Source: a virus | Strand: one strand, 5' to 3' | Length of the DNA stretch: 64,000 nucleotides | Virus record (IMG/VR): IMGVR_UViG_3300037141_000243 | Span: 1 to 64,000 of that record | Shown here: positions 1-64,000 of the stretch, in pieces | How positions within the stretch are numbered: the stretch's first letter is position 1 | Layout: every line of letters starts with the position of its first letter | Program-made: the position numbers and the translations under genes | The notes under the pieces: generated by a model | Database searches by the model: none | Told to the model about the DNA's origin: nothing | What the model saw: only the letters and a program-made list of their open reading frames with translations

Positions 1-898
1 TAAGGCTGGGAATAAGCGGATCGAGGCCTCGGATAAAAGCGGCCTCAATGTTATTTGAAGCACCACGCAGCCGATTATTAAGTTCTTGAAAATCCCGCAT
101 GACCTTGTCAGTCTGCGTGGCAGTAATTGCATCAGCGGCGGTTTGCTTTTTGATGTCAGAGTATTCTTTAGTGGACAACGACTTCAGGCGCACAAAATCT
201 TCAAGGCTGATGAGGCCCCCGTGCGCCTGAAGTACCGCCCCCAGCATTTGTGGGCTGGTCTGATCGGCAAGCTGTTTGTATTTATCCAGCAGCTCAAGAG
301 AAACCTGCCCGGTATCCCGTCCTTGGGTGTTAGTTACTCCCGCTGCATAAAGGCGGCTGAGCTGGGATGGATCGTGAAGGGCCGCATTAACATCGCTTAA
401 TAAAGCACTGGGGTTACCCACGATTCGGCCCATATTCAGGCCAAATGCTACGCGGGTGCCTTGGTCTATGTTAAGGCCCTGATTAGCCATGCGGGCGTTG
501 CCCACAGACCCGGCAAGACGGTCAAGGCCCCACAGGCCCCCCATTCCAACAAGGCCGCCCACGGCCCCCACAATGCCTGTCATTTCAATTAGAGATTTGA
601 CGCTTCCCAGGACCTTGTTGGAGAAGGTCCCAACATTGGTTGCTGCTTCTTTCCAATATCCCGATACAGAACGGGCGCTGTTGGCAGCTTCGGATGAGGC
701 GGTTAGGGCACGGCGGTTTAACTCACCCTGGGCGAGCAGGGCTGCGGTAGCAGTTTCGAAGCCGGATTTGATTTCCTTATTGACGTTGCCCCACGCACCG
801 GGAAGCTTCTGTACCTTGGCTTGATACTTTTCAAACAGCTCAGAAAATTCATTGAAGCTGGAAGATTCGACATCAATTTCGATGATACTTTTCGGCAA
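1..898 (-). CDS. Tail tape measure protein, N-terminal part (cut by window edge)
   Basis: The frame is open from a TTG at 896-898 to the left edge (299 codons), so only the N-terminus is present. It reads as an alpha-helical, Ala/Gly-rich tail protein with a hydrophobic glycine-rich segment near residues 95-115 (IVGAVGGLVGMGGLWG), typical of phage tape measures, which set tail length and sit inside the tube. The TTG directly follows the TAG of the tail-chaperone extension and has an AAAGGA element about 8 bases upstream, so translation is probably coupled. Position next to a frameshifting tail chaperone is the canonical tape-measure location. The identification is from context and composition, not a catalytic motif. 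Confidence 0.72.
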   Translation of the reverse strand, partial: MPKSIIEIDVESSSFNEFSELFEKYQAKVQKLPGAWGNVNKEIKSGFETATAALLAQGELNRRALTASSEAANSARSVSGYWKEAATNVGTFSNKVLGSVKSLIEMTGIVGAVGGLVGMGGLWGLDRLAGSVGNARMANQGLNIDQGTRVAFGLNMGRIVGNPSALLSDVNAALHDPSQLSRLYAAGVTNTQGRDTGQVSLELLDKYKQLADQTSPQMLGAVLQAHGGLISLEDFVRLKSLSTKEYSDIKKQTAADAITATQTDKVMRDFQELNNRLRGASNNIEAAFIRGLDPLIPSL

Positions 899-1204
899 CT
901 ACCTGATCCTTTGTTTCATAGTGGCCAAAATATACCGCTGACGGAAGCCGTGAGCGGTCTCGAATTCCATCTCAGGAAACTGCCCAAAGAATTCACCAAA
1001 GCCTTCGTTGGCTACCCAATCTAGCGCGGCACCGACGATACCGCCTTCTTGATGGAAGGGGCGGTCTCTATCGATGTCGTCAAGGAAGCGAGAAAATCCG
1101 TAAAGGTCGACGCAGTTGGTAGTGCCCCCCACAGAGAAGCCAGCCCAAGCATCAAAGCCCGGTTTTCCGACTTTCGATACATCGACGAAGCTACAATAAA
1201 AAAA
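899..1204 (-). CDS. -1 frame extension of the tail assembly chaperone (GT-type product)
   Basis: This frame has no good start of its own but is open from the slippery site at 1198-1204 to the TAG at 899-901. A -1 slip after residue 137 of the upstream chaperone adds 101 residues and gives a product of about 238 residues. The extension reads as ordinary protein (FVDVSKVGKPGFDAWAGF, then an acidic helix) well upstream of the first alternative start, the GTG at 1132, which argues it is translated by frameshifting. In lambda, the equivalent G/GT pair coats the tape measure during tail assembly. It ends one base before the tape-measure TTG. Confidence 0.72.
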   Translation of the reverse strand, partial: FFYCSFVDVSKVGKPGFDAWAGFSVGGTTNCVDLYGFSRFLDDIDRDRPFHQEGGIVGAALDWVANEGFGEFFGQFPEMEFETAHGFRQRYILATMKQRIR

Positions 1205-1614
1205 GCGAGGGCATTTTCCACCTCGCTTGATTCATCCTCATCCAACAGCTTTTTTGTTAGCGCCTCGGCAAGGGGGAGCTTTTCCCATCCCCCCTTACCC
1301 ATAAAGGCAAACATGGAGAGGCGATTGATTTCTGTTTGAAGATTGGTAGCAGCAGCTTCGTCGCCCATTTCCTTTGCCGTCGCACGCATGAGCATGGCAG
1401 CGGTGCGAGGACCGGCAACAGTACCAAAGCCCCCTGTTGTTATTTTGGTAAAGGTACGGGCGATGAGATTATAGTTGATCTCGAAAGCAGGTTGGCTGAT
1501 AGGAATGGAAAAAACATAGGCGGCAACGTTTGGTGTAACAGAACCGTCATCCTTGATGACAGGGTCACCCCTCTCTATGGGGATTACCAGATTCAGTTTC
1601 TTGTCAAGTTTCAA
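1021..1614 (-). CDS. Tail assembly chaperone (G-type product)
   Basis: 197 residues read without frameshifting. The TTG start at 1612-1614 is chosen because AAGGAGG lies seven bases upstream. The protein is mixed alpha/beta with no catalytic motif. Its place between the tail tube and the tape measure, and the slippery heptamer at codons 137-139, identify it as the short product of a G/GT tail chaperone pair that binds the tape measure and recruits tube subunits; it is normally absent from the virion. The last 60 residues are replaced by the 101-residue -1 extension in the long product. Confidence 0.7.
   Translation of the reverse strand: MKLDKKLNLVIPIERGDPVIKDDGSVTPNVAAYVFSIPISQPAFEINYNLIARTFTKITTGGFGTVAGPRTAAMLMRATAKEMGDEAAATNLQTEINRLSMFAFMGKGGWEKLPLAEALTKKLLDEDESSEVENALAFFIVASSMYRKSENRALMLGLASLWGALPTASTFTDFLASLTTSIETAPSIKKAVSSVPR
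1198..1204 (-). promoter_or_regulatory. Programmed -1 ribosomal frameshift site (T TTT TTT)
   Basis: On the minus strand seven T residues are read in the zero frame as GCT TTT TTT ATT (codons 137-140 of the chaperone). T TTT TTT fits the X XXY YYZ slippery heptamer exactly: both tRNAs keep full pairing after a -1 slip. The -1 frame is then open for 101 codons and ends just before the tape measure. No downstream pseudoknot was modelled. Confidence 0.75.
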
Positions 1615-1651
1615 GGCCGGACCTCCTTGGGGTTAATGGGGATTAAGTCAA

Positions 1652-2092
1652 TTACTGATAGAGCCCACCGTTGATTTCGTAATATCCACGAATGGAGACT
1701 GTCCAACCGGCATCACGACCAGAATAGTCTTGGGCCGCAATACCCACTAATGAGCAGTTGGTTAGATCATAAGGGGTAAGACCAAAGCTGACATCAGGAC
1801 GGACGGTCATGTTGCCAAGTAGAACATTGGTTTCGTATTGTGCTTTATATTGAGCGGAAAGCGGCTGAGTCTTCAAAAGGTAGATGGTAACATTGCAAAT
1901 CTGGTAAGGCTCGGGCGACGGCACACCACCCGTCATGGTGTTGATGTAGGTTGCCGCTTCACCTTCCAAAGCAAGTTTAATGCCTTCCTTGCCTAGATAA
2001 GATGCGGTGACATTTAATTCAGGGAAATTATCAAGGGTAGTTGATGCTACTAAACGCGAGAGGACGCCTTGGTCCACCAGGGGATTGCTCAT
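1652..2092 (-). CDS. Tail tube protein
   Basis: 146 residues, beta-rich, starting MSNPLVDQG. Length, position directly downstream of the sheath gene and upstream of the tail chaperone, and a tube-like pattern (an N-terminal strand, LALEGEAATYINTMTGG, then NVTIYLLKTQPL) fit the inner tail tube of contractile phages. Tube subunits stack as hexameric rings that DNA passes through. The ATG at 2092 follows GGAGCCCC. No sequence motif is decisive, so the call leans on gene order. Confidence 0.7.
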   Translation of the reverse strand: MSNPLVDQGVLSRLVASTTLDNFPELNVTASYLGKEGIKLALEGEAATYINTMTGGVPSPEPYQICNVTIYLLKTQPLSAQYKAQYETNVLLGNMTVRPDVSFGLTPYDLTNCSLVGIAAQDYSGRDAGWTVSIRGYYEINGGLYQ

Positions 2093-2106
2093 TTGTTAGG
2101 GGCTCC

Positions 2107-3750
2107 TTAGACGATGAGGAAATTGGTAACTGTGATATTGAACAGGATATGGATGAACCCGTTCTGTGTGATGTAGAGCAGGGTCAGGCCATCATATTCA
2201 CCGGTTCCGTAATCGCTGGGACGTTCGGAAACGTAAGCAAGGAACGGCACAGCATTAACTACAACCTTACCGTTATAAGTTCCCGCATCGATGGCGTCGG
2301 TAAAGGCCGGGCCATCTAGGCCGGTTGATATTACCTGACCATTAGCCATGCCAAAGGTCACCGCATTTTGGGCCGTAGTCAGGGCAACGCGTTGCAGCCG
2401 ATTGATGCCCACCTGGTTGTAATAAAGCGGGTTAGTTTTGTTATTGGAGCCGTTGATGATAGCGTTATCAATTTCCAATTGTTCGTTGATCTGAATCCAG
2501 TCAATCGAGTACCAATAGGTCATCTGATTGCCGTCTGCCGTGGTGCCCCAGAACAAGGTGGCCGTGCTGATGCCCCCCTGTGCCCCGGTGCCCACCACAT
2601 TGATGTTGGCGGCTTTAAGGGTGGAAAGCAGGGCGCTGTTGCCTTTGGTGGGATAGGATGTCACCCCATACAGGAAAGTGAAAGCAAAGGGTGGCACCTT
2701 GTTGGTCGCGGACGGGTTCTGATTCAATAGGTTGTAGAAGGCCGACGCTTGACTGAATTCAGTAGGCGTCGTTGCCGGCGCTTCAATAAGGGCGAAGACA
2801 TCCTTCATGGTCTTGGTATAGTAGTGATAATTTGAAAGCGTGGTAGTCACAAAGAAGTAGGTCTGTGCCGTATTGCTTTCATAGTTGGCCAGGAAGGAAA
2901 CAAACGAGCCAACACCATCCCATGAGCGCGGAATCAGGTAAGCGTAGAAATAACCATCCGCCCCCGCCGTATACGCGCTGTTGGGATTGGCAGTAATGTA
3001 GGTGATAAGCGCCGTCACACCGGCGGCGGCTTCACCAGCTCCAAGCTCCAGCACACAAACCCCAATGCTCGACCCCTGAGCAAAGAAGGTTGTCACCATC
3101 TGCACCAACTCGTTTATCCCGCGCGGGGTATAGGTAATGGTGCCGGTAGCCGGCGAGGTTAGCCCGCTGGCAACGGCGTAAGTAAACGTGGTGGCTGTGG
3201 CAACGGTTGCCAAAACCGTGCCGTTGTACCCCGCTATAGTTGACCCTGCGACGGTGGTCCAAAAGGTATCAGCAACGGTACCGAGATCGATTTGGGCATT
3301 ACCACCTGTGATAGTCATGGTCAAAGCCGGGGCAACAGTGTACTCCAGCGTAGTGCCGGCTGAGCCCACCGCCGCGAGGAAATTACCTTCAATAGCAGTA
3401 TGGCTGCCCGTACCCGCCGAGGCACTAATTGAAACCCAGGTATTTGGCCCTTCCCCAAGGCTGGCGGTAAGCGTAAGAACCACCAAGCCCGAGGTCGAGT
3501 TATAAGTACCGGAAGCGATGGTGGTTGTTGCAATGGTTGCAGTCGCGACTGCGCCAGCCGATGTTAGGCTGGAAAGGGTGATCGCCCCCGCCAGCAAAGG
3601 CGTCAGATCAGCAAGCTGGGTCAGCAACGCGCTGTTGCCGGCGGTCAGCGTGGTTCCCCCCTGGCTGATAAGTGCCCCGGTTTCCTGGAGCGTAGCCGGT
3701 GCTGGGGCAACTAGTACGCTGACCTGGACCGTAGTGATGTTATTTGTCAT
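2107..3750 (-). CDS. Tail sheath protein with inserted beta domains
   Basis: 547 residues. The C-terminal third (roughly 300-547: TLLYIT near the end, IDWIQINEQLEIDNAI, VGINRLQRVALTTAQNAV) is typical of contractile sheath subunits, as is the RGINELVQMVTTFF segment. Residues about 78-157 form an inserted beta domain (SGTYN, GTGS, TITGG) that is also present in the decoration protein at 9037-9915. Residues about 165-215 form a second one (TIAGYNGT, TTFTYAVASG). These insertions probably project from the sheath surface. Start ATG 3750 with AAGGAAC seven bases upstream. Its presence defines a myovirus-type tail. Confidence 0.85.
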   Translation of the reverse strand: MTNNITTVQVSVLVAPAPATLQETGALISQGGTTLTAGNSALLTQLADLTPLLAGAITLSSLTSAGAVATATIATTTIASGTYNSTSGLVVLTLTASLGEGPNTWVSISASAGTGSHTAIEGNFLAAVGSAGTTLEYTVAPALTMTITGGNAQIDLGTVADTFWTTVAGSTIAGYNGTVLATVATATTFTYAVASGLTSPATGTITYTPRGINELVQMVTTFFAQGSSIGVCVLELGAGEAAAGVTALITYITANPNSAYTAGADGYFYAYLIPRSWDGVGSFVSFLANYESNTAQTYFFVTTTLSNYHYYTKTMKDVFALIEAPATTPTEFSQASAFYNLLNQNPSATNKVPPFAFTFLYGVTSYPTKGNSALLSTLKAANINVVGTGAQGGISTATLFWGTTADGNQMTYWYSIDWIQINEQLEIDNAIINGSNNKTNPLYYNQVGINRLQRVALTTAQNAVTFGMANGQVISTGLDGPAFTDAIDAGTYNGKVVVNAVPFLAYVSERPSDYGTGEYDGLTLLYITQNGFIHILFNITVTNFLIV

Positions 3751-3784
3751 GTAATGAGTTCCTTGTGTTTGCGGTCAGGCATTA

Positions 3785-4318
3785 TCAGAACGCATTGGTG
3801 ACGGTTGCCCCGGCTGCAATCGGGCGATAACGCATGTAGTGCTTCCATGTGCCGGTCGTGGAGCCTACGGCAATGGTCAGGTTGATCGCACCCGCTTGGA
3901 CGACAATAGATCCAGGAACCGCCGTGATGCCCACGCCAGTCGCTTCCAGTAGTAACGCCGTATTTAGCGCCGTGCCCTGAAGAACGAGCATCTCGCCAAT
4001 TGCAGCAGAGGCGAGGGACGCGGACGCGGCAGAGATAGTGCCGGCAAGAGCGCCCAAGGTTGACAGCGTCGCCCATTGCGCGGTTGAAGCGGTTGAATCA
4101 TTCGCCGTCTGGCAAATTGAAACGAGGGAAAGAATCTGGATCGGGCCACCAATCACGCTGAAGACGTGGAGGGCGTTCGACATGACAGCGGCCCCCGTGA
4201 CTACTAGAGCGTCGCCGCCGCTACCAATGACGTCGCCGTTGGCATCGGTTTGAATGAGGACGGCGGCTTTGGTCGGGCTGGTACCGTAGGCAAGGGCGGG
4301 AATCGGGTTCTGAGACAT
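3785..4318 (-). CDS. Virion-associated protein of unknown function, Ala/Ser-rich
   Basis: 177 residues from the ATG at 4318, which has AGGAG about nine bases upstream; an in-frame start 14 codons further up lacks a ribosome site. Low-complexity Ala/Ser/Thr/Gly-rich protein that looks beta-structured: SLVSICQTANDST, an IGEMLVLQGTAL segment, and a C-terminal TGTWKHYMRYRPI. It sits directly before the sheath. It could be a tail-completion or decoration protein, but I do not recognise the family. Confidence 0.6.
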   Translation of the reverse strand: MSQNPIPALAYGTSPTKAAVLIQTDANGDVIGSGGDALVVTGAAVMSNALHVFSVIGGPIQILSLVSICQTANDSTASTAQWATLSTLGALAGTISAASASLASAAIGEMLVLQGTALNTALLLEATGVGITAVPGSIVVQAGAINLTIAVGSTTGTWKHYMRYRPIAAGATVTNAF

Positions 4319-4331
4319 TAACTTATTCTCC

Positions 4332-5408
4332 TTAGATGTTGTAGGACAGGTTGGAACCAAAGATGTAGGATGGGATTGCCCGTTTGATCAGTTGCCGGGC
4401 AATGTTGCGGGCTTGCGACTGATTATATGTTACATCAAACAGAATTGACTTCTTTTGGGCGATGGCGAGCAGCTCTGTCTGTTGTCGTTTTTCGTCGCGC
4501 ATAACCGGCATGTTGGTAATACCCAGCGTGCCGTAGTTGGTGCTGAACTGGTTGACAAAATCCTGGAAGCCCAACGCGGTATTGTTATTCAGACCGTAAA
4601 AAGTGATCCGGACCTTGTCTCGGCAAAGCTGGCTGTGCGAATAGGTCGGCCCCAGCGTAGGAAAATCCTGCAACGCTTCGGTATCCTCTTCCCCAATATG
4701 GACCGTGCCAAAGGGTGGGCGCAGGTTTTGCTGGGCCAAAAAGGACGGGAACAGCGGGACATCATTACCAAACGCATCCCAAGGCATTTGATCCCAATTG
4801 TTCATTGACAACCAGATCGGCAGGCTATTGGAGACAATCTGTTGGCTGGTATTGATCTGTTCTACTTCGTCGATGATCTGGGTTTCCATGTCGGCGTAGA
4901 TCGCCTGACCGGAATAATGGTACAGATTGGCCTGCTCGTAGTACGGGGCGCGCTGTGAGAAAGCAAAGCGGATGCCTTCCAGCGGCGGGTCCAAAGGCTC
5001 TGCAATATACAGGACATTGGGGCCAATCTGATTGAAGGCGTCGATCTTGCTCTCGGCGGTAAACACCACCTGATTGATCGAAAAGTTCTCAGCGGACTCT
5101 TGCTGCATCATCGTGGCGTAATGCAGCGAGCCTTGGATCGTGATCGACAGGGTCGAGGGATCGGGGGGCGGTAAATACGGTGCGTTGTAATTGGCCTCGT
5201 TATAGAGCGAGGTATTGTAAAGGGCTGAATGGGTCGATGCGACCAGACCGGCTTTGACCCAAAAGACGAAACCATCCAAAGGCAGGACCAGGCGCACGTA
5301 TTTGTTGAACGTGATCGTCTGGTCAAGCGAAAGGGTGTCCAGCCCCAGCTTGATGGCGGCTTCTAGCGGTGTCCCTTGTGTGCCGGACGCCTCGGCAACG
5401 CCAACCAT
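4332..5408 (-). CDS. Hypothetical structural protein upstream of the sheath
   Basis: 358 residues, start ATG 5408 with AAAGGA upstream. No transmembrane segment or catalytic motif. Many aromatic and Asn/Gln residues (SALYNTSLYNEANYNAPYL, YHYSGQAIYADMETQI) suggest an extended virion protein. It lies between neck-type proteins and the sheath, where T4-like and Mu-like phages encode tail terminator or neck components, but the length is larger than a usual terminator. Family not recognised. Confidence 0.6.
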   Translation of the reverse strand: MVGVAEASGTQGTPLEAAIKLGLDTLSLDQTITFNKYVRLVLPLDGFVFWVKAGLVASTHSALYNTSLYNEANYNAPYLPPPDPSTLSITIQGSLHYATMMQQESAENFSINQVVFTAESKIDAFNQIGPNVLYIAEPLDPPLEGIRFAFSQRAPYYEQANLYHYSGQAIYADMETQIIDEVEQINTSQQIVSNSLPIWLSMNNWDQMPWDAFGNDVPLFPSFLAQQNLRPPFGTVHIGEEDTEALQDFPTLGPTYSHSQLCRDKVRITFYGLNNNTALGFQDFVNQFSTNYGTLGITNMPVMRDEKRQQTELLAIAQKKSILFDVTYNQSQARNIARQLIKRAIPSYIFGSNLSYNI

Positions 5409-5732
5409 TTATTTAGCGGGTCCTTTATAGGTCCAGCCTTGTTTGCCAAAATACTCAGGCCCCCAAGCCATGCGGTTACCAGCCCTGATTGAGGTAGGAT
5501 GCCACCACGCGCCGCCGCGCCAGCGCATGACCGTGTTTGTCCCGTAAGCGTTGGTCAGATTGTGCAACGATTCTTCCTTGGCTTTCGGTCCAGGACGACA
5601 CGCTTTAAAAGCGGGGAGCATCCTTTTCCCCCCGACCTCTTCGCCGTGGTCAATGTAACCCAACCCAGGAATAAATTGATGGGACGTGGGGTTCTGAATG
5701 GCTTTGTCTTGGGTCGATTTCATGGGTATCAT
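5409..5732 (-). CDS. Small hypothetical protein of the neck region
   Basis: 107 residues, basic and Gly/Trp-rich (MRWRGGAWWHPTS, GPEYFGKQGWTYKG). The start may be the ATG at 5732 or the next in-frame ATG at 5723; neither has a strong ribosome site. It begins one base after the stop of the upstream gene and ends one base before the downstream gene, so it belongs to the structural operon. Confidence 0.5.
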   Translation of the reverse strand: MIPMKSTQDKAIQNPTSHQFIPGLGYIDHGEEVGGKRMLPAFKACRPGPKAKEESLHNLTNAYGTNTVMRWRGGAWWHPTSIRAGNRMAWGPEYFGKQGWTYKGPAK

Positions 5733-5733
5733 G

Positions 5734-6219
5734 TTACGAAATCCATGCCTTAAAATTTGTCATGTACTGGCCCGTCGCAATAAAAGAAGGTCGGCGTGGA
5801 TTGCCTTTGGCATAGGGATGGGCAAGGCGCGGGTTGACCCCTTTCAGCGCGGCCATTGTTGGCACGCCGGGGTAGCCAATCTGCTCCATCTCCTGATTGC
5901 TGAGGAATTTCTTGAAGCCCGTCTCGATCTTATCTGTGGCCCCAGCGAAAGGGTTGGTGGGGATTGGCCCACCCATCATGACCCTGTCCAGGGAGCTTTG
6001 CAGCTTTGCAGTCAGATCAGCCACAATAGGCTTTTCGTTTAGCTGGAAATACACTTCCATCACGTGATATTTCCGTTCCAATATCTCAGCCACCTCACCA
6101 GTAGTCGTCGTGCTGACACCCTTCTTTGGGCGGGCAGCCTTTCCCTTGCGGGCCTTGGCTTGCGTCTTGGGTGGGTGTTTGTAAGGTAAATCTAAAATTC
6201 CGAGATGTAAGATTGGCAT
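5734..6219 (-). CDS. Probable head-tail joining or tail completion protein
   Basis: 161 residues from the ATG at 6219, two bases after the upstream TAG with a GGGGA element about 11 bases before. An upstream in-frame GTG at 6237 lacks a better site. It has a basic, Lys/Ala/Pro-rich N-terminus (KTQAKARKGKAARPKKG), then a helical segment (LTAKLQSSLDRVMMGG) and NPFAGATDKIETGFKKFL, reminiscent of minor tail or neck proteins. Call from context only. Confidence 0.5.
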   Translation of the reverse strand: MPILHLGILDLPYKHPPKTQAKARKGKAARPKKGVSTTTTGEVAEILERKYHVMEVYFQLNEKPIVADLTAKLQSSLDRVMMGGPIPTNPFAGATDKIETGFKKFLSNQEMEQIGYPGVPTMAALKGVNPRLAHPYAKGNPRRPSFIATGQYMTNFKAWIS

Positions 6220-6221
6220 TT

Positions 6222-6716
6222 CTATGACAGTCCCCACAACGACCCAAATCGCATCGCGATTGCAAGGTACGCGCGACCATACGGAGTTTTCAAATTCTGA
6301 AGGTCCGACAGAAGGAAAGTCTTAGCCGCCTCAATCACCTCAAGGCTCTCCGATGTACTCTGATCCGACGTGCTGGAAATCACCCCAGCAACAAACGCGT
6401 TGATCTTGAACTGCGCTCGGAGCATAGCCCAATAGGTGGGCGGGGTCGTTGTTCCTGTGTCGGGGGCATAGTTGATCAGGTTGTCCCCACCCAAATTATA
6501 AACCGCTGCGGTATACAAAGGACCACTATAGAACGATCCTGGATAACATGGCCCCCACGATTGCCCAGCCAAGGCCGGGTTAACAATTGCGATTGCAAAG
6601 TCGTAGGCGAAAGCCAGGGCAGGGGAGTTGGTGGGGAGTGCCGATACCGGCACCCCCATCACACCGTATACCCAACTTGAGAAGCCCGCCAAGGTCGGCG
6701 GGTCAGTGATACTCAC
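6222..6716 (-). CDS. Neck-region protein of unknown function
   Basis: 164 residues. The GTG start at 6716 overlaps the upstream stop as GTGA, indicating translational coupling. Hydrophobic N-terminal half (FSSWVYGVMGVPVSALP, LAFAYDFAIAIVNPAL) without a clear transmembrane helix, then a helical C-terminus. Small proteins of this type between the capsid and tail genes are often head completion or adaptor proteins; that is inference from gene order. Confidence 0.5.
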   Translation of the reverse strand: MSITDPPTLAGFSSWVYGVMGVPVSALPTNSPALAFAYDFAIAIVNPALAGQSWGPCYPGSFYSGPLYTAAVYNLGGDNLINYAPDTGTTTPPTYWAMLRAQFKINAFVAGVISSTSDQSTSESLEVIEAAKTFLLSDLQNLKTPYGRAYLAIAMRFGSLWGLS

Positions 6717-7282
6717 CGGCTACGTGCCTTGCGGGCTTGACGCTTGCCTTGCGGCTCGTTCTCTTCGCGGGCATCCTTGGAGACCACCACGCCCTCGGCC
6801 AAAGTCGGCTCCGGGTTTGATTTGGTTTCCTGCTCCACGATAGTCATTTCCAGCTCATCAATATTCGCCCCCATACGCTTCAATTCCGGGCTGCTTTCCA
6901 GCGCGTTATTGGTAGCGATGGCCGCCGCCTTGCGAATTTCCTGACCTCTTTCCATCAGCACCTCGTCGTTGTGCTTGATGGTAAATTGCAGGTTGGCGAC
7001 GCTGACTGGCTTGTTGGTTGAGTAGATCAGGCCAATGAACGGGCGGGTGTGGTCAATTTCATCAACCGATACCAACCCATACTTGCGGTGCTGTTTGACG
7101 ATCTGTTCGATCTCCATGCCAGTCAGCCCGTTGCGGCCCCCGATATTAACTTGGGTTAGCGACGGAATCGGGTAACGCCTTGGGGTCTTTTGACCGCTCA
7201 GGCGGAATTCAAAGAGATGATCTTGTTTGCGGGCGTTGGCAATGTACAGCGCCCCGGTTGCTGTAGTGGAATTGAATTGCAT
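6713..7282 (-). CDS. Hypothetical structural-operon protein with a charged C-terminus
   Basis: 189 residues, start ATG 7282 with AGGAGG five bases upstream, one of the strongest ribosome sites in the operon. Residues 1-100 look like a compact beta-rich fold (ALYIANARKQDHLFEFRLSG); the last 45 are acidic then basic (EENEPQGKRQARKARSR). It probably followed the capsid gene directly before a GIY-YIG gene was inserted between them. Function not recognised. Confidence 0.55.
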   Translation of the reverse strand: MQFNSTTATGALYIANARKQDHLFEFRLSGQKTPRRYPIPSLTQVNIGGRNGLTGMEIEQIVKQHRKYGLVSVDEIDHTRPFIGLIYSTNKPVSVANLQFTIKHNDEVLMERGQEIRKAAAIATNNALESSPELKRMGANIDELEMTIVEQETKSNPEPTLAEGVVVSKDAREENEPQGKRQARKARSR

Positions 7283-7303
7283 TTGGACCTCCTGTTAGAT
7301 GGT

Positions 7304-7909
7304 TTAAGTAGTAAGTAGTTCTAGTGCTTTTCTTAGTTTGGCAGCACGTACCCATTCAGATATTCGTTTACCTTGTGCTTTACGTTTTGCTGGTGTCCAA
7401 AAAGCCTTTTGAGCCGTGACAATTTCTGCACGTCGTTTCTTATCGGCCCACATCTCTAAAGATGCTTTTGAACGAATTGCATCTGCTTTGCGTCGAACTT
7501 CGGGGTCTTTCGATCCACCAACAGCGTATTGGTTACCCAACCCGGCTTGACTAATTTTCTTTCTGGCAGATTTGGAAAAAATCATATTTGTAGGGCCTTC
7601 CCCACCATCCGTTCGATTAACAAGCGGGCCTGTTCCTAAATCTTCCCGACCTATTACTTTAATCAAAGCCATTTCCATTTCAACGGCTTCTTTACGCGTT
7701 AAGCCAGTTCTAATTACACAAACAGGTAGCTTACCTTTTGTTCCACGAATAATGCGGGCCAGATGAAGATTAGTGTGTTGACCTCGTAAAGCTCTTTTAA
7801 TGTGCTTAAAAGGTCGGTCTTTATTTCCTTGTCCAACATAACAAGGAATTCCAGTCAAACGAAAATAAATGTAAACACAGAACGCGCACCACGGTATTCT
7901 TTTTGCCAC
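7304..7909 (-). CDS. GIY-YIG homing endonuclease 1
   Basis: 201 residues. The N-terminal GIY-YIG nuclease domain shows VYIYFR followed by GIPCYVGQG (the GIY and YIG strands), then Arg/Lys helices and TRKEAVEMEMALIKVIG with the conserved glutamates, ending GTGPLVNRTDGGEG. The rest is a basic DNA-binding tail with modular repeats (SARKKISQAG, RKAQGKRISEWV). The GTG at 7909 is preferred over a TTG at 7927 because GGGAGG lies five bases before it; the TTG lies inside the leader hairpin. It sits directly after the major capsid gene and shares its 5' leader with the GIY-YIG gene at 49.1-50.0 kb. Such genes spread by cutting alleles that lack them. Confidence 0.88.
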   Translation of the reverse strand: MAKRIPWCAFCVYIYFRLTGIPCYVGQGNKDRPFKHIKRALRGQHTNLHLARIIRGTKGKLPVCVIRTGLTRKEAVEMEMALIKVIGREDLGTGPLVNRTDGGEGPTNMIFSKSARKKISQAGLGNQYAVGGSKDPEVRRKADAIRSKASLEMWADKKRRAEIVTAQKAFWTPAKRKAQGKRISEWVRAAKLRKALELLTT

Positions 7910-7911
7910 AA

Positions 7912-7989
7912 GAACCTCCCGGTTCAATCCAAAGTGAAGACACGGCAGGTAGGTGGATAGCCTACTCTTCGGGGTATCCCCCTAGCCGG
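7912..7989 (-). ncRNA. Conserved structured leader of GIY-YIG gene 1
   Basis: Between the capsid stop and the nuclease start, the minus strand holds in order: CGGCTAGG, a GGGG/CCCC hairpin, CCCCGAA, a GTAGG/CCTAC hairpin whose loop contains ATCCA, TGCCG (pairs with the first CGGC), TGGAT (can pair with the ATCCA loop, a pseudoknot), then GAACC-GGGA-GGTTC, a hairpin with a GNRA loop that contains the ribosome binding site. The same blocks in the same order occur at 49997-50077 before another GIY-YIG gene, with compensating changes in the stems. Function unknown; translational control is the simplest idea. Confidence 0.6.
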
Positions 7990-8000
7990 ATCTAACTACG

Positions 8001-9023
8001 TTATTCGTAGGTCGCTGATAACACAGTTACAGCTTCCGGGCGGACGGCCCAGCCGGAAGAGATGCGCCATTCGGACAACACATCGATTGCGCCGCCGGGG
8101 ATGGGCGTCGGAATCTCACGCGGGGCTGCCATGTCATTGTACTGAAGGGTGCAGGCGTCGAAGCCCGGCTCCAGCTTGGCGAACTCGTTGGTGTTGATCT
8201 TGCCGCCATCCGGCTTCTGGACTTCTGGCATGGTGATGATAATGGCATCCGCACCGCCGCTGCCAGCACCGATCAGGGTGTCGTCATAGCACCACAGAAT
8301 TTCATCATCATTGGTATCCAGAACTTCCTTGACCACACCGGCGGTCGAGGTCGTGCCGGCACCCACGCGTTGGAATTGCGTAAGCTGGACGATGTTGGGG
8401 TATTCCATCTGGCCCAGATCACGCTGCGGTCCCAGGATGGTAAACTTGCGGCCAATACCCAGGGTATTGGTACGGGTCTTGATCGCAAGAATCTGGCTGA
8501 GAATGTAGAAAGCCAGTTGACCGTTGTCGTAGGTGACGATGGTATCGTTGTTAAACGCATCCGGGGGCAGGCTGACGGTGGTCGCTCCAGATGCGTGGAG
8601 CAAGCCCTCGCCGTTGGCCGGATTAAAGCCAGAGAGAAGGCCCGTGCGGGCAAGCTGGAAATGACCCTGCCGCATACCGAGGCGCTGGGCCTCGACAATG
8701 CTGACGCCCCATCGGGCGTTGGCAGCGGTATCGTGATGATCGTATTCCGCGCGCACCCGGAGCAGATAGGTGGGCGTGGATACCAGCGAGATGGTGGTGC
8801 TGATCGACGGCAGGTTGTTGTAGGCGGACTGGCCGGCAGCAACCTTGTTGCGGACGTCCATGCGTTTTACATAAGCATACAGATCGCCGTCCGACAGGCG
8901 GGTCTGCATTTCCCCGCCATAGAGAGTATCGAACGCACCGCTGGCCTGGGTATAGGGCAGGATGATCCGGGGCTCCATATAGTGGGGGCTAACGGTAACG
9001 AGGGCTGGTGCAAGACTTGACAT
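8001..9023 (-). CDS. Major capsid protein
   Basis: 340 residues, ATG 9023 with GGAGA upstream. Pattern typical of the DUF2184-type major capsid family (HK97 fold): an N-terminal arm, then RVRAEYDHHDTAANARWGVS, EAQRLGMRQGHFQLARTGLLSG, GLLHASGAT, GPQRDLGQMEYPN, and a beta-rich C-terminus. It is flanked by the decoration protein upstream and neck genes downstream. Family membership is recalled from sequence pattern, not from a search. Confidence 0.82.
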   Translation of the reverse strand: MSSLAPALVTVSPHYMEPRIILPYTQASGAFDTLYGGEMQTRLSDGDLYAYVKRMDVRNKVAAGQSAYNNLPSISTTISLVSTPTYLLRVRAEYDHHDTAANARWGVSIVEAQRLGMRQGHFQLARTGLLSGFNPANGEGLLHASGATTVSLPPDAFNNDTIVTYDNGQLAFYILSQILAIKTRTNTLGIGRKFTILGPQRDLGQMEYPNIVQLTQFQRVGAGTTSTAGVVKEVLDTNDDEILWCYDDTLIGAGSGGADAIIITMPEVQKPDGGKINTNEFAKLEPGFDACTLQYNDMAAPREIPTPIPGGAIDVLSEWRISSGWAVRPEAVTVLSATYE

Positions 9024-9036
9024 GTTTTATGTCTCC

Positions 9037-9915
9037 TTAGATCAGAATGATGGCCGCGCAACTATTCCGATTCCACGAGGCATTACCCGTAGTCGCGTTA
9101 TAGGTGACGGTCATGTTGTTGGACGAAATGACTTCCAGCACTCGGGCATTCAGGGCATGTGATGCGCCCGAACCCAAAGTCAGCGATCCGCCGGTAATCG
9201 TGGAAGCGCCCACACCTGCACCGGCATTGTAAACCACGGTTGATCCCGTAGTGCCGGCCAAAGCGGTAAACGTGCCATCAAGGCCCGCGTACGAACCGGT
9301 ACCTGTCAGGGCTGACACAATGATCGAATCGCCGGGACCGAAAGCAATCGGGGCCGACATGGTCAAGGTAACAACGCCAGTCGTGTTATTGTAGGTACCG
9401 GAGCTGATGGTCAGCGTGCCCACGTAAGGAACAAGGAGCTGATTGACCAGGTCCCAGCTTACATTCGGGTTGATGACGCCGGTTTCGAGATCGACCAGGG
9501 TTGGATCGCAAGCCACCGCGATGCGGGCGTTGGAGCCGTAGCGGTAGAAGTTGACCATCCCGCCAGAGCCCACCAGACCCACTTCCGAGGTCGGGGTGGT
9601 AATGGCGGAGTAGTTCTGATCGAAGACCGAGAAGCCGGTAATGGCCGCTACGGTCGTCGCCCGGATGATGGAATTCCCCAGGGCGGTATTGAACGGTCCG
9701 CCTGCTGAGACCGGCTGGGAAATGTACTCGGTAATGGCAACGCCGCCCCACATGGGGAGGGTTTCGGTGCTTGCCAGGATACCGCCGGCAAGCTGATAGC
9801 GGACAGCGGGATCGCCGTAAGCCGTGCCCTGAATGACGCCGCCGGTAGACGGATTCGGAAATGAACCCGCTGCATTGGTCGTCAGATTGGGCTGAATGTT
9901 GATAGTCGCAACCAT
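9037..9915 (-). CDS. Head decoration / structural cement-like protein with inserted beta domain
   Basis: 292 residues, ATG 9915. Gly/Ser/Thr/Asn-rich. Residues 1-165 form the core (DPAVRYQLAGGILAS, YISQPVSAGGPFN, FYRYGSNARIAVACDPTLVD), in the position where phages of this type place a capsid decoration or cement protein. Residues about 167-248 are a beta domain with the same landmarks (SGTYN, GTGS, GTF, TITGG) as residues 78-157 of the tail sheath. It lies between the scaffold-like gene and the capsid gene. Confidence 0.65.
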   Translation of the reverse strand: MVATINIQPNLTTNAAGSFPNPSTGGVIQGTAYGDPAVRYQLAGGILASTETLPMWGGVAITEYISQPVSAGGPFNTALGNSIIRATTVAAITGFSVFDQNYSAITTPTSEVGLVGSGGMVNFYRYGSNARIAVACDPTLVDLETGVINPNVSWDLVNQLLVPYVGTLTISSGTYNNTTGVVTLTMSAPIAFGPGDSIIVSALTGTGSYAGLDGTFTALAGTTGSTVVYNAGAGVGASTITGGSLTLGSGASHALNARVLEVISSNNMTVTYNATTGNASWNRNSCAAIILI

Positions 9916-9928
9916 GATTTTGTTCCTC

Positions 9929-10786
9929 TTAGTTCAGGGTGTTGTTGCCGTTGGGCCGGGCAACAATACGTGCCTTGCGACCCGGACCGGAGAATGAACC
10001 CATCCAATCCTTCGAACGACCGTAGAAGGTGCTGATCTCACGACCGGTCTTGTCGCGATTCTTGATTTCCCGCAGGACACCAACCGGGATGTCCGTGGGA
10101 TTCAAAGCCACGCCCATGCTGTCGGACATGATCTGGTTTTCCGCGATGTCAAAAGCTTCGTCGCTCTTGATGGTATCCAGATCGACGCCTTTCCAGACCG
10201 CGCTGTGCTTTTTCAGATCGGTCGTGACACGGCGGCGGTACGCAAGTAGGGCCTCGCCGTCCAGGAAGCGCGGGGCTGCATCGCCAAACGCTGCGTAGAC
10301 GGTATCAAACTTGGCCTGGCTGGCGATGAGCGAACGGTAATCCGCGTCGGAGCGGGGAACCATGCGGGCCTTGAGGGAATTGATTTCAGCCATAAGGGCG
10401 GCGGAGTCAGCCTTGGCCTCTTCCTTCTTTTCGTCCTCGGCATCGGCTTTTTTGTCGGCCATCTTTTCCTCTTTGTCGTCTTCAGCGTCAGCCTTTTCTT
10501 CCTTGTCGTCCTCGGCATCGGCTTTCTTGCTGTCCTTGCGGGCTTTCTTGTCCGCAGCAACACGCTTGGGTTCATCCTCTTCCATGTCCTCGTCGGCGTC
10601 GGGCTTGGCCTTCTTCATGTCCTCGATGGAGTCCATGCGCCCGTCCATTGCGTCCATGCGTTTGCTAAGGCTGTCCATCGCAGAGCACGCGCTGTCTACA
10701 CCTTTCAAGATTTTGTCGAGCATCTGGCCGCCATCCGCGTCCGCCTTCTCGGCATTCTCTTTGTCGGCATTATTAACGTCTGCCAT
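9929..10786 (-). CDS. Scaffold-like head morphogenesis protein
   Basis: 285 residues from the ATG at 10786 (GGAG about nine bases upstream). Residues 20-140 are extremely charged, with repeated KADAEDDKEEK blocks and an amphipathic helix (DSLSKRMDAMDGRMDSIEDM), typical of scaffolding coiled coils that are removed on capsid maturation. The C-terminal 150 residues are a compact domain (EALLAYRRRVTTDLKKHS). In some related phages such a region appears, as I recall, as the C-terminal part of the DUF2213 prohead protease; here the protease is a separate gene upstream and a GIY-YIG gene lies between them. Confidence 0.6.
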   Translation of the reverse strand: MADVNNADKENAEKADADGGQMLDKILKGVDSACSAMDSLSKRMDAMDGRMDSIEDMKKAKPDADEDMEEDEPKRVAADKKARKDSKKADAEDDKEEKADAEDDKEEKMADKKADAEDEKKEEAKADSAALMAEINSLKARMVPRSDADYRSLIASQAKFDTVYAAFGDAAPRFLDGEALLAYRRRVTTDLKKHSAVWKGVDLDTIKSDEAFDIAENQIMSDSMGVALNPTDIPVGVLREIKNRDKTGREISTFYGRSKDWMGSFSGPGRKARIVARPNGNNTLN

Positions 10787-10881
10787 TGTATTCGTCTCCT
10801 TGGTTTGAGTGGTATTCCGCAAATAGTAATGGGTCCGGCCAACAAGTGCGGGCAGGCTGGTCCGGGTTAGGAAAAGTAGAA

Positions 10882-11715
10882 TTAAATAGCGGCTTGTTTG
10901 TTCTTCTTGGCGCGTCTTTTATTAGACGCGATTACCGCTGCGATTGTTCTGGCACGCGTAACAGGGTCAGACATTCGATCTTTAGCTGCTTTGCGATTAA
11001 TTTCTGTTTGTTTTGCGCGATAAATTGGATCGGCCCAATTCTTGTTATTGCGTTTTGTAGTAGCTTCACGCGCTGTAGCCGGCGGGGGTCGCCCATACAT
11101 CGGACTATTCTTTCCAGACATCGAAGCCCGGTATGCTTCATCCGCCCAAAGTTTCTTAGCGGCTTCGCTTGGTTTGCTGCTTGCCAAGCGGCCCCGGCTT
11201 ATACTGTCGCGATGCTCTTGGGTAATTGGTATACCTTTCCTTGGGGAAGGCTTACCTTTATTCCACGCAGGAATACCTTTCTTCCCCGCACTAATAGCAG
11301 CACATTCTTCCAGGGAGCGTTTACGACCTGTTAAGGAAGCTCGTCTTTTTTCATTGGTTTCTTTTGAAGGAATATGACCGGACATACCCTCACCACCATC
11401 AGTGAGATTAGCCAAGCGGCCCGTACCGTTATTAATCCTACCAAATTTAAGAATTAGTATGGATTCATACGCAAGGGCGTCTCTTTCCAAAAGACGCCCG
11501 CGAATAATTTTTCTTGGTACAAACCCCAATTCACGGATACGTTTTCTTATTGCATTTCGCTTGCGGATATTGGTGCAATGCTCATCAACATTTTCAGCGG
11601 CGGAGAAGTTTATACGACGACGCTGCCCTTTTCCAATATAAAAAGGATCAAGCATTTTTACATCCCGGTAAAGACCGTAAACGTAATATATTCTTTTTGA
11701 AACCTTAACTTTCAT
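10882..11715 (-). CDS. GIY-YIG homing endonuclease 2
   Basis: 277 residues. GIY-YIG domain: YYVYGLYRD then PFYIGKGQRRRI, RKRIRELG and YESILILKFGRINNGTG with the catalytic Glu, ending ANLTDGGEG. The C-terminal two thirds contain NUMOD3-like DNA-binding repeats (AWNKGKPSPRKG, SGKNSPMYGRP) and a basic helix. The ATG overlaps the stop of the NUDIX-protease gene as ATGA, so it is translated by coupling rather than from a leader like the other two GIY-YIG genes. It is inserted between protease and scaffold-like genes. Confidence 0.88.
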   Translation of the reverse strand: MKVKVSKRIYYVYGLYRDVKMLDPFYIGKGQRRRINFSAAENVDEHCTNIRKRNAIRKRIRELGFVPRKIIRGRLLERDALAYESILILKFGRINNGTGRLANLTDGGEGMSGHIPSKETNEKRRASLTGRKRSLEECAAISAGKKGIPAWNKGKPSPRKGIPITQEHRDSISRGRLASSKPSEAAKKLWADEAYRASMSGKNSPMYGRPPPATAREATTKRNNKNWADPIYRAKQTEINRKAAKDRMSDPVTRARTIAAVIASNKRRAKKNKQAAI

Positions 11716-12842
11716 CGTGAGCGGGTTACCACGTTTTTAGAGTGAATATGTAAAAGAGTAAAGGCACGACCAAGCTGTCGATCATTATAAAGTGGACGAC
11801 TTTCCTCTTCAACAGCATCCGCAGCAATCTCTTGGTTAAGAACACCAACAGGATCGCCACCTTTATCCCAGACCCCGGCGCGAACGACCGCAATATGATC
11901 GTAAAGACTTGGCAAGCCCTCAATCAACAGTTTGCTACCATCTTCCAATTCAACGGTATTGTTAACCGTGGGATCGCGGAAGACGACACAGGGTGATGTA
12001 GATAATTGTTCATCCCGCATCATGGTGGCGGCTTCGTCATCGTAAATGGCGATGATGCCCCAAACCTCCTGCTCGACCTCTTTCAGGTAAGGCAGCACGG
12101 TTGTCCCGATGATGCGGTCGGCAAATTCCTTGCTATTCAAAAAGCCCTTCTTAGGGTGCTCCATGATGACTGGCTTACCATTACAGCGGGCCAAGAATTC
12201 AGGGGTCATGTAAAGGGCGGGATCGCGCCAGACAAATTCCTTGTGCTTGTGGCGGTAGGCAACCCCGGTTCCTGTAATACGAATGGCAAAGAGCCACATG
12301 TTGTCGTAATGCTGCGGGCTTGTAAGTCGACCATCGGCAATGGCCTGGGCCACCCCGGTCTCGTTCATGGTAAGACGATCAATCGCAATCTGGCAGCCTG
12401 GATGTAAAGGCTGGGGCGGGTTATTCAGTGGTGCCCAGCACCAGCCTACATGTTCCCCGTCCAGCTTTACCATAAACTCATCATCGACCTGCTGTATAAA
12501 CGTGGTGAAGTCCGTCTGTTCCTGGGGCGGGGTCGCAACGAGCGGGGCTGTGGTGGGTTGTGGCGGGCTTTCCAGGGCTGCTATGGGGGCAGGGGCCGGA
12601 ATAGGGCTGGCAAGGGCCTGTGGGGCGCTAATGGAGCGGGTCCAAGGGGTCAAATCCCCCTTGGGGATAGAACCACATTCCTCTTTGGCTTCGCGGACAG
12701 CGCATTCCTCTAGGGTCTCATCGCCTTCCTGCTTGCCGCCGGGGAAGCACCAGTAACCCGGCATGTCGCCTTTGTCAGAACGCTTTAATAGTAAGCAGTT
12801 GCCGTTGGGCGCGATGAAGAGGATTCCGGCGGCGGTAATCAT
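11712..12842 (-). CDS. NUDIX hydrolase - prohead protease (DUF2213-like) fusion
   Basis: 376 residues. Residues 1-90 form a NUDIX domain with a complete box: G36, E42, R50-E51 and E54-E55 followed by G57. A Pro/Ala-rich linker (about 75-110) leads to a second domain with CNGKPVIMEHPKKG (candidate catalytic His), DEQLSTSPCVVF (candidate Ser) and DHIAVVRAG, as in DUF2213-type phage prohead proteases. Such proteases cleave scaffold and capsid during maturation. The role of an attached NUDIX hydrolase, which normally cleaves nucleoside diphosphate compounds, is unclear. Start ATG overlaps the upstream stop (ATGA). Confidence 0.72.
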   Translation of the reverse strand: MITAAGILFIAPNGNCLLLKRSDKGDMPGYWCFPGGKQEGDETLEECAVREAKEECGSIPKGDLTPWTRSISAPQALASPIPAPAPIAALESPPQPTTAPLVATPPQEQTDFTTFIQQVDDEFMVKLDGEHVGWCWAPLNNPPQPLHPGCQIAIDRLTMNETGVAQAIADGRLTSPQHYDNMWLFAIRITGTGVAYRHKHKEFVWRDPALYMTPEFLARCNGKPVIMEHPKKGFLNSKEFADRIIGTTVLPYLKEVEQEVWGIIAIYDDEAATMMRDEQLSTSPCVVFRDPTVNNTVELEDGSKLLIEGLPSLYDHIAVVRAGVWDKGGDPVGVLNQEIAADAVEEESRPLYNDRQLGRAFTLLHIHSKNVVTRSR

Positions 12843-14017
12843 TTACCCCAAGCATCCAAATCTTTACGGCTGAATTTGTCATTCAGAATTTGGCTGATCA
12901 AATCGGATTTGGATGACCCTTTAGTATCGTAAATGCGGTGATTGCGCTTGACCTCGCCTTCAAGGTATTGGCGACTGGCCGCCTTGAGTTGTTTGTATTC
13001 TTTGTCAATGTCCGCTGGTTCGGCGTCCGCCCCAATCCGCAGCCCGACGCGAGCTTTGACCTTGGTATCGGTGCTGTCGCCACGGGCAGCAACATGCCTT
13101 ACAGAATACACACCCCCAACCTTATCAATTCGATTACCACGATTGGCTTCCTCCTTAGCTGCCTTTTCAGACGAATACCGTTTTGACCCATTCTTATTGT
13201 CGTTGGGCGACTCTTTATTACGGTAATCAATTACCCAGTATTCGGGGTCAGCAGCATCGGCCCTCGCCTTCAAGCTATCGGTGCGGTCCAGTATCTTACG
13301 CAACTTTTCGCCGTCCGGCTTAACCGCATCATTCCGAAAGGAATTAACCGTTTTCCACTTTCCAGCTTCTTTATCGCCCATCCGTTCGTGAGCGATTCGG
13401 ACAGCATCTTGTTCGTTTGTGGCCCTGACGCGATGTTCTTTACGGTCATCACCCTTTGATAAAGTAACAGTCCAAGAGCGTAGGGCTGCGTCCGGCCTGG
13501 GACCGATGCCAGGCTTTTCCGCAATGCCCTTGACCACGCCGGCTGTCGTCTCGCTGTCGGCTTTACCGCTATTGACAATCTTTTCGTATTCTCTGATACG
13601 CTTTTTTATTGTGGTAATACGATCAGGATCTTCTTCGCCTATAAGCTCTTTCTTTAGGCGAGCAATAGAGGCTGACGGATTTGGTTCCGCATCCGCCCTA
13701 GCCGCTACCGCTTGCAGCTTGTCGATCTTGGCGTTGATCTCGCGGATGTAATCGTCGTAGGTCCATTTTTCAGGGCCTTGGACCTTGCGCTGTTCGGCCC
13801 TCACCTTGGTCAGCTCATCGCGGAGCATGGACAAGGATCGCAGGGCGGCATCGGTGGCGTCGTCTTTAGTAGAGCCTTTGGCAGACTTCTCAGCCACCTT
13901 AGCTTCAGCATCATAGCCCCTTTGCCACTCCCCGTTAGCCTTGGACCCGGCAGGATGCGGATTGCTTTTGGCCTTGCCAGACTTCCACGCGTCCCGTCCT
14001 GAAGCAGTTTCAGACAT
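12839..14017 (-). CDS. Large hydrophilic protein of the head operon, unknown function
   Basis: 392 residues from the ATG at 14017 (AGGAG ten bases upstream; an in-frame TTG six bases further up is too close to the ribosome site). N-terminus SETASGRDAWKSGKA, then long Lys/Glu/Arg-rich helices (LSMLRDELTKVRAEQRKVQ) and two short alpha/beta repeats. Residues about 174-200 (SWTVTLSKGDDRKEHRVRA) look like a small beta-grasp unit. Probably virion-internal or a morphogenesis factor. Family not recognised. Confidence 0.6.
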   Translation of the reverse strand: MSETASGRDAWKSGKAKSNPHPAGSKANGEWQRGYDAEAKVAEKSAKGSTKDDATDAALRSLSMLRDELTKVRAEQRKVQGPEKWTYDDYIREINAKIDKLQAVAARADAEPNPSASIARLKKELIGEEDPDRITTIKKRIREYEKIVNSGKADSETTAGVVKGIAEKPGIGPRPDAALRSWTVTLSKGDDRKEHRVRATNEQDAVRIAHERMGDKEAGKWKTVNSFRNDAVKPDGEKLRKILDRTDSLKARADAADPEYWVIDYRNKESPNDNKNGSKRYSSEKAAKEEANRGNRIDKVGGVYSVRHVAARGDSTDTKVKARVGLRIGADAEPADIDKEYKQLKAASRQYLEGEVKRNHRIYDTKGSSKSDLISQILNDKFSRKDLDAWGK

Positions 14018-14023
14018 GTACAA

Positions 14024-14146
14024 TTAACTCCTTATACCGGATACATACTTCATCAGCTTTTCCCAAAAGGATAACGGGGGCGGGGGCGGTTTCATTGGTA
14101 CGGGCGCAACGACGGGCTTGCGCTTCTTGGGTTTAGGTTTGGTCAT
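14024..14146 (-). CDS. 40-residue proline-rich basic peptide
   Basis: Short frame with ATG at 14146 and TAA at 14024-14026. It begins MTKPKPKKRKPVVAPVP, has five consecutive prolines, and ends LSFWEKLMKYVSGIRS. Its last codons contain the AGGAG of the next gene, a typical tight phage arrangement. Upstream GGCAGG is a weak ribosome site. Coding is plausible from the fit between neighbours; function unknown. Confidence 0.4.
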   Translation of the reverse strand: MTKPKPKKRKPVVAPVPMKPPPPPLSFWEKLMKYVSGIRS

Positions 14147-14165
14147 GCGTAAGCCTGCCGCCCGG

Positions 14166-16955
14166 TCACGGCGCTACGTCGTAGGCGTACCGCGCCCCGA
14201 CGATATAATTGCTTGAGTTGTGGAGCATCGTTGCAACATAACCGGCGTAGGTCTTGGTGTTTGCGTATCCGAGTTGTGAAGCCCCAGCCAAGACGCCAAA
14301 CGGGTAGCAGGTATAGTCCACTGACGCAGTCAGTCCGACTCGATACCCACCATTAAACTGGTCAATAGCAAGCGCGTCTATCATAGCTTGGGTTAGGGCA
14401 GCCGTGTTGTACCCCTGGGCATACATTGTGATCGGACTTCCAGAACTACCCACTGTCTGAGAGGTGTCTACGGTGTAAGTCCCGACTTGCCCTAACGGAG
14501 AACCCCCCTGCGTAGTAATATGCGTACCGATTGTTACACCCGCCCCAGAAAGCGGCCCGGGATTGATGCTGCCAAAGAATGGCGCGCTTGCCCCAAACGT
14601 AGCACTTGCGGCTGCAAGTTCAGACGCATCAGTAGATATGGCGGTTACAGTTAACGTCGTCCCACTTATGTATCCTGTGAATACTGAGCGGCACAGCGCG
14701 GCTTTATTCCAGTGATAAACTCCCCAGGCTCCAGTAGTCGAAGCATCTCCGGCAGACTGTAAGTAATAATCTCCCGCAGGCAACAATCCGTTACGCGGGG
14801 GCGGTCCGAGGTCTTGATAGAGATAGTCGTTGGCTAGGAAGTAAGGACCACAGTATGCCACGGGCCAACCCGATGTTCCGTTCGTTCTCCAAAGCGTGTT
14901 GTTTAGCGCAAAGGCGAACAACGTAGTAAGACCTGTCGAGACTCCAGCAGTCGTCTCAAGAAGCTGCCCGAGCATCATAGAGGTATTGAAATAGTCATTC
15001 TGCCAGTTCTCGTTCTGTCCTAGCCGTCCTATGTTTCCAGAGAACGCCGGGAAAACGTTGGCCCCGGTCACTCCGGGCTGTGTGATGAAGATTTCTGTAA
15101 AATACGCACAGTTACTTTTCAATAAGGTTAGAAACACCGAGGACGGAAGAAGCCACGCAGGAACCGCACCGTATGTCTGCTCGTAGGTATGGGTGACAAA
15201 CCAGGCGTTGATGAGGGATCGAAAGGCCCAAGCTGCGTCGCGCGTTATTTGCGGTTGTATGACAGGACTGTTCCCAAAGCCGAAGTGGTTAAAATTTCCA
15301 TATAGACTATAAAAATTATAATACTGCGTCTCCATGAAGCCGTCATTGCAATCTTTTTGGGCAGCTTCTATAAAACACGGGTCCCATGTCGCCAAAGCTG
15401 CGATACTTGCAGTATTCGGATAGTGACTCTCATCCATAACTACAGGACTGAGAACTATCGTATCCATGGACTGGCTAGTAATGGGGCTGGGATATCCAAA
15501 TAGGCCATCTATTGCGTATGTACCGATCCCGCCAGGCGTTCCGCTAAGTTGGCTTAGTATCGATCTGCTTTGGAGGGCACCGTTAGGAAATTGCTGGTAA
15601 GGCCCAACAACACCGGAGGCAACGGCGGTTACATTCATCACGCCTGATTGTGAGGACATTGTACAACTGGTTAGATTTCCGGGATTGGCCGCGCCAGACA
15701 TTTGGAACGTCGCTCCAGGAGAGCCGCCAGGGGTTCCTGTTAGCTGGCTGACGATTGTGACGCCAAAATAAATAGTATTTGTTCCGTCAGACCCGGTTAT
15801 ATAATCCCCCGGCCAGAGTGTGCCAGTAATGCCAGACCCCATTATCATAGTGGTGCCAGAGGTCGTGCTTCCGCTGAATGCCCCGGCAACCTCGGCAGTA
15901 AAGATTGCGGCGGCGGGTGAGTTGCTCGCGAGCCACCCGATGCCCTTAACAAAAGGGGTAAGGCCACCTTGACCGTAAGCCCCGTAAGAGTTTGCCCCCG
16001 GATAGGTCGTTAAATTTATCAGTGTATCCCCAGATGACGTCTCATCTCGATACCAATTCGGGATGGCATTTGACCCTTCAGCCCAGTCAAGAAACGCATT
16101 AGCGTAAGTTACGCTTCCGTATGTCGGAGAACCAACACCGCTTGGGTTGATGAGCCACTGGCCCTGAGACTCGGAAATAGCCCCGAGGTCATCGCGTTCG
16201 CCGGTGGCCCCCATTGCCGGATAAATCCCGGCGAGGCTCATCGGGCCGGTGTAAACAACAGGACCACCAGGGCCACCTTTACCTGGGTCCCAAGTGGAAC
16301 CAGAACTGTTGTTCGTGAACGGGTAGGTGATCCCAGTGTAGGGTGTCTGGCTCATTGGGAGATGCCAGCCGTTACTCATTATCGTAGCCGGGGTGTTGGC
16401 TATCGGACGGCGTGCCGACTGATACCGCCAGCGTGTCCACCAATAATGGACAGGAACATTCTGAGTCAGAATTGTTGTGCCATTTTTCTTTAAGACAACG
16501 CTGTATGCGTAACTGACGCTTGGATCATAAATTAAATTATAGGGGCTACCGCTGAAGGCGGTCCCGAACTCGACCATGAGTTCAATTCGACCAGAATATG
16601 CTGGGCTTGCTGCGTCCGGATTGAAGTAAAGTCGGAGGGGACACCCGGCCACCATCAGCCGGTAGTGGTGCATCGTGAAGCTCGGCCCGACGAAATCCCC
16701 GAGGTTCGTCGCGCTCGCCATGTCGAAGGTATAGACACCCCCGCCATTTGCCGGAGCCATCGTAACCGTAGCGACAAGGCCGCCAACAGGAAAGCCGACC
16801 GGCGGGATAACACCCATGTTAAGGGCCTTGACCGGCTTAGGCATTGCCGTGCAGGAGACGGCAAGCGCGAGCCCCACCATAAACCTCCTGCGCGATGGGT
16901 TTGTGCCGTCTGCCGCAATGGTAGTGGCCAATAATTTCGCGCGATATTTAGTCAC
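14166..16955 (-). CDS. Large exported virion protein with Tat-type signal (tail fibre region)
   Basis: 929 residues. The N-terminus has a twin-arginine export signal: SRRRFM at residues 21-26, a hydrophobic core VGLALAVSC, and a likely cleavage after VKA (residue 44). The mature part is Gly/Ser/Thr/Tyr-rich, with an N-terminal beta region, three inserted short repeats of the form LSGTPGGxGTY (around residues 410, 470 and 820), and a middle helical region with many Trp/Tyr (YYNFYSLYGNFNHFGFGN). No known hydrolase motif was identified. It is first downstream of two further exported proteins. Export of a fibre-like protein is odd because tails assemble in the cytoplasm. Confidence 0.65.
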   Translation of the reverse strand: MTKYRAKLLATTIAADGTNPSRRRFMVGLALAVSCTAMPKPVKALNMGVIPPVGFPVGGLVATVTMAPANGGGVYTFDMASATNLGDFVGPSFTMHHYRLMVAGCPLRLYFNPDAASPAYSGRIELMVEFGTAFSGSPYNLIYDPSVSYAYSVVLKKNGTTILTQNVPVHYWWTRWRYQSARRPIANTPATIMSNGWHLPMSQTPYTGITYPFTNNSSGSTWDPGKGGPGGPVVYTGPMSLAGIYPAMGATGERDDLGAISESQGQWLINPSGVGSPTYGSVTYANAFLDWAEGSNAIPNWYRDETSSGDTLINLTTYPGANSYGAYGQGGLTPFVKGIGWLASNSPAAAIFTAEVAGAFSGSTTSGTTMIMGSGITGTLWPGDYITGSDGTNTIYFGVTIVSQLTGTPGGSPGATFQMSGAANPGNLTSCTMSSQSGVMNVTAVASGVVGPYQQFPNGALQSRSILSQLSGTPGGIGTYAIDGLFGYPSPITSQSMDTIVLSPVVMDESHYPNTASIAALATWDPCFIEAAQKDCNDGFMETQYYNFYSLYGNFNHFGFGNSPVIQPQITRDAAWAFRSLINAWFVTHTYEQTYGAVPAWLLPSSVFLTLLKSNCAYFTEIFITQPGVTGANVFPAFSGNIGRLGQNENWQNDYFNTSMMLGQLLETTAGVSTGLTTLFAFALNNTLWRTNGTSGWPVAYCGPYFLANDYLYQDLGPPPRNGLLPAGDYYLQSAGDASTTGAWGVYHWNKAALCRSVFTGYISGTTLTVTAISTDASELAAASATFGASAPFFGSINPGPLSGAGVTIGTHITTQGGSPLGQVGTYTVDTSQTVGSSGSPITMYAQGYNTAALTQAMIDALAIDQFNGGYRVGLTASVDYTCYPFGVLAGASQLGYANTKTYAGYVATMLHNSSNYIVGARYAYDVAP

Positions 16956-16958
16956 GGG

Positions 16959-17933
16959 TCAGCAGCCCAATGCGTTTGCTTGCCACGATGCGCAAGACCA
17001 ATAGCGGAAAGATTGGATATACATATCAATAGCGCTGGGTGGCGAACCACAGTTCGGCTGTCCCCCGCCGCATTGTTCGGCCATCCACATATTAACAATG
17101 TGAAGCTGGCTTTCTGTGTCTGCGGTAGTTGAGCCACTGGTCACGACACTATGATCGTAATACCAGACAATCCCCGGCCCTCCGCCACATGCCCCTGATC
17201 CCACAAATGTTCCGCACCATAAAATTCCGATTGTGTGAAACACTGTTGGGTCGCCGGGCGATACTGAGCCAGACGCACCAGAACTGTTGGTCGTCCCATT
17301 GCACTGTGCATCGCCGGGGCCGTTTGTCTGATGCAAGGTCACATGCAACGTGCTGTCGGTATTGTAGCTCCACTCGTTGTCTATTTCGCTATACGGTGGC
17401 GCTGTTCCAGATACGGGTAATGTGGGAAAGCCTTGTGCCAGACAATTTTTCCCGGTCGTGAGCCCGAGTAACCATTCTGCACCCCATGCGGCAGTGTTGT
17501 TCGGCGTGTATCTTACGACCCACTCATAATAGCCATGACCAAAAGCGCGGTAGGTCGAAAGCGATCTATCGCCGGACGAAATTGTAGGCAACGGGCAAAG
17601 CGTTCCGGGGTTTGTAGTCGGTAGTGGGCATCCAGTTGTTGCAAAGGCTGTTACCCATTGCAGATGAATATTCCCGCTTGCGTCAACGCTGATGTAAGAA
17701 GATGGCACCGAATAAAAGCTCGGCGCTCCTTGCCACAGTCCATTGTGCCACATATGGCCGGCGGCTGTTCCGGTTTGGTCAATGTCAAAGCCGGTAGCTG
17801 CGTCCTGATTGCTGGCAAGCGTTGAGAATAGATTGGCGCTGGCTTCAATCGGCGGGGTTAGGTTTTCAGTCGGAACAACGCCGCCAAAGGCGCAGAGGCT
17901 TGCCCATAGGGCGACGACGATAGTTAGTCGCAT
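16959..17933 (-). CDS. Exported GH16-like glycoside hydrolase (candidate depolymerase)
   Basis: 324 residues. Residues 1-18 form a Sec-type signal (MRLTIVVALWASLCAFGG). The body has the layout of family 16 glycoside hydrolases: GYYEWVVRYTP, AAWGAEWLLGL, then EIDNE at 183-187, matching the GH16 active-site pattern E-x-D-x-E, followed by a His in LHVTLHQT, and FHTIGILW near 235 with YYDHSVV. GH16 enzymes cut beta-glucans and galactans with a retaining mechanism. A role in breaking host surface polysaccharide is likely but unproven. Cys-rich C-terminus suggests disulphides outside the cytoplasm. Confidence 0.7.
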   Translation of the reverse strand: MRLTIVVALWASLCAFGGVVPTENLTPPIEASANLFSTLASNQDAATGFDIDQTGTAAGHMWHNGLWQGAPSFYSVPSSYISVDASGNIHLQWVTAFATTGCPLPTTNPGTLCPLPTISSGDRSLSTYRAFGHGYYEWVVRYTPNNTAAWGAEWLLGLTTGKNCLAQGFPTLPVSGTAPPYSEIDNEWSYNTDSTLHVTLHQTNGPGDAQCNGTTNSSGASGSVSPGDPTVFHTIGILWCGTFVGSGACGGGPGIVWYYDHSVVTSGSTTADTESQLHIVNMWMAEQCGGGQPNCGSPPSAIDMYIQSFRYWSCASWQANALGC

Positions 17934-20312
17934 TTAATTCCCGCCGCGATAATCGTACCAACCAAGCGTATTGAGAGCGACACCTGCCTCCGTTCCATTG
18001 GTATTTATGTCAATTTGCGAAGATGTGTTTGTGCCGACTTCTGCAAAAGCAACTGTGGATGGCACGTACGCATTCGTGTAGCACTGATAATTATTATTCC
18101 CATTGGTGGTGCTGCCTGCGGTTGGGTCGAATAAGACAGTGGCTATAGCAAGTGACGATCCGCAATAGTAATTGAACTTTGCTATGACATTCACGCCAAG
18201 AGGAACTGTTAAAGTTGTGGCAGTTGTTCCAGAACTTAATGTCGCGCTGCTTAAATCTCCAACCGGCGCTGTCCAGATGAAATTTCCGCCTCGTTGCGTG
18301 TAGGCAATGATATGCGCAGAGCCGTCCGTCTTGAACGAACCAAGCCGTCGATATTCTGACCCGGTAATACCGCTTGGCTTGTTGGCGCATGTTGCCGAAG
18401 TGTCGAACGAATAATCCGTTGTCCCGGCGTTTTTCCATTCGCAGACGTGATACCAAGTCGAATTAGCAATCGTGAGGCCGTTCCCCATGCCATTGCTGCC
18501 AGAGCCCGATGCCCAAGCGCCAGCGGTTGATTTGGTGAAGGCTGCCGCCGTCAGTTCATCGGTATTAGTGCTGTCAGCCGCTTGGCAAGCTGCAATGTCA
18601 AGAATGCTGTTAGGTGTGCCGCCATCATTCGAGAGGGTGCAACCGCCGATGCTGTTATAGACAACAGATGATCCGCCGCCGCCCGATGAATTTATCGTGC
18701 AAGATATGGACGAAGAACTGTTGCAGGTACCGGAAACCGTAACGTTGGTTCCGGCGATAATGTCAACGCTCGAAACGCCGCTGCCAGCACCTGTGTTGCA
18801 ATTAATGACCGTGCCGGAAGATGTGTAAGTGCAATAATCGCCATTGGTCAGCGTGCCAAACGTAACGGTCGCGCCAGGCATCTGGGCGGCGGCAACTGCT
18901 CCGCTGATATTGGTGAACGCAGGCTGCGCCGAACTCCACACACCATTGGCGCTCAATCCAGTAAGGAAATTGTTCGTGACTGGCGTAAAGGCCGGAACGA
19001 TGTTTGCCGAGATCGCTGACCATGCGCCGGTCCCAACCTTTTTCAGAATGTACCAGCCGTAGGTATTGTCTACCTGGATGGAGGCATTGACGCCGTTGAT
19101 CGTGTCGGTGCCGTTTGGAGCGACTAAAAGATGATAAGTGGCTCCAACCGCGCCGCAATCGCCAACCACAATCTCCTGCCCGGTCGTGTAGCTGGTCGTA
19201 GCCAGCAGCGAGAGAGTGCGATTTGCGGTGAACGTGGTCGAGAAGCAAGCCGCCTTATCGGTACTCGCCATCGTGTAATTGCTGTCGGCGGCGTGATTGG
19301 TAAGCTGTGCTTCGGTGAATGTGGCGCTGCCCGCGCTGCCGCTTACCGTAAAGCCAAGGCCAGCCGATAGTGTTGCGGTATTGGTAACGCTGTTGCCGAG
19401 AAGGTCTTGGGTAGTTAGGGGTGAACCGCTACTGGTCGATGTAATAATACCCCCCGTGCAGGTGATCGTAGTCCCGTCGCACTTGACGCCGCCGAAGGCC
19501 GCCGTCGTGGCCAACGGAAGGATCGAAGGGGTGAGGAGGCCACCGCTTGTTGTCTCAACGATGGTGCTGTTGCCGGTCAGGCCGTAAGGAAGCTCCTGGA
19601 GAACACCGCTCGTGTCGATTTCCACGCGCCCGCTCGTACCGGAAGTTATGGTCGTCGATCCAACCGTTAGGCCGCCGGACCCGGCGGGGGTGGACCACGT
19701 ATTGTCGCCGCGAAGATACGTTGTGCTGCCGGGCGTACCAGTCGCTGTCGTTCCGGTCGAAGCTACGAGCCCGCCCGCATTCGTCAGCGTAAGCGAAGAC
19801 GGAGTTCCACCAGCACCGTTGAATAGAACAGGAGCGCCGGCTGAGCCAACGTTTACCCCAAGGGCTGTAAGAATACCGGTCCCGGTTGTAGTAGTCGATG
19901 GCGCTGATCCAGCCCCGCCACCAATCACCAAGGCGCTCGTCGCAAGCACCCCGCTGGAAAGCCACGTGCTGCTGCTATTGAAATACGGGATACCGCCGCT
20001 GGTGCCGGCAACCGTAAACGCCAAGGTACCCGTGCTTGTAATCGGGGAGCCGGCAATTGAAAGCAGGCCGCCAACAAAAGTCGCGCCAACATGGGTAACT
20101 GTTCCGCTACCGGTACCGCCACCGGTACCGCACGCATTACCGTTCGCATCCATCGTGCCTTGAAGCAAAGACCCCACCGTATAGGTAGGCGCTCCGCATG
20201 ACGCGACGACCCGGTATTGCGGGCCAGCACCAGAGCTGATCCCTTGTGAAACAGCAGGGCCAATAAACGCAAACGCAAATAGCGGTGCGGCAAAGAGTAA
20301 TTTTCTGATCAT
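17934..20312 (-). CDS. Tail fibre-like repeat protein with Sec signal peptide
   Basis: 792 residues. It starts MIRKLLFAAPLFAFAFIGPA with probable cleavage near AVSQG. The mature protein is built from Gly/Thr/Ser-rich repeats (TYLRGDNTWSTPAG, GVWSSAQPAFTNISGAV), characteristic of phage fibres and adhesins, with long beta stretches and a C-terminal domain about 560-792 (SDGGTPNSILDIAACQAADS, FKTDGSAHIIAYTQRGG). The start overlaps the stop of the next gene upstream as ATGA. Likely receptor-binding fibre. The signal peptide is clear to the eye and unusual for a fibre. Confidence 0.7.
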   Translation of the reverse strand: MIRKLLFAAPLFAFAFIGPAVSQGISSGAGPQYRVVASCGAPTYTVGSLLQGTMDANGNACGTGGGTGSGTVTHVGATFVGGLLSIAGSPITSTGTLAFTVAGTSGGIPYFNSSSTWLSSGVLATSALVIGGGAGSAPSTTTTGTGILTALGVNVGSAGAPVLFNGAGGTPSSLTLTNAGGLVASTGTTATGTPGSTTYLRGDNTWSTPAGSGGLTVGSTTITSGTSGRVEIDTSGVLQELPYGLTGNSTIVETTSGGLLTPSILPLATTAAFGGVKCDGTTITCTGGIITSTSSGSPLTTQDLLGNSVTNTATLSAGLGFTVSGSAGSATFTEAQLTNHAADSNYTMASTDKAACFSTTFTANRTLSLLATTSYTTGQEIVVGDCGAVGATYHLLVAPNGTDTINGVNASIQVDNTYGWYILKKVGTGAWSAISANIVPAFTPVTNNFLTGLSANGVWSSAQPAFTNISGAVAAAQMPGATVTFGTLTNGDYCTYTSSGTVINCNTGAGSGVSSVDIIAGTNVTVSGTCNSSSSISCTINSSGGGGSSVVYNSIGGCTLSNDGGTPNSILDIAACQAADSTNTDELTAAAFTKSTAGAWASGSGSNGMGNGLTIANSTWYHVCEWKNAGTTDYSFDTSATCANKPSGITGSEYRRLGSFKTDGSAHIIAYTQRGGNFIWTAPVGDLSSATLSSGTTATTLTVPLGVNVIAKFNYYCGSSLAIATVLFDPTAGSTTNGNNNYQCYTNAYVPSTVAFAEVGTNTSSQIDINTNGTEAGVALNTLGWYDYRGGN

Positions 20313-20680
20313 TGGAATTGCCCCGTCAAGATTTGCATGTTGGTCATATTCGCGGTCGATCCTGTGGTGTTGGCAATGGCAGCTACAAAGGAAAGGTAAG
20401 GCACCTTGTCTGTAGTGCCGACAGACCCCGGCGTTGCAATAACCAAAGCCTGGGTCGATACATCAATCAGGATAGTCCCGGCCAGATCGGCGTAGCGGGT
20501 AACCGTAAGAGTTACCGCCTGATCAGATGTTGCGTAGAAAACTATCCCGCCAAAACCTGCCGGCATAAGATCAGATGACCATGTCCCGGTAGTGGCTACC
20601 AAGCTCGCGGGAAATGGAATAGGTGGCACAGCGGGCATCGTCCCACAATTTGGGTAAGATTTCAGAGGCGTAAGAGCCAT
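20309..20680 (-). CDS. Small beta-rich protein of the fibre cluster
   Basis: 123 residues, start ATG 20680. It looks like a compact beta sandwich: WSSDLMPAGFGGIVFYATSDQAVTLTV, RYADLAGTILIDVS, and VPYLSFVAAIANTTGSTANM. Such modules in phages are often attachment or head-fibre proteins. It overlaps the downstream fibre gene by four bases, so the two are co-translated. Precise role not recognised. Confidence 0.55.
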   Translation of the reverse strand: MALTPLKSYPNCGTMPAVPPIPFPASLVATTGTWSSDLMPAGFGGIVFYATSDQAVTLTVTRYADLAGTILIDVSTQALVIATPGSVGTTDKVPYLSFVAAIANTTGSTANMTNMQILTGQFQ

Positions 20681-20695
20681 TCGGGTTTGTCCTTT

Positions 20696-20773
20696 TCAGG
20701 GGGAAAGGAAATAGGCAAAAGCCAAAGCGGTAATGCCAATCAGGATCATCCACGTGATGAAACTGTAAAACAT
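20696..20773 (-). CDS. 25-residue membrane peptide
   Basis: Frame starting ATG at 20773, one base after the stop of the minor head protein, encoding MFYSFITWMILIGITALAFA and ending at TGA 20696-20698. It is almost entirely one hydrophobic helix. No clear ribosome site, so translation would rely on coupling. One of several microproteins of this type in the window. Confidence 0.35.
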   Translation of the reverse strand: MFYSFITWMILIGITALAFAYFLSP

Positions 20774-20774
20774 C

Positions 20775-21611
20775 TTAGGCATTCTGTTGTTCGCGCACAG
20801 CCTTGAGGGCGTCGCGACCCTTAGCCGTTATCATGGACGCGGGGAGGTCCGAGATTGAGTATTGATACTCGTAATGGCAAGAACAGTAAATTAGCTCCCC
20901 AGGTTTTTCAATGCTATCCGTGTAACCATTGGGACCTTTGTTCATAAACCCCGCCTTCATCGCCCAATTGTTCTTGACGGCGTAAATCTTACCCTCGCGG
21001 GCAATATGCTCAGGCCGCGGATCATAGCCGGCGCGTCGTCCTGTGTGACGCCAGATGGCAGCAATAGCCCCGCCATCGGTTGCGATGATCTCGTTGATCG
21101 CAGACACCAGCTTGGCGTTCTGGTCAATGAGTACCCGGCGCTCTTCAAAGGGCAGGCCCTTAACCGCTTTCTTGATGCCCTTCTTGGCGTCAACCTTATC
21201 GGTCGCCTTGCTGCCGCCCTTGGGTATGGATGTAGCCCAACCCTGGAAGCGGCGTAAGGTGGCTTCCGTCATCTCCTCGCGATTCAATTTGATCAGGCTG
21301 GCGCTCGCCATGATGCGGCGATCCAGCTCGGCGCGAAGGTGGGGTGCGATGCGGTCTATTGTAAAGCGTTCCACGCCTTGGTGGAATTGTGCGATGTTGC
21401 CTTGCTCGATCATCTTCTTGTAAGTCAGGGTCAGCACCTCACGCAACATTTCATCTAATTTGTAGAGTGGCACAAAGCTGGTATCAATTGCGTCACGCAG
21501 GCGCTTGGTCCAGTAGGCCACGCGAGCGGGATCGTCGTAGCCATGCTCCGCCATATTGGCGACTGCCTCATTCAAAATTGAATAGAAGTCGTCCCGTTTA
21601 TTGGGGGGCAT
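20775..21611 (-). CDS. Minor head / head morphogenesis protein (Mu F-like)
   Basis: 278 residues. The C-terminus carries the pattern of the Mu F / SPP1 gp7 minor head family: IWRHTGRRAGYDPRPEHIAR, EGKIYAV, GYTDSIEKPGELIYCSCHYEYQY. The N-terminal part is helical. These proteins enter the prohead near the portal and are injected or aid assembly. It is two genes downstream of the portal, the expected order. The ATG overlaps the upstream stop as TAATG. Confidence 0.75.
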   Translation of the reverse strand: MPPNKRDDFYSILNEAVANMAEHGYDDPARVAYWTKRLRDAIDTSFVPLYKLDEMLREVLTLTYKKMIEQGNIAQFHQGVERFTIDRIAPHLRAELDRRIMASASLIKLNREEMTEATLRRFQGWATSIPKGGSKATDKVDAKKGIKKAVKGLPFEERRVLIDQNAKLVSAINEIIATDGGAIAAIWRHTGRRAGYDPRPEHIAREGKIYAVKNNWAMKAGFMNKGPNGYTDSIEKPGELIYCSCHYEYQYSISDLPASMITAKGRDALKAVREQQNA

Positions 21612-22084
21612 TATTTCTTCAAACGCCGCGTGCGCTCAGCGTAGTCTACTATATCCCCGCTGGGCACCATGCGAAACTTTCCATCACCGAGAGGATCAGA
21701 ACCGTAATCCCCCGGTCGATTTGTATTTATTGCCCGACGAATTGGGGTAAGTGTTTTACGATCAAGTTCATAAGCGCCCATAACTGTGGGGCGCTCTTGA
21801 TCCCGTAATTTATCAGAACCCTTTGCATCGCTACGCAGCTTACCATTCAGGCTAATTTTTGCTTCTCTATACCCCAGGCCAAGCGGATCGGGGGAGGGCC
21901 TAAGACGTTTCAATTGTTTTTCTGCCGCCTCACGTGTGCGCTCAATCGAACTAGTACGCCCATCGGAACCAATAACGTGGAAAAACACACCGTTATTATT
22001 GTGCTGTTGGATAAAGGGCGTAATCGCGTCAGCCTTTGCCTTTAGGCTATCCAGCCGCGCGGCAATGTCCTGAAGCTTTCCCAT
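21611..22084 (-). CDS. Hypothetical portal-region protein
   Basis: 157 residues from the ATG at 22084, which forms TAATG with the upstream stop; an in-frame start 14 codons upstream has no support. Helical N-terminus (LQDIAARLDSLKAKADAI), then a small alpha/beta region with FFHVIGSDGRTSSIERT and many Arg/Lys. The first 20 residues resemble the DSLKARADA motif of the 12839-14017 protein, suggesting a shared short helix. Function unknown. Confidence 0.5.
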   Translation of the reverse strand: MGKLQDIAARLDSLKAKADAITPFIQQHNNNGVFFHVIGSDGRTSSIERTREAAEKQLKRLRPSPDPLGLGYREAKISLNGKLRSDAKGSDKLRDQERPTVMGAYELDRKTLTPIRRAINTNRPGDYGSDPLGDGKFRMVPSGDIVDYAERTRRLKK

Positions 22085-22299
22085 TAGAATCCATTTCCCA
22101 TCAAGCGATGTACCGATGCATAGCAATCCAGCAAACCCTCCAGAGCGGTAATGGTCTGGAATCTCTTATCATCAAGAATCTGCCAATCGCAGCGCCTACA
22201 GGCATCCTGGTACTCAGACATACCCGTGTTAAAGGCCATGGTGGCCCTTTCGGTCTGCAAGGAGGCTTGCTTAAGGACCTCGGCAGAGATGGCCGCCAT
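22084..22299 (-). CDS. Small helical protein after portal
   Basis: 71 residues, coupled to the portal stop by TAATG. Helical, with two Cys (ACRRCDW). It lies between portal and morphogenesis genes; often such proteins are unannotated in related phages. No family recognised. Confidence 0.5.
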   Translation of the reverse strand: MAAISAEVLKQASLQTERATMAFNTGMSEYQDACRRCDWQILDDKRFQTITALEGLLDCYASVHRLMGNGF

Positions 22300-23798
22300 T
22301 AGCCCGCTGTGCCCGCCTCACGGCGATCCTGGAGCAGGCGCAAGAGCTGGCGGCTTTCAATCCGGCCCCGCGTGCTGTCCTTGGAGCTGAACGGGGCTTC
22401 CGGCTTCTCTTGGCCAAGGGCCGCTTGTTGGGGCGGCTCGTAATCAGCAATGGCTTGGTAATCCATAACAAGCGGGGCAGAGAACAGCTTCTTGAGGTCG
22501 TTGATATTATCCGCAGCCCACTGAATCAGTACCGCTTTGTTGTCTGGATCAATTTCGGGGATCAATACCTCGAGGATCGCGATGATGGCTTTAAGCTGTA
22601 CATCGTCTTTCTTTACAAGTTCCGATTCAGGCTCGGTAAGCAGCGATGGCCAGATTGCGCTGAAGCTGTTCTGCCATTTGTAGAACGCTTCTTCGTAGCT
22701 GGTCTTACCGTATTCCTTGGGGAAGAGATTCTGGATGGTGGCGTAGAATTCTTGATTCCAAGCGCGGTGCATCACAATGCGGTCAAAGAAAGCGTAAAGG
22801 GGCTGCATCTGAACGCGGACCTTGTCGATGTACCGGGCCACATATTTGGCGTCCTCGGTGCCTTCGCCAAAGCCTTCCGCAAAGGTTTCCGCATTCAGTA
22901 TCTTGGCCGGCATGTCTGCACCGCTGGCAATGTTCTCCAAGATGTTCTTGCGGCTCTCTGACATGGCAGTATTGACGTTCTGCATGTTGAGCGTCTCGAT
23001 GTCTTCGTCAGGCGTGATACCGATCACATTGCCGGTTACCGCTTCCTTGACAAAATTACGCTTAAGGCCAGCCAGGAACGCCATCGCCTGATCCACCACC
23101 GATCCAGGCTGCTTCATCTTGGCAACAATAACGCCGGCCTTAAGGCTTACCAAATCGTCCGTCACCATGGTCTGGATAAAAGACTTCAGCGGGTAGAGCG
23201 GGCGCTGGTAAACAGAGCGGCCCACATAACCAAAGGCGGATGTGGTATACCCGATATAGATTGGCTTTTCGTTCAGGATAGTCACTGTCCGACTGCGGTG
23301 GTAAGGCACGCCGCTTACGCTAATGCTCCGCACCTTCTGGAAATCAAGATCATTGGGATTTTGATTGAGGACCAAGCTGCCGGATGTGTTCAGCGGATCG
23401 TATACATTGAAGCTGATGTCGGCCTTTGCCAGCCCCTTGAAATCCATCGGCTTAGTCGACACCCAGCCATCAACTAGCATCGCAATGCTGGCAATACCGT
23501 AAACCCGTGACCACCCCATCGTATCCGCAATATGACCGTCGGCCCCGATCTTGTCCCATTCCCGCTTAAAGGCTTCGACGACCTTTTCCTCAGGGCTATC
23601 GGGGCAGGTAATGATGCGGGGTTTGAATTGCGCCATGTCGATAGGCGTGTCAGCAAGCTTCTTACCCAAAGTGTGGTATTGATAAATTACCTTACACATC
23701 TGATAGCTGGGATCAGACCCCGGAAGGATTTGGTCACAGGCCATGATGTCCCATAACGGATTACCTATATTGGACCCGTTAAACTGGATGGTAGCCAT
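22299..23798 (-). CDS. Portal protein (DUF1073-like)
   Basis: 499 residues, ATG 23798. Pattern of the DUF1073 portal family: WDKIGADGHIADTMGWSRVYG, AMLVDG, NVYDPLNTSG, YHRSRTVTIL, GRSVYQRPLYPLKSF, ENIASGADMPAKIL, EGTEDAKYVARYIDKVR, RIVMHRAW. The portal is the dodecameric ring at one capsid vertex that DNA enters through and where terminase and the neck bind. It sits next to terminase upstream and minor head protein downstream. The C-terminal 40 residues are charged and probably flexible. Confidence 0.85.
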   Translation of the reverse strand: MATIQFNGSNIGNPLWDIMACDQILPGSDPSYQMCKVIYQYHTLGKKLADTPIDMAQFKPRIITCPDSPEEKVVEAFKREWDKIGADGHIADTMGWSRVYGIASIAMLVDGWVSTKPMDFKGLAKADISFNVYDPLNTSGSLVLNQNPNDLDFQKVRSISVSGVPYHRSRTVTILNEKPIYIGYTTSAFGYVGRSVYQRPLYPLKSFIQTMVTDDLVSLKAGVIVAKMKQPGSVVDQAMAFLAGLKRNFVKEAVTGNVIGITPDEDIETLNMQNVNTAMSESRKNILENIASGADMPAKILNAETFAEGFGEGTEDAKYVARYIDKVRVQMQPLYAFFDRIVMHRAWNQEFYATIQNLFPKEYGKTSYEEAFYKWQNSFSAIWPSLLTEPESELVKKDDVQLKAIIAILEVLIPEIDPDNKAVLIQWAADNINDLKKLFSAPLVMDYQAIADYEPPQQAALGQEKPEAPFSSKDSTRGRIESRQLLRLLQDRREAGTAG

Positions 23799-23819
23799 TT
23801 GGGGTGTTGGGTATTTCCT

Positions 23820-24290
23820 CTAATGCCTGTTAGCCCGCCCGGACATTAGTTCCTGGGGCGTTAGCTGGCGGATAAATGTAGACGGTTCATAAGTCGATTT
23901 GCTGGCCCGGTCAGCCTTGACGGCCCTGACCATACGCATCTCGTCCTCAAGGCGGGCGAAATGCTTTTTCAGGGTTTGGGGCACAACATCGTATCGGTTT
24001 GCCAGGCTCTCAAGGCTTTCGCCTGATTTGTGCCGGCTGTAGGCGTCAGTGACCTGCCCCATCGTCATGTGGTATAGGGTAGTCCGATGAATACGTCCTA
24101 TAGCGTCAACGCGGTGCCCATCGTGGGGCTGGATCAGCTTGCGCCGTATCAACAATTGGTAAAGGGCTTGGCGAGTAACAGGGACACCAAATTCCTGGAT
24201 GATGTCCTCAAGCGGCACCTTGGCGTTGTAGCGGTCAGCCATCTTAACGGCCAGCTCGTAGCTGCACCATTTCATCCGTGGGCCGCCCAT
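23820..24290 (-). CDS. Helix-turn-helix protein between terminase and portal
   Basis: 156 residues with two possible HTH units: YNAKVPLEDIIQEFGVPVTRQALYQLLIR near the N-terminus and SGESLESLANRYDVVPQTLKKH in the middle. It could be an accessory packaging or regulatory DNA-binding protein. A separate small terminase candidate lies upstream of the large terminase, so this is probably not the small terminase. Start ATG 24290, or the in-frame ATG at 24275. Confidence 0.55.
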   Translation of the reverse strand: MGGPRMKWCSYELAVKMADRYNAKVPLEDIIQEFGVPVTRQALYQLLIRRKLIQPHDGHRVDAIGRIHRTTLYHMTMGQVTDAYSRHKSGESLESLANRYDVVPQTLKKHFARLEDEMRMVRAVKADRASKSTYEPSTFIRQLTPQELMSGRANRH

Positions 24291-24312
24291 TTCAAACTAC
24301 CAGAATAATGTT

Positions 24313-24432
24313 CTAGATGACCCAAACCACAAAACGCACAACGTATACAAAACCAAGCCCCATCAAGACAACTGATCCAACAACGAGGTAAACCGCAAAG
24401 ACGGGGCCGGCAAGATCGGAAAAGGATCGCAT
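24313..24432 (-). CDS. 39-residue membrane protein
   Basis: ATG at 24432 with GGGAGG about eight bases upstream; stop TAG at 24313-24315. One hydrophobic segment, VFAVYLVVGSVVLMGLGF, followed by VYVVRFVVWVI. The strong ribosome site supports coding. Function unknown. Confidence 0.55.
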   Translation of the reverse strand: MRSFSDLAGPVFAVYLVVGSVVLMGLGFVYVVRFVVWVI

Positions 24433-24445
24433 GACAAAGTCCTCC

Positions 24446-25741
24446 CTAATATCCATCAGTATTTCCCAAGGCTAACGCGATACCGTAACAAAACACGTCC
24501 AAAAGGTCATCCTCGCGCCCTGGCGTTTTATCACCAATCCTAAAGCCACAGACTTGTGACAGGAAATGATTACGCGTTGCGCCCTTATAGCTCACAGTCT
24601 TGTCATACGCGTGGGCAGATAGCTTTACCTTTTCCTGGAAGAAGTACCCGGACGCATTGATCGCCCGCTCATCCTTACCCATTGCGGTAAGGTCTGACTC
24701 AATTTCATGCACGTTTTGCCCACGCCGCTTGGCCTGTTGCAGGAGAATGGAGCCGGACGACTTGTCCTCGATGTAGGCCCCAATTGATCCTGACCTTGCG
24801 TGGGTAAGCTGGGCTAATTCTTCAAGCCGGCGAAATACGTTTGGTAGCCAGGTCTCAAGCAAGGCCCCCTCGATCTGCTGGATGTCCCAATCAAGCAATA
24901 CAAGCGGGTAGCCTTTACCAAACTTGGACCGGCTAAAGTAGCCAACCGCCGTACCATCGTTATCCTTGCCGGTCTTGACCGCCGTATCGATGACCGCAAA
25001 GACTGAATCGCATTGTGCGGGCATAGCGACAGGCTGACCATTGACCAACATCTTGTCCTTGGCAAAGAACGCCACCCCGGACCAATCGACAAAGTCGGCT
25101 AATATCTCTTGAGCGTAAACCAGGGGGTGCATGGTCTTGGCCCACGCTTCCAGGTCCTCGCGCGGCAGCAGCGGGTTCTGCTGGCTTGGGGCGTGGTATT
25201 CCTTAAAACCGTGTTCCGGCTCGTTACATATCTTCCAGAAGAATTGATCCGGGTCAGCGCCGTTGGTATTGGACAGGACCAAAGCTGATCCACGGTAATC
25301 AAGTAAAGTCGGCTTGATCGCCTTGGACCAAATGTCCATCATGTTAGGCTTGGTAAACGCAGCCTCATCGATGATGACTTTGTGGTACTTGCGCGAACGA
25401 CCGGCGGATAAGTCTTCCAGGGTCCAGAAGTCTAAGCGGCCCCCGGTAATGGTCCGGATAATGTCGCGGCCCCCGCTTGGGTATTTCCTTACCGGCTCAA
25501 TCACTTCCGATATTTCGTTAATGATTTCTGTGAGGCGCTTGTAGTCGGGGGCGAAGTAACCGACCAGCTCCGACTTGATCAGAGCGTCCTCAGCAATGAT
25601 GCTCCCGAAGGTGCTCTTGCCCCAGCGCCGGCCACAGCGGACCGCGTAGTAGCGGGAGCGGTTGTCAAAGCAGCTTACCTGTCCTGAATGCAGGGTCGGG
25701 AGGTCTACCTCGATTTCCCGATGCTTTCCAGCGGCACTCAT
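24446..25741 (-). CDS. terL: Large terminase subunit (packaging ATPase-nuclease)
   Basis: 431 residues. Walker A CGRRWGKS at 36-43, Walker B KVIIDEA at 121-127, coupling-type SALVLSNTNG following, then an RNase-H-like nuclease with AVIDTAVKTGKDNDGTAV, IGAYIEDKSSG and DDLLDVFCYG carrying the expected acidic residues. It powers DNA translocation into the prohead and cuts concatemers. Gene order small terminase, one small gene, large terminase, HTH gene, portal is standard. Confidence 0.92.
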   Translation of the reverse strand: MSAAGKHREIEVDLPTLHSGQVSCFDNRSRYYAVRCGRRWGKSTFGSIIAEDALIKSELVGYFAPDYKRLTEIINEISEVIEPVRKYPSGGRDIIRTITGGRLDFWTLEDLSAGRSRKYHKVIIDEAAFTKPNMMDIWSKAIKPTLLDYRGSALVLSNTNGADPDQFFWKICNEPEHGFKEYHAPSQQNPLLPREDLEAWAKTMHPLVYAQEILADFVDWSGVAFFAKDKMLVNGQPVAMPAQCDSVFAVIDTAVKTGKDNDGTAVGYFSRSKFGKGYPLVLLDWDIQQIEGALLETWLPNVFRRLEELAQLTHARSGSIGAYIEDKSSGSILLQQAKRRGQNVHEIESDLTAMGKDERAINASGYFFQEKVKLSAHAYDKTVSYKGATRNHFLSQVCGFRIGDKTPGREDDLLDVFCYGIALALGNTDGY

Positions 25742-25743
25742 GG

Positions 25744-26229
25744 TTAGGTAGTCGGACCAGCGTGGCCTGCCGGGATACCGCTAGACCCCACAAAGCCGTG
25801 CCAATGGCAGCCCTCGGTAGGCTTTCGTTTGGCATCAAGCAGGATGGAAGGCGTCAGGACCAAATTGTCGATCGTGGTGCCGCTGGCGGTCCATCGGGAC
25901 GGTTTACCATCAGCGTCGTGGCTGCTTGCCTCGTCTGGAACGTTGCGGCCAGCAAACGTCACCATAACGGCGTGCGTCCCTACAGACCCCCCGTTTTTGG
26001 TAAAGCACTTGGGGCACAGGAACATGATGTGGTCCGCTTCGGCAACGGTCGCAACGTCGTGATGCCCGTACCGGGTAGGCGTCGGGCTCCACATGAACTT
26101 GCTGCCGTCGTCCTCCCGGAAGAGGTACATCCCCTTACAGTCGCCCTCCTCGGTCTCGATCTCGGACGTGGTAACGGCCACGGTCTTTTGCAAGTCCGCT
26201 TCAAGCTGCCGCAGGGGTATTGATGTCAT
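25744..26229 (-). CDS. Cys/His protein resembling DUF6527
   Basis: 161 residues, coupled to the small terminase stop by ATGA. FLCPKC, WTASGTTIDNLVLTPSIL and GCHWHGFVGSSGIPAG resemble the DUF6527 pattern (CxxC, a TPS strand, then CxxH and a short beta turn), which occurs widely in phages near terminase genes and may bind a metal. Function unknown. Confidence 0.5.
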   Translation of the reverse strand: MTSIPLRQLEADLQKTVAVTTSEIETEEGDCKGMYLFREDDGSKFMWSPTPTRYGHHDVATVAEADHIMFLCPKCFTKNGGSVGTHAVMVTFAGRNVPDEASSHDADGKPSRWTASGTTIDNLVLTPSILLDAKRKPTEGCHWHGFVGSSGIPAGHAGPTT

Positions 26230-26801
26230 TTGCCGGTAGGCAATCCGCCCTTGACGATGATCTTCAACGGCTTGTCAGGATCGAAGCCGGTCTCGCTGCG
26301 GTCTTTCCAGTTCTCAGGGTCACGATTGGTAAGCCAGAACTTGATCTGATTGTCCGAAGGAGGCACGTGTTCCATTGTGGGCACACGCACGACTCGCTTG
26401 CCGACGACCACGATCTTCTCGCTCGGATAGCTGTACCCTGTCGCCTTTGCATAGCCGGCACGGACGACACGCTCGTCCGCAGCGTCCTTACCTCTACGAC
26501 ACGCATTAAAGAACTCTTGATGTCTTGTACCCCAATTCCAAATGGTAACCACTGTTACCCCAAAGAATTCAGCCAGCTCAGCGTCCGTCGCCCCCATTTC
26601 GCACAGCTTCTTCGCCATTGTGCAGAAGGCCGGATCATAGGTGCTGGGTTGGCCCCCGTTCTTTTGGATGTCCTGGGCTACGCGCTGCACGTCTTTGGCG
26701 TGTTTGCGGCGCTGCTTCTTCGATCCCTTGACGTTGGCTGGGTAGGTACGCTTTTTCTTCCCCTTCTTCGAGGCTTTGCGTACGACCTTGGCTTTCGGCA
26801 T
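26226..26801 (-). CDS. terS: Small terminase subunit (DNA recognition)
   Basis: 191 residues. Very basic N-terminus (about 40 residues with KKGKKKRTYP), then an HTH, LCEMGATDAELAEFFGVTVVTIWNW, and EFFNACRRGKDAADERVVRAGYAKATGY, ending PPSDNQIKFWLTNRDPENW, a hallmark of many phage small terminases. It recognises the packaging site and activates the large subunit encoded two genes downstream. Confidence 0.8.
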   Translation of the reverse strand: MPKAKVVRKASKKGKKKRTYPANVKGSKKQRRKHAKDVQRVAQDIQKNGGQPSTYDPAFCTMAKKLCEMGATDAELAEFFGVTVVTIWNWGTRHQEFFNACRRGKDAADERVVRAGYAKATGYSYPSEKIVVVGKRVVRVPTMEHVPPSDNQIKFWLTNRDPENWKDRSETGFDPDKPLKIIVKGGLPTGK

Positions 26802-26802
26802 C

Positions 26803-27135
26803 TTATCTGCCGGCCATCAGCTGTTGTTTGGTAAGGCTGGGAATGCAATTGGGTGGGGGGCATTGCCTGTGCGGGACAGGGCCGTAGAATGATTCGTCCT
26901 GGTATTTAAGCGATTCCCTTGGCTTAGTGTGCTTGACAACGCGCTCAGGCTTGAATCGGTTATACCCGGCGGTATCGCCGTATTCAGAGCGAAACAAACT
27001 GTAATACTTTTGCGCGATCCTTTCGCTGCAATGTACCAAACCTGCGGCAAAGCTGGGGCGCATACCCTTACGCCACACATCCAGAAGGATGTTCAATTCT
27101 TCCTCATTTAGGTGCTGTGCGCGAGTGCGGGTCAT
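26803..27135 (-). CDS. Small putative DNA-binding protein
   Basis: 110 residues, start overlaps the GcrA-like stop as ATGA. N-terminal helix pair NEEELNILLDVWRKGMRPSFAAGLVHCSERIAQKYYSLF looks HTH-like. The C-terminus KHTKPRESLKYQDESF and PPNCIPSLTKQQLMAGR ends like that of the HTH protein at 23820-24290 (LTPQELMSGR), suggesting a shared C-terminal tag. Function unknown. Confidence 0.5.
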   Translation of the reverse strand: MTRTRAQHLNEEELNILLDVWRKGMRPSFAAGLVHCSERIAQKYYSLFRSEYGDTAGYNRFKPERVVKHTKPRESLKYQDESFYGPVPHRQCPPPNCIPSLTKQQLMAGR

Positions 27136-27596
27136 GCTGCCTTCTGTTGTCTGTTGTAGATTGTGTTGTCTTTATGCCACTGACACCAGCGGTCGTGGTA
27201 ATCGCCTGTTGGATGCCCACACATTTGAAATCCCTTCGCAGGATCATCGTGGGTATATTGACAATGTCCTGGGGCAGGGAAATCATTCTGTGGGCCTACA
27301 AAAGTAGGCTCGTGGATGATGGAGATTATGGTGGGGGGTGGGGGTATCGGGGTGGTTTTGACACGCTGGATACGACAGCTTAAATCGCGGTTGTTGGTTG
27401 TTCTTAGCCTAGCCCATTCTTGGCCGGCTGCCCTGGCCCGGCTTACAATACCAACAACAACCTGTCGCGTTATGCTTGGGTAATTGTGTATCATCTTACT
27501 CGCAATGACCTGGGCGCTGTCGCCCTTAATCCATAGCTGCTGAATAAAACGCTTACCCGCGTCGTCGACACACGATTTTAGCCCGAAGTGTATCAT
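27132..27596 (-). CDS. GcrA-like cell-cycle regulator
   Basis: 154 residues. The N-terminal helix-turn-helix FIQQLWIKGDSAQVIASKM, followed by SITRQVVVGIVSRARAAG, matches GcrA (LWxxGxSAxxIA, then TRNAVIGKVHRLGL). The C-terminus has the GcrA zinc-like cluster: C-QYTHDDP, QMCGHP, DRWCQWHKD. GcrA in alphaproteobacteria binds sigma70 and activates promoters carrying GANTC sites methylated by CcrM. A phage copy may redirect or mimic this switch. Start ATG 27596 with AAGGGG upstream; it heads the packaging operon. Confidence 0.75.
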   Translation of the reverse strand: MIHFGLKSCVDDAGKRFIQQLWIKGDSAQVIASKMIHNYPSITRQVVVGIVSRARAAGQEWARLRTTNNRDLSCRIQRVKTTPIPPPPTIISIIHEPTFVGPQNDFPAPGHCQYTHDDPAKGFQMCGHPTGDYHDRWCQWHKDNTIYNRQQKAA

Positions 27597-27924
27597 TATT
27601 TCCCAACCCCTTAAGAATGATGTGCGGGACTCTCCCCGCTTGTCATGGTTGCGCTACCATTTGCGACTAGGGCGCTACCCTAATATTGCTCGGTCTGTTA
27701 CGTCTCCAGCCCCCTAATCGGGGCAAGGGTATCAGGCGCTACCGCTGCTCGGAATACGGAGTATTCCATCCACGCAACTACAATCAGATCATGGAAAGCG
27801 GGTCAATTCTGACAGCCTTCTGTCAAACGTAACAGTGAAAGGATCATTACCCCTAGCTCGGGCGATGAAGGGCTTGGGACACACATTCCTTTGATAAAGG
27901 TAATGATCCCATCACTGCTGCGTT
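27597..27924. other. Intergenic region rich in hairpins, no gene
   Basis: 328 bases without a credible frame. Visible inverted repeats: ATGGT/ACCAT, TAGGG/CCCTA, CCCC/GGGG (27711-27723), GGAATAC/GTATTCC (27751-27767), TGACAG/CTGTCA (27810-27825), CCTTT/AAAGG (27888-27900), and a long-range GGATCATTACC/GGTAATGATCC pair (27841-27851 with 27899-27909). GCGCTACC occurs three times (27651, 27672, 27736). It lies between an HNH gene and the GcrA-like gene and could be a leader or a non-coding RNA. No tRNA cloverleaf fits. Confidence 0.55.
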
Positions 27925-28371
27925 TCAATAATAACATACGGGCCGGGTCTTCAGCCAATACCCATCCGCCAAGGCCGCCAAGTCTATTTCAGACAATGGC
28001 GGAGCTTTACCGTATTTCCTGGCGTGTGCTCGTTGTAGATTCAACAACTTGGAAATGACTTCCAGGTGCCAAGGCTGAATACAATTTCGTTTGTAACAAA
28101 GATGATCAGGTTCGTGATCTTTTTGTATCGGACCATAATGATGGTGGGCAACCCATCTATGCCCACCCCAAAACTTACGCGTCTTGCGTGGGCCTATGCT
28201 CCAAACCACGTAACCATATTGGTCCCTGGCCCCCTGCCAAAGCCAACAGGGGCCGTCCAGCTTGGGGTCGGGGCTTTCCTCGACCCTGATCTTGGGAAGC
28301 CACGAGGCCCGGAAATAGGGCATCAGGGCTAGGTCTGGACCGCCCCAGCGCCAATCCAAAGCGGGATCCAT
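27925..28371 (-). CDS. HNH endonuclease 1
   Basis: 148 residues from the ATG at 28371 (AGAGG upstream); an in-frame start 22 codons earlier lacks support. CWLWQGARDQYGYV then GGHRWVAHHHYGPIQ, EPDHLCYKRNCIQPWHLEVISKL and NLQRAHA form the HNH_3-type zinc-containing fold common in phages, with His and Asn of the catalytic core. It is free-standing between a structured intergenic region and the MazG-like gene; probably a mobile homing nuclease. Confidence 0.8.
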   Translation of the reverse strand: MDPALDWRWGGPDLALMPYFRASWLPKIRVEESPDPKLDGPCWLWQGARDQYGYVVWSIGPRKTRKFWGGHRWVAHHHYGPIQKDHEPDHLCYKRNCIQPWHLEVISKLLNLQRAHARKYGKAPPLSEIDLAALADGYWLKTRPVCYY

Positions 28372-28481
28372 GGTGGCCTCTTTAGCTAAAGGCTTGAAAT
28401 AAGGGGTGTTTTGGGCGTGGTGGGGGTAACTGAGCAATACGCATAACTAGCTTTTTATTTCCCCGCAACACCTTTTTATAC

Positions 28482-28508
28482 CCAGGCCAGCTCGCTACCC
28501 TTTTTGGT
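28482..28508. repeat. 27-bp direct repeat, copy 1
   Basis: CCAGGCCAGCTCGCTACC plus CTTTTTGGT. It matches 28821-28847 with one mismatch in 27. The two copies bracket the MazG-like gene. Copy 1 spans the end of that gene; copy 2 encodes the last residues of the SbcC-like protein. Confidence 0.85.
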
Positions 28509-28818
28509 CTTTAAGGTAATCTGTAATCATTTGATGCCATTCCCGCTTCATCTTAACCTTACGATTTATCCGTTCATCCATGCGGTCGCTGTCAAGGCCA
28601 AAGCGTTCAACCACCAATTCCATCATCGCGAGAACATCAGCAAGTTCATCCTCCAACCATTCCTTGTTGGACTTTCGAGTGACCGGTTCACTTTCGGCAA
28701 TGCCCTGAATGATGCAACGCGACACCGCTGCGCCACATTCGTTCAATTCCTCACCCAGCTTCCCCAGATGGGCAAGGTCGACCAGATTTGTCGTGGGTAT
28801 CCACAGGCTTGGTTTCAC
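28495..28818 (-). CDS. MazG-like nucleotide pyrophosphohydrolase 1
   Basis: 107 residues. GKLGEELNECGAAVSR and WLEDELADVLAMMELVVERF supply the E-E-x2-E and E-x3-D acidic pairs of the all-alpha NTP pyrophosphatase fold (MazG/dUTPase-2). These enzymes hydrolyse (d)NTPs or ppGpp and in phages may clean up or signal nucleotide pools. The gene is bracketed by a 27-bp direct repeat and overlaps the SbcC stop by four bases, as if inserted as a cassette. Confidence 0.72.
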   Translation of the reverse strand: MKPSLWIPTTNLVDLAHLGKLGEELNECGAAVSRCIIQGIAESEPVTRKSNKEWLEDELADVLAMMELVVERFGLDSDRMDERINRKVKMKREWHQMITDYLKDQKG

Positions 28819-30662
28819 ATCCAGGCCAGCTCGCTACCTTTTTTGGTTTTTGTAATCAACATGGTCCCGTCAAACGATCCTTTGTCTAACGAATGGTGGT
28901 CTACAAAGAAAATTGCCCGGCCTAATTCCAAAGCCCTATCGCGTAAGTGATCGAGAAGATCATCAACCCCGACAGCAGACAAACCTCGAGTCGGTTCATC
29001 AAGCACCTCCATGCTGGGTGAAACACCGGCCCGCGCCAATAGTACTTCTGATAAAGCAAACGATGTTGCAAGCTGCCAGCGTTGTGACTCACCACCAGAA
29101 TAGGACTCAAATCTGATTGGCTCATCCTGTCCCGGTGGGTACAGCATAACCGTAAAGCCTGCTGATACTTTCCCGCTTGCTGTTTCCCTTTCGGTTTCGA
29201 AGCGAATACCCCAGTCCTCTAACCCCAGCATAGACGCGTGCCGGGATGCGCTCATTTCCAATTCAACCAAAGTCTCATCAATGATAGACAGGCGCAGCTC
29301 TCTAAAGCCGTCTACCCAATACTTAGCTTGTTCCTGCAAGCCTTTTTGTTCGTCCAGCGCCTTGACCGCCTTGGCCTGTTGTTCCTTTACTTTATCCCGA
29401 CGTGCGCGCTGGTTGATCAACAACTCGCGGTGATGATTTACCGTGGCCTTTTCCCGCTTCAGATTGCTCATGGCGGCCTTAAGGGCTTCGCCGGCAATAC
29501 CTGATTCGCGTATTCCCCTAATCCACACCTCGTGTTCGTTTTCATACGCCCTCTGCCTTACCTTAAAGGCGTCATCTGCACGCTGTAATGTCTTTTGCAG
29601 GGCGTCGATGTCTCCAGCTATCTTAGCCGCTTCGCCCTTTTGCTTGGCAATCAGATCGTCCAGCGTCTTCGCCTTGGCCTCAATTCCGTCTGTTTGTTTA
29701 GCGGCTTCCTTGCTGCTGATCTCTTGCCCGCATTCCTTACACATCTTCTTGGGCTTTTTGGCCTGCTCATCAATCCAGTCCAATTCGTCCTGCAAGAGAT
29801 TACGCTTTTCCTTGTTGGACGAAATATCGCGAGCCAGAACCGCCGCGTTCCTTTGGCGGGTATTAATATCATTATGGATTTTGTCCGACGCATCGTTGAT
29901 CGGGGCCACAGGTTTATCGACGGTCAATACACCTCTGACCGCTTTCTCGGCAGCGGCTAAAGCCTTGGTCAGCTTTTCGACATTGGCTTGTTTGGTCTCG
30001 TCAAATTCATCGGCGGCTTTAATTGTATTGCTGATGTCATCACGCAAGGAATCCAGCAAGGCTGCACTGGCGGCTTGATCCTTTTCGATCTCACGTATCT
30101 GGGCTTCGGCGTTGGTGGTCGCTGCCTTGGCCTGATCAACCGCTTTAAGCCAAACGTCCAACGACAGGGCTTCGGTAAACATCTGCGATTGTTGCTCGGG
30201 GCGCAGGTCCAGGAACATGGTGCCGAATTGTCCTAGCACGATTGTCCTGCGGAACATTTCCTCCGTCATACCAATCAGCTTGGGGATTTCCTCTTGCGCT
30301 ATTTCCTTGCCATCCGTTGACCCGGCATAAACCACGATACTGTTGGGGTTGCGGGTTCGATCAATGATATAATTTTCCTCACCACGTTCAAACTCAAGGC
30401 TGACTTTCGTCTTGCCTTTACCAACCCAAGGCTTGATCGAATCGGCGGGACGGTTGTCACGGCCCGTTTTCCCAAACAATACCCAAATAAGCGCATCAAA
30501 GATTGTGCTTTTACCAACACCGTTACTCCCTAATTCAGGCTCGACCAAATTACGGCCCTGGATGAAATATAACCCAGGATCACGGTCCAGCTTTACCTCG
30601 TGCGATCCTGAAAACGTCTTAAAGTTCTCCAGCGTCAGGGAAAGGAAGCGTAAGTCACTCAT
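28815..30662 (-). CDS. SbcC/Rad50-like recombination nuclease subunit (T4 gp46 type)
   Basis: 615 residues from the ATG at 30662, which overlaps the upstream stop (ATGA). Walker A GSNGVGKST at about 45-53, long coiled coils either side of a zinc hook CKECGQE in the middle, ABC signature YSGGESQRWQLATSFAL, and Walker B/D-loop MEVLDEPTRGLSAVG near the C-terminus. With the SbcD-like nuclease three genes upstream it forms the SbcCD / gp46-gp47 complex that resects ends for recombination-dependent replication. Confidence 0.88.
   Translation of the reverse strand: MSDLRFLSLTLENFKTFSGSHEVKLDRDPGLYFIQGRNLVEPELGSNGVGKSTIFDALIWVLFGKTGRDNRPADSIKPWVGKGKTKVSLEFERGEENYIIDRTRNPNSIVVYAGSTDGKEIAQEEIPKLIGMTEEMFRRTIVLGQFGTMFLDLRPEQQSQMFTEALSLDVWLKAVDQAKAATTNAEAQIREIEKDQAASAALLDSLRDDISNTIKAADEFDETKQANVEKLTKALAAAEKAVRGVLTVDKPVAPINDASDKIHNDINTRQRNAAVLARDISSNKEKRNLLQDELDWIDEQAKKPKKMCKECGQEISSKEAAKQTDGIEAKAKTLDDLIAKQKGEAAKIAGDIDALQKTLQRADDAFKVRQRAYENEHEVWIRGIRESGIAGEALKAAMSNLKREKATVNHHRELLINQRARRDKVKEQQAKAVKALDEQKGLQEQAKYWVDGFRELRLSIIDETLVELEMSASRHASMLGLEDWGIRFETERETASGKVSAGFTVMLYPPGQDEPIRFESYSGGESQRWQLATSFALSEVLLARAGVSPSMEVLDEPTRGLSAVGVDDLLDHLRDRALELGRAIFFVDHHSLDKGSFDGTMLITKTKKGSELAWM
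28821..28847. repeat. 27-bp direct repeat, copy 2
   Basis: CCAGGCCAGCTCGCTACC plus TTTTTTGGT, one mismatch to 28482-28508. On the minus strand it encodes the C-terminal KKGSELAW of the SbcC-like protein. Confidence 0.85.
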
Positions 30663-31063
30663 TTCGGTTGCTCTTCTAAAAGCGAACGGACTAAAGCAAG
30701 ACACAGGGCAAGAGCCGGATTATATGCAACGGCATCCCGTGCTATTTTTCCATGCGTACCAACAACCGCCTGATAGACACGCACCCGAGTTCTAAATGAA
30801 TTGTACATTGTAGGAGTTGCCAAAGACCAATAAACACCCGGCAGCAAGCGATCAACCAAAGCCACGGCAGCATCAAGCGATGACGTCATATGTGGGGCTT
30901 CCGTAGACCAAACCTTATCTCCAGTTTTCCAGGCCACCAAATGGGGGTATTCATCAATCGGGGTTTTCTCTTTGTAGCCGAGAATTGTTAGCTTTTCGTC
31001 CAGAGCACGATTCGGGACAATCTCTTTGGAAAGACGGTATTCTAAATCTACAAGGTCAGCCAT
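30659..31063 (-). CDS. Phage ABA-sandwich-like protein
   Basis: 134 residues from the ATG at 31063. The C-terminus SLDAAVALVDRLLPG, YWSLATP, HGKIARDAVAYNPALALCLALVRSLLEE resembles the phage ABA sandwich domain (an N-terminal DAA helix, then A-x(n)-NPALALC). Such proteins are common and functionally uncharacterised. Located between gp46- and gp47-like genes with overlaps on both sides. Confidence 0.6.
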   Translation of the reverse strand: MADLVDLEYRLSKEIVPNRALDEKLTILGYKEKTPIDEYPHLVAWKTGDKVWSTEAPHMTSSLDAAVALVDRLLPGVYWSLATPTMYNSFRTRVRVYQAVVGTHGKIARDAVAYNPALALCLALVRSLLEEQPK

Positions 31064-31259
31064 CAATTGACTCCAGACCTCGAAGCAGCCCGGCGATGAA
31101 TTCGTCACCCTTCATCTTGGGATCGTTAACAAATTCATAACGCACGATAGCAATTATCTTTTCCTTTGGATCATTCAGTGGATCATCCAGGGCCACGTCA
31201 AAATTAACCTCTTTCAAGTAGACTGTATGGCCGCTCTTTGTGATAACGGTATAATTCAT
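31056..31259 (-). CDS. Small hypothetical protein within the SbcCD operon
   Basis: 67 residues, beta-strand N-terminus (YTVITKSGHTVYLKEVNF), acidic turn DDPLNDPKEK, and a C-terminal helix. Overlaps both neighbours, so it is part of the operon. No family recognised. Confidence 0.5.
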   Translation of the reverse strand: MNYTVITKSGHTVYLKEVNFDVALDDPLNDPKEKIIAIVRYEFVNDPKMKGDEFIAGLLRGLESIDG

Positions 31260-32272
31260 CGACTGGCCGCCTTGAGGAAGCTTTCCCCGGCCTTTAGGAG
31301 CGGCCCGTCCAGGCCCTTTGCCCCGGCGAAGGCCGCTAGGGCATCCATCGGCCCGGAAGCCCCTGTGACGGCCCCTGTGCGGCCCTTGGCGGGCTTTTTG
31401 GGCTCAGGCAGGGCCAATAACTCTGGTCCCGTGAGTTCCAACCCCATTTCAGCCGCTTCCGCAATAATGTTGCGCTTGATCGCGGGCCACTCGGCATATG
31501 CGGTTCTGGGCATATGTACCCGAACCTTGACCTGATCGCCAGCTTTCAGGATTTCCCACGCAGCCGAATCGGCCAACGGTTCTGTGCCTTGTAAATCCAC
31601 GGTCAGCTTATTCTTGGTCGGGAAATGTAAATCCTTGGTCGTCCCATCATCGCGGATCAGGAGCACGCGGGGGGTGTGGGATTCGCCAAAGCGTACTTTA
31701 TATGGGCTTCCTACGTATACGATTTGCTTAGTAAGCCGCTGGGCCTTGTGGATGTCGCCGCTGTAGATTTGAGCCTTGGTCTTACCAAAGACTGACGGCG
31801 GGATTCCGGTCAGGGCGTGGTCATTCATCTCGCTGATCGCCCCATCGAAAGTTTGATGACAAAATATGTATTCCGCTTTATTAAAGTCCAGCCCCTTCCA
31901 ATCGGTTTGATAGTCGCGGGTGTTGGGAAGCAGCCATGTCCTAATGTCCTGCAAATAGGTTGGCTCTTTGATAAAAGCCAAATTCTTTTCGCCATCCATG
32001 AACCCGAAAAATGGGGTTGCGGGATCGATGTAATCATGATTGCCACGAATGATTATTACCTCACAGGCCCTAGCAAGGTCACGCAAACCATCGACCAGCC
32101 TGTTGGTGAGGTCCGCACTGTGACAATTTTTCGCATCCGTCAAATCCCCACCAAGTATAATCGTAGCGACGTTTTGCTTACGGGCCTGTTCCTTTAGCCA
32201 CGGCAACAGCGCCCATCGATGCTCGTCCCTGGGTAAATCTGTAAAGTGTAAGTCCGCCGTAAACAGGATCAC
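31256..32272 (-). CDS. SbcD/Mre11-like nuclease subunit (T4 gp47 type)
   Basis: 338 residues. Metallophosphoesterase motifs in order: FTADLHF (D-x-H), IILGGDLTD, IIIRGNHDY (GNHD), FCHQTFDG, and YSGDIHKAQ (G-D-x-H). These five bind two metal ions in Mre11-type nucleases. The C-terminal 60 residues are Ala/Pro/Gly-rich. Partner of the SbcC-like protein; start overlaps the upstream stop by four bases. Confidence 0.88.
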   Translation of the reverse strand: MILFTADLHFTDLPRDEHRWALLPWLKEQARKQNVATIILGGDLTDAKNCHSADLTNRLVDGLRDLARACEVIIIRGNHDYIDPATPFFGFMDGEKNLAFIKEPTYLQDIRTWLLPNTRDYQTDWKGLDFNKAEYIFCHQTFDGAISEMNDHALTGIPPSVFGKTKAQIYSGDIHKAQRLTKQIVYVGSPYKVRFGESHTPRVLLIRDDGTTKDLHFPTKNKLTVDLQGTEPLADSAAWEILKAGDQVKVRVHMPRTAYAEWPAIKRNIIAEAAEMGLELTGPELLALPEPKKPAKGRTGAVTGASGPMDALAAFAGAKGLDGPLLKAGESFLKAASR

Positions 32273-32595
32273 TTCAGCCCACTCCCCGGCGTGGGCTCGT
32301 CCTCGTTTGCCGGCGGCTTTTCGCTGTCCGATTTCATGCTGCGGATATTGCGCTCGATCACAGACGAGCAGGCCACATTGAGGCTGTATTCGTGGTCGGG
32401 GATTTCACCCTTTGCCATTTTCTCAAAGACAAAGGCCCGCCAATCAACACAGGCGCGAGCGGATGCTTCCAGGGCGTCGTCCTGGATAAATTGTAGCTTT
32501 TCAGCAAGGTAATTTATTTCCTCATCGTCATACCCTTCAGGGCCAATCCTTTCAAGGATTTCCCTAGCAAAGTCTTCCAGCTTTGGGTTTGTCAT
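32269..32595 (-). CDS. Hypothetical acidic helical protein
   Basis: 108 residues with YDDEEINYLAEKLQFIQDDALEASARACVDW and a Pro/Glu-rich tail. Overlaps both neighbours (SbcD-like and nuclease). It may be a small accessory subunit of recombination proteins. Not recognised. Confidence 0.5.
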   Translation of the reverse strand: MTNPKLEDFAREILERIGPEGYDDEEINYLAEKLQFIQDDALEASARACVDWRAFVFEKMAKGEIPDHEYSLNVACSSVIERNIRSMKSDSEKPPANEDEPTPGSGLK

Positions 32596-33110
32596 TGGGG
32601 CGGGTCCAACTTTAGCAATTCTTCAAACAACATCATACACACCGATTCATCATTACTAAAAGCATACAAATCAGCTTGAGGACGCCAACGATCACCCAAC
32701 CACATTTCCTCGTAATACATAAACACCACGACCGGGCAATTGTTCTGTTTGGCGATCAGCAGGGGGCGTTTGCCGGCCTTGGCAGCATCACGGCTGACCT
32801 GCTTCCAGTATTCCACCAGCGGGCCTTTGCCTTTCATCAAGGCAGCTTGCAGGTTGAGGTCCTTTACGAATTTGCATTCAATCGAAAAGTAATTGACCAA
32901 CGCGTGGCCCTCGGGGGCGACGGCAGATATATCACCGGATTGCGATTGGGTCTTTTTGCCCTTGGCGTGGCGAACCGTGGCCCGGCCCCCCGACATTGCG
33001 CTACGCCAGAACGCACAATCACTTTTCCCGTCGGTAACCCACAAGGATAGCTTTTCACAAACTAGCCTCTCAAACGCAGCGCCTTTTTGCTTCCCTCCGC
33101 CGGCGCGCAT
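32592..33110 (-). CDS. PD-(D/E)XK-type nuclease (resolvase-like)
   Basis: 172 residues. GAAFERLVCEKLSLW at the N-terminus supplies the first Glu, then SQSGDISAVAPEG (Asp) and YFSIECKFVKDL (E-C-K), the ordered E...D...ExK set of PD-(D/E)XK nucleases such as archaeal-type Holliday junction resolvases or phage recombination nucleases. It is directly downstream of UvsX, overlapping as TAATG, which favours junction or branch processing. Confidence 0.68.
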   Translation of the reverse strand: MRAGGGKQKGAAFERLVCEKLSLWVTDGKSDCAFWRSAMSGGRATVRHAKGKKTQSQSGDISAVAPEGHALVNYFSIECKFVKDLNLQAALMKGKGPLVEYWKQVSRDAAKAGKRPLLIAKQNNCPVVVFMYYEEMWLGDRWRPQADLYAFSNDESVCMMLFEELLKLDPPQ

Positions 33111-34135
33111 TATGTATACTTACGGCGACGTGGGAGGAAACTTGTTTCAATATCATTCCAGGCTTTCGCCACCACCTGATCCAGCTCGTCACTGCGTTTG
33201 CGGTATTCCACGTCATCCCAGTCAACGGAGTCATCAATCAGTTGCTCGGCAGCAGCAATCGACAGGCCCATATCCTTTGTACGCTTGGCCTCGATCAACC
33301 ACTCCATGCCGGCAGCAAAGCTATCGACACCAAAGCCAAAGGCCAGCGTAAACTGACACGACCGCAGCGCCACGCTGATTTTGTTCTTGGTGCATTTGGC
33401 CTTGATTAAAATCCCGGTCGTCCGCTTCTGCCCGTTGATGGTCTGGTTGATGCTTTTCAAATGGGCCAGCTTTACAACTTGAGAAGCGTAGAAATCCAAC
33501 GCCCGACCACCCGACCTTGTAGTCTTGTCACCAAACATCGCGCCAATGTTGTCGCGGATTTGGGAAATGATGATGACCGCCATATCGGTTTTGTTGATCT
33601 TGCGGATCAGCCGGCGGAATAGCTGACTCATCTGCTTGGCCTTATTGCCGCCATAGGACGGGGCATCAATCTTGCGGGCCAGCTCAGCGCGGTCAGAAAG
33701 CGCGTCAAGGCTATCCAGGATATACAACCCCGGCTGGCCCGGCTTGGCCTTGTCGAGGATGGAATCCAGGTCCTCGTAAAAGTCCTCAACCGAATCAAAG
33801 TTTACATCATCATCAAGGAAGCTGATTTGGCTGACCGGCATCCCCAGGGCTTTGGCATAGCTTTTGTCGAACGCGGACTCAGCCTCGCGGTAATAGATTT
33901 TGCCCTTGGGGTATTGTTTTAGGAAATTGGCGCACGCTTCAATCGCCAGCAGCGTCTTACCGGTTGACTTGTCACCGATGATATTGGTCAAGCGGCCAAG
34001 CACGTAGCCCCCGTTGCGACGCCCAGATATTACAAGATTCAGGAGCGTGCAGCCGGTGCTGATAAACTTCAGATCGGAGGGTGGGTCATAGTAAACCCCA
34101 CCCTCCTTCTTATCCAGCTTTAAGCGGGGAGCCAC
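33110..34135 (-). CDS. uvsX: RecA/UvsX-like recombinase
   Basis: 341 residues. Walker A GDKSTGKT at 54-61, catalytic Glu in YREAESAFDK, Walker B GLYILDSLDALSD, and AVIIISQIRDNIGAMFG with TRSGGRALDFYASQVV (L2 and the DNA-binding segment). It promotes strand exchange during recombination-dependent replication. It follows the ssDNA-binding protein gene by one base, as UvsX and gp32 cooperate in T4. Confidence 0.9.
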   Translation of the reverse strand: MAPRLKLDKKEGGVYYDPPSDLKFISTGCTLLNLVISGRRNGGYVLGRLTNIIGDKSTGKTLLAIEACANFLKQYPKGKIYYREAESAFDKSYAKALGMPVSQISFLDDDVNFDSVEDFYEDLDSILDKAKPGQPGLYILDSLDALSDRAELARKIDAPSYGGNKAKQMSQLFRRLIRKINKTDMAVIIISQIRDNIGAMFGDKTTRSGGRALDFYASQVVKLAHLKSINQTINGQKRTTGILIKAKCTKNKISVALRSCQFTLAFGFGVDSFAAGMEWLIEAKRTKDMGLSIAAAEQLIDDSVDWDDVEYRKRSDELDQVVAKAWNDIETSFLPRRRKYT

Positions 34136-35374
34136 TTATTTCCGCCTTACCTTACGCGGCGGCTCGTCGTCCTCTTCAGCCTTGGGCTTCAAACGCTGGA
34201 GTCGGGCTCGGGTGCTGGCGACGGCGTCGTCGGAATCGGGATCGGCGTCTCGGCTTGCACGGGCTCGACCACGGGGCTTTTCTTCTTCGGGGTCCGGCTC
34301 CGGGTCGTCTTCCGGCTCGGGCTCTTCGGACCGGCTGCGGCGGCTACGCGGCGCTTCTTCTTCAGCCTCTTGGCGGCGTCCCCTGCGCGGGGTTTCGTCT
34401 TCGGCTTCTTCGCCGCGGCGCGAACGACGCGGGCTTTCTTCTTTGGTTTCTTCTTCGGCATTGTCATCCTCATTGTTACGCCCACGCGATCCCCTGGGCT
34501 TGGGTTCATCTTCAGGCTCCGGCTCTGAACGGTGATTTCTCGCAGAACGAGGCGTATTCGCTTCGGTGTCATCTTCGCCTTCCTCAGAAGACCGATTACG
34601 ACTTGAACGAGTCGGCTTTTCTTCTTCCGCATCTTCTTCACGATCCTTCTTGGACCCCTTCTTGCCACGGTAAATCTTATCCAAGTAATCGTAATCGTGG
34701 ATGATCAGCATGTCAGGCAACGGATTCTCAACAATGAAATCCATCCACTTATCCTGCGTCGATTGCTTTTCGTGCAGGGGCGAAGGGTCGCGGTCGATGT
34801 CCTCGTTGATGTAACGAGTATTTAGCATCTTGCCTTCACGGCGGAAGCTAATGTCGTGGCCGTTGTCAGGATCATCAATCGCCAGCACAGCCCCGGTTTT
34901 CTTGTTCTGCATACGAAGCTGCAAGGCTTTCTCAAGCTGCCAGCCAAGCCGCCAGACTTTGGGGCCTTCCTTTTCGGCGGAGCGGTCGATGATATAGGCC
35001 AAGCGTTCCTGCTTGGCTTTGAGGTCCTTGATGGCCTTTTCATCCTCGTCCTCGTCCATGCCGGCAACCGCCTCGCAGATTGGGCAAGCGGTATCCTGAT
35101 CGAACAAAGCCCCCATCTTGGCCGGGCAAAGATAGACGCCGTTGTCAGGGCCGACATTACGGTGGACCCAGGTATCCAGGCACCAATTATTACCCCAATC
35201 GGATTTGAGATCCCAGGTCGGCGGCAGGATACGGTAATTGTTTTCGCCTTCCTCGACCTTCACAAACTGGACCAGATCATTAAGATAGCTATCGTAGGTG
35301 CTACCGGATTGCGTAGCCCGTTTCTTGACATCCTCCGGGCTGCGTTCTTGGTATTTGAATTTACTTGCTGCCAT
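34136..35374 (-). CDS. gp32-like single-stranded DNA-binding protein with long charged tail
   Basis: 412 residues. The N-terminal 235 residues resemble the T4 gp32 core: NNYRILPPTWDLKSDWG, a zinc-like cluster (YLCPAKM, ACPICEA), and ESLPDMLIIHDYDYLDK-like C-terminal strand. The remaining 175 residues are very low complexity, alternating acidic runs with Arg-Ser and Arg-Gly groups (EEEKPTRSSRNRSSEEGE, SPRRSRRGEEAEDE). The tail is much longer than the acidic C-terminus of T4 gp32 (about 50 residues), which binds partner proteins. Confidence 0.72.
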   Translation of the reverse strand: MAASKFKYQERSPEDVKKRATQSGSTYDSYLNDLVQFVKVEEGENNYRILPPTWDLKSDWGNNWCLDTWVHRNVGPDNGVYLCPAKMGALFDQDTACPICEAVAGMDEDEDEKAIKDLKAKQERLAYIIDRSAEKEGPKVWRLGWQLEKALQLRMQNKKTGAVLAIDDPDNGHDISFRREGKMLNTRYINEDIDRDPSPLHEKQSTQDKWMDFIVENPLPDMLIIHDYDYLDKIYRGKKGSKKDREEDAEEEKPTRSSRNRSSEEGEDDTEANTPRSARNHRSEPEPEDEPKPRGSRGRNNEDDNAEEETKEESPRRSRRGEEAEDETPRRGRRQEAEEEAPRSRRSRSEEPEPEDDPEPDPEEEKPRGRARASRDADPDSDDAVASTRARLQRLKPKAEEDDEPPRKVRRK

Positions 35375-35516
35375 TAGTCTCGTCTCCTTCTGCGATTTTA
35401 ATCACTCGTTTTAGATGGGATTCCTTTTCACTGAAATACAGGCGCATGAAACCCCACACGAATACACCTACGGCCAGCAACACGCAGCCAACAATAATTA
35501 CGTCCCTCGATGTCAT
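35361..35516 (-). CDS. 51-residue membrane protein upstream of gp32-like gene
   Basis: ATG at 35516 with AGAGG six bases upstream; TAA inside the first codons of the downstream gene. One transmembrane helix VIIVGCVLLAVGVFVWGFM, then a charged cytoplasmic tail (YFSEKESHLKRVIKIAEGDE). The good ribosome site and exact fit between neighbours favour a real gene. Function unknown. Confidence 0.5.
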   Translation of the reverse strand: MTSRDVIIVGCVLLAVGVFVWGFMRLYFSEKESHLKRVIKIAEGDETNGSK

Positions 35517-35519
35517 CGA

Positions 35520-36044
35520 CTACCTCTTGTTGCGTGCTTCGCGCTGCTTACCGGCAATCTCGCGGATGTCGGCTACCTTGCGGTCGCCCGCCTCATCCCG
35601 CGCTCGGCTACCCGTGGAAACTGTAAAGTAATTACTGGCGAATAGCTGGGCCAACTCGCGCAAAGCTCCGGAACGGTCACGATAGGATTCCTTCATCCCC
35701 GCCAACAGATCGGCTTGCAGACAGGCGCGTGCATACTTCTTGCGGTAGTCGATGATCTTGGGCGACAGGTCGATCTGGCTCTGCAACGACTTCTCGGTCA
35801 GCTTGTCCCCGGCCTTTTCCGCTTCCTGGCGGAATTGCCTGTCCAGCTCGGCCATTGCCTGATCACGCTCCATCTTGATCTCATCGCGGCGGGAGCAAGC
35901 CATGACATAGGCTTCACTGACCCGCCAATAGGCGTCCGGTTGCTCCATCAAAGCGGTATCCAGATCGTTGCGGTCGATCTTTAGGCCATCCCGCAGATCG
36001 TCGAGCAAGCTGTTGGTTTCGTCTTCGTCACGTGTTTTTGGCAT
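35520..36044 (-). CDS. Helical protein of recombination operon (possible mediator)
   Basis: 174 residues, nearly all alpha-helical with high Arg/Glu/Asp and a coiled-coil segment (DEIKMERDQAMAELDRQFRQEAEK). Located upstream of the gp32-like and UvsX genes. A role like T4 UvsY (recombination mediator, 137 residues, helical) is possible on position and composition, but no sequence signature confirms it. Confidence 0.5.
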   Translation of the reverse strand: MPKTRDEDETNSLLDDLRDGLKIDRNDLDTALMEQPDAYWRVSEAYVMACSRRDEIKMERDQAMAELDRQFRQEAEKAGDKLTEKSLQSQIDLSPKIIDYRKKYARACLQADLLAGMKESYRDRSGALRELAQLFASNYFTVSTGSRARDEAGDRKVADIREIAGKQREARNKR

Positions 36045-36053
36045 TTCAATTCC

Positions 36054-36302
36054 TCACTTAGACCAATGTTTATTCGGATGCGGGCAAACGTTCCGCGCGG
36101 GGCAATCGTCGCAATACCATTCCCGGTCCAATGTCAGGATGCACTCCCACACCTTGCCTTTGTACCAGCCCTTAGCGACCGGCACGGTGTTGGCGATCAT
36201 CGTGCAGAACTCTTGCAGCTTCGCCGTTGTCGGAAGATAACGAAACGTATCCAGCTTTTGCCGGTTTGCGTCCATTTCCTCTTGGCTGAGAATGTATTGC
36301 AC
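36054..36302 (-). CDS. Small Cys-rich protein
   Basis: 82 residues from GTG at 36302 (AGGGG five bases upstream; an in-frame GTG at 36308 is too close). The C-terminus has WYCDDCPARNVCPHPNKHW, a compact cluster CxxC-x5-C likely binding zinc or iron. Function unknown. Confidence 0.45.
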   Translation of the reverse strand: MQYILSQEEMDANRQKLDTFRYLPTTAKLQEFCTMIANTVPVAKGWYKGKVWECILTLDREWYCDDCPARNVCPHPNKHWSK

Positions 36303-36342
36303 AGGCACCCCTAGTGATGAATCATGTTAATAACATACGGCC

Positions 36343-38340
36343 CTACCCACCCAGCACTAAAGTACCGCAGGCCAGCACGAGAGGGCTGATCCCATCGCCT
36401 TGCGCGAAAGGCTGCGCGAAGGCTTCCAGCACGGCGAACAGGCTACCTTTGGGCTCGCCCTTGGTGCCCATAATGACCGAAGTCACATAGCCGCGTACAA
36501 CGTGGCGAATTGATTCCGGATTGACATCCTTTTCCTTCAGACCAACCAGGATATCCCTGATTTCACCCCAGGGCCGTCCCGCTACCAAGGCACGGGCCAA
36601 ATCGACCGCCTCGGTGCTTTCCTCGGCGCTACGGAGCAGATCACGGGCTTCCTCGATGGTCTTGGCCCCGGCACACGCACCCAGCGCAACAAGGCCAGCA
36701 CGCGGGCTGCCGTGCGCCTCCTTGGCGCAGAGCGATACGATTTGACGGCCCGCACCCGTCTGAAGGATTTTCTCGGCAACGGCTACGCTTTCTAACAGGT
36801 CGATGATCAGGTTGGTTGGTACATCTTTTAAGTTGTAAGCCGTGCAGCGGGTTTTGATATTGGTGGGGATTTTCCCCAGCTCGGTCGTGCAGAGGCACCA
36901 CCACGTATCTGGCGGCGGCTCTTCCAATGATTTAAGCAGGGACGCCCATGCCGGCGCTCCGAGGCGATGGCAATTATGCACCAATACATTATTTACAAAA
37001 TATGACGGATGCTTTTCAATCTCTAAATCGTAGAACGTGACATAGCCATCACACAACGCTTGATCTCGGTTACAACTTGCGGGCAAAATTTCAATACCTG
37101 CTCGTTGGTAACTCGTAACACTGTCCACCCTAAAGATTCCAGTTTCTTTTCCTTTTTGCGATCCTTCGCTTGATTTCGTTCCGAATTGTGCCCTTTCCCA
37201 TCTACTTCTATTGCTAATTTTATATGCGGAAAAGCCAAATCCACTTTGTAATTTGTAGGGTATCCGGGTAACCTTTTCCCCAAAGAAACAGCAAACTCTA
37301 CCGCACAGTTCAAACGCTTTAGTAACATAACCTGGGGCTTCGTTAGTTTTCCATTCCCACCCCGATTTTCCGGAAGAATTAAGTTCGTCCCATTTTTTAT
37401 TCTGGTAGCTATAATTTTGTCGATTACATCCCGTCGTTTTGTGGGGTTGTTTTTCTGCATCCGTTTGGAAGACAAACGGTCCAGCTTTTTGTAATACTCC
37501 GGGGAACGAATACGAGATTCCAAAACCCCACGAGAAACAGCTTCTTTCCAATAATCTGGACGCGGCCCAGTTCTTTTTGATGCCCCCAACTCGTCTCCAC
37601 AAACTTTCGAACAAGTCTGAATTCCCAAACCATTTGAACGCACATAAAAAGGCTCCCCACAAACCGGGCACTGCCTTCGCAGGCAAGTGGTGCAAGTTAT
37701 TTTGTTTGGCGCTCTGGCTTGAAAACTTATCCCACATGAGGAGCAAGTTTTGGTCCAACGTCTTTTTGCTCTGTAATTCATCACCAATTTGTAGATCGCA
37801 CGCGGCAACCCACCCCCTAGCTGTAAAAAACAAATGCTCTTTAGAGCAACAAATAGAGGATGATCCTATGCTTATTTGCATAACCCTTGCAAGAGGAATC
37901 TTGGACCGAAAAACAGAACTAACCCGCGACAACCCAAGCCCGCACACAATTTCTTGCCCCACACCAATCTGCTCAATTGGCAAAAACCCATTACCAACAT
38001 CAATCAACGTTCCTGGAGCAAAACATTCATCTACAATAATCACGCGGGCCTGGCTGCGACCGTGCATTTTGTAGCCCAAGGTTTCGGTAATCCGCCTCAT
38101 GTCATCGATGCTGGTAAAAGTCGCAGCGTCGATCTCCTGAATGGCGTGGTCCTTGGCCCCCACTTCGGTAGCAAGGATGCGGGCCAACGTGGTCTTGCCC
38201 GTACCCGATGGACCGGAGAACAAAAAGGTGTGGTTGCTCTTGGATTTGAGGACACGCCGCAAGGATGTAACCACGGCGTCCTGACCGATCACATCTTCAA
38301 AGGTCTTGGGACGGTATTTAAGGTAGAGGGATTCGGTCAT
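36343..38340 (-). CDS. Clamp loader ATPase interrupted by an intein
   Basis: 665 residues as read. Exteins: residues 1-105 with the AAA+ N-terminus (LYLKYRPKTFEDVIGQ, Walker A GPSGTGKTT at 43-51, VIIVDE Walker B) and 457-665 (CHRLGAPAWASLLKSLEEPP, KIPTNIKTRC, C-terminal helical domain). Joined, they make a 314-residue DnaX/RFC-like loader with the DECH box restored. The intein is inserted inside the DECH box, exactly between E105 and C457. The loader opens and loads the sliding clamp (candidate at 43337-44356). Confidence 0.88.
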   Translation of the reverse strand: MTESLYLKYRPKTFEDVIGQDAVVTSLRRVLKSKSNHTFLFSGPSGTGKTTLARILATEVGAKDHAIQEIDAATFTSIDDMRRITETLGYKMHGRSQARVIIVDECFAPGTLIDVGNGFLPIEQIGVGQEIVCGLGLSRVSSVFRSKIPLARVMQISIGSSSICCSKEHLFFTARGWVAACDLQIGDELQSKKTLDQNLLLMWDKFSSQSAKQNNLHHLPAKAVPGLWGAFLCAFKWFGNSDLFESLWRRVGGIKKNWAASRLLERSCFSWGFGISYSFPGVLQKAGPFVFQTDAEKQPHKTTGCNRQNYSYQNKKWDELNSSGKSGWEWKTNEAPGYVTKAFELCGRVCCFFGEKVTRIPYKLQSGFGFSAYKISNRSRWERAQFGTKSSEGSQKGKETGIFRVDSVTSYQRAGIEILPASCNRDQALCDGYVTFYDLEIEKHPSYFVNNVLVHNCHRLGAPAWASLLKSLEEPPPDTWWCLCTTELGKIPTNIKTRCTAYNLKDVPTNLIIDLLESVAVAEKILQTGAGRQIVSLCAKEAHGSPRAGLVALGACAGAKTIEEARDLLRSAEESTEAVDLARALVAGRPWGEIRDILVGLKEKDVNPESIRHVVRGYVTSVIMGTKGEPKGSLFAVLEAFAQPFAQGDGISPLVLACGTLVLGG
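36973..38025 (-). mobile_element. Intein in clamp loader Walker B, 351 residues
   Basis: Residues 106-456 of the clamp-loader frame. Block A: Cys1 in CFAPGTLI. Block B: CSKEHLFFT with its conserved His, then GWVAACDLQIGDEL. Blocks F/G: FYDLEIEKHPSYFVNNVLVHN, with His-Asn at the end and Cys as the +1 extein residue. These are the residues for class 1 protein splicing. The frame is open throughout, yet the middle 215-250 residues look like no endonuclease and instead lie over a different, out-of-frame nuclease gene. Confidence 0.85.
37023..37781 (-). CDS. Vsr/DUF559-type (EDxHD-like) homing endonuclease nested in intein
   Basis: 252 residues read in the +1 frame relative to the intein; start ATG 37781 (TTG at 37808 also in frame). 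N-terminus has three Cys clusters (CSSCG, CTTCLRRQCPVCG, CSKVCG), probably zinc fingers for DNA binding. The C-terminus YKVDLAFPHIKLAIEVDGKG, then ERNQAKDRKKEKKLESLGWTVLRV, is a Vsr/DUF559-like nuclease fold, as in the I-Bth0305I family found with introns and fractured inteins. The whole gene lies inside the intein coding sequence (36973-38025). Confidence 0.75.
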   Translation of the reverse strand: MNYRAKRRWTKTCSSCGISFQARAPNKITCTTCLRRQCPVCGEPFYVRSNGLGIQTCSKVCGDELGASKRTGPRPDYWKEAVSRGVLESRIRSPEYYKKLDRLSSKRMQKNNPTKRRDVIDKIIATRIKNGTNLILPENRGGNGKLTKPQVMLLKRLNCAVEFAVSLGKRLPGYPTNYKVDLAFPHIKLAIEVDGKGHNSERNQAKDRKKEKKLESLGWTVLRVTNEQVLKFCPQVVTEIKRCVMAMSRSTI

Positions 38341-38660
38341 GTATGCCTCAAGGTCCTGTATTCAATGGGACGCCCCGCAACTTTTGCAGCAGCTATTCCG
38401 TACTCCATACCCCGCGATATTCCACGATCCGTATAAACTACCGTAGCAGCGGCAACAGCGCCCCAAGCCAAACCGGCATCAATACCCCATTGGCGCTCTT
38501 CAATTACTTCATCGCGCAGGATACCTGGCTGGGTGTAAAGCAAATGAGATGCGAACGGAGCTTCGCCCTTTAACAAGCAATCACACAGGGCCGACCGCGC
38601 ATATTTTAGATTAGCCTCAACATCTCCGGCGTATGGGCTTTCCACAATCACCAATCTCAT
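38337..38660 (-). CDS. SLOG-fold DUF7768/DUF4406-like protein
   Basis: 107 residues. VIVESPYAGDVEANLKYARSAL, ASHLLYTQPGILRD, ERQWGIDAGLAWGAV and YTDRGISRGMEYGIAAAK match the pattern of small SLOG/nucleoside 2-deoxyribosyltransferase-like proteins widely carried by phages (nucleotide-binding, possible ligand sensor). Overlaps the clamp-loader start by four bases. Confidence 0.65.
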   Translation of the reverse strand: MRLVIVESPYAGDVEANLKYARSALCDCLLKGEAPFASHLLYTQPGILRDEVIEERQWGIDAGLAWGAVAAATVVYTDRGISRGMEYGIAAAKVAGRPIEYRTLRHT

Positions 38661-38661
38661 A

Positions 38662-39699
38662 TCAATTACCGCTTTCCTTTATTGCCGCGACAGCTTTATC
38701 AGCGGACCCTTTAAGAAATATGAGTACGTGCTGATGAGTTCGACCTAGCTTGCGCGTGGCGTTAAAAGGACGACCGGCCCGGATACTAAGGCTGCCCAAC
38801 ATCGTCAAACGGATTGCATCGTTGTAAAGATGCAGCCCGGCGCGTTGGAAAGCATTTATCGTCCCAGGAACAAACCCCACACAATTACCATCCTTGCCCC
38901 TGACTTCCCCAACTACAAAAATAGCAAAGCGGTTTAGTTTCAATCGAGTAACGACACTTTCTATGATGCCAGAATACTCGGGCTCAAACTTGTCCCATTT
39001 CAACGTGGAGATATCTTGTGGATCATTACTATATTGTTCGAGATCAACGTACGGAGGACAACTGTAAATACAGTCCAATGATTCAGGCTTTACAACCTTT
39101 GCTGAACTTCGCGCATCGCAAACCACGTATTTGGGAGTATTGGTTTTACAAATCCTTTGAGCCTGTTCGTTGTTTGCCTCGACCTGCTCGGGTCGGATAT
39201 CCGTTCCCAAGTATTTGTAACCCAACTTAGATGCCACAATACCGGCACAGCAACCACCCACAAACGGGTCAAAAACAAACCCACCCTTCGGCACAAACCA
39301 TTTATACATCAGCTCGCAAAGCACGGGGTCAAACGACGACGTGCCTGTTTGGCCAGAAGTGTTTATCTTTCGGGATACCGGATCATCCCTAAGGGTAGCG
39401 CCTTCGGCGCTACCCTTAGCCTTCCCGTTCCCACCTCGCGCCTTATCGCGATTTTGCTGATCCACCTTTTCCTTGAAATAACGAGGGTCTTTGGCAGCGG
39501 CACTGAATCGTAAAAGATTCTCCGCCCGACCCAGCACCCGATCCATCCCCAAGGATAACCACGCAGCCTTCCGATCTTGCCATTCACCCTGCCGCGCATC
39601 CAGCACTGAAAACGGCGGTATCCCAAATTTATCGACGAGTCCACCCCCGTGGGTTTCAAACACGGCGTCCTTCTCGAAGAGACTTTTGTATTTTGCCAT
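38662..39699 (-). CDS. DNA methyltransferase 1 (SPPY-type variant SCPPY)
   Basis: 345 residues from the ATG at 39699, just after the polymerase stop. VFDPFVGGCCAGIVASKLGYKYLGTDIR is motif I plus the SAM-binding strands, and YSCPPYVDLEQYSND is motif IV (S/D/N-x-PPY), placing it among N4-cytosine or N6-adenine enzymes. GRTHQHVLIFLKG ends the catalytic fold. A 14-bp perfect hairpin is embedded at residues about 95-104 of the coding sequence. It may protect phage DNA from host restriction. Confidence 0.8.
   Translation of the reverse strand: MAKYKSLFEKDAVFETHGGGLVDKFGIPPFSVLDARQGEWQDRKAAWLSLGMDRVLGRAENLLRFSAAAKDPRYFKEKVDQQNRDKARGGNGKAKGSAEGATLRDDPVSRKINTSGQTGTSSFDPVLCELMYKWFVPKGGFVFDPFVGGCCAGIVASKLGYKYLGTDIRPEQVEANNEQAQRICKTNTPKYVVCDARSSAKVVKPESLDCIYSCPPYVDLEQYSNDPQDISTLKWDKFEPEYSGIIESVVTRLKLNRFAIFVVGEVRGKDGNCVGFVPGTINAFQRAGLHLYNDAIRLTMLGSLSIRAGRPFNATRKLGRTHQHVLIFLKGSADKAVAAIKESGN
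39389..39419. repeat. Perfect 14-bp hairpin inside methyltransferase gene
   Basis: CTAAGGGTAGCGCC, loop TTC, then the exact reverse complement. It is in frame within the methyltransferase and encodes AKGSAEGATLR. The core AGGGTAGCGCC also occurs in the hairpin-rich intergenic region near 27.67 kb. Confidence 0.85.
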
Positions 39700-39700
39700 C

Positions 39701-42265
39701 TTATTTTTTCCACGTGTTAGATGCGTACTTACCAATCTCGTCCATATCACAGAGATTAGGACCGATGGACATTTCCACCACCAGCGGCACATTCAGGAAC
39801 GGGTAGGTCTTAGTCAGCAAGGTATCAATCTTTTCCTCGGCATAATCATCAAAACCCTTAACTGGAAAGATACTGGTAAGATCATCATGGATATTACAAA
39901 TGGGCTGGAAATACCAGTCTTCCTTTTCCGAAAGTGCGTTCATTCCGTCGATCACAATTTCACTCGCTAGATTTTGGATAGGGGCATTGATAAGCTGGTT
40001 CGGTGAGATTGGGGCGCGGCGTCGTATTCCCATTGCATTCTCAACATACCCCTGCTCCTTGAAGTCAGCGATGATGCGTTCCTGCCATTCCTTGACCCCT
40101 GAAAAGGTCTTCCAAAATTCCTTGTAAAGCCTACCCAGAGATCCCTCAGGCAAACCCACTTGTCTTTCGGCGGTCGATTGCTGCGCGCCAAAGAACAGGG
40201 CGAAAACCCACCCACCCTTAACCGTCTGGCGAAAACCCTTCATGACGCCTTTGTCTTTTATGTATTTCTTACCCCCAACAACAACAGGAAATTCGTAAGC
40301 AATCTGCTCGGCCCAATCCATGTGCACGTCATAATCTTCCCAGAGCATTTTAGCGTAAACTTTGTCCTGTGACTCCATCGCTATACAACGACCCTCAATC
40401 TGCCCGTAATCCACGGAGCAAAGCAGATGGCCCTCAGGGGCGGCGATCTGACGACGGATTTCTTTTCCATCATCAGTTCTCTTGGGCAGATTTTGTGAAT
40501 TTGGGTCCTCTGAACTCGACCGACCTGTAACCGTACTGAATCCATTCAATATCGGATGCAGCTTTCCATCAGGGTAAACGTATTTGTGACCCTTGGGCCA
40601 TACATAAGTTGACGCCAGCTTGGACGGCGCGCGCCAGTCCAACACCTTTTTGGCAATCGGGGCGTCGATCTTTTCCAGCACGGATTTGGTTACGGAATAG
40701 CTGGCCTCGCCGCCGTTGTAGCCTTCGCTCTTGCCAGCATCCGACCCCACAATATCGCGGAACATCTTGACACAGTCGGTATCCGATCCGGGCTTAAAGT
40801 CCTTTTTGTATTTCTTACGGAAGGCTGCCACATCCGGATCGGTCGCGATGGCCTTTGTCGCCTTGGCAATGGCCGTGCTCAATTTGTCATCGAGGCGGTC
40901 GGCCTGCTCAAAGTCGACCGGCATCCCCTTGATTTGTGTTAGGACAAGCGTAGGAATACGACGAATGCGGCGCTGGTATAGTTTAGTCAGTCCATCCAGC
41001 TCCAATTCCTCGGCCTGGTTCCAAAACAGCTCGAGACAGTATTTGGCGTCCACCGCGTTGTAGGGTAGGATCGCTTCCAGCGGTTCGCTTTCCATGTTTT
41101 TAGTATCGACATTAGACAGCGTCTTGATGTTAATACCAAAGCGGTTGAGTGTGATGAAACCCAACCCAAGGCAACTCGTATCCTTTGATGCCTGCTCTTG
41201 ATCCGGCTTACCACCCACCCTTTCGTCCAGGGTATAGGCTTGGACCATCGAGTCACCCCATTGGGTACCGCGCAACAATTCCTTACCAAATTTGACCGCC
41301 GTCCATTCCATCTCGAATGCCAAATTGTGGGCTATCTTGCGGACAGGGGCTTTCAGGTACGCGAGGAAAGCCTGCCGGATCATTTCCTTGGCCGGCTTAC
41401 TCCATTTGGCTTCTGGGTGGTCGTAGGGGAAGGCAATCGCCTTACCTTTGATTGCAATCCCAATGGACAGGATTTTGGTTTCGGGGCGGTAAGGGCGCAA
41501 ATGACTGGTTTCATAGTCAAGCCCGGATTCAGGCTCGCTGGCGGCCTTTTCCAGAAAGCGGACAATGTCCCCTGCCGCCCGTGGATCGCACCAGTCGACG
41601 CTTGTGAGGCCCGTGAACGCCTTTTCCCGGCTATGGAAAGGGGGCGGGGGCAGATCGTTGATCTCAGCAAAGGCCCGGCGCAGGTCAAGGCGGAAAACAT
41701 GCTCCTCCTTGGATTCCCCGCTGCGGCGGGCTGAGCGGGCCACAAAGGTGGGGTCCAGCATGGGGAAATACCAGCAGACGTGGTTACCTATCTTGACGGG
41801 TATTTTCCTGCCACGCCATTTGACAATACCATTCTGTTGGAGCGCCCAATGTAGGGGCACATTCCCCATACCGAAGATCGCTAGGGGCTGAGCAACAATG
41901 ATGTCTTTTTCAACACGCGGTCTGCAACACTCTCTCTCGATAGGTTCAGGATCACGTCCGGCTGGCGTTCTACAATTGATGACATTGTTAAAGCGTATTC
42001 GGTCGCGCCACTTCTTAGGAATCTGTTTGAGCAAAAGCTGGCCCGATGTGCCGGCAAAATGCTCGCCCTGTTTATCATCCTCGGCGGTAGGGGCTTCCCC
42101 CAATATGTAGATGTCAGGCTGCTTATCGCCCGACGCTTTCATCTTGGGGTGGTCAAGGTCGGCTGTATTCAGCGGGCATCCACGGCAACCCAACCTGCGA
42201 TACAAATCAACAGACCCAGAATCACCGCTGGCTTTTGCTAACGTCTGTGCCCCAAAAAACCCCAA
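39701..42265 (-). CDS. DNA polymerase I with N-terminal uracil-DNA glycosylase domain
   Basis: 854 residues. Residues about 25-200 match family 4 UDG: CRGCPLN, GEAPTAEDDKQGEHFAG, NVINCRTPAGRDPEP and ECCRP, giving the four-Cys iron-sulphur pattern. Then a 3'-5' exonuclease (DYETSHL, IAHNLAFEMEW, YNAVDAKYCLEL) and a family A polymerase: motif A SVDYGQIEGR, motif B KGFRQTVKGGWVFALFFG, motif C NIHDDL. The start is TTG 42265, with AGGGG nine bases upstream lying in the 3' end of the HNH gene. A UDG-Pol I fusion is known from SPO1-like phages. Confidence 0.9.
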   Translation of the reverse strand: MGFFGAQTLAKASGDSGSVDLYRRLGCRGCPLNTADLDHPKMKASGDKQPDIYILGEAPTAEDDKQGEHFAGTSGQLLLKQIPKKWRDRIRFNNVINCRTPAGRDPEPIERECCRPRVEKDIIVAQPLAIFGMGNVPLHWALQQNGIVKWRGRKIPVKIGNHVCWYFPMLDPTFVARSARRSGESKEEHVFRLDLRRAFAEINDLPPPPFHSREKAFTGLTSVDWCDPRAAGDIVRFLEKAASEPESGLDYETSHLRPYRPETKILSIGIAIKGKAIAFPYDHPEAKWSKPAKEMIRQAFLAYLKAPVRKIAHNLAFEMEWTAVKFGKELLRGTQWGDSMVQAYTLDERVGGKPDQEQASKDTSCLGLGFITLNRFGINIKTLSNVDTKNMESEPLEAILPYNAVDAKYCLELFWNQAEELELDGLTKLYQRRIRRIPTLVLTQIKGMPVDFEQADRLDDKLSTAIAKATKAIATDPDVAAFRKKYKKDFKPGSDTDCVKMFRDIVGSDAGKSEGYNGGEASYSVTKSVLEKIDAPIAKKVLDWRAPSKLASTYVWPKGHKYVYPDGKLHPILNGFSTVTGRSSSEDPNSQNLPKRTDDGKEIRRQIAAPEGHLLCSVDYGQIEGRCIAMESQDKVYAKMLWEDYDVHMDWAEQIAYEFPVVVGGKKYIKDKGVMKGFRQTVKGGWVFALFFGAQQSTAERQVGLPEGSLGRLYKEFWKTFSGVKEWQERIIADFKEQGYVENAMGIRRRAPISPNQLINAPIQNLASEIVIDGMNALSEKEDWYFQPICNIHDDLTSIFPVKGFDDYAEEKIDTLLTKTYPFLNVPLVVEMSIGPNLCDMDEIGKYASNTWKK

Positions 42266-42267
42266 AC

Positions 42268-42987
42268 CTATTTACCCCTACAAACATGCTTCCACGTCTG
42301 ACCAGAACAGATAAGGCTTATGGTTGCTTTACCAACCCCAAACCTTTTTGCTAACGCTCCCCCGCCAAATTCTTGATGATACGGTTTATAGTTCTCAATA
42401 ATAAAACGAACATCATCTTCAGTAAGTTTTGACGAACTACTTTTACTACCCCTAAGTGAATCACCGACTTTTCGATTATGCTCGGCAGTGTGGGGTTTGC
42501 CGCGCAAAGCTATAGATATTTTTTTCTTATGCACTTTAGACAATGGTTTTCCACCTACCCATATTTTTCTACCATTTCTATGTGCATCACGAATATTGTC
42601 TCCTTTTGTTCCCCACGCAAGATTTTCCAAATAATTATTTGTACAATCATCATCCAAATGACGAGCAAGACTGCATCCTTTTCCTGATCCATATTTAGTT
42701 GGTGGTGGTCCCCTAAACGCCAGCAAAACAACAGCAGCCACAGCAATCTGTTTATCTTTGCCAATCTTTGCATAAGCTCTAACTTTTCCTGAATGTTCTA
42801 CTATAGATTCAGCCCACACGCGCCCATCAGAAGACATAAACGATGCCCGTTTTGTACGTCCATTATTACTCGCACATAGCCCATCAGACCCAGGAACGGG
42901 CTTCCATATTTCAGGGCGATGATAAAGGTCATTTGATCCGGCCTCGCCTTGTGCCTTGGCGAGAGTCTGCGCCCCAAAGAATCCCAT
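42268..42987 (-). CDS. HNH homing endonuclease 2, fused to a copy of the polymerase N-terminus
   Basis: 239 residues. Residues 1-24 are a near copy of polymerase residues 1-24 (19 of 24 identical, first 12 all identical). Then NUMOD4-like EIWKPVPGSDGLCASNNGRTKR, an HNH core GCSLARHLDDDCTNNYLENLAWGTKGDNIRDA, and a C-terminal HTH (GGGALAKRFGVGKATISLIC). The last codons contain the ribosome site used by the polymerase. The gene has therefore inserted at the 5' end of the polymerase while keeping a polymerase-like start. Confidence 0.87.
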   Translation of the reverse strand: MGFFGAQTLAKAQGEAGSNDLYHRPEIWKPVPGSDGLCASNNGRTKRASFMSSDGRVWAESIVEHSGKVRAYAKIGKDKQIAVAAVVLLAFRGPPPTKYGSGKGCSLARHLDDDCTNNYLENLAWGTKGDNIRDAHRNGRKIWVGGKPLSKVHKKKISIALRGKPHTAEHNRKVGDSLRGSKSSSSKLTEDDVRFIIENYKPYHQEFGGGALAKRFGVGKATISLICSGQTWKHVCRGK

Positions 42988-42993
42988 GTGATG

Positions 42994-43335
42994 TTATTTT
43001 ACTTCTTCAGGTTGAAACACCCAATACTCGCTACACAAATCACACAGCATTCCCCACGAAGGCCACCCGTGAATATAAGAGCTATCGGGGGCGGCCATCC
43101 ACGCCTTCTCAAAAAACGAATGCAAGGTTTCGTGATCCTTTTCTGCCTTGGCGTCCTCAAGAGTGCGGATCATTGTCTTTTCGTGAATTACAGGCTCTAA
43201 TCCAATACCATCAGACCACCACAAGCCTTCAGGACCTCGACTCATTGGGGCGCCACATCGATCAAAAATATCAAGGATATTAGACCAATGCGAATCAACA
43301 GCCGCCCACCAATCCCCCTGTGTTCTAATTTCCAC
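42994..43335 (-). CDS. Hypothetical Trp-rich protein
   Basis: 113 residues from GTG 43335, one base after the clamp-like gene stop (an in-frame TTG at 43359 overlaps that gene). Rich in Trp/Cys (WWAAVDSHWSNILDIF, GLWWSDGIGLEP, GWPSWGMLCDLCSEYW). Not recognised. It was probably adjacent to the polymerase before the HNH gene entered. Confidence 0.5.
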   Translation of the reverse strand: MEIRTQGDWWAAVDSHWSNILDIFDRCGAPMSRGPEGLWWSDGIGLEPVIHEKTMIRTLEDAKAEKDHETLHSFFEKAWMAAPDSSYIHGWPSWGMLCDLCSEYWVFQPEEVK

Positions 43336-43336
43336 G

Positions 43337-44356
43337 CTACACCATTCCGCTGACAACAAACCCCGAATGGTTACCCATCGTCATGATGACGCAGTTATCG
43401 GTAAACAAAATCTTGTCCATTTTGGAAAGACCCTTCTTGACCAGCGCCACATCAAACGCTGATTCGGCTTTATAGCTCGCGCCTTCCAGCGGCACCTTTT
43501 CTCGCAACTCGCCGGCATTGGTATCCAGCTCAAGAGAAAGCATCGCATCAGCCACGGTATGCTTAACCCCTATCGGCAAAACGCCACAAAGCACCAGCAC
43601 ACGGTCATACGCCAAGGCCAAGCGTCCGGGGATTTCGGTGACCTTTTTATGGTAATTTTCCGGCAGGACATTTGCTAAGGCACTATCATAATCAAGCGGC
43701 TTTTCGCTATGGATCAGGCGGGAAAATATGGCGGTGCCGTTCTCGGCTACGGCCATGACCGCATCTTCCTCAAGGTACAACTTACCGCCAGCAGCGCAAA
43801 GCTCAAGCACCTGTTGGCAAAAGGCGGGCGGCACTTCCATCCGCACCTTCGGCAGATCGGTGCCGTTAACCACCGACCAGGCCAAGCTGCGGTCGTTGGT
43901 GGAGTACAATCGCAAGCGGTCCTTTTCACTAATGAAGCTGACCCCGGTTTCATCCGTGGCGCTGATCAGGACATGTTGGATCGCATCCAACAGCTTTTGA
44001 TCCAACTTGATGTGTTTTTTGGGTAGCTGTGGGAATTCCCAGACCGCACTATCGGGTGGCAGAGACGGAAACTTGGCTTTCGATCCACCCAGCTTCAAAA
44101 GGAAGTCGTTACCATCCAAAGTGATCTCAGCCTGCTTGGCGAGGGAATTGCTGACCATGCCGTAAAGCAACGCGCCCTGGACGCCACCCTTAAAGTCAGT
44201 CTCCAGCGGCACGTCTATTCCGATGATATTATTGTAGGCGAAGAGCGATTCCCCTGTGAAGTAGTAACACAACAGTTGCGTTAAGGGGTTTTTGTCCGCG
44301 AGAGCGGGTTTGCAGTTTTTAAGAGCGGTGAATAATTCACGGCGGTCAAATTTCAT
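43337..44356 (-). CDS. Sliding clamp-like protein (DnaN/beta-type, divergent)
   Basis: 339 residues from the ATG at 44356 (GAGGG five bases upstream). MKFDRRELFTALKNCKPALA, then repeated alpha/beta units (LPKKHIKLDQKLLDAIQHVLISATD, PKVRMEVPPAFCQQVLELCAAG, ILFTDNCVIMTMGNHSGFVVSGM) match the threefold beta-clamp fold. It lies near the clamp loader and polymerase, as expected for their processivity partner. Divergent, so moderate confidence. Confidence 0.65.
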   Translation of the reverse strand: MKFDRRELFTALKNCKPALADKNPLTQLLCYYFTGESLFAYNNIIGIDVPLETDFKGGVQGALLYGMVSNSLAKQAEITLDGNDFLLKLGGSKAKFPSLPPDSAVWEFPQLPKKHIKLDQKLLDAIQHVLISATDETGVSFISEKDRLRLYSTNDRSLAWSVVNGTDLPKVRMEVPPAFCQQVLELCAAGGKLYLEEDAVMAVAENGTAIFSRLIHSEKPLDYDSALANVLPENYHKKVTEIPGRLALAYDRVLVLCGVLPIGVKHTVADAMLSLELDTNAGELREKVPLEGASYKAESAFDVALVKKGLSKMDKILFTDNCVIMTMGNHSGFVVSGMV

Positions 44357-44428
44357 AGGTACCCTCAAAAAGAAAAGGCTCGCTAGATAAGACATACCCA
44401 GCGAGCCCAAGGTAGAGGAGTAATAGGT

Positions 44429-45130
44429 TTAGATGTCGGCGGCTTTTTTCCCGGACGCCGTGATCTTGTAATGACCGCGCTCGGCCCGCGCCAGATAACC
44501 AGCCCGGCAAAAGCGCGCGTAATGCAGCTTGACATCATTCTTTTCGCACTCGGCAGCAATGCCGGCGACCGGCATCCCGGCATCGCCCTTCTTGGCAATG
44601 GCCTTGAAGATCGCCTTCCAAGGGGCCGACACCGATTTAGTCCCAGTCTCGTAGCTGGCCGACTTCCCGTTGGATGCTTTCTTCGCAGCACCATTAGTTT
44701 TGGGCTTAGCGACCTTGGCGACCTTGGCGGCCTTGACAACTGGTACCTTGGCTTTCTTGGGGGCGGCGACTTTCTTCACCGCAGCCTTCTTGGCGGTTTT
44801 CTTGGCAGGCATTTCAGGTTCGCTTTCTTCACCAAAGACAACATCTTCAGTAATAACATTCGGTTTCTCAGTATCGACCGGGTCTTGCCAATCGAAGTCA
44901 GGGTAATCCTGATCCTTCTTCATGGCTGCGTTAGCGGCATTGATCCAGTCCTGCGCTAGGCCGGTCAGACCGTCGTAGGTCTTGTCCTTGTCCTCATCGG
45001 ACATGTCATTGACCTTGGCCGCCAGCTTCTTCAGAAAGGCTTGACGCTTTTCCTTTGCGCCGGGCTTTAGACCCGTGACCTCGCGCAATTCCGTCTCGAT
45101 TGCAGATATTGTACTCTTTTTAATTGCCAT
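44429..45130 (-). CDS. Histone H1-like protein with C-terminal winged-helix-like domain
   Basis: 233 residues, ATG 45130 with AGGAGG nine bases upstream. Residues 1-70 helical, 105-155 an H1-type Lys/Ala/Pro/Val-rich tract (AKKTAKKAAVKKVAAPKK), and 160-233 a compact alpha/beta domain (WKAIFKAIAKKGDAGMPVAGI) that may be a small DNA-binding HTH. Proteins of this kind compact DNA or coat nucleoids in bacteria. In a phage it could bind replicating or host DNA. Confidence 0.6.
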   Translation of the reverse strand: MAIKKSTISAIETELREVTGLKPGAKEKRQAFLKKLAAKVNDMSDEDKDKTYDGLTGLAQDWINAANAAMKKDQDYPDFDWQDPVDTEKPNVITEDVVFGEESEPEMPAKKTAKKAAVKKVAAPKKAKVPVVKAAKVAKVAKPKTNGAAKKASNGKSASYETGTKSVSAPWKAIFKAIAKKGDAGMPVAGIAAECEKNDVKLHYARFCRAGYLARAERGHYKITASGKKAADI

Positions 45131-45191
45131 TTGGGGTGGACCTCCTGTGTAGGCAATACTTATACGTACGGAATGTAATACGTCTAATATG

Positions 45192-45905
45192 TCAAGTGCT
45201 TACCATAGTGAAACGGAAAGCATAACGCTCGGTTTGGTAGACCTTGCGCTTACCGTACTTCTTAGGCTCGGGGGCGGCATAAACGCGGGGCGCGCGTTTG
45301 CACTCTTCAAGGTCACCCCCATAAGTAAACCCGGTTGTATATTTAGGCTGGCCCGGGTCAAGACCCAGCAAGCTGCGGAGCTGGCCTTCAAAGTCGTGGC
45401 CGCATGTACCCAAGAGGGCGTTCAGTTTCTCGTTCGTAGTAAGCCTTAGCCCGGCGGTGATCACCTTGGGGGCGGTCGGCTCTTCCGTGATGACCCGCAT
45501 CAAGGTCCGGATTTCCTCTGACGCTGATTTCAGAGTCGCGATCATTTCGGCGTCCCCACATTCAGACCCGCCGACCATTTCCAGCAAATCCGCATCTGAT
45601 GTAGCGGGGTTCTTGCGGGCAAATTGAGAGATGGGGGTTTCCTTGGGGGCTTTGGTTCGCGCGTTTGCAAGGTCAGTGATGTGGTTGCTGAACACTCGCT
45701 GGCAAAGGCTCATAAAATGTTTTTGATTCTCGACCTTGTAGCCGTAGCGTTCCCGACATATTGCATAGGCCAAAAATCCATCTTGAATGAGGTCGCTGAG
45801 TTCGTAGAAGGCGGCTACCCGCCACAGGTTCTTTCTGGCCTGTTTGTAAATGTATTGTTTGAGTCCGCGATCTAGATATTTCGGCGGCGGTCGTCTCTGT
45901 GCCAT
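45192..45905 (-). CDS. Sigma-70 region 2-like protein (candidate late sigma)
   Basis: 237 residues. ELSDLIQDGFLAYAICRERY and FMSLCQRVFSNHITDLANARTK follow the region 2 pattern (core-binding D-L-x-Q-x-G and a -10 recognition helix). The middle is acidic (GGSECGDAEMIATLKSASEE), and the C-terminus is basic without an obvious region 4. T4 gp55 is a comparable minimal phage sigma factor. This protein could direct host RNA polymerase to late promoters. Confidence 0.6.
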   Translation of the reverse strand: MAQRRPPPKYLDRGLKQYIYKQARKNLWRVAAFYELSDLIQDGFLAYAICRERYGYKVENQKHFMSLCQRVFSNHITDLANARTKAPKETPISQFARKNPATSDADLLEMVGGSECGDAEMIATLKSASEEIRTLMRVITEEPTAPKVITAGLRLTTNEKLNALLGTCGHDFEGQLRSLLGLDPGQPKYTTGFTYGGDLEECKRAPRVYAAPEPKKYGKRKVYQTERYAFRFTMVST

Positions 45906-46040
45906 TGGTTCCCAGCCCTTTCGATTGCCCTGATAAAAGTCCGTGGTTGCAAACGGGACGCCACGGTCGCCCGGAAACGAAACACGAGTCTGCGAGGGTA
46001 CACAGAGCCGGTTTCCGTCGGTCTGCTCGACGATTAGACG

Positions 46041-46298
46041 CTAGGGGGCTTTCCCCTCTTTTGCAAGGCTCATGCTGCCCCAATCAAGAGCTAATTCAGG
46101 AAACTGATCACTTTTCTTTCCTGATATATAACCATTCGGTCGCCACTGACCCTCAGTCCGCGCGCCAGTACAATCTAAATAAAATCCGCAAATACGATAA
46201 TTATAAGTGTGGGCATACTCAAACTTTGCACCATTCCGTAAGCGTGTTACTTTACTAGGATCACGCCCCAGCGATTGCATAGTTTCCCACGCATTCAT
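46041..46298 (-). CDS. Small hypothetical protein
   Basis: 85 residues, coupled to the primase stop by ATGA. Aromatic-rich with RNGAKFEYAHTYNYRICGFYLDC. Its 3' end contains GGGGAAAGCCCCC, a small hairpin at about 46043-46057. Not recognised. Confidence 0.45.
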   Translation of the reverse strand: MNAWETMQSLGRDPSKVTRLRNGAKFEYAHTYNYRICGFYLDCTGARTEGQWRPNGYISGKKSDQFPELALDWGSMSLAKEGKAP

Positions 46299-47296
46299 GA
46301 CGCCCTCATCTCCTTCAGCATTTGCTTAATTGCTGACCCCGACATTTCCCCAGGATCGCAATCGCCGTCCGTAGTCCAAGTTTTAATCCCCAAGGCGGTA
46401 AGCGATCTAGATACCGCCAGAGAGTCAATCGAGGCATCGGGGTCGAGCAGCAAGAATACCTTTTCGTAGCTGTGGCGAAGGTCAGCCAACAAATCAATCT
46501 GGGCCGCGCTCACCGCCTTGCCAAAAATACATGTGGCGCGCGACCCCGTTGCGCTGGCGTGCAGCGACAGGTTCATGGCATCGAGCGGACCTTCTGCGAT
46601 GACGAGTATTTCCCCACCCTCCGACAACGCGGGGTAGCCCAACAGCGTGTCGGTAATTGGACCCAGCGCCAAAGGGCCGTCGCCCGCTTTTTCAGAGTGG
46701 CGGGTCAGGGTTTTGTATTTCGGTTTGGCGTCGTCTGCGATTGACCGCGCGGTCCATGTAAACAACGCCCCAGCTTCGTCCCTTACCGGAATTACGATTC
46801 GATAGGTATAATCGCCCCTCATGGCAAAACGCAGATCGTAGTCCTCGATCAAGCGGTCGATCTGGCGCGCGGTAAAGCCCCGGCTAGCTAGGTAGATAAG
46901 GAAAAGGTGGGCACTCTTGCTTCCCCAAGCCCGACAGAATTCAGGGGGCATTTTCAGGGGGGCGCGGGCCTGGGCGCTATCTATCCCCTTCAGGGCCTCT
47001 AAAACCCCATCCAGGCCGCTTGTGGGGGCCGCTGACGGGCCTTTAGCCCCCTCGCCGCATAGGCGGGCGGCCTCGGCATAGGAACAGCCCACAAGGGCCT
47101 GAATCAAACGGATCGGAGACCGACCCCTATGATTACTCGACCGCCAACAACCCCAGCCTTTTCCACGCAGGGAAACGCCAAGATGCTTACCAGAATCGGA
47201 TGAACCGCATAGGGGGCAGTGAAGATACAAATCATAACCCTTACGGTCAAATTCAATTCCCCTTTGCACCAAAAACGATTCCCACGAAAAGCTCAT
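46295..47296 (-). CDS. DnaG-type primase
   Basis: 333 residues from the ATG at 47296 (ATGA overlap with the upstream gene). N-terminal zinc ribbon CPLCGSSDSGKHLGV, then WGCWRSSNHRG, typical of primase-helicase families. The TOPRIM core follows: EILVIAEGPLDAMNLSL (catalytic Glu) and FLLLDPDASID (D-x-D). It makes RNA primers; partner of the DnaB-type helicase at 57506-58939, though 10 kb away. Confidence 0.82.
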   Translation of the reverse strand: MSFSWESFLVQRGIEFDRKGYDLYLHCPLCGSSDSGKHLGVSLRGKGWGCWRSSNHRGRSPIRLIQALVGCSYAEAARLCGEGAKGPSAAPTSGLDGVLEALKGIDSAQARAPLKMPPEFCRAWGSKSAHLFLIYLASRGFTARQIDRLIEDYDLRFAMRGDYTYRIVIPVRDEAGALFTWTARSIADDAKPKYKTLTRHSEKAGDGPLALGPITDTLLGYPALSEGGEILVIAEGPLDAMNLSLHASATGSRATCIFGKAVSAAQIDLLADLRHSYEKVFLLLDPDASIDSLAVSRSLTALGIKTWTTDGDCDPGEMSGSAIKQMLKEMRAS

Positions 47297-47505
47297 TTCT
47301 TTTTCTGCACGCAAATTGGAACAGGGCCAAACCAATCGAATGCCCCGATAGGCGTCAGTCCTTTACCCATCTGCCGTTTAACTTGATGCGAACCTGTTAC
47401 CCAAACAGGGTGGATATTTGCCCACGGCGTATCTTTCCATTGAGCGTAATACCACCCGCTATCAATCGGCGGATTAGTCTGCAATCGACGAACTACATCA
47501 ACCAT
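47293..47505 (-). CDS. Small hypothetical protein (Trp-rich)
   Basis: 70 residues with DSGWYYAQWKDTPW and AFDWFGPVPICVQKKK. It is coupled at both ends (TAATG and ATGA). Of the type that often encodes small phage regulators or host-takeover proteins. Not recognised. Confidence 0.45.
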   Translation of the reverse strand: MVDVVRRLQTNPPIDSGWYYAQWKDTPWANIHPVWVTGSHQVKRQMGKGLTPIGAFDWFGPVPICVQKKK

Positions 47506-47768
47506 TATCCTTTACCACACACAGACCCATGTTCCTGCACAAATTGAAACAGGCTTTTCCTGACCACCGTGCATTTCTTCCGACCCAGCTTGGTTACCAT
47601 ACCCTTAACCGATTTGGCCTCTTCGCCAGCGTAATGCTCATGGCAACGCAAAGTATCATCGAGGCCGTGGGCGCTGACCTCAACCTCGTCCTGAGTCCGG
47701 TTCATTGCGACAAGTAATTCCTGCCATGACTCATCGCTGCATTTGATCAGTTTCAGGCGCGGGCTCAT
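47505..47768 (-). CDS. Small hypothetical protein
   Basis: 87 residues, basic C-terminus with Cys (RKKCTVVRKSLFQFVQEHGSVC). Coupled to its neighbours by overlapping stop/start codons. Function unknown. Confidence 0.45.
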   Translation of the reverse strand: MSPRLKLIKCSDESWQELLVAMNRTQDEVEVSAHGLDDTLRCHEHYAGEEAKSVKGMVTKLGRKKCTVVRKSLFQFVQEHGSVCGKG

Positions 47769-47980
47769 TTTACAATTTCATCCTCTCGTAAATTGAGGAT
47801 GTCTTTCCGGGGGGCAAACCGATGCCATTTCCCCACAGCGAAAAGCACTATAAACAAAATCACCAACCCAATATTATTCATGATCCAGGCCAAAGCCGCC
47901 ACAATCCCCAGGCCGGCAAACAGTATGCCTAACCAACCGAACATCATGAATAGTAGGATCAGGGCAAGTAGCGTTCTCAT
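47765..47980 (-). CDS. Two-helix membrane protein
   Basis: 71 residues from the ATG at 47980, which overlaps the upstream stop (ATGA); the upstream in-frame codons belong to the neighbouring gene. Two hydrophobic helices (LLALILLFMMFGWLGILFAG and IMNNIGLVILFIVLFAVG), then a charged tail RFAPRKDILNLRED. Holin- or antiholin-like topology, but far from any lysis gene. Function unknown. Confidence 0.5.
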   Translation of the reverse strand: MRTLLALILLFMMFGWLGILFAGLGIVAALAWIMNNIGLVILFIVLFAVGKWHRFAPRKDILNLREDEIVK

Positions 47981-48111
47981 GGCAAAACGAGCGCGACGAA
48001 CGCCCCCAACACCGCACCCACGAAACAAGCGGCAATTAAAATATGCCAGAACGGGGCCGGGCGTTTGCGATGGCCAAAAAGCACATCATGCGGATCAATG
48101 TAATTTTTCAT
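47977..48111 (-). CDS. 44-residue single-pass membrane protein
   Basis: ATG 48111 immediately after the upstream TAG; TGA overlaps the next ATG. MKNYIDPHDVLFGHRKRPAP then a hydrophobic helix HILIAACFVGAVLGAFVALV. Coupling at both ends supports translation. It pairs with the two-helix protein downstream. Confidence 0.5.
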   Translation of the reverse strand: MKNYIDPHDVLFGHRKRPAPFWHILIAACFVGAVLGAFVALVLP

Positions 48112-48315
48112 CTACACCACCATCAACAAAAGTTCTTCGGCCCCGTATACGCACCTGCGTCCACAACATTCGCATTCGTAGCCGCGTGCATCGGGCTCGC
48201 AGCCGTCAGCGTCTTCCCCGCAAGCAATACAAAATCCCGGATTGTCCATGACTGTATCGCGGCGCTCGCACGCTTCCATGATCCGATCAGCGGTAATTGA
48301 TGGGTGAATCTTCAT
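48112..48315 (-). CDS. Small zinc-ribbon protein
   Basis: 67 residues. MKIHPSITADRIMEACERR, then FCIACGEDADG and YECECCGRRCVYGAEELL form two CxxC pairs of a zinc ribbon. Very similar small proteins (ending YGAEELL) are common in phages of proteobacteria; function unknown. Confidence 0.65.
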   Translation of the reverse strand: MKIHPSITADRIMEACERRDTVMDNPGFCIACGEDADGCEPDARGYECECCGRRCVYGAEELLLMVV

Positions 48316-48593
48316 GGCGTTTCTCCTCTAGCGATTAACAGGCGCTCGTAATCCTTGGGGCTGATCATGACGCTTCTTCCCGCTTTGTGTACAGCATACA
48401 CCAGCGGCTTGGCTTTGCCCTTGGCCGCGTCAATCGCTTGGCGCAGGGAAGGGTATTCCTCACGGATGCTTTTGCCCCGCGTGCGGTAGTCAATCACGGA
48501 AAAGTAATCAGCGGCGAGGACAATTTCATCTTCCCACTGTTCGCGGGTTATGGGGGCGCTGGGCAGGCCGCAGGGGCCGAGGGTGGGGGTCAT
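48312..48593 (-). CDS. Small hypothetical protein
   Basis: 93 residues. SIREEYPSLRQAIDAAKGKAKPLVYAVHKAGRSVMI looks like a small alpha/beta unit. Overlaps both neighbours. Not recognised. Confidence 0.45.
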   Translation of the reverse strand: MTPTLGPCGLPSAPITREQWEDEIVLAADYFSVIDYRTRGKSIREEYPSLRQAIDAAKGKAKPLVYAVHKAGRSVMISPKDYERLLIARGETP

Positions 48594-48757
48594 TGCTTTG
48601 CCTGCCTTTCCCGCAAACGGCGAATAAATTCAGGATAAGGGATCATTTCCTTTGGCGGATTTGCTTTCGCGCGCCTTTCTAATTCGTCGGCGCGATCCAA
48701 AATCTTGCCAATATCGGCTAAGATTCCATCGTCATTGTTTTGGGGGGCGCAGGTCAT
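48590..48757 (-). CDS. 55-residue charged helical protein
   Basis: ATG 48757 and TGA 48590 each overlap a neighbour as ATGA. ILADIGKILDRADELERRAKA then IPYPEFIRRLRERQAKQ is strongly helical. The exact fit of both overlaps is the main evidence. Confidence 0.5.
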   Translation of the reverse strand: MTCAPQNNDDGILADIGKILDRADELERRAKANPPKEMIPYPEFIRRLRERQAKQ

Positions 48758-49002
48758 ATATTGCGTCCGTGATAATCGCCCATCAAATCGGCTTTATTGT
48801 AACCATCATTCCAAGCCGCCCGCCGAATTTTAGCGTGCTCGGGATATGGATTGGTATAAAGGCGCTTCGGAAGGGCTGATTTAGCACAAGCGTATTGCGC
48901 GGCGGTCTGCCCAAGCTCGTAGGCTTCATAAGTCGCATAATTCATCGGGCCATGACGCCACATCTGGTCAAAGCCCCTCTTTTCCCGGCGATAATTGGTC
49001 AT
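48754..49002 (-). CDS. Small hypothetical protein
   Basis: 82 residues from the ATG at 49002 with AAGGGAA upstream (an in-frame start 32 codons earlier runs through a hairpin). MTNYRREKRGFDQMWRHGPM, YELGQTAAQYACAKS and RRAAWNDGYNKAD suggest a ribosome-modulation-factor-like small basic protein; this resemblance is weak. Confidence 0.45.
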   Translation of the reverse strand: MTNYRREKRGFDQMWRHGPMNYATYEAYELGQTAAQYACAKSALPKRLYTNPYPEHAKIRRAAWNDGYNKADLMGDYHGRNI

Positions 49003-49131
49003 CTGATTTCCCTTTCTATTGCAGCGCCCGAGCCGTTTCCGGCGGCCTGGGTCGCAGGGGAATAATGGGCTTTTCCGGGGGCCTTTGCAAGCCCCCAAAG
49101 GGCAAGTTGTAAGCCCTTGTACATATTAGTA
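49003..49131. other. Short intergenic region with a GGGGGC hairpin
   Basis: No gene seen. GGGGGC-CTTTGCAA-GCCCCC around 49077-49096 forms a strong hairpin just downstream of the GIY-YIG gene. No T-run follows it on the minus strand, so it is not a classical terminator. Confidence 0.4.
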
Positions 49132-49995
49132 CTATTTGGGCTTAGGGGGTTTACCATGCTTTTCCCGCCATTTGACCCAGCCAGCACTCATGGCAGCACA
49201 AGTCTTTTTACGAAAATCTAAGTCATTCTCCCAGCGGGCAGAATACCTAATACCGGCGGCTTTTAATTTTGCCACTACATCTGACCGCCCCATAGCCTGT
49301 TTAACAGCGACCTTTCTCCGTTCCTTCACACCAGGTTTTGCATTAGCCGCTTTAAGAATTTTACCTAAATTAGCACGCCACTTTGGATCGGCCCTTGTCG
49401 CTTTGTGTTTAGCTTTCACTTCCGGACGACTATACGCTTCCTTTGCTTTGGTGCTTTGTCCTTTACGCCAAACTACATCCGCGTGGGCTACCCTACATCT
49501 TTCCTTCACATCAGGCCGAAGATGAGCCGCTTTAAGAATTTTATTTCTTCTCTCTAAGAAACCCGGTTTCCGTAAAGTTGCCAAAGCAGCTTCTCTTTTC
49601 TTTGCTTTTACCTCCGGTTTTGCCAACGTCTCTTTAAGTACCATCGCCCTTCTCTTTCTGGCATCATCAGAAAGGGCTACTAAACCATCACCCCCGCACG
49701 TCATATTTGCTAAAGTACCAGTACCAAGATCAAGTCTACCATATCTAGTAATTAATCTTATTTCTAAAGCAACCGCCTCTGATTTAGTCAGACCCCCGGC
49801 AAAAACTTCATACAAAAGATTTTCAGCACCGTATTTACGAATGATGTTTCTAAAAATATTCTTTCGCTTTGCGGGTCGCTTTGCTGCTCTCAAATGTTCT
49901 TCTTTACGCTGTTTTCTTTTGCTTACCCCAATATAACACAGCACGCCATTAGGACGGCGGAATTGGTAAACGTAATATATGCCTAAACGTTTCAT
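49132..49995 (-). CDS. GIY-YIG homing endonuclease 3 with repeated DNA-binding modules
   Basis: 287 residues from ATG 49995, five bases after GGGAGG in the leader hairpin. GIY-YIG domain: YYVYQFRRPNGVLCYIGVSKR, RNIIRKYG, LEIRLITRYGRLDLGTGTL, ending MTCGGDGLVAL. The C-terminal half has about six copies of a short basic unit around xPxVKxRxxxA (for example PEVKAKKREAAL, PDVKERCRVAH, PGVKERRKVAV). It is placed immediately after the SNF2 helicase gene and shares its leader with GIY-YIG gene 1. Confidence 0.87.
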   Translation of the reverse strand: MKRLGIYYVYQFRRPNGVLCYIGVSKRKQRKEEHLRAAKRPAKRKNIFRNIIRKYGAENLLYEVFAGGLTKSEAVALEIRLITRYGRLDLGTGTLANMTCGGDGLVALSDDARKRRAMVLKETLAKPEVKAKKREAALATLRKPGFLERRNKILKAAHLRPDVKERCRVAHADVVWRKGQSTKAKEAYSRPEVKAKHKATRADPKWRANLGKILKAANAKPGVKERRKVAVKQAMGRSDVVAKLKAAGIRYSARWENDLDFRKKTCAAMSAGWVKWREKHGKPPKPK

Positions 49996-49996
49996 C

Positions 49997-50077
49997 AAAA
50001 CCTCCCGGTTCGATCTATCCTGGGAAAAAGCGCGGCAGCCAGTTGGATGGACTGGTTTTCGGGGATCAACCTAGCCG
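49997..50077 (-). ncRNA. Conserved structured leader of GIY-YIG gene 3
   Basis: Same ordered blocks as at 7912-7989: CGGCTAGG, GAT, CCCCGAA, a CCAGT/ACTGG hairpin with CCATCCA loop, CTGCCG closing on CGGC, GGAT able to pair with the ATCC loop, then AACC-GGGA-GGTT holding the ribosome site. The hairpin stem differs in sequence from that at 7.9 kb but is paired in both, which supports a conserved RNA structure. It begins ten bases after the helicase stop codon. Confidence 0.6.
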
Positions 50078-50087
50078 CAAACAGACC

Positions 50088-51644
50088 TTATATTACTTTG
50101 CCGGGATCACGCAAGAGCGCCCTGAAAACATCCTCACCCTGCTTGTGGAAATCGAGAATGCGTTGGTCAACAGTACCCTTACATACCAAATCTATCAGAA
50201 AACCAGGAAGCGTTTGTCCTTCCCTAAACGTCCTACGCTCAGATTGTTCTCTATCAACCACACCCACGGGACTCTCGTAATATATACAATAGTTAGCGAC
50301 CTGAAGGTTAAGGGCCATGCCGCCAACCCGCCAGTTAGTCACCAGAACCGTCATTCGCGGATCATCATCAAATTGCTTTTGCAGGGCGCGACTATCTTTG
50401 GTCCCGCCATATAACCACCCAGCTTTAATCTTGGCCTTTTCCAGCGCCTTGCAAATTTCCCTACCGCTGTGAACAAATTCGTGAAATACAACAGCCTTCC
50501 GGTTAACGGGCAATTCCATCAGTAATTCAACCAAGCGGTCCAATTTTGGATTTGAAGGAAATACCAACTCAGCCTTTTCCCCCGTCTCATCGTTTTTCCA
50601 TCCTAAGAAACCCCCACTAATTTGTCTCATGCGAAGAAACATATTTCGTATTTGTATACTGTCGCCTCTTGCAACGCGGAGAGCAAACAGGGCCTTGTCA
50701 TAATAAGCCCGCGCGTCTTCTGGCAACGATACCTTTTCTATAATACGGGTAACTGATGGGAGATTTTGACATTCGGCAGAGGAATAGGTAATTGATCTAT
50801 TCTCTAAAATTTCCCTCAACACATTCTCTTTATCTTTACAAAAAACATATTCATAACCGCCCCAGTAATTCTTCTTCTCTGTAAAGAACGCGGCGCGGAA
50901 GAGCCCTAGCGTGTCCCCGAGGGTTTCACCCCGGTCAACTAAATACATTTGCGACCACAACATCGTTGGGTCACGCCCAAACGGTCTGCCGGCCAGGGCG
51001 TAGCGATACTTAGCCTTCTTGGATATGGCGCGGCAAATGCGAAAAGTCAGCGACCCCATATTCCCAAGTTTTGTCGATTCATCGTAAACCACAGCCGTTA
51101 TATTGGCAGCAAAGCGATCAACCGCTTTCTGATTCAGGGCCAGCTTGATCTTGCCCTTTTTGTTGACGGTCTTCTTGGACAGCAACGAGGCAATCCCTGG
51201 GTATGTCAGAACGAGGAATCCGAAATCTAATTCAGCAAAGGTAAGCCATTTTTGGTCGCTGGAGGAATTGCCAATCACATCGTAAGGAAGAGTCATCTTC
51301 CATTTCTTGATCTGATCTTCCCAATTGTAGACAGCAGATTCAGACGGCACCAGAATCAGGATCGTGGGGTTGGCTTTGGTCTTGCTGAAAAGGTGGTGCA
51401 TCACCTCCAGCATAATCCGCGTCTTGCCTAATCCCATATCAAGCCACAGGGCGAGCTGAGGGTAGGCCAGGCACAACAGGATGCAGGCTTTTTGATGTTT
51501 GCGTAAAGGCTTGGATCGATCCGCCGGCCTGAACCCAATTGCCTTTAATTCATCGTCAAGGGTCTGTTCGGATAATTGCTTTACCCAGGCCAACGATGTA
51601 CGGGGTTGGCGGAAAAATTCCTTGACGGCATCAGGGTGGAGCAT
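50088..51644 (-). CDS. SNF2/UvsW-type helicase
   Basis: 518 residues. Walker A DMGLGKT at 69-75, TILILVPSESAV (motif Ia), VYDESTKLG (DE box variant), YALAGRP (motif III-like), then the second RecA domain AVVFHEFVHSG, VLVTNWRVGGMALNL and ending near RRTFREGQ (variant of the SNF2 arginine motif). Superfamily 2 translocase, probably acting on branched recombination intermediates like T4 UvsW. Start ATG 51644. Confidence 0.8.
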   Translation of the reverse strand: MLHPDAVKEFFRQPRTSLAWVKQLSEQTLDDELKAIGFRPADRSKPLRKHQKACILLCLAYPQLALWLDMGLGKTRIMLEVMHHLFSKTKANPTILILVPSESAVYNWEDQIKKWKMTLPYDVIGNSSSDQKWLTFAELDFGFLVLTYPGIASLLSKKTVNKKGKIKLALNQKAVDRFAANITAVVYDESTKLGNMGSLTFRICRAISKKAKYRYALAGRPFGRDPTMLWSQMYLVDRGETLGDTLGLFRAAFFTEKKNYWGGYEYVFCKDKENVLREILENRSITYSSAECQNLPSVTRIIEKVSLPEDARAYYDKALFALRVARGDSIQIRNMFLRMRQISGGFLGWKNDETGEKAELVFPSNPKLDRLVELLMELPVNRKAVVFHEFVHSGREICKALEKAKIKAGWLYGGTKDSRALQKQFDDDPRMTVLVTNWRVGGMALNLQVANYCIYYESPVGVVDREQSERRTFREGQTLPGFLIDLVCKGTVDQRILDFHKQGEDVFRALLRDPGKVI

Positions 51645-51682
51645 GATTTAAGACATACCCCGACCACACCCCTTACTTTGCG

Positions 51683-51817
51683 TTAGATAATCATCAGGAC
51701 TAAAAACATCGCAGCGCCGGATACGCATACGACAACCCATGCCAGCAAAAGCCAGAGTGCCCATTTAGGAAGTTGGGACAACCCACGCAATCGCTTTCCG
51801 GTGATCGGGATAATCAT
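51683..51817 (-). CDS. 44-residue membrane protein
   Basis: ATG at 51817 with AGGGAGA about six bases upstream; TAA 51683-51685. A basic N-terminus (ITGKRLRG) then one hydrophobic helix WALWLLLAWVVVCVSGAAMF and LVLMII. Strong ribosome site. Function unknown. Confidence 0.55.
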   Translation of the reverse strand: MIIPITGKRLRGLSQLPKWALWLLLAWVVVCVSGAAMFLVLMII

Positions 51818-51829
51818 GCCGTGTCTCCC

Positions 51830-51946
51830 TTAATTATGTGTAGCGCTGTGCGCCAAAGCTTCGTATCGATTTTGCGCTGCCCGACTTTGGTTGTGTTCTC
51901 TTCGAGAAGAAAGATTAGGCCGGACGGCAACAACCTCAACCCCCAT
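51830..51946 (-). CDS. Possible 38-residue peptide
   Basis: Frame from ATG 51946 to TAA 51830 encoding MGVEVVAVRPNLSSRREHNQ and a short helical end. It overlaps the upstream small gene by 11 bases and fills the gap to the next ribosome site. GGTAGC is only a weak ribosome site, so it may not be translated. Confidence 0.3.
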   Translation of the reverse strand: MGVEVVAVRPNLSSRREHNQSRAAQNRYEALAHSATHN

Positions 51947-52127
51947 TGCTACCGAGCGAAGCGAGGACGCGAGAGCCATTTGGAGCATCATAACGCTGGA
52001 GAATATCAACCTCGTTGAGCATATAGGCATCAACAGGGTATTTCTCAGCGCGAAGTTGACCGAGCGCAGTGCGCAGAGCTTCTGCCAATTCATCTGCTGT
52101 CGGCTTTTCTGCCATATCTCGACTCAT
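51936..52127 (-). CDS. Small helical protein
   Basis: 63 residues; the ATG forms TAATG with the upstream stop. MAEKPTADELAEALRTALGQLRAEKYPVDAYMLNEVDIL. Probably a small accessory protein. Function unknown. Confidence 0.5.
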   Translation of the reverse strand: MSRDMAEKPTADELAEALRTALGQLRAEKYPVDAYMLNEVDILQRYDAPNGSRVLASLGSNGG

Positions 52128-52312
52128 TATTTGTTGCCGATCGCCAACCGCCCGGCGTCAGTGATCTTGGCAAAATACTGTTTTCCGGTAGATCGCGTTA
52201 TCACAAATCCGCGCCTGCAAAGTGCAAGGGCAGATTGCCAGTAATGGGAACTAATCTGGCGTTCTTTCCCATCGCGCAAGCGTTCCAGAACATTGAACAT
52301 CATTGGCGTCAA
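52127..52312 (-). CDS. Small winged-helix-like protein
   Basis: 61 residues from a TTG at 52312 that lies six bases after AGAGGAG; ATGs at 52303 and 52300 are too far. FNVLERLRDGKERQISSHYWQSALALCRRGFVITRSTGKQYFAKITDAGRLA is a short winged-helix (MarR-like) unit. The in-frame codons upstream overlap a better gene and are not used. Confidence 0.5.
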   Translation of the reverse strand: MTPMMFNVLERLRDGKERQISSHYWQSALALCRRGFVITRSTGKQYFAKITDAGRLAIGNK

Positions 52313-52323
52313 AAGAAACTCCT

Positions 52324-52500
52324 CTATTTCTTCTCTAGTGCTGGCGTAATATTTTCCCAGACTTGGAGCGCAGCCTTCACACCGCGCGGAAAGCCCTTGC
52401 AGTTGCATGTTGGGTAGGAACATACCAAGTGAATTTCGGCAGCATCGCATCCAGCACGGACCGCAACGGCGACACGATTAGGATATTCTGTAATGTCCAT
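52324..52500 (-). CDS. 58-residue Cys protein
   Basis: ATG 52500 with TAGGAG five bases upstream. MDITEYPNRVAVAVRAGC, then LVCSYPTCNCKGFPRGVKAAL with a C-x4-C-x-C cluster. The stop TAG provides the ribosome site of the next gene. Function unknown. Confidence 0.55.
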   Translation of the reverse strand: MDITEYPNRVAVAVRAGCDAAEIHLVCSYPTCNCKGFPRGVKAALQVWENITPALEKK

Positions 52501-52508
52501 CCCTGCTC

Positions 52509-52676
52509 CTATTGTGGGGTGAGAAGTTCTGGAATCTTGGAGATGCGCGCGCCAATCTCCATCAGCTCCTGATAATCTTTTGCGCGTTCAAGTTGACGAA
52601 GCAACGTCACCGCAGCATCGAACACCACGGCCTCGAACCCATCACGGCGCTGTTCGTAGGTTATATTGTCAGACAT
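52509..52676 (-). CDS. 55-residue helical protein
   Basis: ATG 52676, TAG 52509-52511. MSDNITYEQRRDGFEAVVFD, then a leucine-rich helix and KIPELLTPQ. Fits exactly between neighbours; ribosome site AAGAG is modest. Function unknown. Confidence 0.5.
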   Translation of the reverse strand: MSDNITYEQRRDGFEAVVFDAAVTLLRQLERAKDYQELMEIGARISKIPELLTPQ

Positions 52677-52684
52677 TCCGGCTC

Positions 52685-52783
52685 TTATGTTTCACGGCGC
52701 GAAAACGCGCCCATTAAGTTAAGCCCGGCAAGAATAAAAAGAATGCCGAGGAAAATTAGAACCACGTCTGTTTCCCAGTCCAT
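52685..52783 (-). CDS. 32-residue membrane peptide
   Basis: ATG 52783 with TAGGAG ten bases upstream. MDWETDVV then a single hydrophobic helix LIFLGILFILAGLNLM and FSRRET. Function unknown; one of several such peptides here. Confidence 0.45.
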   Translation of the reverse strand: MDWETDVVLIFLGILFILAGLNLMGAFSRRET

Positions 52784-52796
52784 CAATCCGATGCTC

Positions 52797-52997
52797 CTAT
52801 CTTTCAATCTTCACGAATAGACTTTTGCCGCCCGGCGCGATTTTCACATCTACAATTCGGTAGTCTGTACGATAGCCACGGTACAACTCCCATAATTTGC
52901 CGCCACCTTCACCGACTTCTTCCCAGCCTTTTCCAAGAAGATCGCGCGCCATCTTGCGATAGGCATGTGCGCGGCGGGTTAGGTCAGTGACAAGCAT
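52797..52997 (-). CDS. Small hypothetical protein
   Basis: 66 residues, ATG 52997 with AAGGAG upstream. RAHAYRKMARDLLGKGWEEV then beta strands YRIVDVKIAPGGKSLFVKIE. Possibly a single alpha-beta unit. Not recognised. Confidence 0.5.
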   Translation of the reverse strand: MLVTDLTRRAHAYRKMARDLLGKGWEEVGEGGGKLWELYRGYRTDYRIVDVKIAPGGKSLFVKIER

Positions 52998-53009
52998 CTC
53001 GGCGTCTCC

Positions 53010-53231
53010 TTAATTGTTGGTTCTGTAGAATGGACAGGCCGCCCCACCAGTCGGTTCAACGCGCGTCCGCGATGGCGGCCATGAAAATCCATAAGCCTTT
53101 GTAATGCAGTCAGGGAGCAAAACACTCGGCACCTCGACATTGCAGCAATACGTATTTCCCTTGCGAGGAACGCGCTTGCCAGCGGCGTTCGGCATCACCG
53201 CTAAAAATCTGCATGTCCGGCACGAACGCAT
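53010..53231 (-). CDS. Small Cys-rich protein
   Basis: 73 residues with SCRTCRFLAV at the N-terminus, YCCNVEVPSVLLPDCIT in the middle and ACPF near the end; four or more Cys could bind a metal. Pattern resembles small phage zinc proteins. Function unknown. Confidence 0.5.
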   Translation of the reverse strand: MRSCRTCRFLAVMPNAAGKRVPRKGNTYCCNVEVPSVLLPDCITKAYGFSWPPSRTRVEPTGGAACPFYRTNN

Positions 53232-53239
53232 CTTCGCTC

Positions 53240-53497
53240 CTATGTTTCAGCGCCAGCGCGCGGAAGGTTTCCATAAAATTCCTGTCGGCCTTTGTCGGTC
53301 AAGCCGTAGATCACAAGCGATGAACCATCACGGGCGATAAATGGCTGCTTCCCAATCGCAGAAACAAAACCATCAATCTCAGCTTCGTGCAGCGCATCCA
53401 TTGAACAAAGCCATACTGGAATGTTGGTGGCTTTACCGGGGTGCTCGCGCTCGCAATGCTCGATCCATCCCAGAAGCTGTTGGCGCGTCGTGGTCAC
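53240..53497 (-). CDS. Small hypothetical protein
   Basis: 85 residues from GTG 53497, which has AAGGAG six bases upstream. A longer in-frame reading up to 53833 runs over two other small genes and is rejected. RQQLLGWIEHCEREHPG, then IPVWLCSMDALHEAEIDGFV and VIYGLTDKGRQEFYG. Not recognised. Confidence 0.5.
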   Translation of the reverse strand: MTTTRQQLLGWIEHCEREHPGKATNIPVWLCSMDALHEAEIDGFVSAIGKQPFIARDGSSLVIYGLTDKGRQEFYGNLPRAGAET

Positions 53498-53510
53498 AGA
53501 TGCTCCTTCG

Positions 53511-53699
53511 TTAGAATAGTGTTTCGCCGGAAGGCATCGCATTCTTGTCCGATACCTTCCGCAGCTCGTAAGTGCCGGGGTTGAACCGAACACCGTCAAA
53601 GAAAAACTCTGTGCCCCGAAAGAAGCGAACAACATGGCCCGCATCGGCTCCACTGGCGAAGCCAAGCTGATCGCTGATGCTATCAAAGTCTTTCGGCAC
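53511..53699 (-). CDS. Small hypothetical protein
   Basis: 62 residues from GTG 53699 with AGGAG upstream. Sequence FRGTEFFFDGVRFNPGTYELRKVSDK suggests a small beta unit. Function unknown. Confidence 0.5.
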   Translation of the reverse strand: MPKDFDSISDQLGFASGADAGHVVRFFRGTEFFFDGVRFNPGTYELRKVSDKNAMPSGETLF

Positions 53700-53708
53700 G
53701 GATCGCTC

Positions 53709-53873
53709 CTAAAATGTTGATGACAATTCTGGATTGATTGCGAACAGCCTGTCAATTTGTTCCCATATTTGAACTGAGGTTCGGCGAGACCCAATCCACT
53801 TTTTACCAACGTACCCGTCCCACAAAACAACATCGCCGTCTTTATCTAGCACGGGGATAATTTTAACCAACAT
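53709..53873 (-). CDS. 54-residue protein
   Basis: ATG 53873, TAG 53709-53711. MLVKIIPVLDKDGDVVLWDG and SRRTSVQIWEQIDRLFAI; a small beta-alpha unit. Stop leaves the ribosome site of the next gene. Function unknown. Confidence 0.5.
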   Translation of the reverse strand: MLVKIIPVLDKDGDVVLWDGYVGKKWIGSRRTSVQIWEQIDRLFAINPELSSTF

Positions 53874-53888
53874 AGCCGCGCGCCCTTT

Positions 53889-54101
53889 CTATAGGTGGTG
53901 AAGTTTGCCAGCGCGGCCATCACGGAAGACGCGTTGGGCGAATTTATATTGAAGATATTCTTGCTTCTGCTGCTTTGTCATTTTGGTAGTGGGGTCGGCG
54001 TCGGCGTGACATGGGGTACACCACAAATTCCAGTTATTGTATTTGCTGCCCGGCTCGATCCGGTTGTGGCAACCTGTGGTGTAGCATTTGACCGTCGCCA
54101 T
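53889..54101 (-). CDS. Small zinc-binding protein
   Basis: 70 residues. VKCYTTGCHNRI then WCTPCHADAD gives two CxxC-type pairs (C-x4-C, C-x2-C-H), followed by a basic helical tail QQKQEYLQYKFAQRVF. Possibly an HNH-like remnant or a small zinc finger. Confidence 0.5.
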   Translation of the reverse strand: MATVKCYTTGCHNRIEPGSKYNNWNLWCTPCHADADPTTKMTKQQKQEYLQYKFAQRVFRDGRAGKLHHL

Positions 54102-54112
54102 TGTCCCGGCTT

Positions 54113-54289
54113 CTATTCTTTAGGTTCAATTTTCTGGATGATTCCAGACTGTAGCTGTGAGACGTATGGATTGTGGCTCGACACCACGAACGGACATTGC
54201 GGGTGCATGTGGTCCCACCTTTCGGTAATCAGGTAGTTTCCATCGTTCATATCAACAACCGTGCGAGAGATCAGTGCTGGATTACCCAT
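54113..54289 (-). CDS. Small hypothetical protein
   Basis: 58 residues from the ATG at 54289 (AGGGGGC upstream), overlapping nothing coding upstream of itself except the last codons of the previous gene's region. NYLITERWDHMHPQCPFVVS and SGIIQKIEPKE. Function unknown. Confidence 0.45.
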   Translation of the reverse strand: MGNPALISRTVVDMNDGNYLITERWDHMHPQCPFVVSSHNPYVSQLQSGIIQKIEPKE

Positions 54290-54299
54290 GCCAAGCCCC

Positions 54300-54611
54300 C
54301 TAATCCACGCCGCTGCCGCAGAACATTGTTGCCGGGGGCACCGCAAAGAAGTGTGGCCCATGCGTTAGATCGACAGATTCACTGTCCCCGAAATAGACCT
54401 GCTTGCCATCGCGCTCTTCAAACATCTGGTAAAGCGGAGTGGCGTCCGCTAGCCTCTTTACTTCCATAGCCCGCATTGACGGTTCCATCGTGATGTATTT
54501 CCGCATGTCGAACCAGAAGGTATGCGGTCCAAGATGGTTTACCCGCAAATGATCCTGCTCGTAACCCTGCGGCACTTCCCGCTTACAGACGATGCACATT
54601 CTCATTCCCAT
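54300..54611 (-). CDS. Hypothetical protein with N-terminal zinc finger-like pair
   Basis: 103 residues, ATG 54611 with GAGGAG upstream. MCIVCKREVPQGYEQDHLRVNH resembles a C2H2-like finger (CxxC...HxxxxH). The rest is FWFDMRKYITMEPSMRAMEV and VPPATMFCGSG. May bind nucleic acid; unproven. Confidence 0.5.
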   Translation of the reverse strand: MGMRMCIVCKREVPQGYEQDHLRVNHLGPHTFWFDMRKYITMEPSMRAMEVKRLADATPLYQMFEERDGKQVYFGDSESVDLTHGPHFFAVPPATMFCGSGVD

Positions 54612-54621
54612 GACCGGCTCC

Positions 54622-54822
54622 TCAGTTTGCCCGAAGGCGTTTGAACAGATTGCGGAAAAATCTTATCGGGCTGTAAGTGGACCAGACCATATCTGCGCCA
54701 AGAAGGTTTCCGTCAGCGTCACGATATTCTTTGACCACGGCGAGCAGCGGCAGTTGGTGCTTACCCTTGAAGCCGATGATGAGGCTTTCGGTGAAGTCGT
54801 CGTTGTTGAAAACAATCTGCAT
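54622..54822 (-). CDS. Small hypothetical protein
   Basis: 66 residues from ATG 54822 (AAGGGGAG upstream); the upstream in-frame codons overlap the MazG-like gene. IVFNNDDFTESLIIGFKGKH and a basic C-terminus SPIRFFRNLFKRLRAN. Function unknown. Confidence 0.5.
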   Translation of the reverse strand: MQIVFNNDDFTESLIIGFKGKHQLPLLAVVKEYRDADGNLLGADMVWSTYSPIRFFRNLFKRLRAN

Positions 54823-54835
54823 GGCTTCGCTCCCC

Positions 54836-55195
54836 TTATAGTGAACGGTTGAATAGAACATTCTCGTAGCCGATCTTGGCAGAAGTGATATTGAACTTCT
54901 CGATCACGGCGTCTTCCAAGCTGAACCCCGCGCGCTGCGCCAACAGGTCGAGATAGACAAACGTATCCGCGACCTCACGCCGAAGGGCGGTCTGCAATTC
55001 TTCCGGTGTCTCTTTGTTGCCGGGAATGCCGTCGCGCACGCGGTTCAACTTCTTGGCGATGTTCGCCGCTTCGCCAAGCTCGCCCAGCGTAGCCGTGAAC
55101 CAGTCGGACAGCGACCAGCTTTCCAACTTGTGATTGAACCCGTTGACCGCTTCGCAGCGGCGGCGGTTGAAAACACTGAAATCTTGAAACTGCAT
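54836..55195 (-). CDS. MazG-like nucleotide pyrophosphohydrolase 2
   Basis: 119 residues from the ATG at 55195 (GAGGAA upstream). WFTATLGELGEAANIAKKL and LRREVADTFVYLDLLAQRAG supply the E-x2-E and E-x3-D pairs of the all-alpha NTP pyrophosphatase fold. It is a separate family member from the one at 28495-28818, giving this phage two. Confidence 0.7.
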   Translation of the reverse strand: MQFQDFSVFNRRRCEAVNGFNHKLESWSLSDWFTATLGELGEAANIAKKLNRVRDGIPGNKETPEELQTALRREVADTFVYLDLLAQRAGFSLEDAVIEKFNITSAKIGYENVLFNRSL

Positions 55196-55199
55196 TGGG

Positions 55200-55430
55200 C
55201 TATTCCTCGTCAGCGTAAAGGTTGGAAAGCGTCTTCTCGAACACATGGGCGGCGGCATAGCGCCGGGCTTCACCCAAGGTTGTGGCCTCGATGCCAACCC
55301 AACGCTTGCCCCAGTCATCTTTCAATCCGCCCTGATCGCGGAAGAAATTGCCCTCTTTGACAAATACGGTGGCAGCATTGTCCACGCAGTAGAATGGCGC
55401 GGCGTCTCTGTTCTTTGCTATGGCGGGCAT
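55200..55430 (-). CDS. Small hypothetical protein
   Basis: 76 residues, ATG 55430 with TAGGGAG upstream. FYCVDNAATVFVKEGNFF and TTLGEARRYAAAHVFEKTL. A mixed alpha/beta unit. Function unknown. Confidence 0.45.
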   Translation of the reverse strand: MPAIAKNRDAAPFYCVDNAATVFVKEGNFFRDQGGLKDDWGKRWVGIEATTLGEARRYAAAHVFEKTLSNLYADEE

Positions 55431-55439
55431 GGTCGCTCC

Positions 55440-55946
55440 CTAATTATATCGTTCCACGGTGCAGAGAGTATCATTTCGGTTGCCGCCGTGGCTGACAATC
55501 AAAATCTCCACAATCTCAAAACCGCGCTTCTTGCCGATACCGACCGTGTTCCAGCCGAACGAAATTACATGGCCGCCCATCTTGATTGTGCGCGCAACTT
55601 CATCCCTGACTTTCGGGAACCCGCCCGTCGGGTTTTCTTTCCCTTTGAACTTGTAGCCCATGTCCTCGTAGGAGCGGCTCACTTGGGTCAGAGAATACGG
55701 CGGGTCAAAAATCACGCCGTTCAAAGACGCGCCAGGAAGGTCAAGCATGAACTCGTAGGCTTCCTTTTGCGAAGGCTGGCCGTTCCCTGGGTTCAAGTCA
55801 TTCCGAAATTCCGCGAAGGTGCTTTGCCCCGCGAACGGGTCAGCCCAGCCGACACCGTTCCCGGCATACTTCACCAGTAGGTCTTTGATGGCCGGTATCC
55901 CGAACGTCCACTTGTTCGGCATGGCCCATGTGCGCGTTATCAACAA
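55440..55946 (-). CDS. DNA methyltransferase 2 (DPPY)
   Basis: 168 residues read from a TTG at 55946 with AGGGGGG eight bases upstream; ATG 55922 is an alternative. VGWADPFAGQSTFAE is motif X/I-like, and GVIFDPPYSLTQVSRSYED is motif IV (DPPY) of N6-adenine or N4-cytosine methyltransferases. RTIKMGGHVISFGWNT completes the fold. It is short but complete for this group; no target domain is obvious. Second methyltransferase in the window. Confidence 0.75.
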   Translation of the reverse strand: MLITRTWAMPNKWTFGIPAIKDLLVKYAGNGVGWADPFAGQSTFAEFRNDLNPGNGQPSQKEAYEFMLDLPGASLNGVIFDPPYSLTQVSRSYEDMGYKFKGKENPTGGFPKVRDEVARTIKMGGHVISFGWNTVGIGKKRGFEIVEILIVSHGGNRNDTLCTVERYN

Positions 55947-55956
55947 AATCGCCCCC

Positions 55957-56142
55957 CTATTCTTGAGTGGTTACATCAACGCGGCGAACGTCTTGATATT
56001 TCTCGCGCGCCGCTTTGCGGGTAGCAAAGATTGCGGGCATGAGAGTGAGTTCGCCATTGCCGTAGCCGCCCCAGCCAGTATCAACCGCCAGCTTGTCCAG
56101 ATTGCCTTCGACAAAGCCGCCCCAAAATGTTTTTGCGTACAT
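55957..56142 (-). CDS. Small hypothetical protein
   Basis: 61 residues, ATG 56142 with GGGGAG upstream. FWGGFVEGNLDKLAVDTGWGGYGNGE then a helical end. Function unknown. Confidence 0.5.
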   Translation of the reverse strand: MYAKTFWGGFVEGNLDKLAVDTGWGGYGNGELTLMPAIFATRKAAREKYQDVRRVDVTTQE

Positions 56143-56153
56143 ATCTGGCTCCC

Positions 56154-56606
56154 CTACTGACTTTTGTATGCGATAGACGTAATCGCGCTGATGATTTTGC
56201 GGATAAGGTCGGCAGCGTGTTCTGGCTCAATCCAAAATCGCCCTTTCTTTTTGTCGAGCATCCCGCCGCATTCTTTCCATAGCTCGCGGATGCGCCCGGC
56301 GCTCACTTCCTCGCCAAGGCTGGGAACGCCTTCGAGCATGTAACGAACCATCGCCTCGGCTTGCGTGGCGCTCAATAGATTCGTACCCACGGGTTCGTGC
56401 CGCTGCGGCGGCTTGCCTTGCTTCGCGTTCCATTCCTTGTTGAACTCCGGCTCAAAGGAAACGCCCGCGTCAGGATGAAAGTCTTGCGGCAGTTTCCAAC
56501 CGAGGAAGCGGTTCACCATAAATTCGATTTGCTCACTCGCCATCGTCTTGGCCTTTCCAGTTTTATCCTGAAACATTCCGCTCAGGTCGTTGAAGTCATC
56601 TTCCAC
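56154..56606 (-). CDS. Hypothetical protein
   Basis: 150 residues from GTG 56606 with AAGGAG upstream. MASEQIEFMVNRFLGWKLPQDFHPDAG, then VGTNLLSATQAEAMVRYMLEGV, RIRELWKECGGMLDKKKGRFW. A pattern met in several phages of alphaproteobacteria without known function. Confidence 0.5.
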   Translation of the reverse strand: MEDDFNDLSGMFQDKTGKAKTMASEQIEFMVNRFLGWKLPQDFHPDAGVSFEPEFNKEWNAKQGKPPQRHEPVGTNLLSATQAEAMVRYMLEGVPSLGEEVSAGRIRELWKECGGMLDKKKGRFWIEPEHAADLIRKIISAITSIAYKSQ

Positions 56607-56618
56607 GAAATCGCTCCT

Positions 56619-57158
56619 TCAGTCTGCTAAGTGTTTCGGTGGACGCCCGACGCCAACGCCGCGCGGCTTCAAAAGCTGATATGCCAAGCTGCGGGTCAGG
56701 CCGATCAGGGCCAACACTTCCGCCAGCTTCAATTTTGGATTGCGCCAGTGAACCATCATTTCGCGCTCGGACATTTTGGCGCGGTCCACTATCTCTTGGC
56801 GGCGCTTCTCTGCCAGATATGCCGCCGAAGGCTTCTCAGGCTCCAGTGCAGCATCGCGCATTGTGACGCCGTGGGTTTTGCTGTCCTGGCCGGTCACAAT
56901 GTCCACGATGGTCACGCCCTGACCGTGGAAGCGTTCCAGCGCCTTGCGGATCGCCACCTTGCCGCCGAAGCTGCGAAGGCCGTCCACGGTGCCAAGGCGC
57001 TCGCCGCTCTTGAGCGTGATCTTCGACCAATGCTCGGACGGCTCCCAGCCTTCGTAAATATCCTTGCCGCGAATGCCCATGTCCACCATGCGGGCGAAAA
57101 CCTTCTTGGTCCCGGCGTAGTATCTAATTGGTTTCGGGGCTGGTTTTTGTGATTTCAT
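56619..57158 (-). CDS. Protein with C-terminal helix-turn-helix
   Basis: 179 residues, ATG 57158. The C-terminus LKLAEVLALIGLTRSLAYQLLKPRGVGVGRPP is a recognisable HTH with a basic arm. The N-terminal half is mixed alpha/beta (YAGTKKVFARMVDMGIRGKDI). It could be a regulator of the accessory block, which it heads. No strong ribosome site, and a promoter-like region lies directly upstream. Confidence 0.5.
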   Translation of the reverse strand: MKSQKPAPKPIRYYAGTKKVFARMVDMGIRGKDIYEGWEPSEHWSKITLKSGERLGTVDGLRSFGGKVAIRKALERFHGQGVTIVDIVTGQDSKTHGVTMRDAALEPEKPSAAYLAEKRRQEIVDRAKMSEREMMVHWRNPKLKLAEVLALIGLTRSLAYQLLKPRGVGVGRPPKHLAD

Positions 57159-57177
57159 GGAAACATTCCATAAGCTA

Positions 57178-57206
57178 TGGACAATTACCCGTCAAGGGGC
57201 TATAAG
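57178..57206 (+). promoter_or_regulatory. Candidate sigma70-type promoter for rightward gene
   Basis: TGGACA (57178-57183), a 17-base spacer, and TATAAG (57201-57206). It points rightward to the small gene at 57298. The -10 context GCTATAAGC recurs in the candidate at 60457-60485. Confidence 0.45.
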
Positions 57207-57297
57207 CTGGTTTTGCTGGTGCGTGGGCATTGTGAGCCAACCGGGCGGGAGTACCCCACAATTCCCCGTCCACCTGAATAACGAGGGCCGCAGGACA

Positions 57298-57495
57298 GTG
57301 AGCGAGCTGGACGATTTTGAAAACTGCGGTTTTGGAGATGAAAACTCTGGGAAGCGTACGCGCCGAAGGGTGCCGTTCCGGTGCCAAGGAGTAAAGAAGA
57401 ATGGCGAGCCATGCACTGTCCGAAGCGGCCGCCTAATCTTTGTTGATCGCGTTCCTTATTGTGGCAAGCATGTGCCTAACACTGAAAACCTATAA
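57298..57495 (+). CDS. Small zinc-type protein, rightward
   Basis: 65 residues from GTG 57298 to the stop at 57495. VPFRCQGVKKNGEPC, then GRLIFVDRVPYCGKHVP, an ordered C-x8-C...C-x2-H set like small phage zinc proteins. It is the only rightward gene inside the leftward block and lies under the candidate promoter at 57178-57206. Earlier in-frame starts are possible but run through low-quality sequence. Confidence 0.5.
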   Translation: MSELDDFENCGFGDENSGKRTRRRVPFRCQGVKKNGEPCTVRSGRLIFVDRVPYCGKHVPNTENL

Positions 57496-57505
57496 GAAAG
57501 GCCGG

Positions 57506-58939
57506 TCAATCTTCCTGCTCTTCAACCCCTGACGCATTCTTGACCATCTTCCAATAAGTTTGATGGGGCATAAATGCACTCTGAACGCAGAATTGTCCGG
57601 TCTTGTAATTCTGTGAAATCAGAACAGAGAATTTGTCCTCATCGCCTCGCGCCTTATCGACGAAAATCCGGGCCAGCCCAAGGTCGCGCTCAAGCGCAGT
57701 CTGGTTATAGGTCAGCACCACATCCGCCGTCTGCGACTTGCTGTAATCCTCACCAATCAATTCCGACGTAACCAAGCGGGCACTCTCCCCCTTGCGGTTA
57801 GTTTGTATAGGCACGATACCGGCCACATTCCTGGCACCAAAAATTCCGCGCAGCTCGACGTATAACCGACCAAGGGCGATGCGATGATCTTGCCGGTCGT
57901 CAATGCTCATCAAATCTGGATAATCAATAATCAAAACATCAGGGGTGAACTTATGCGAAGCTTCCAGGCCATCCAGATACGCCTCAAGCTGGCCCACGGT
58001 CAGCATCCCGGATGGAAACGATTTGACCACAAGCCGGCCAAAACGCTCACCCCACTCGTCCATCTTGCGGGCCAGCTTCTTGTCAATACGCGGGTCAGCA
58101 AAATACAATTCAGGCTTCTGCGTTTCACGGGCAAAATCCGTGATGGTATTTTTCTTATCCAGCACAAACTTGGTAATCTCAAATTCCTCATTGCGCTTTG
58201 CCACCGCAAACAGACGTTGCAGATAGCGCGGCATAATACGATCCTCCGACATCTCCAGGGTGATGTGGACTACTTTCTTACCCTGGAGCAGCGCCATCAC
58301 CCCGGCATGGATGCAAAAAAAGGTTTTTCCACGCCCTTTAGCTGCCATGAACGCCATCATCTCACCGGGAACAGGTCCTATACCACGTCGATCCAATTCA
58401 GGGATACCCAAGGCAATGCTGGTAACCTGATGATTGAGAAAACCCAAGATACGCTTTTTATCTAAAAGAAATACCCCGCTATCCAACGGCTCCTGTTTCA
58501 GCTTCAGAGCCTTGTGCAAGATCAGCTCGACGTCTGTGATTAGCGTGGGGCCGCCCTGTTGGTAACGCTCGCCAGCTTGTATAACCGCAGCCTTCAAATG
58601 TTGTTCTCGTGTAAAGGCGTTCAGGCGGGAAAGAATATAGGGGGCGTTAATGCTTTTGCTGTGCTCAACGACACCGCCGAGAATCTGTTGGTATAAATGT
58701 AAGCGTTTGTGTTTTGGATCACTGAGAATATGGTCAAAGAGATCATCAACATGGGCGATTCCGGGCGGCTTACCATATTGCTTTCGGTAGGCTATCGCAC
58801 GGTCGGCAAGATCGTCAAAAGGTGGCTCCAGTAAACTTGTGTCTAGAATTCCCGCCGCGATCTTGCCCTGCTCCTCGTTGAAGCAAAGCAACGTGACGAG
58901 TCCTTCCTGGATATTAGTCGTCAGCTTTCCGGCGGTCAC
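57506..58939 (-). CDS. DnaB/gp41-type replicative helicase
   Basis: 477 residues. N-terminal helical domain, then ALGIPELDRRGIGPVPGEMMAFMAAKGRGKTF with Walker A at about 199-206, VVHITLEMSEDRI (motif 1a), VLIIDYPDLMSID (Walker B-like), VPIQTNRKG and YSKSQTADVVLTYNQT, ending in an arginine-finger region (KARGDEDKFSVLISQNY). RecA-fold ring helicase that unwinds the fork; works with the primase at 46295-47296. Confidence 0.85.
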   Translation of the reverse strand: MTAGKLTTNIQEGLVTLLCFNEEQGKIAAGILDTSLLEPPFDDLADRAIAYRKQYGKPPGIAHVDDLFDHILSDPKHKRLHLYQQILGGVVEHSKSINAPYILSRLNAFTREQHLKAAVIQAGERYQQGGPTLITDVELILHKALKLKQEPLDSGVFLLDKKRILGFLNHQVTSIALGIPELDRRGIGPVPGEMMAFMAAKGRGKTFFCIHAGVMALLQGKKVVHITLEMSEDRIMPRYLQRLFAVAKRNEEFEITKFVLDKKNTITDFARETQKPELYFADPRIDKKLARKMDEWGERFGRLVVKSFPSGMLTVGQLEAYLDGLEASHKFTPDVLIIDYPDLMSIDDRQDHRIALGRLYVELRGIFGARNVAGIVPIQTNRKGESARLVTSELIGEDYSKSQTADVVLTYNQTALERDLGLARIFVDKARGDEDKFSVLISQNYKTGQFCVQSAFMPHQTYWKMVKNASGVEEQED

Positions 58940-59136
58940 TGGCTGGGTTCACCCTTGGACCCGCACCAGAATGCTTCGTTCAGTTCGTCACAAACAGCGT
59001 CGGCCTGATCGCGCGTCAAATTCATTTTAAGGAAAAGCTGTTGCCCGGTCGCGGCATTCAAAATTACATAAAACCGGCGCACCCCGTCATGGTCAGACAA
59101 CGGGGCTTCCATTAAAACTGTGTATCGATCACGCAT
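58936..59136 (-). CDS. Small hypothetical protein
   Basis: 66 residues, overlaps the helicase start by four bases. Beta-alpha unit VRRFYVILNAATGQQLFLKMNLTRDQADAVCDELN. May be a helicase accessory factor by position only. Confidence 0.45.
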   Translation of the reverse strand: MRDRYTVLMEAPLSDHDGVRRFYVILNAATGQQLFLKMNLTRDQADAVCDELNEAFWCGSKGEPSQ

Positions 59137-59165
59137 GGTTTCTCCCTCAGCCTAACATACGCACC

Positions 59166-59657
59166 CTATTGATCGACCTTCGCTACAATAAACCCAAACA
59201 GACCAGCCGATACATATCCTGGGTATTGTGAATCGAGCGCTTCTGGTATCCGATCAATCTGTGACAGCATGGTCGACACCCCAAAGATACCCATCGCCTT
59301 CAGATGCGTTTCCAGCGCCTTGGCGCAGAGGAAAGAAAGCTGCGGCTCATGGCGCTTACCCATCTTGGACTTGTTCTTGAGATCGGTCAGAAAACACATC
59401 AGGCCCGGCAGTTTGGAAAGGTACGCATCCTTGTAGGCGTTGCGCCTTTTGATATCAAAGTACGCCCCCTTGGCCGCCAACACGTTTTCACGGATCAACA
59501 GGGTTACAATTCCTGACAGCACCCAATCGGACGGTATCAGATCAGGCTGAGACGCTTTGGTTGGTAAGGACCGTGCGCCCTTTATCCATTTGGCGACCTC
59601 GTCCAGATCGGCGGACGACAACTTTGGCAGAGCAGCGATGATGTCGTTGCGGTTCAT
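59166..59657 (-). CDS. Hypothetical helical protein
   Basis: 163 residues. MNRNDIIAALPKLSSADLDEVAKWIKG, then a hydrophobic/helical core (GIVTLLIRENVLAAKGAYFD, CFLTDLKNKSKMG). The N-terminal SSADLDEVAKWIK motif resembles small helix-hairpin units seen in DNA-binding phage proteins. Between HNH and helicase genes; a helicase loader is possible by position, not by sequence. Confidence 0.45.
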   Translation of the reverse strand: MNRNDIIAALPKLSSADLDEVAKWIKGARSLPTKASQPDLIPSDWVLSGIVTLLIRENVLAAKGAYFDIKRRNAYKDAYLSKLPGLMCFLTDLKNKSKMGKRHEPQLSFLCAKALETHLKAMGIFGVSTMLSQIDRIPEALDSQYPGYVSAGLFGFIVAKVDQ

Positions 59658-59664
59658 GGCGTTG

Positions 59665-60120
59665 TCATACGCGCCAATCGGTTTGGTCCCAAGTTCCTTT
59701 ACCTAAGTTACAATCTCTGCACAAAACCTGTAAATTGTTTATATCCAGCGCCAACTTTGGGAATTTACTACGCGGCTTGATGTGGTCAATGTGGAGCGGC
59801 CCCAGCGACCCACAGCATTGACACTTACGCCCGTGCAAAAGAATTGCCTCGTAACGTAATTCCAACCAAGCCTTAGAAAAGAAAAACCCATTGTTCTTAC
59901 AATGCTTAACATAAAACTCTTTCATGGCGATCAAAGCCCCAGCAGGTCCCATAGGCTGCCCGGTTAAAGCTGTCCCTAATCGGGCGTAACCCCAATTCAA
60001 ACTCGCCGGTAACCCACGAGTCCTCAATGTTTCAACGGTAAACCTAGCCCACTGATATTGTAGGTTTACTTTAGCTCTGATCTCTCTCTTCTTCATTGTC
60101 ATCAGTACTTTCTCTACCAT
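59665..60120 (-). CDS. HNH endonuclease 3
   Basis: 151 residues read from 60120 (ATG at 60096 also possible). C-terminal HNH: GRKCQCCGSLGPLHIDHIKPRSKFP, then DINNLQVLCRDCNLGKG, with both CxxC pairs and the H-N-H residues. The N-terminal half is basic and helical. It lies at the promoter-proximal end of the leftward helicase block; a free-standing mobile nuclease or a packaging HNH. Confidence 0.82.
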   Translation of the reverse strand: MVEKVLMTMKKREIRAKVNLQYQWARFTVETLRTRGLPASLNWGYARLGTALTGQPMGPAGALIAMKEFYVKHCKNNGFFFSKAWLELRYEAILLHGRKCQCCGSLGPLHIDHIKPRSKFPKLALDINNLQVLCRDCNLGKGTWDQTDWRV

Positions 60121-60456
60121 CTCTGGTACCTCTCTGGTATTTGTATCCCATCACCCACAACCCCGTCCCCGTCTCCCTGCCTGCCCCGTTTTGGGCGCGC
60201 GGACGAACCTGGGGGCTGCCTTGAGAACGTTTACCAGAACCACCCAGTATCGTTGGGCCAGACGCCTGCCTGCTAAAGTAACCGTAGCAGCGGTATTTAA
60301 TTAGGCACGAAGGTCCTGTATATCCTAAGCACGACAGCAAACTTTAGTAGGAGCGGGGCACTCCCGTTCTATCCCTTTGAAAACGGTCAAAGGATTCCGA
60401 TCCTGAAAATCGCAGGATACCGGGCTGACGCTCGCACTTTTCTCTGAGGGTGATGT

Positions 60457-60485
60457 TTGCGGGATGCGGGTGCTTATGCTATAAG
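60457..60485 (+). promoter_or_regulatory. Candidate promoter of the rightward operon
   Basis: TTGCGG, a 17-base spacer, and TATAAG. The -10 lies inside GCTATAAGC, shared with 57178-57206. It points to the gene starting at 60782 about 300 bases on. Confidence 0.45.
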
Positions 60486-60520
60486 CCGCCTCGCATGTGC
60501 CGGGAACTACACCTTCCCAT

Positions 60521-60553
60521 CCCCAAGTGTGCCGCGTCAAACGGCCCTTGGGG
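60521..60553. other. Stem-loop in the divergent region
   Basis: CCCCAAG paired with CTTGGGG, with a second inner stem GCCG/CGGC around CGTCAAA. No T-run follows, so it is not a clear terminator; it may be an operator or a leader structure for the rightward operon. Confidence 0.45.
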
Positions 60554-60781
60554 AATTGCCTTTAGCAAATTACTTAACTCAATCGGTTTTTATTCCGGGT
60601 ATTGTAATAGCTTAATCGGCAACTTCTTCATTTGTCGGGGGTTAAATGCGAGCGGCGGCGGTGCAATACCAAATGCCTAATGCGATCCCGGACACGACTC
60701 CCATAGCATACCGCCCCTTTGCCCGCAAAGCATTTTTATGGCCCGTATGCTAAGGTCAGGGAAACCAAGGTTAGGGCTGGG

Positions 60782-61651
60782 ATGACCATACAAGACAAAC
60801 CCACTACCGAGAAAAAGCTTCACAAGGTGACCAGCAAATTCGCGGCTCTGGAAGCTGAGCTTCAGCTTATTGTGCCCCCCAAGGTCTTCGATGCGCTCAC
60901 CCAGCTATGCCGCCTCTATCTTGCCGCTGCCGGCGATAGTGATGCGGCCCGCGACTACATCGCCAAGCTGGCCTTTATTTTCCGTCAGGAGGCTTACCAA
61001 CGCTTTGGACACGAATCGCTCGAGACCTTCGCCTTAGCAAAGCTGATGCGTCAGACCGAATCCAAGTGGACGCCCAAGCTACCGCGCCTGGATTCAATTT
61101 CGTGGATACGTGCTTACCGCAACAAGGACGCGCGGTTGGATTCATCGCAAGAAGAGGCGGCGGAATGTATCAAAAGGGTCTGGACGGCGTTTGGGAGATT
61201 TATGGGGATTGCGGGGCGCGGCTTTGAGGGTGGTGGGGGATCGCGCGGGCGGGTTTTAAGTCCGCTGGATGTCATGGATCAATCACAGTGGGAAGATTAT
61301 AACAAGATTTACATTCCATGGTACGAACGGGCCAAGATTACCCAGGTCGACCGGCGCAGGGGCAACAGCCACATTTCCCTGGCTGCCATCGTATTCAAGA
61401 TTCTTGTAGACGACCTTTACCCAGAGGAATTGGACTCATCCTATTGCCTGGTTCGTGGATCATCCCTGAAGGCCCTGAAAGCGGCTTTGAGTTGTTATTG
61501 GTCGCCTGAGGCCCTGGCGACCTTTGGAGCCCCCCAAACCCCGGCCCCGGTCTTTGATTCTAGGGGCCACAGGCTTGCCGTGGCGGGCGATCCGGCCCCT
61601 GCCCCTATCCTAGCCCCATCCGACCCCAAACCCGGCCTGGCAAGGGCCTAA
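60782..61651 (+). CDS. Hypothetical protein heading rightward operon
   Basis: 289 residues from ATG 60782 (AGGG seven bases upstream; a TTG at 60719 is less likely). Helical N-terminus (FAALEAELQLIVPPKVFDALTQL), a middle helix-rich part with many Arg, and a Pro-rich tail (APAPILAPSDPKPGLARA). No family recognised. As the first gene of an operon facing away from structural genes, it may act early in infection. Confidence 0.55.
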   Translation: MTIQDKPTTEKKLHKVTSKFAALEAELQLIVPPKVFDALTQLCRLYLAAAGDSDAARDYIAKLAFIFRQEAYQRFGHESLETFALAKLMRQTESKWTPKLPRLDSISWIRAYRNKDARLDSSQEEAAECIKRVWTAFGRFMGIAGRGFEGGGGSRGRVLSPLDVMDQSQWEDYNKIYIPWYERAKITQVDRRRGNSHISLAAIVFKILVDDLYPEELDSSYCLVRGSSLKALKAALSCYWSPEALATFGAPQTPAPVFDSRGHRLAVAGDPAPAPILAPSDPKPGLARA

Positions 61652-61668
61652 CCATTAAAGGAACTTTA

Positions 61669-61899
61669 ATGAAACAGAAATACTGTAGGCACCTAATCCG
61701 CGAAGAGCGGCCCAGCTTGGACTCGCGCTCGAACGAAATAGTTTGCCGGAATTGTGGTACGCCCCTTGGCCTGATCGCAAAGGCGGATGCTGACCCAATT
61801 GTTGAGGACGATGATGAAAGTTTTGCAGATCGTGCAATCGAGGCCAAAATTGATCGGACTTGTGGAATTTACAATCCTGATTCCGAGTGGTTGTTTTGA
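61669..61899 (+). CDS. Small zinc-ribbon-like protein
   Basis: 76 residues, ATG 61669 with AAAGGAAC upstream. IVCRNCGTPLGLIAK gives one CxxC, and YCRHLI another Cys-His near the N-terminus. The rest is acidic (DADPIVEDDDESFAD). Function unknown. Confidence 0.5.
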   Translation: MKQKYCRHLIREERPSLDSRSNEIVCRNCGTPLGLIAKADADPIVEDDDESFADRAIEAKIDRTCGIYNPDSEWLF

Positions 61900-61912
61900 G
61901 AGGGGATACCAA

Positions 61913-62071
61913 ATGCTCCTGATCTGGCTCTGGGTTTTACCTGGGATGGTTGCCGGCGCAATGCTGGACGCATCCGAGGGTGGTAATCTCGGTGTGTTGG
62001 TAGGGGCAATTCTGGGTCCGCTGATGGTCTTTGTATGGGTTTGCAACGGGTTCAATCGAAACGTAAGGTGA
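61913..62071 (+). CDS. 52-residue membrane protein
   Basis: ATG 61913 with AGAGGGG upstream. Hydrophobic helix IWLWVLPGMVAGAMLD then GVLVGAILGPLMVFVWV; two short membrane helices. Longer in-frame reading upstream overlaps the previous gene. Function unknown. Confidence 0.5.
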   Translation: MLLIWLWVLPGMVAGAMLDASEGGNLGVLVGAILGPLMVFVWVCNGFNRNVR

Positions 62072-62075
62072 GCTG

Positions 62076-62216
62076 ATGTGTGATCATCCTACCACTTACC
62101 AAGAATCCACTCCCAGCCCGAATGTAGACCAAGTCGTATGTTATGAGTGTGGAGAAATTGTACGCTTGGTAAATAGGGAGATAAAAGATGTTAATGAGCG
62201 ACGCACAGAAGATTGA
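62076..62216 (+). CDS. 46-residue Cys-pair protein
   Basis: ATG 62076 with AAGGTGAG upstream. Begins MCDHPTTYQE, then VVCYECGEIVRLV (CxxC). Its stop lies inside the start of the next gene. Probably a zinc-binding small protein. Confidence 0.5.
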   Translation: MCDHPTTYQESTPSPNVDQVVCYECGEIVRLVNREIKDVNERRTED

Positions 62217-62529
62217 TCTGTTAAAATCCATCAATCTACAGGGCTGGGGTCCGGCTTTCGTTTGCGGGCGTATTTTGGAGTGTGCCCGATCTGCCTCTTA
62301 TTATCGAAGTCTGGAGCGAATCTCCGCTATTGCAACTGCCGATCTTCATCAGGAGGAAGCCATTTGGTATTATAAATACTTGGTGGAAAAATCTCGCAAT
62401 GACCTGAAGTCTGATAAGTCTTGGGGCAGGCCGTGGACGTTGGCGTATACAAAGATGCTGACCCTGCTTTCCCCGGAAGAAATGGAATTGCTCGATACCG
62501 CTTTACGTCATATTGGTGTGCATACATGA
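62188..62529 (+). CDS. Hypothetical helical protein
   Basis: 113 residues, ATG 62188 with AGGGAG eight bases upstream. Tyr/Leu-rich helices: AFVCGRILECARSASYYRSLERI, EEAIWYYKYLVEKSRNDL. Overlaps both neighbours. Function unknown. Confidence 0.5.
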   Translation: MLMSDAQKIDLLKSINLQGWGPAFVCGRILECARSASYYRSLERISAIATADLHQEEAIWYYKYLVEKSRNDLKSDKSWGRPWTLAYTKMLTLLSPEEMELLDTALRHIGVHT

Positions 62530-62789
62530 GCCGGATTTTTACTCGCGTGCTTACGGACATGGGGCCGCGTACAACGGTCTTTTCAGTTCATGAGGGTATG
62601 GCTCGTCTGCTTTCAGAAGCGCAAGTCTATGATGCCATCGTGATTTTACCCGATGTGGGGCCTTACCAAACCGTTGATCAATTGGCAAAAGCGCGGGGGC
62701 GCACCCTGGATCGGGAAATATCTCGCAGGCGGAAGCGTAGGCCAGTGTTGGTTCAGCCGGCGCGGCTTCGGATTACCAAAAAGCCATAG
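62526..62789 (+). CDS. Basic hypothetical protein
   Basis: 87 residues from ATG 62526, which overlaps the upstream stop (ATGA). Alpha/beta N-terminus (RVLTDMGPRTTVFSVHEGMA, YDAIVILPDVG) and a very basic tail (ISRRRKRRPVLVQPARLR). Last gene of the rightward operon. Function unknown. Confidence 0.5.
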   Translation: MSRIFTRVLTDMGPRTTVFSVHEGMARLLSEAQVYDAIVILPDVGPYQTVDQLAKARGRTLDREISRRRKRRPVLVQPARLRITKKP

Positions 62790-62795
62790 ACATGA

Positions 62796-62830
62796 AAAAG
62801 GCCCGCCAGCCTTTTGAGGGGCCAGCGGGT
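62796..62830 (-). terminator. Intrinsic terminator for leftward transcription
   Basis: On the minus strand a CCCGC/GCGGG stem with inner GCC/GGC pairing is followed directly by CTTTTT. It lies after the leftward gene 62872-63123 and in the convergent gap with the rightward operon, so it probably ends the leftward transcript. Confidence 0.6.
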
Positions 62831-62871
62831 CAAGTTACTCAGGGGACCGAGGGAGAGTAATCCCCGGAGGT

Positions 62872-63123
62872 TTACAGAAAAAATCGCTTACCTAACGAGC
62901 ACATCAGTACCATCGCGCTATCGGTCAGATGAAGGGGGCTGTTTCGGACACCTAAATCTGAGCCCACCAACTCGGTATACGCGCGCCGAAGATAGACCCC
63001 CCACATAGTATCAACTTTAATCTGTAGTGTTGTTAGCTTTACGCCGACAAAATACACCACCCCCAAGATGGAAATCGTCGATAAGGTCATGCTCATGATA
63101 ATCGCAAGACTGTTGATGGTCAT
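62872..63123 (-). CDS. Small membrane protein of the lysis-like cluster
   Basis: 83 residues, ATG 63123 with GGGA upstream. One N-terminal hydrophobic helix (LAIIMSMTLSTISILGVVYFVG), then an amphipathic region VDTMWGVYLRRAYTELVG. It may be an antiholin, spanin or other membrane partner of the holin-like gene two genes upstream. Not recognised. Confidence 0.5.
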   Translation of the reverse strand: MTINSLAIIMSMTLSTISILGVVYFVGVKLTTLQIKVDTMWGVYLRRAYTELVGSDLGVRNSPLHLTDSAMVLMCSLGKRFFL

Positions 63124-63199
63124 TTATTTTCCCAGGTTTGTTTAACATCAATAGCGCGGCTTCGACCCCGAGCTGTCAGTCGCCTTTTTTCCTCAAGCC

Positions 63200-63475
63200 T
63201 TAAGCGGCCTGCGTACCTGAAAAGCTCTTGTTGAAGAACCACCCGTACTTTAGCGCGCCAGTAATATCGTTCCCTGCTACCGTCGCGCTGAAGTCGGCGT
63301 CATAACCGTCGAGACTTACATTCCCCGAGAGTGCCGGGCCGTTTGCCTTCCCGTTCGCAATCTCGCCGGTCCCGTAGTCGGCGCTGACGACGGTTCCCGA
63401 GAAGCCGCCCTTTGCGTCCATCTCGATGTTGACCTCGGCCTGATGGCCACCTTCGACCGTGATGTTGTATTTCAT
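63200..63475 (-). CDS. Small beta-structured protein
   Basis: 91 residues. Repeated beta pattern: NITVEGGHQAEVNIEM, GGFSGTVVSADYGTGEI, NGKANGPALSGNVSL, YDADFSATVAGNDITGALKYGWFF. Similar small beta proteins (ending YGWFF) are seen next to holins in phages and prophages; function unknown. Overlaps the holin-like gene by four bases. Confidence 0.5.
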   Translation of the reverse strand: MKYNITVEGGHQAEVNIEMDAKGGFSGTVVSADYGTGEIANGKANGPALSGNVSLDGYDADFSATVAGNDITGALKYGWFFNKSFSGTQAA

Positions 63476-63927
63476 GGATTAGGTTTCTCCGTGTGAACGT
63501 TGATGTCTGTGGCAGGCTGCGACTGGGATGGGAGTGCTGAGACGGACCGTGCTGTAACCATCCGAACGACTGCCTGCTGCCCTTCCTCAGTCGTGACGTC
63601 GAACCCGAGCTTCTTAAAGAGATCCGGCGACTGCATAATTGCGTAATTCGCTGCCTTGGCCACAGTTGGATCGGAGACGTTTATCGTCAGCTTATTGATA
63701 CCGTCGTCCGCCGCTGTCGTCGCGTACTTCTGGCCGTTCACGATAGTCGCGTTGACGCGGTCTACGATGACCGACATCGCAGCCTGCGACGCGGCGATCC
63801 CGTGGTTCCGGAGCCAGACGACGACGTAGTAGGCGATGACGGGCGTCGAGGCCGTTATGATGCCCGCGACCGCGACGATCATCCCGTTTATGGCTGGGAT
63901 GAGCGGCGCGAAATCTATTCCAATCAT
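63472..63927 (-). CDS. Holin-like protein (LLH superfamily-like)
   Basis: 151 residues. One N-terminal membrane helix (INGMIVAVAGIITASTPVIAYYVVVWL), followed by a helical soluble region (GIAASQAAMSVIVDRVNATIVNG, GQQAVVRMVTARSV) and a Pro/Gln tail. The layout resembles phage LLH-type holins, which have an N-terminal membrane helix and a long soluble tail. No endolysin gene lies in the window. Confidence 0.5.
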   Translation of the reverse strand: MIGIDFAPLIPAINGMIVAVAGIITASTPVIAYYVVVWLRNHGIAASQAAMSVIVDRVNATIVNGQKYATTAADDGINKLTINVSDPTVAKAANYAIMQSPDLFKKLGFDVTTEEGQQAVVRMVTARSVSALPSQSQPATDINVHTEKPNP

Positions 63928-63936
63928 TCATGTCTC

Positions 63937-64000
63937 CTATTCGTGTGGATCAGCGATGACGGCAGAACCGTCCTCGGCGGTTTCTTTAGCAAGGCATCGA
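63937..64000 (-). CDS. C-terminal end of an unidentified gene (cut by window edge)
   Basis: Open frame ending at TAG 63937-63939 with a tail read as ACLAKETAEDGSAVIADPHE-like residues. AGGAGAC between it and the next gene is a good ribosome site for the holin-like gene. Only about 20 residues are visible, so no identification. Confidence 0.4.
   Translation of the reverse strand, partial: RCLAKETAEDGSAVIADPHE

What the first reader, a model, noticed from the sequence alone, without database searches (positions are those of the whole stretch)
7912..7989. Conserved pseudoknot-like RNA leader shared by two distant GIY-YIG genes
The leaders at 7912-7989 and 49997-50077 share ordered blocks (CGGCTAGG, CCCCGAA, an ATCCA-loop hairpin, TGCCG, GGAT, AACC-GGGA-GGTT). 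The variable hairpin stems differ in sequence but both pair (GTAGG/CCTAC and CCAGT/ACTGG), and the ATCC loop can pair with the downstream GGAT in both. Outer CGGC/GCCG also pairs. The genes share little outside the nuclease core and sit after unrelated host genes, so the leader travels with the endonuclease. I do not recognise it as a known ribozyme or intron piece.
Basis: partly seen in the sequence, partly recalled or inferred. Interest (0 to 1): 0.86.

Follow-up and report, generated by a model that had tools for sequence, protein, structure and literature searches.

The report
Phage RNA switch ahead of endonucleases
Two selfish DNA-cutting genes in this virus each carry the same folded RNA in front of them, a distant relative of a catalogued RNA family of unknown function, and comparison with many other phages suggests that one of its loops pairs with the ribosome-binding region and so controls how much endonuclease is made.

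Summary
Both leaders (minus strand) match Rfam RF02996 'int-alpA RNA', a family whose function I found nowhere in print, just below its cut-off (34.9 and 30.8 vs 35.8 bits). A two-gap pattern found at least 119 similar stretches in viral contigs. In 84 non-redundant leaders the fold is a stem P1 holding hairpins P2 and P3; P1 and P3 covary. The P3 loop is complementary to two tracts of its own mRNA: a1, about 10-15 nt downstream, and a2, about 23-27 nt downstream, in the loop of a hairpin that carries the ribosome-binding site. That is the logic of the P1 C4 and P4 CI antisense RNAs, but C4 does not match and one loop serves both targets. At least 24 of 75 downstream genes are HNH, GIY-YIG or endonuclease VII-like; others are replication and tail genes. 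In relatives of the capsid locus leader and endonuclease are missing together. Best reading: a portable translational-control module, often mobile with homing endonucleases. Not shown: function, expression, cis or trans action. In the window's own leaders a2 is short (GGGA).

The parts
7943..7988 (-). Leader 1 core: P1 stem (CGGC 7988-7985 with GCCG 7946-7943) holding P2 and P3
   Evidence: RF02996 match 7925-7992, 34.9 bits; coordinates; R1 44.7 bits, but R1 was built with it
7971..7982 (-). Leader 1 P2 hairpin
7949..7965 (-). Leader 1 P3 hairpin, stem GTAGG/CCTAC
   Evidence: covariation of P3 in relatives
7954..7960 (-). Leader 1 P3 loop CTATCCA (proposed pairing loop a')
7925..7933 (-). 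Tract a1 (TTTGGATTG), complementary to the P3 loop
   Evidence: TGGAT at +11; duplex -4.5 kcal/mol
7912..7925 (-). Hairpin GAACC-GGGA-GGTTC that carries the ribosome-binding site; loop GGGA = short a2
   Evidence: duplex with P3 loop -3.3 kcal/mol
7304..7909 (-). GIY-YIG endonuclease gene 1, GTG start at 7909 (GTG as start is my reading)
   Evidence: PF22945 E 1.8e-5, below its cut-off
8001..9023 (-). Upstream gene: major capsid protein
   Evidence: PHROG 6671 E 3.6e-136, unnamed; homologue annotated major capsid protein in PdC23
50032..50078 (-). Leader 2 core: P1 (GCGGC/GCCGC) holding P2 and P3
   Evidence: RF02996 match 50018-50081, 30.8 bits; R1 48.7 bits, but R1 was built with it
50039..50055 (-). 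Leader 2 P3 hairpin CCAGT/ACTGG
50044..50050 (-). Leader 2 P3 loop CCATCCA
50015..50023 (-). Tract a1 (CCAGGATAG) of leader 2
   Evidence: GGAT at +12; duplex -4.5 kcal/mol
49999..50010 (-). Hairpin AACC-GGGA-GGTT with the ribosome-binding site, short a2
   Evidence: duplex with P3 loop -4.9 kcal/mol
49132..49995 (-). GIY-YIG endonuclease gene 2, ATG start at 49995
   Evidence: PF01541 E 8.8e-5, 23.2 bits over the cut-off of 22.6
50088..51644 (-). Upstream gene: SNF2-type helicase
   Evidence: PF00176 E 2.1e-14

Best explanation
Each leader is a self-contained translational-control RNA that works like the antisense RNAs C4 of phage P1 and CI of phage P4. The P1-P2-P3 domain displays the P3 loop. 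That loop base-pairs with tract a1 and with tract a2, the loop of the hairpin that carries the ribosome-binding site; pairing with a2 would block ribosome entry, and a1 is a second target or decoy. The RNA is thus a repressor or switch of the endonuclease, which lies in a read-through operon. Shown by sequence: structure, covariation, double complementarity, position at the ribosome-binding site, shared presence and absence with the endonuclease at one locus. Inferred: that pairing represses translation, whether it acts within one mRNA or as a freed RNA on other copies, and that the purpose is a limited pulse of endonuclease.
For: RF02996 matches both leaders; canonical members show the same plan: E. 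coli islands L145 and L146 (64.2, 64.9 bits; sequences) and the GIY-YIG leader of Rhizobium phage RHph_X2_25 (40.9 bits, over the cut-off). In 84 non-redundant leaders (the window's two included) the P3 loop pairs with its own a1 zone at mean score 14.2 against 8.34 +/- 0.31 for swapped partners (maximum of 500: 9.2), and with its own a2 zone at 12.36 against 9.86 +/- 0.26 (maximum 10.7). 4-nt matches peak at +10 to +12 (36, 44, 41 of 80 against 3-4) and +23 to +26 (19, 21, 19, 18 of 80 against 3-4). Covariation score 0.318 against 0.092 +/- 0.009 shuffled and at most 0.116 slid; all 5 P3 pairs change on both sides. Empty capsid site in relatives.
Against: The swap test ignores relatedness. 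11 of 84 leaders fall below score 10 in one zone. In the window a2 is only GGGA, -3.3 and -4.9 kcal/mol. Loops differ within 9 of 12 genomes with two or more leaders, so a shared trans regulon is not general. The fixed 10-12 nt from P1 to a1 would also suit a purely intramolecular pseudoknot. Folding energies are ordinary. No expression data. The window leaders were inside model R1, so their R1 scores are not independent.
Confidence: 0.6

Rival explanations
1. A purely cis-acting switch: loop-a1 pseudoknot and loop-a2 pairing are mutually exclusive states of one mRNA, chosen by a ligand or protein that binds the conserved junction (TAG, CGAAAAG, CTG).
For: Tight spacing P1 to a1; near-invariant unpaired junction letters across phages; private loop sequence per leader in most multi-leader genomes; pyrimidine-rich linker with few G.
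Against: No ligand or protein is suggested by the diverse downstream genes; C4 and CI precedents are antisense RNAs.
Confidence: 0.27
2. Simple sequestration of the ribosome-binding site by the downstream hairpin, as for T4 I-TevI or mobE, with the upstream fold only a terminator-like or stabilising structure.
For: Ribosome-binding-site hairpin of at least 4 pairs in 76 of 80 leaders, mean score 11.6 against 8.8 with shuffled flanks; T4 precedent (PMC2988022, passages read); T4+ tract within 14 nt of P1 in 22 of 82 against 2 and 5 of 82 further on.
Against: Does not explain why the P3 loop matches both tracts in each leader's own mRNA.
Confidence: 0.08
3. A self-cleaving ribozyme or a remnant of a group I intron.
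For: Pseudoknot-like fold and conserved junction letters.
Against: No ribozyme or intron family reaches E 5 on either leader region or E 1 in the window; precise fit to translation start instead.
Confidence: 0.02
4. A DNA-level element (insertion or cleavage site of the endonuclease) with no RNA role.
For: Moves with the gene at the capsid site.
Against: Compensatory changes that keep RNA pairs; found before non-endonuclease genes.
Confidence: 0.03

Closest known systems
int-alpA RNA, Rfam RF02996
   Same: Consensus P1-P2-P3 fold and junction letters; E. coli members have the same loop-a1-a2 plan
   Different: The window leaders score below its gathering cut-off; they precede GIY-YIG genes after capsid and helicase genes, not an integrase-AlpA context; I found no stated function
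C4 antisense RNA of P1/P7, RF01695
   Same: Stem with two hairpins upstream of the regulated gene; a loop complementary to the ribosome-binding-site region (P1 annotation, sequence; PMC5320573 passages read)
   Different: No sequence match; C4 uses two elements a' and b' for two sites, here one loop for both; an E. coli island carries both RNAs side by side as separate families
CI RNA of satellite phage P4
   Same: One RNA with two complementary target tracts (PMC4825925 passage read)
   Different: There the targets flank CI on both sides and control transcription termination; R1 finds nothing in P4
Ribosome-binding-site hairpins of T4 I-TevI, segB and Aeh1 mobE
   Same: RNA structure over the ribosome-binding site of a homing endonuclease (PMC2988022 passages read)
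   Different: No conserved upstream domain and no matched loop is described in the passages read

Membership tests
int-alpA RNA RF02996 | Score at or above the gathering cut-off of 35.8 bits | tested here: not met
   34.9 and 30.8 bits; but 11 of 18 sampled pattern loci (14 of 18 at E<=1) and the RHph_X2_25 GIY-YIG leader (40.9) are over it
int-alpA RNA RF02996 | Consensus P1, P2, P3 fold with CUAG and CGAA junction letters | tested here: met
   full-length matches 1-71 of 71
int-alpA RNA RF02996 | Position between an integrase and an alpA gene (recalled from the name) | tested here: not met
   capsid or helicase gene upstream, GIY-YIG gene downstream
C4 antisense RNA RF01695 | Match to the covariance model | tested here: not met
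   no match at E<=10 in the window's record; none in 15 further records (where no control rang either); true C4 is found in L145
C4 antisense RNA RF01695 | Processing by RNase P and action in trans | not testable with these tools
   needs RNA work
P4 CI-type antisense RNA | One loop complementary to two tracts of the same transcript | tested here: inconclusive
   clear in relatives; in the window a1 is clear, a2 short
Self-cleaving ribozyme or group I intron | Match to a known model | tested here: not met

The most novel reading that the evidence does not exclude
A large, unrecognised class of phage RNA regulators: cassettes of about 90 nt that travel with homing endonucleases and other early, replication and tail genes, each with its own private loop code that repeats at a1 and at the ribosome-binding site, so that each gene limits its own translation independently of its neighbours; the orphan family int-alpA would be its canonical branch and C4/CI its better-known analogues.
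Probability: 0.45. Interest if true: 0.82.

Novelty: new variant of a known kind. Interest (0 to 1): 0.68.

Why it matters
It gives a testable function to an orphan Rfam family, extends C4/CI-like RNA control from a few phage immunity loci to many phage genes, and offers a concrete answer to how free-standing homing endonucleases, which insert into other genes' operons, can bring their own regulation with them. The loop code, if real, would be a natural set of orthogonal translation switches.

Tried and rejected
Ribozyme and intron readings: no Rfam support. C4 membership: rejected on the model, kept as an analogy. 'Leader belongs to GIY-YIG genes': rejected in that form, because 18 of 18 GIY-YIG loci (L005-L022) have no R1 match and most of the 80 proteins scanned in A2 are not GIY-YIG (PHROG 314 matches 7 of 80). 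A weaker link stands: with the loop restricted to ATCCA, PHROG 314 matches 14 of 31 downstream proteins (the window's two are among the 31 scanned). A single shared regulon per genome: not general; of 12 records with two or more R1 matches among 50 the loops agree in 3 (G020, G045, and G026 which is a near copy of the window) and differ in 9 by my reading; several second matches are weak (22.7-26.1 bits). Folding energy as evidence: not significant. Promoters: none found next to either leader. Second empty site: Edwardsiella phage ZHS has its helicase gene without leader or endonuclease, but the next genes are not homologous, so it is only consistent.

Rows dropped: 120 pattern elements, 103 kept by the P3 and P1 filter, 84 after removal of near-duplicates; L052 and L055 look like false positives and were left out with the window's two (80 left); L052, L055, L071, L037 and L112 were left out of alignment A3 (79 rows). 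The P3 filter asks for a hairpin, so P3 covariation in A3 leans towards it; a1 and a2 were not used in any filter of that set.

Full report
What is there. On the minus strand of this window, two leaders lie directly between an upstream gene and a GIY-YIG gene. Leader 1 (7988-7912) follows the stop of a gene at 8001-9023 and precedes the GTG at 7909; leader 2 (50078-49999) follows the stop of the helicase gene at 50088 and precedes the ATG at 49995. Only 10-12 bases separate each upstream stop codon from the fold and no promoter-like site was found nearby, so transcription probably reads through from the upstream gene (inference).

Identity. Rfam at its curated thresholds finds nothing in the window. 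With a permissive threshold the only family that matches both leaders, in the right place, strand and over the full model length, is RF02996, int-alpA RNA: 34.9 and 30.8 bits against a cut-off of 35.8, E 5.0e-7 and 5.7e-6 when only this family is searched in the record. The window is part of a 72,849-base virus record with a contractile tail, a family A DNA polymerase and replicative helicase; I saw no integrase among the proteins I scanned, which are not all.

Relatives. Of 18 such loci given to Rfam, 14 match RF02996 at E<=1 and 11 exceed its cut-off. Named relatives that were not used to build my model R1 also match: Rhizobium phage RHph_X2_25 (57.1 bits), phage D6E (45.0), Acinetobacter phage Ab105-2phi (39.0) and Edwardsiella phage GF-2 (38.1). 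Rfam puts the first and last of these, and two E. coli island loci, over its cut-off.

Anatomy. 120 elements were found in the loci held at the time, 103 passed a filter for a P3 hairpin and P1, and 84 remained after near-duplicates were removed; two of these are the window's. On an alignment of 79, P1 and P3 show compensatory changes: covariation score 0.318, shuffled 0.092 +/- 0.009, no more than 0.116 when slid; all five P3 pairs have changes on both sides. P2 and the inner P1 pairs hardly vary in this set because the search pattern fixed them.

Two targets of one loop. The P3 loop is complementary to its own downstream sequence at two places. Against swapped partners the first zone scores 14.2 (swapped 8.34 +/- 0.31, maximum of 500 trials 9.2) and the second 12.36 (9.86 +/- 0.26, maximum 10.7); 73 of 84 leaders score 10 or more in both. 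Exact 4-nt matches make two peaks, at +10 to +15 and +23 to +27 after P1. The second lies in the loop of another hairpin, of at least 4 pairs in 76 of 80 leaders, whose stem differs in sequence from leader to leader (for example AACC/GGTT, ATCGAA/TTCGAT, CAGATT/AATCTG) and which carries the ribosome-binding site some 10 nt before the start codon. The shuffled-flank control for that hairpin is 8.8 against 11.6 observed, a smaller margin than for the loop matches. The E. coli loci that Rfam recognises best show the same plan: L146 has loop GAAGCCTTA, a1 TAAGGC, and a hairpin GCGT-GAAAGGTG-ACGC before the ATG.

The window's two leaders in this light. P3 loops CTATCCA and CCATCCA, a1 TGGAT and GGAT, ribosome-binding-site hairpin AACC-GGGA-GGTT. 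The a2 match is short (UCC with GGA, or CC-UCC with GGGAGG): -3.3 and -4.9 kcal/mol against -4.5 for a1. Among 30 distinct leaders with an ATCCA loop and a GGAT tract, the ribosome-binding-site hairpin loop contains GGAT in 16, and GGGA or similar in most others, the window's included. So the window's leaders fit, but they are not the clearest examples of the second target.

Genes under the leader. In 75 downstream proteins of the non-redundant set I confirmed 11 HNH proteins with Pfam, 7 more HNH and 2 endonuclease VII-like with PHROGs and 4 GIY-YIG with PHROG 314: at least 24 of 75, since only suspects were scanned one by one. The others include DUF1376/primosomal and replication proteins, helicases, tail tube and tail assembly proteins, integrases and Rha. 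With the loop restricted to ATCCA the share of GIY-YIG genes rises: PHROG 314 in 14 of 31 against 7 of 80. In contrast, 18 of 18 GIY-YIG loci found only through similarity to P0002 have no leader.

Does it travel with the endonuclease? The gene before leader 1 has homologues in 14 phage records and the gene after the endonuclease in 12. In the five I fetched (Yersinia YenM_29.18, Klebsiella Chronis, Pantoea PdC23, Escherichia Rac-SA53, Shewanella QDWS) the capsid gene is followed within 29-107 nt by the next gene, with no endonuclease, and no leader anywhere in the record (best 11.4 bits, E 0.52). In the window the leader and the endonuclease fill this gap. This supports one insertion unit at this site. 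For the second site the evidence is only consistent.

How it most likely works. In P1, C4 RNA is encoded just before its target; annotated sites a2 and b2 follow it, b2 close to the start of icd. In P4, CI pairs with seqA and seqC (PMC4825925, passage read). The leaders described here combine these: position as in C4, one loop for two tracts as in CI. I therefore propose translational control by pairing of the P3 loop with the ribosome-binding-site hairpin, with a1 as second target or decoy. Cis or trans is open. The constant distance from P1 to a1, and loops that differ within most multi-leader genomes, favour action on the own transcript; the precedents favour a freed RNA.

Known or new. The family is catalogued; no held paper states a function (one paper lists it; RF02996 is in none; the founding paper, recalled as Weinberg 2017, is not held). 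A search that joined homing endonuclease, antisense RNA, conserved RNA, phage and GIY-YIG gave 8 papers, none of which by title or opening of the abstract concerns such leaders. Translational control of phage homing endonucleases by simpler hairpins is known (PMC2988022, passages). I rate it a new variant of a known kind.

Noticed in passing
window 36343-38340 (-): Clamp-loader ORF of 665 aa holds an intein-like insert: Intein_splicing and Hint_2 matches, sub-threshold, between the two clamp-loader parts.
   Followed up: partly
window 39701-42265 (-): Family A DNA polymerase ORF with an N-terminal uracil-DNA glycosylase-like domain in the same frame.
   Followed up: no
L145 (E. coli NZ_CP027586), 2493-2558 and 4055-4773: One E. 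coli island carries an int-alpA RNA after the integrase and, further on, two C4 RNAs with isrK and c4-a1b1 matches: two RNA systems of the same logic in one element.
   Followed up: partly
L144 1114-1962 and 2496-3310 (RHph_X2_25): Two homing endonuclease genes close to a major capsid gene, as in the window; only the second has the leader.
   Followed up: partly
L226 and L227 (G020), L237 and L238 (G045): Pairs of leaders with the same P3 loop but different P2 or P3 stems within one record.
   Followed up: no
3' end of P1 in C4 of P1 and in the R1 consensus: Both end in CCUGCC before the closing of P1; possibly chance, possibly a common processing signal.
   Followed up: no

Follow-up and report, generated by a model that had tools for sequence, protein, structure and literature searches.

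Does a tailed phage send a large protein encoded among its head genes out of the host cytoplasm by the twin-arginine (Tat) route? The question is raised by a gene for a 929-aa protein in a 72.8-kb virus record (G000), of which we analyzed one stretch of 64,000 nt, called the window here. The host of the virus is bacterial. Pantoea phage PdC23 and Shewanella phage QDWS belong to the group that the virus matches in its terminase, portal, head-morphogenesis and capsid genes. The gene for the 929-aa protein starts with GTG, 3 nt past the TGA that ends the gene upstream, with which it shares its frame, and the N-terminus of its product reads MTKYRAKLLATTIAADGTNP-SRRRFM-VGLALAVSCTAMPKP-VKA-LN. Within residues 21-45, SRRRFM is followed by an uncharged, moderately hydrophobic core and by VKA, an AxA-like cut site:

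14166..16955, minus strand: 929-aa ORF, the predicted phage member of a secreted bacterial family (ORF call, bacterial homologues, tree)
16821..16955, minus strand: putative Tat signal peptide, residues 1-45, cleaved after VKA (motif rule, and Tat signals in the corresponding position of three of four short homologues)
16878..16895, minus strand: twin-arginine motif SRRRFM, residues 21-26 (ORF translation and motif rule)

Signals were called heuristically, with a TATFIND-like rule made for this analysis and a rule of the same kind for Sec-type signals. Of 29,180 shuffled N-termini the Tat rule picks out 17 (0.06%), and across 1,459 scanned ORFs it gave three hits besides copies of the 929-aa gene. 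A contig from a second metagenome contains an identical 20.8-kb stretch with zero mismatches, so the Tat-like N-terminus is not an assembly error. A sequence-only reading had described this product as a phage fibre-region protein with a Tat-type signal. The motif, core and cut site are indeed present and rare in shuffled sequence, but the label of fibre region does not fit, as the gene lies in the head block.

The interval between the head-morphogenesis gene and the nudix/prohead gene spans 7.9 kb in the window and holds the genes for the 123-, 792-, 324- and 929-aa proteins together with a 394-aa gene:

20775..21611, minus strand: head morphogenesis gene, one flank (phrog_324)
20309..20680, minus strand: 123-aa ORF that opens the insert, without a signal (ORF list and signal rule)
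17934..20312, minus strand: 792-aa fibre-like protein with a predicted Sec-type signal (signal rule; C-terminal match to fibre-like phage proteins)
16959..17933, minus strand: 324-aa protein with a predicted Sec-type signal and a GH16-like pattern (signal rule; colinear GH16 match, not significant)
17373..17387, minus strand: EIDNE, residues 183-187 of the 324-aa protein, at the position of the GH16 catalytic motif (colinear GH16 comparison)
11712..12842, minus strand: nudix/prohead-region gene, the other flank (gene order against PdC23)

PdC23 and QDWS share their head-gene order with the window virus, and their terminase and capsid proteins are 46-54% identical to its own, but their interval between the same two flanking genes lacks the cassette. 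Nine relatives in all lack it here (PdC23, QDWS, L010, L014, L019, L020, L107, L109 and L110), the nudix/prohead-region gene coming directly, or at most about 1.2 kb, after the head-morphogenesis gene. A tenth, L016, has a 1,442-aa ORF at the cassette site, which indicates that the site does accept inserts. In the cassette genes, third-position GC runs from 53 to 58%, as against 62-71% in seven genes for head and tail; the nudix gene (58%), however, does not differ from the cassette. Scans of the cassette for promoters and terminators found sites no more commonly than in shuffled sequence. Absent from syntenic relatives and different in composition, the cassette is best read as accessory, or moron-like. 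Baseplate and fibre genes of the ordinary kind, identified by gene order against PdC23, lie at 5290-8529 of L026 and are signal-less. We rejected the 929-aa protein as a phage tail fibre: its gene is in the head block, the fibre locus is elsewhere, and neither similarity to fibres nor a phage homologue was detected.

The 792-, 324- and 929-aa ORFs are consecutive, the 929-aa ORF being the third, and they are the sole ORFs of the window to which the heuristic rules assign a signal. The Sec-type N-termini read MIRKLLFAAPLFAFAFIGPAVSQG in the 792-aa protein and MRLTIVVALWASLCAFGG in the 324-aa protein; in the part of the record outside the window there is one further signal-bearing ORF, lipoprotein-like, in the lysis region. 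The three genes share a frame, but we set aside the idea that they yield a single read-through product, because every one of them begins with a signal peptide of its own. In its C-terminal part the 792-aa protein matches fibre-like proteins from a Bradyrhizobium phage and from a Pseudomonas phage, both signal-less, and its similarity to the ordinary fibre of this phage is not significant. When the 324-aa protein is compared with GH16, EIDNE falls in register with ExDx(x)E, but the score is within the shuffle range; just two marginal matches to this protein were found in genomes. After the signal, the 792-aa protein has 16 cysteines (2.1%) and the 324-aa protein 10 (3.3%), compared to 0.58% in other structural-region proteins, and the 929-aa protein contains 0.9%. 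These contents fit periplasmic oxidative folding of Sec substrates and cytoplasmic folding of Tat substrates. A general cysteine trend was rejected, as it fails in other viruses.

Signals also occur near structural genes elsewhere. Runs of two or three adjoining signal-bearing genes stand at fibre-like ORFs in the viral contigs L044, L095 and L097. An overall excess of signals on ORFs with fibre motifs in other viruses was rejected (4 of 86, compared to 28 of 676 other ORFs). On L022, a phage contig whose relatedness shows in the portal gene, the terminase and portal genes flank a small ORF (L022:2811-3161, plus strand) with an N-terminus, MAISRRNVVTGAAAALTSIALPVRKA, that fits a Tat signal. 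The short pre-sheath gene at L107:13391-13888 (plus strand) has a Sec-type signal, and its counterparts at that place in other relatives are signal-less. In a Caballeronia prophage, the capsid gene is followed by one (L110:11644-12120, plus strand) for a 158-aa protein whose Sec-type signal is clear and which had no match among phages by tblastn.

Where the 929-aa protein comes from is best seen in bacterial genomes. When we searched 385 genomes belonging to a single class, entered via an Acetobacteraceae MAG and therefore presumably Alphaproteobacteria, four homologues of 520-540 aa came up (best E value 1e-16). All four match two blocks of the phage protein:

15960..16748, minus strand: first block common to the bacterial homologues, residues 70-332 (homologue alignment)
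15468..15944, minus strand: insert missing from the homologues, residues ~338-496 (alignment gap)
14838..15434, minus strand: second block common to the bacterial homologues, residues 508-706 (homologue alignment)
14340..14624, minus strand: C-terminal insert, residues ~778-872 (alignment; part of it resembles a stretch within a phage record)

Since almost nothing separates the two blocks in the homologues, the phage copy appears to have an insert of ~160 residues between them and another near its C-terminus. Three of the four short proteins carry a Tat signal at the N-terminus, in the same position as in the phage protein, and the fourth has no signal. These short Tat-signal proteins (L112, L113, L138; G150, G017, G373), which belong to an unnamed family, share the two homologous blocks with the phage protein at 25-30% identity; unlike it, they are chromosomal and lack both inserts. 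The genes beside the bacterial homologues, in the cases that we read, look chromosomal and not phage-like. In a tree, the phage protein falls inside the clade of the four short proteins with support of 100/100, on a long branch.

A profile search extended the family to longer, more distant members in the same class and in that to which a Caballeronia genome belongs. These longer homologues (L117-L129 and others) have a PcRGLX-like domain at the N-terminus and keep the same core motifs, but they differ from the phage protein in that extra domain, in their length of 630-930 aa or more and in their 17-19% identity, and they fall outside the phage clade. Where complete N-termini could be read, they are mostly Sec-signal-like, and three distant members end in GlyGly-CTERM-like tails. 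Such tails point to the cell surface or to type II secretion. The PcRGLX N-terminal domain aligns weakly and in distant members only, and membership in PL26/PcRGLX was rejected because the homologous alpha/alpha toroid domain did not align. Beyond this family, searches of phages, plasmids, viral contigs and genome contigs gave no direct relative of the 929-aa protein besides the identical contig, and we found no match in curated libraries including Pfam and no credible match in a PDB profile search; AlphaFold models built without an alignment were unusable (pLDDT 34 and 31). A polysaccharide-enzyme role for the protein is a guess.

With Tat signals in three of the short homologues and mostly Sec-type signals in the distant ones, the sequences give good support to the view that bacteria secrete the members of this family; the phage probably acquired its copy complete with the signal, and inserts then enlarged it. 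The sequence-only interpretation is partly supported: the Tat signal on the 929-aa protein has support from its own sequence and, more strongly, from its homologues. The paradox in the sequence-only reading, a fibre that leaves the cytoplasm, mostly dissolves because no fibre similarity was detected, the relatives are chromosomal and look secreted, and the gene sits in an insert with two other signal-bearing genes. We therefore lean, if only slightly, towards regarding the 929-aa protein as a Tat-exported member of this unnamed family, captured by the phage and encoded by the last of three genes in a putative exported cassette. For the cassette as a whole, the best reading is that its products would be exported, accessory and active at the host envelope or outside.

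Judging by position and strand, the cassette would be expressed late, with the head genes. The 929-aa protein would then fold in the cytoplasm during late infection, be carried in folded form to the periplasm by TatABC and be cleaved by signal peptidase after VKA. Its 792- and 324-aa partners would exit via Sec and may form disulfides in the periplasm, and the products would act in or beyond the host envelope. The GH16-like and fibre-like partners suggest that the most likely job of the products would be to bind and trim surface or extracellular polysaccharide, which could release progeny from a matrix or limit further phage adsorption to the infected cell and its debris. Periplasmic action by an exported phage protein has a precedent in T4 Spackle (gp61.3), whose N-terminal signal is cut and which works in the periplasm (PMC7650644). 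Spackle differs from the 929-aa protein in being a 97-aa lysozyme inhibitor with a Sec-type signal, and we claim no sequence relation between the two. Titles and abstracts, which cover the literature in part, yielded no report of a Tat-exported phage protein, and by that measure such proteins are little described. If the proposed mechanism is true, a tailed phage employs both host Sec and Tat to deliver the large proteins of one cassette beyond the cytoplasm, including one taken from a secreted bacterial family.

The best-surviving alternative, which we nonetheless consider doubtful, concerns the start codon. The arginine codons of the 929-aa gene are CGC AGG AGG, and they contain a candidate ribosome-binding site:

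16884..16889, minus strand: AGGAGG, Shine-Dalgarno-like, inside the Arg codons (3 nt before ATG26, 6 nt before GTG27)

Were the true start the ATG of residue 26 or the GTG of residue 27, the twin arginines would be this ribosome-binding site and the product would lack a Tat motif, retaining just an uncharged hydrophobic start. The site is a perfect Shine-Dalgarno sequence close ahead of ATG26, is the sole in-frame AGG AGG among ~49 Arg pairs, and recurs 5-10 nt before three other genes of the phage. The upstream GTG has no good Shine-Dalgarno sequence, and codons 2-25 score equivocally, between coding and non-coding. However, RR-x-F-L/M-x-G and the core are common to homologues whose Arg codons are not AGG AGG, and for this reason we favor the upstream GTG. 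Additionally, translation from residue 26 or 27 would strip the hydrophobic core of any preceding positive charge, and the position of GTG1 just past a stop fits translational coupling. The case carries a caution: tandem AGG AGG codons, when they form a ribosome-binding site, can look like a twin-arginine motif.

Less probable still is that the 929-aa protein, as a decoration or side enzyme, belongs to the virion, either exported and then rejoining particles after lysis or kept in by an inefficient signal. Its gene does lie inside the head-gene block beside a fibre-like 792-aa neighbor, and the signal-bearing pre-sheath gene of L107 resembles a short structural gene that other relatives carry. 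Yet the family is otherwise chromosomal and by its signals secreted, and the ordinary fibre is located elsewhere and is signal-less. We give little credence to a dual-start gene, in which GTG1 would yield the Tat-exported form and AGGAGG would direct a second start at ATG26 or GTG27 for a cytoplasmic product, possibly in the virion; if true, a single motif, overlapping in RNA and protein, would route one gene product to two places. That the hydrophobic N-termini serve assembly or membrane contact and nothing leaves the cell is equally improbable: the signal calls come from a heuristic and not from SignalP, but three adjoining genes have complete signal anatomy, found nowhere else in the window, and the 929-aa protein has homologues that look exported.

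The window holds several other features of note. The 292-aa protein encoded at 9037-9915 matches all of the 211-aa phage family phrog_6268, and so seemingly carries an extra module of ~80 residues; a sheath-like ORF at 2107-3750 is similar in wording to this ORF. As read from the sequence, a replication-factor-C/DnaX-like ORF at 36343-38340 seems broken by an intein-like stretch, and three ORFs (7304-7927, 10882-11715 and 49132-49998) appear to resemble GIY-YIG homing endonucleases.

Follow-up and report, generated by a model that had tools for sequence, protein, structure and literature searches.

Inteins of the textbook type carry their endonuclease as an in-frame domain. A different layout was reportedly described in 2009 by Dassa and colleagues, who are said to have found fractured phage genes with split inteins, gp41-1 included, and Vsr-like nucleases going with these fractured genes. 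Out-of-frame nuclease genes are found in the ShiLan-type insertions of actinophage methylases, in which HNH genes are hidden within insertions that are not inteins (Arsenault, Gosselin and Gogarten 2025, PMC11855218). In ShiLan a splicing domain is missing, and the insertion presumably persists in the protein; the authors identified no RBS and leave open how the nuclease is translated (PMC11855218). For the large terminase of a Brucellaphage, a passage in the literature mentions an out-of-frame HNH gene and calls it putative intein-encoded (PMC4422536).

A clamp loader intein with a nuclease gene in the +1 frame

The locus described here lies in a stretch of viral DNA of 64,000 nucleotides (the window). 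It comprises a clamp loader gene, an intein within it and a nuclease gene nested in the intein, and every feature is located on the minus strand:

36343–38340, minus strand: clamp loader precursor (DNA polymerase III gamma/tau-like), intein included, a single ORF of 665 residues
38026–38340, minus strand: N-extein, 105 residues, ending with ...VIIVDE at the Walker B box
36973–38025, minus strand: intein, 351 residues, from Cys1 (38025) to His350-Asn351 (Asn351 at 36973), followed by the +1 Cys
37756–38025, minus strand: N-terminal half of the Hint domain, intein residues 1–90, blocks A and B (pLDDT 94–98; gp41-1 PDB profile match)
37156–37695, minus strand: intein-frame filler, residues 111–290, predicted mostly disordered, under the nuclease core (pLDDT mostly <50)
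36973–37134, minus strand: C-terminal half of the Hint domain, residues 298–351, blocks F and G
36343–36972, minus strand: C-extein, first residues CHRL
37023–37808, minus strand: nested nuclease gene in the +1 frame, wholly inside the intein, stop codon TAG at 37023–37025
37599–37745, minus strand: zinc-finger region of the nuclease, Cys22/25 to Cys66/70 (Cys47, 50, 66 and 70 invariant in 60 sequences)
37104–37259, minus strand: EDxHD nuclease core with Asp190, Glu201, Asp203, His207 and Asp216 invariant in the alignment of 60 sequences
37813–37818, minus strand: Shine-Dalgarno (SD)-like AGGGGG upstream of TTG 37808 (anti-SD duplex -9.9 kcal/mol)

The intein interrupts the clamp loader precisely at the Walker B box. 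The clamp loader is 41–43% identical to intein-less phage clamp loaders, and across VDECHRL (Walker B) the joined exteins align gap-free with their counterparts in Pseudanabaena phage Pan1 and Edwardsiella phage ZHS, both of which are without an intein. A contiguous intein with all splicing residues had been proposed for this locus, and we indeed find Cys1, the block-B His64, His350-Asn351 and the +1 Cys in the one 665-residue ORF. In an alignment of 58 relatives Cys1 and Asn351 never vary, and the conservation of His64 and His350 reaches 90% or more. On the host frame Pfam gave a match to Intein_splicing (1.1e-5), which is below the gathering score, and in the PDB gp41-1 and other inteins came out on top in both structural and profile comparisons (gp41-1 profile E 8.6e-21). 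By its splicing residues, its Hint fold and a precise, conserved insertion site for which intein-less alleles exist, the intein belongs with the class 1 Hint inteins. In the structural model residues 1–90 and approximately 300–351 mostly reach a pLDDT >90, most of residues 114–286 stay <50, and this low-confidence middle coincides with the part that lies under the nuclease core. In the intein frame the overprinted segment is hence predicted to be disordered and to join two well-folded Hint halves.

The nested gene encodes 261 residues when read from TTG 37808 or 252 residues from ATG 37781. It spans the intein from residue 73 or 82 (start) to 335 (stop) and overlaps the edges of both structured halves. 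The original prediction of a complete I-Bth0305I/Vsr-like nuclease gene in the +1 frame, with both frames open, agrees with a Pfam match of the nested ORF to DUF559 (4e-12) and with the lack of any stop in the intein frame. AlphaFold2 with family alignments modeled the nuclease with a mean pLDDT of 91. The best PDB match of this model in Foldseek was 3r3p, the catalytic domain of I-Bth0305I (E 2.3e-3, probability 1.00), and a profile match to I-Bth0305I had an E of 0.0011. Fold and acidic/His catalytic residues place it among the EDxHD/Vsr-like homing endonucleases.

The window is part of a viral IMG/VR record of 72,849 bases, and a search of this record for a second copy of the nested intein found one copy only. 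An IMG/VR sequence (L008) is identical to that of the window. At 39701–42265 on the minus strand of the window, a single 854-residue ORF joins a uracil-DNA glycosylase domain to a family A DNA polymerase that includes an exonuclease domain.

A large intein family shares the nested layout

Relatives were gathered with a nuclease profile from phage records, IMG/VR and bacterial and archaeal genomes. Profiles of Hint-N, Hint-C and the nuclease were run over all six frames, and after removal of near-identical loci 146 remained in which both Hint halves surround the nuclease. The nuclease is located in the +1 frame of the intein in 145 of these 146 nonredundant loci, and in 144 of the 145 the intein frame is free of stops from Cys1 to the terminal Asn. 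The nested loci come from IMG/VR contigs (123), genomes (15) and phage records (7). The genes that they interrupt encode ATPases, namely clamp loaders, SF2/SNF2 helicases and terminases. The insertion site is DE/C (the slash marks the insertion point) in the Walker B/DExx box in 81 of 89 cases, and the residue following the intein is Cys or Ser. In this large family, which counts at least 145 distinct inteins in phages and bacterial genomes, an out-of-frame nuclease is the rule. The doubt attached to the original prediction, that relatives might not conserve the nested frame, is removed by these counts, and the rarity implied when the arrangement was called unusual is not borne out.

The in-frame layout of canonical HEN-containing inteins was found only in L133 (2322–5000), an archaeal Methanosuratincola MAG with a UvrD helicase, a Walker B intein and a DUF559 nuclease in frame; the window and 145 of the 146 loci do not show it. 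In Vibrio phage 1.266.O (L005, MG592631) a Mu F-like head protein with an intein is encoded on the minus strand (1925–4051), and a DUF559 nuclease ORF (2375–3109, plus strand, Pfam 1.9e-10) lies antisense inside this intein, so the overlap of nuclease and intein arose in at least two orientations. Two nuclease members (L090 and L131) are apparently free-standing, and an alignment of the free-standing and odd nuclease members contained no conserved stretch. In L278 (3549–4121) the nuclease frame has an internal stop with the intein frame open, and this nuclease is possibly decaying. Apparent decay in L110, L124, L128 and L129 proved to be an artefact in which the profile had overrun the true stop. 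In the annotated phage records L001–L004, L006 and L007 the nested sense-strand nuclease is unannotated; these records give the host ORF alone, under the names helicase, coil containing or hypothetical protein.

Site polymorphism and mobility

Among Vibrio phages that share the same helicase gene (approximately 85–90% DNA identity) we found three states of the insertion site: an exact empty site QDE/CHH in phages 141O35-1 and 234P10, the nested intein in phages 1.027, K391 and 1.088, and a mini-intein of another lineage with about 150 residues in phages K389 and K459. As far as sequence comparison goes, this presence/absence polymorphism is the pattern expected of homing and indicates mobility.

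We considered whether the nested nuclease could be a parasite that homes by itself into inteins and does not serve as their mobility partner, as the existence of the free-standing members L090 and L131 and the occupation of the same site by mini-inteins without nuclease might suggest. However, both intein and nuclease are missing from the empty alleles, and the gap ends exactly at the intein boundary. Furthermore Hint and nuclease distances are correlated (Mantel r 0.57; partial r 0.27 given the extein), and no close pair of inteins with and without nuclease was found among the relatives. A self-homing parasite is thus unlikely, and we regard the nuclease as the probable mobility partner of the intein that surrounds it.

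L193 and L196 contain mini-inteins of a different lineage, about 150 residues long, exactly at the Walker B site of the nested inteins. In L192 and L197 the Vibrio helicase has, beside the Walker B intein, an additional Walker A intein (GK/C...HN/T; short in L197).

Start site and expression of the nuclease

For the window the start of the nuclease is ambiguous: the TTG is preceded by the SD-like site listed above, and no SD-like site is present upstream of the ATG. The 252-residue ORF (37023–37781) proposed originally is correct if read from the ATG, but the TTG with its SD-like site yields the longer version. In the family SD-like sites (AAGAGGAG, AAAGGAG, GGAGGA and similar) often precede starts located just before the first CxxC. 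They are enriched in comparison to control start codons in the same loci (KS p 1e-13, n=135), and about half of the 135 loci have a site of -6 kcal/mol or stronger. The distance from the internal start to the zinc finger has a median of 7 codons. A stop closes the nuclease frame no more than 5 codons before the chosen start in 32/135 loci and no more than 10 codons before it in 56/135; L001, L010 and L011 are examples of such closure. Since a promoter scan of the intein found no sigma-70-like site, translation of the nuclease from the host message is the simplest assumption.

Two routes to a nuclease from this message were compared. By programmed +1 frameshifting one message would give either the splicing precursor or a fusion of N-extein, Hint-N and nuclease, an option that the original prediction had left standing. 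The nuclease is always in the +1 frame, which is the direction such a shift needs, and in some loci its frame is open well upstream. In contrast, the frame closure just upstream of the start, within 10 codons in more than a third of the loci, means that a frameshift fusion cannot be the general route, the host frame contains no stop or pause codon that would drive a shift, and both the SD-like sites and the short distance between start and zinc finger speak for a start of the nuclease's own. We therefore rejected programmed frameshifting, which appears quite improbable. Internal initiation is the likelier route, judging by the SD-like sites before the start and a nuclease frame that often opens just upstream of it.

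Selection on the two frames

In order to define how many stops would be expected in the intein frame, the nuclease protein was held fixed, its synonymous codons were shuffled and intein-frame stops were counted. The window has 0 stops in comparison to a mean of 15.5 in the shuffles, and none of 300 shuffles matched it. Across 144 loci, 1 stop was observed in the intein frame against about 1,241 expected. The third frame, which served as a control, showed no avoidance (2,299 stops observed, 2,101 expected). The effect is visible at a single codon: the Tyr of the active-site NYK motif is encoded by TAC in 120/120 loci, because TAT-AA would create a stop (TAA) in the intein frame, whereas other Tyr codons of the nuclease are divided between TAT (275) and TAC (230). 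We read the apparently conserved LQS of the intein frame as a shadow of the nuclease-frame NYKV together with stop avoidance.

Among the nested inteins, L015 alone has its intein frame interrupted, by a TAG at 4180–4182. This TAG could be a suppressed stop, an error or a first step to a fractured gene. Neighboring genes in L015 end with each of the three stop codons, and a good start for a separate C-half was not seen there.

Substitutions between close pairs fall mostly on the third position of the nuclease codons (35/41 in L190/L191 and 20/27 in L003/L007). We further counted substitution classes over 15 disjoint pairs and related them to expectation. Changes that are silent in the nuclease but alter the intein occur at 1.7–2.1x expectation, those silent in the intein but altering the nuclease at 0.7x and those altering both proteins at 0.5–0.8x; changes silent in both frames reach 2.6–4.1x, with small counts. 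From these ratios it follows that purifying selection clearly acts on the nuclease and that selection on the overlapped intein stretch is weak apart from stop avoidance.

If only one of the two frames were real, the intein would be dead or the second ORF a by-product of composition. Long second ORFs can indeed arise by chance in some compositions, but the stop avoidance goes far beyond what synonymous shuffling predicts, and a chance ORF was rejected on these grounds. Also the conservation of the splicing residues at both ends, of the catalytic residues in a nuclease under purifying selection, and the high-confidence models for both products leave hardly any room for a single real frame. Removal of the insertion as RNA by a group I or II intron, with the Hint similarity as a relic, is dismissed as extremely improbable: I-Bth0305I-type nucleases do occur in group I introns as well, but an Rfam search of 36300–38700 detected no intron match and no catalytic RNA core (a sub-threshold TarB match only), the intein has precise, conserved boundaries and splicing residues, and an intron would have no need of the open reading frame that is maintained here.

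A model for the nested intein

Very probably, then, the locus combines a mobile class-1-type Walker B intein with a separately expressed homing endonuclease overprinted in the +1 frame. We propose the following sequence of events. The mobile intein occupies the Walker B box of the clamp loader (DE/C) and carries the homing endonuclease gene overprinted on its middle. Translation of the host frame would give a precursor in which the two Hint halves fold, joined by a mostly disordered filler of about 200 residues, and the halves would then splice out and restore the clamp loader. The overprinted insert of 250 residues could be a drag on splicing. Ribosomes that initiate separately at an internal start directly downstream of Hint block B would produce a free zinc-finger/EDxHD nuclease. 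We infer that this nuclease cuts intein-less alleles at the Walker B codons and that recombination then copies the intein in, i.e. homing. Selection would act on one frame to preserve the nuclease protein and on the other mainly to keep it free of stops, and a large family of phage inteins that target the Walker B motifs of ATPases would descend from an ancestor with the nested arrangement.

The closest solved Hint domain is that of gp41-1, which we take to be a naturally fractured split intein. For this reason the data are compatible with the nested intein being an intermediate between a standard and a split intein. One stop in the filler together with a new start before Hint-C would turn it into a split intein of the gp41-1 type, its halves separated by a free-standing nuclease. 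That overprinted-nuclease inteins were the evolutionary source of the fractured split inteins is a tentative suggestion which we hold to be possible, though rather doubtful. No fractured member of the nested-nuclease family, i.e. no split descendant, was found among the 146 loci, in which L015 has its single TAG.

A whole intein family divides splicing and mobility between two proteins on the same DNA, and this layout allows expression of the nuclease independent of the host protein. With about 200 double-coding codons at no fewer than 145 distinct loci, it is a clear case of stable overprinting in bacterial viruses. It also suggests concretely how contiguous inteins could become split ones, a long-standing question for the gp41-1-type inteins used in protein engineering. 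Annotation pipelines miss such nested nucleases, as the annotated phage records with their lone host ORFs illustrate.

Comparison with known systems

In a literature search that covered few subscription papers we found no true intein with an out-of-frame EDxHD nuclease and no family of this kind; priority is unproven. The ShiLan insertion resembles the window intein in being a mobile insertion in a phage gene with an open host frame, an out-of-frame nuclease of the homing type, a poorly structured host-frame product and a patchy distribution. It differs in having an HNH nuclease and no Hint domain in the host frame, whereas the window contains a full Hint intein with a DUF559/EDxHD nuclease and its family has SD-like sites before many starts. 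The Brucellaphage terminase likewise has a nuclease ORF out of frame in a phage gene, termed intein-encoded in passing; by its description the nuclease is of the HNH family, and splicing motifs are unreported in the passage concerned (PMC4422536).

Fractured split inteins are also located in phage genes of DNA metabolism and have a Vsr-like nuclease gene between the Hint halves. There the host ORF has become two genes with a free-standing nuclease between them, whereas in the window the ORF is continuous and the nuclease superimposed on it. With I-Bth0305I (3r3p) the nested nuclease shares the EDxHD catalytic core, but its accessory region is a different one, with an N-terminal zinc-finger domain, and it is nested in an intein. 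Canonical large inteins such as PI-SceI, or L133 from the same family, likewise unite Hint domain and homing nuclease in one mobile element; in these the nuclease is part of the intein polypeptide, in the window it is a separate protein from another frame. Precedents are known in the hidden HNH genes of non-intein insertions and in the fractured split inteins, and the family of the window is a variation on the HEN-bearing inteins.
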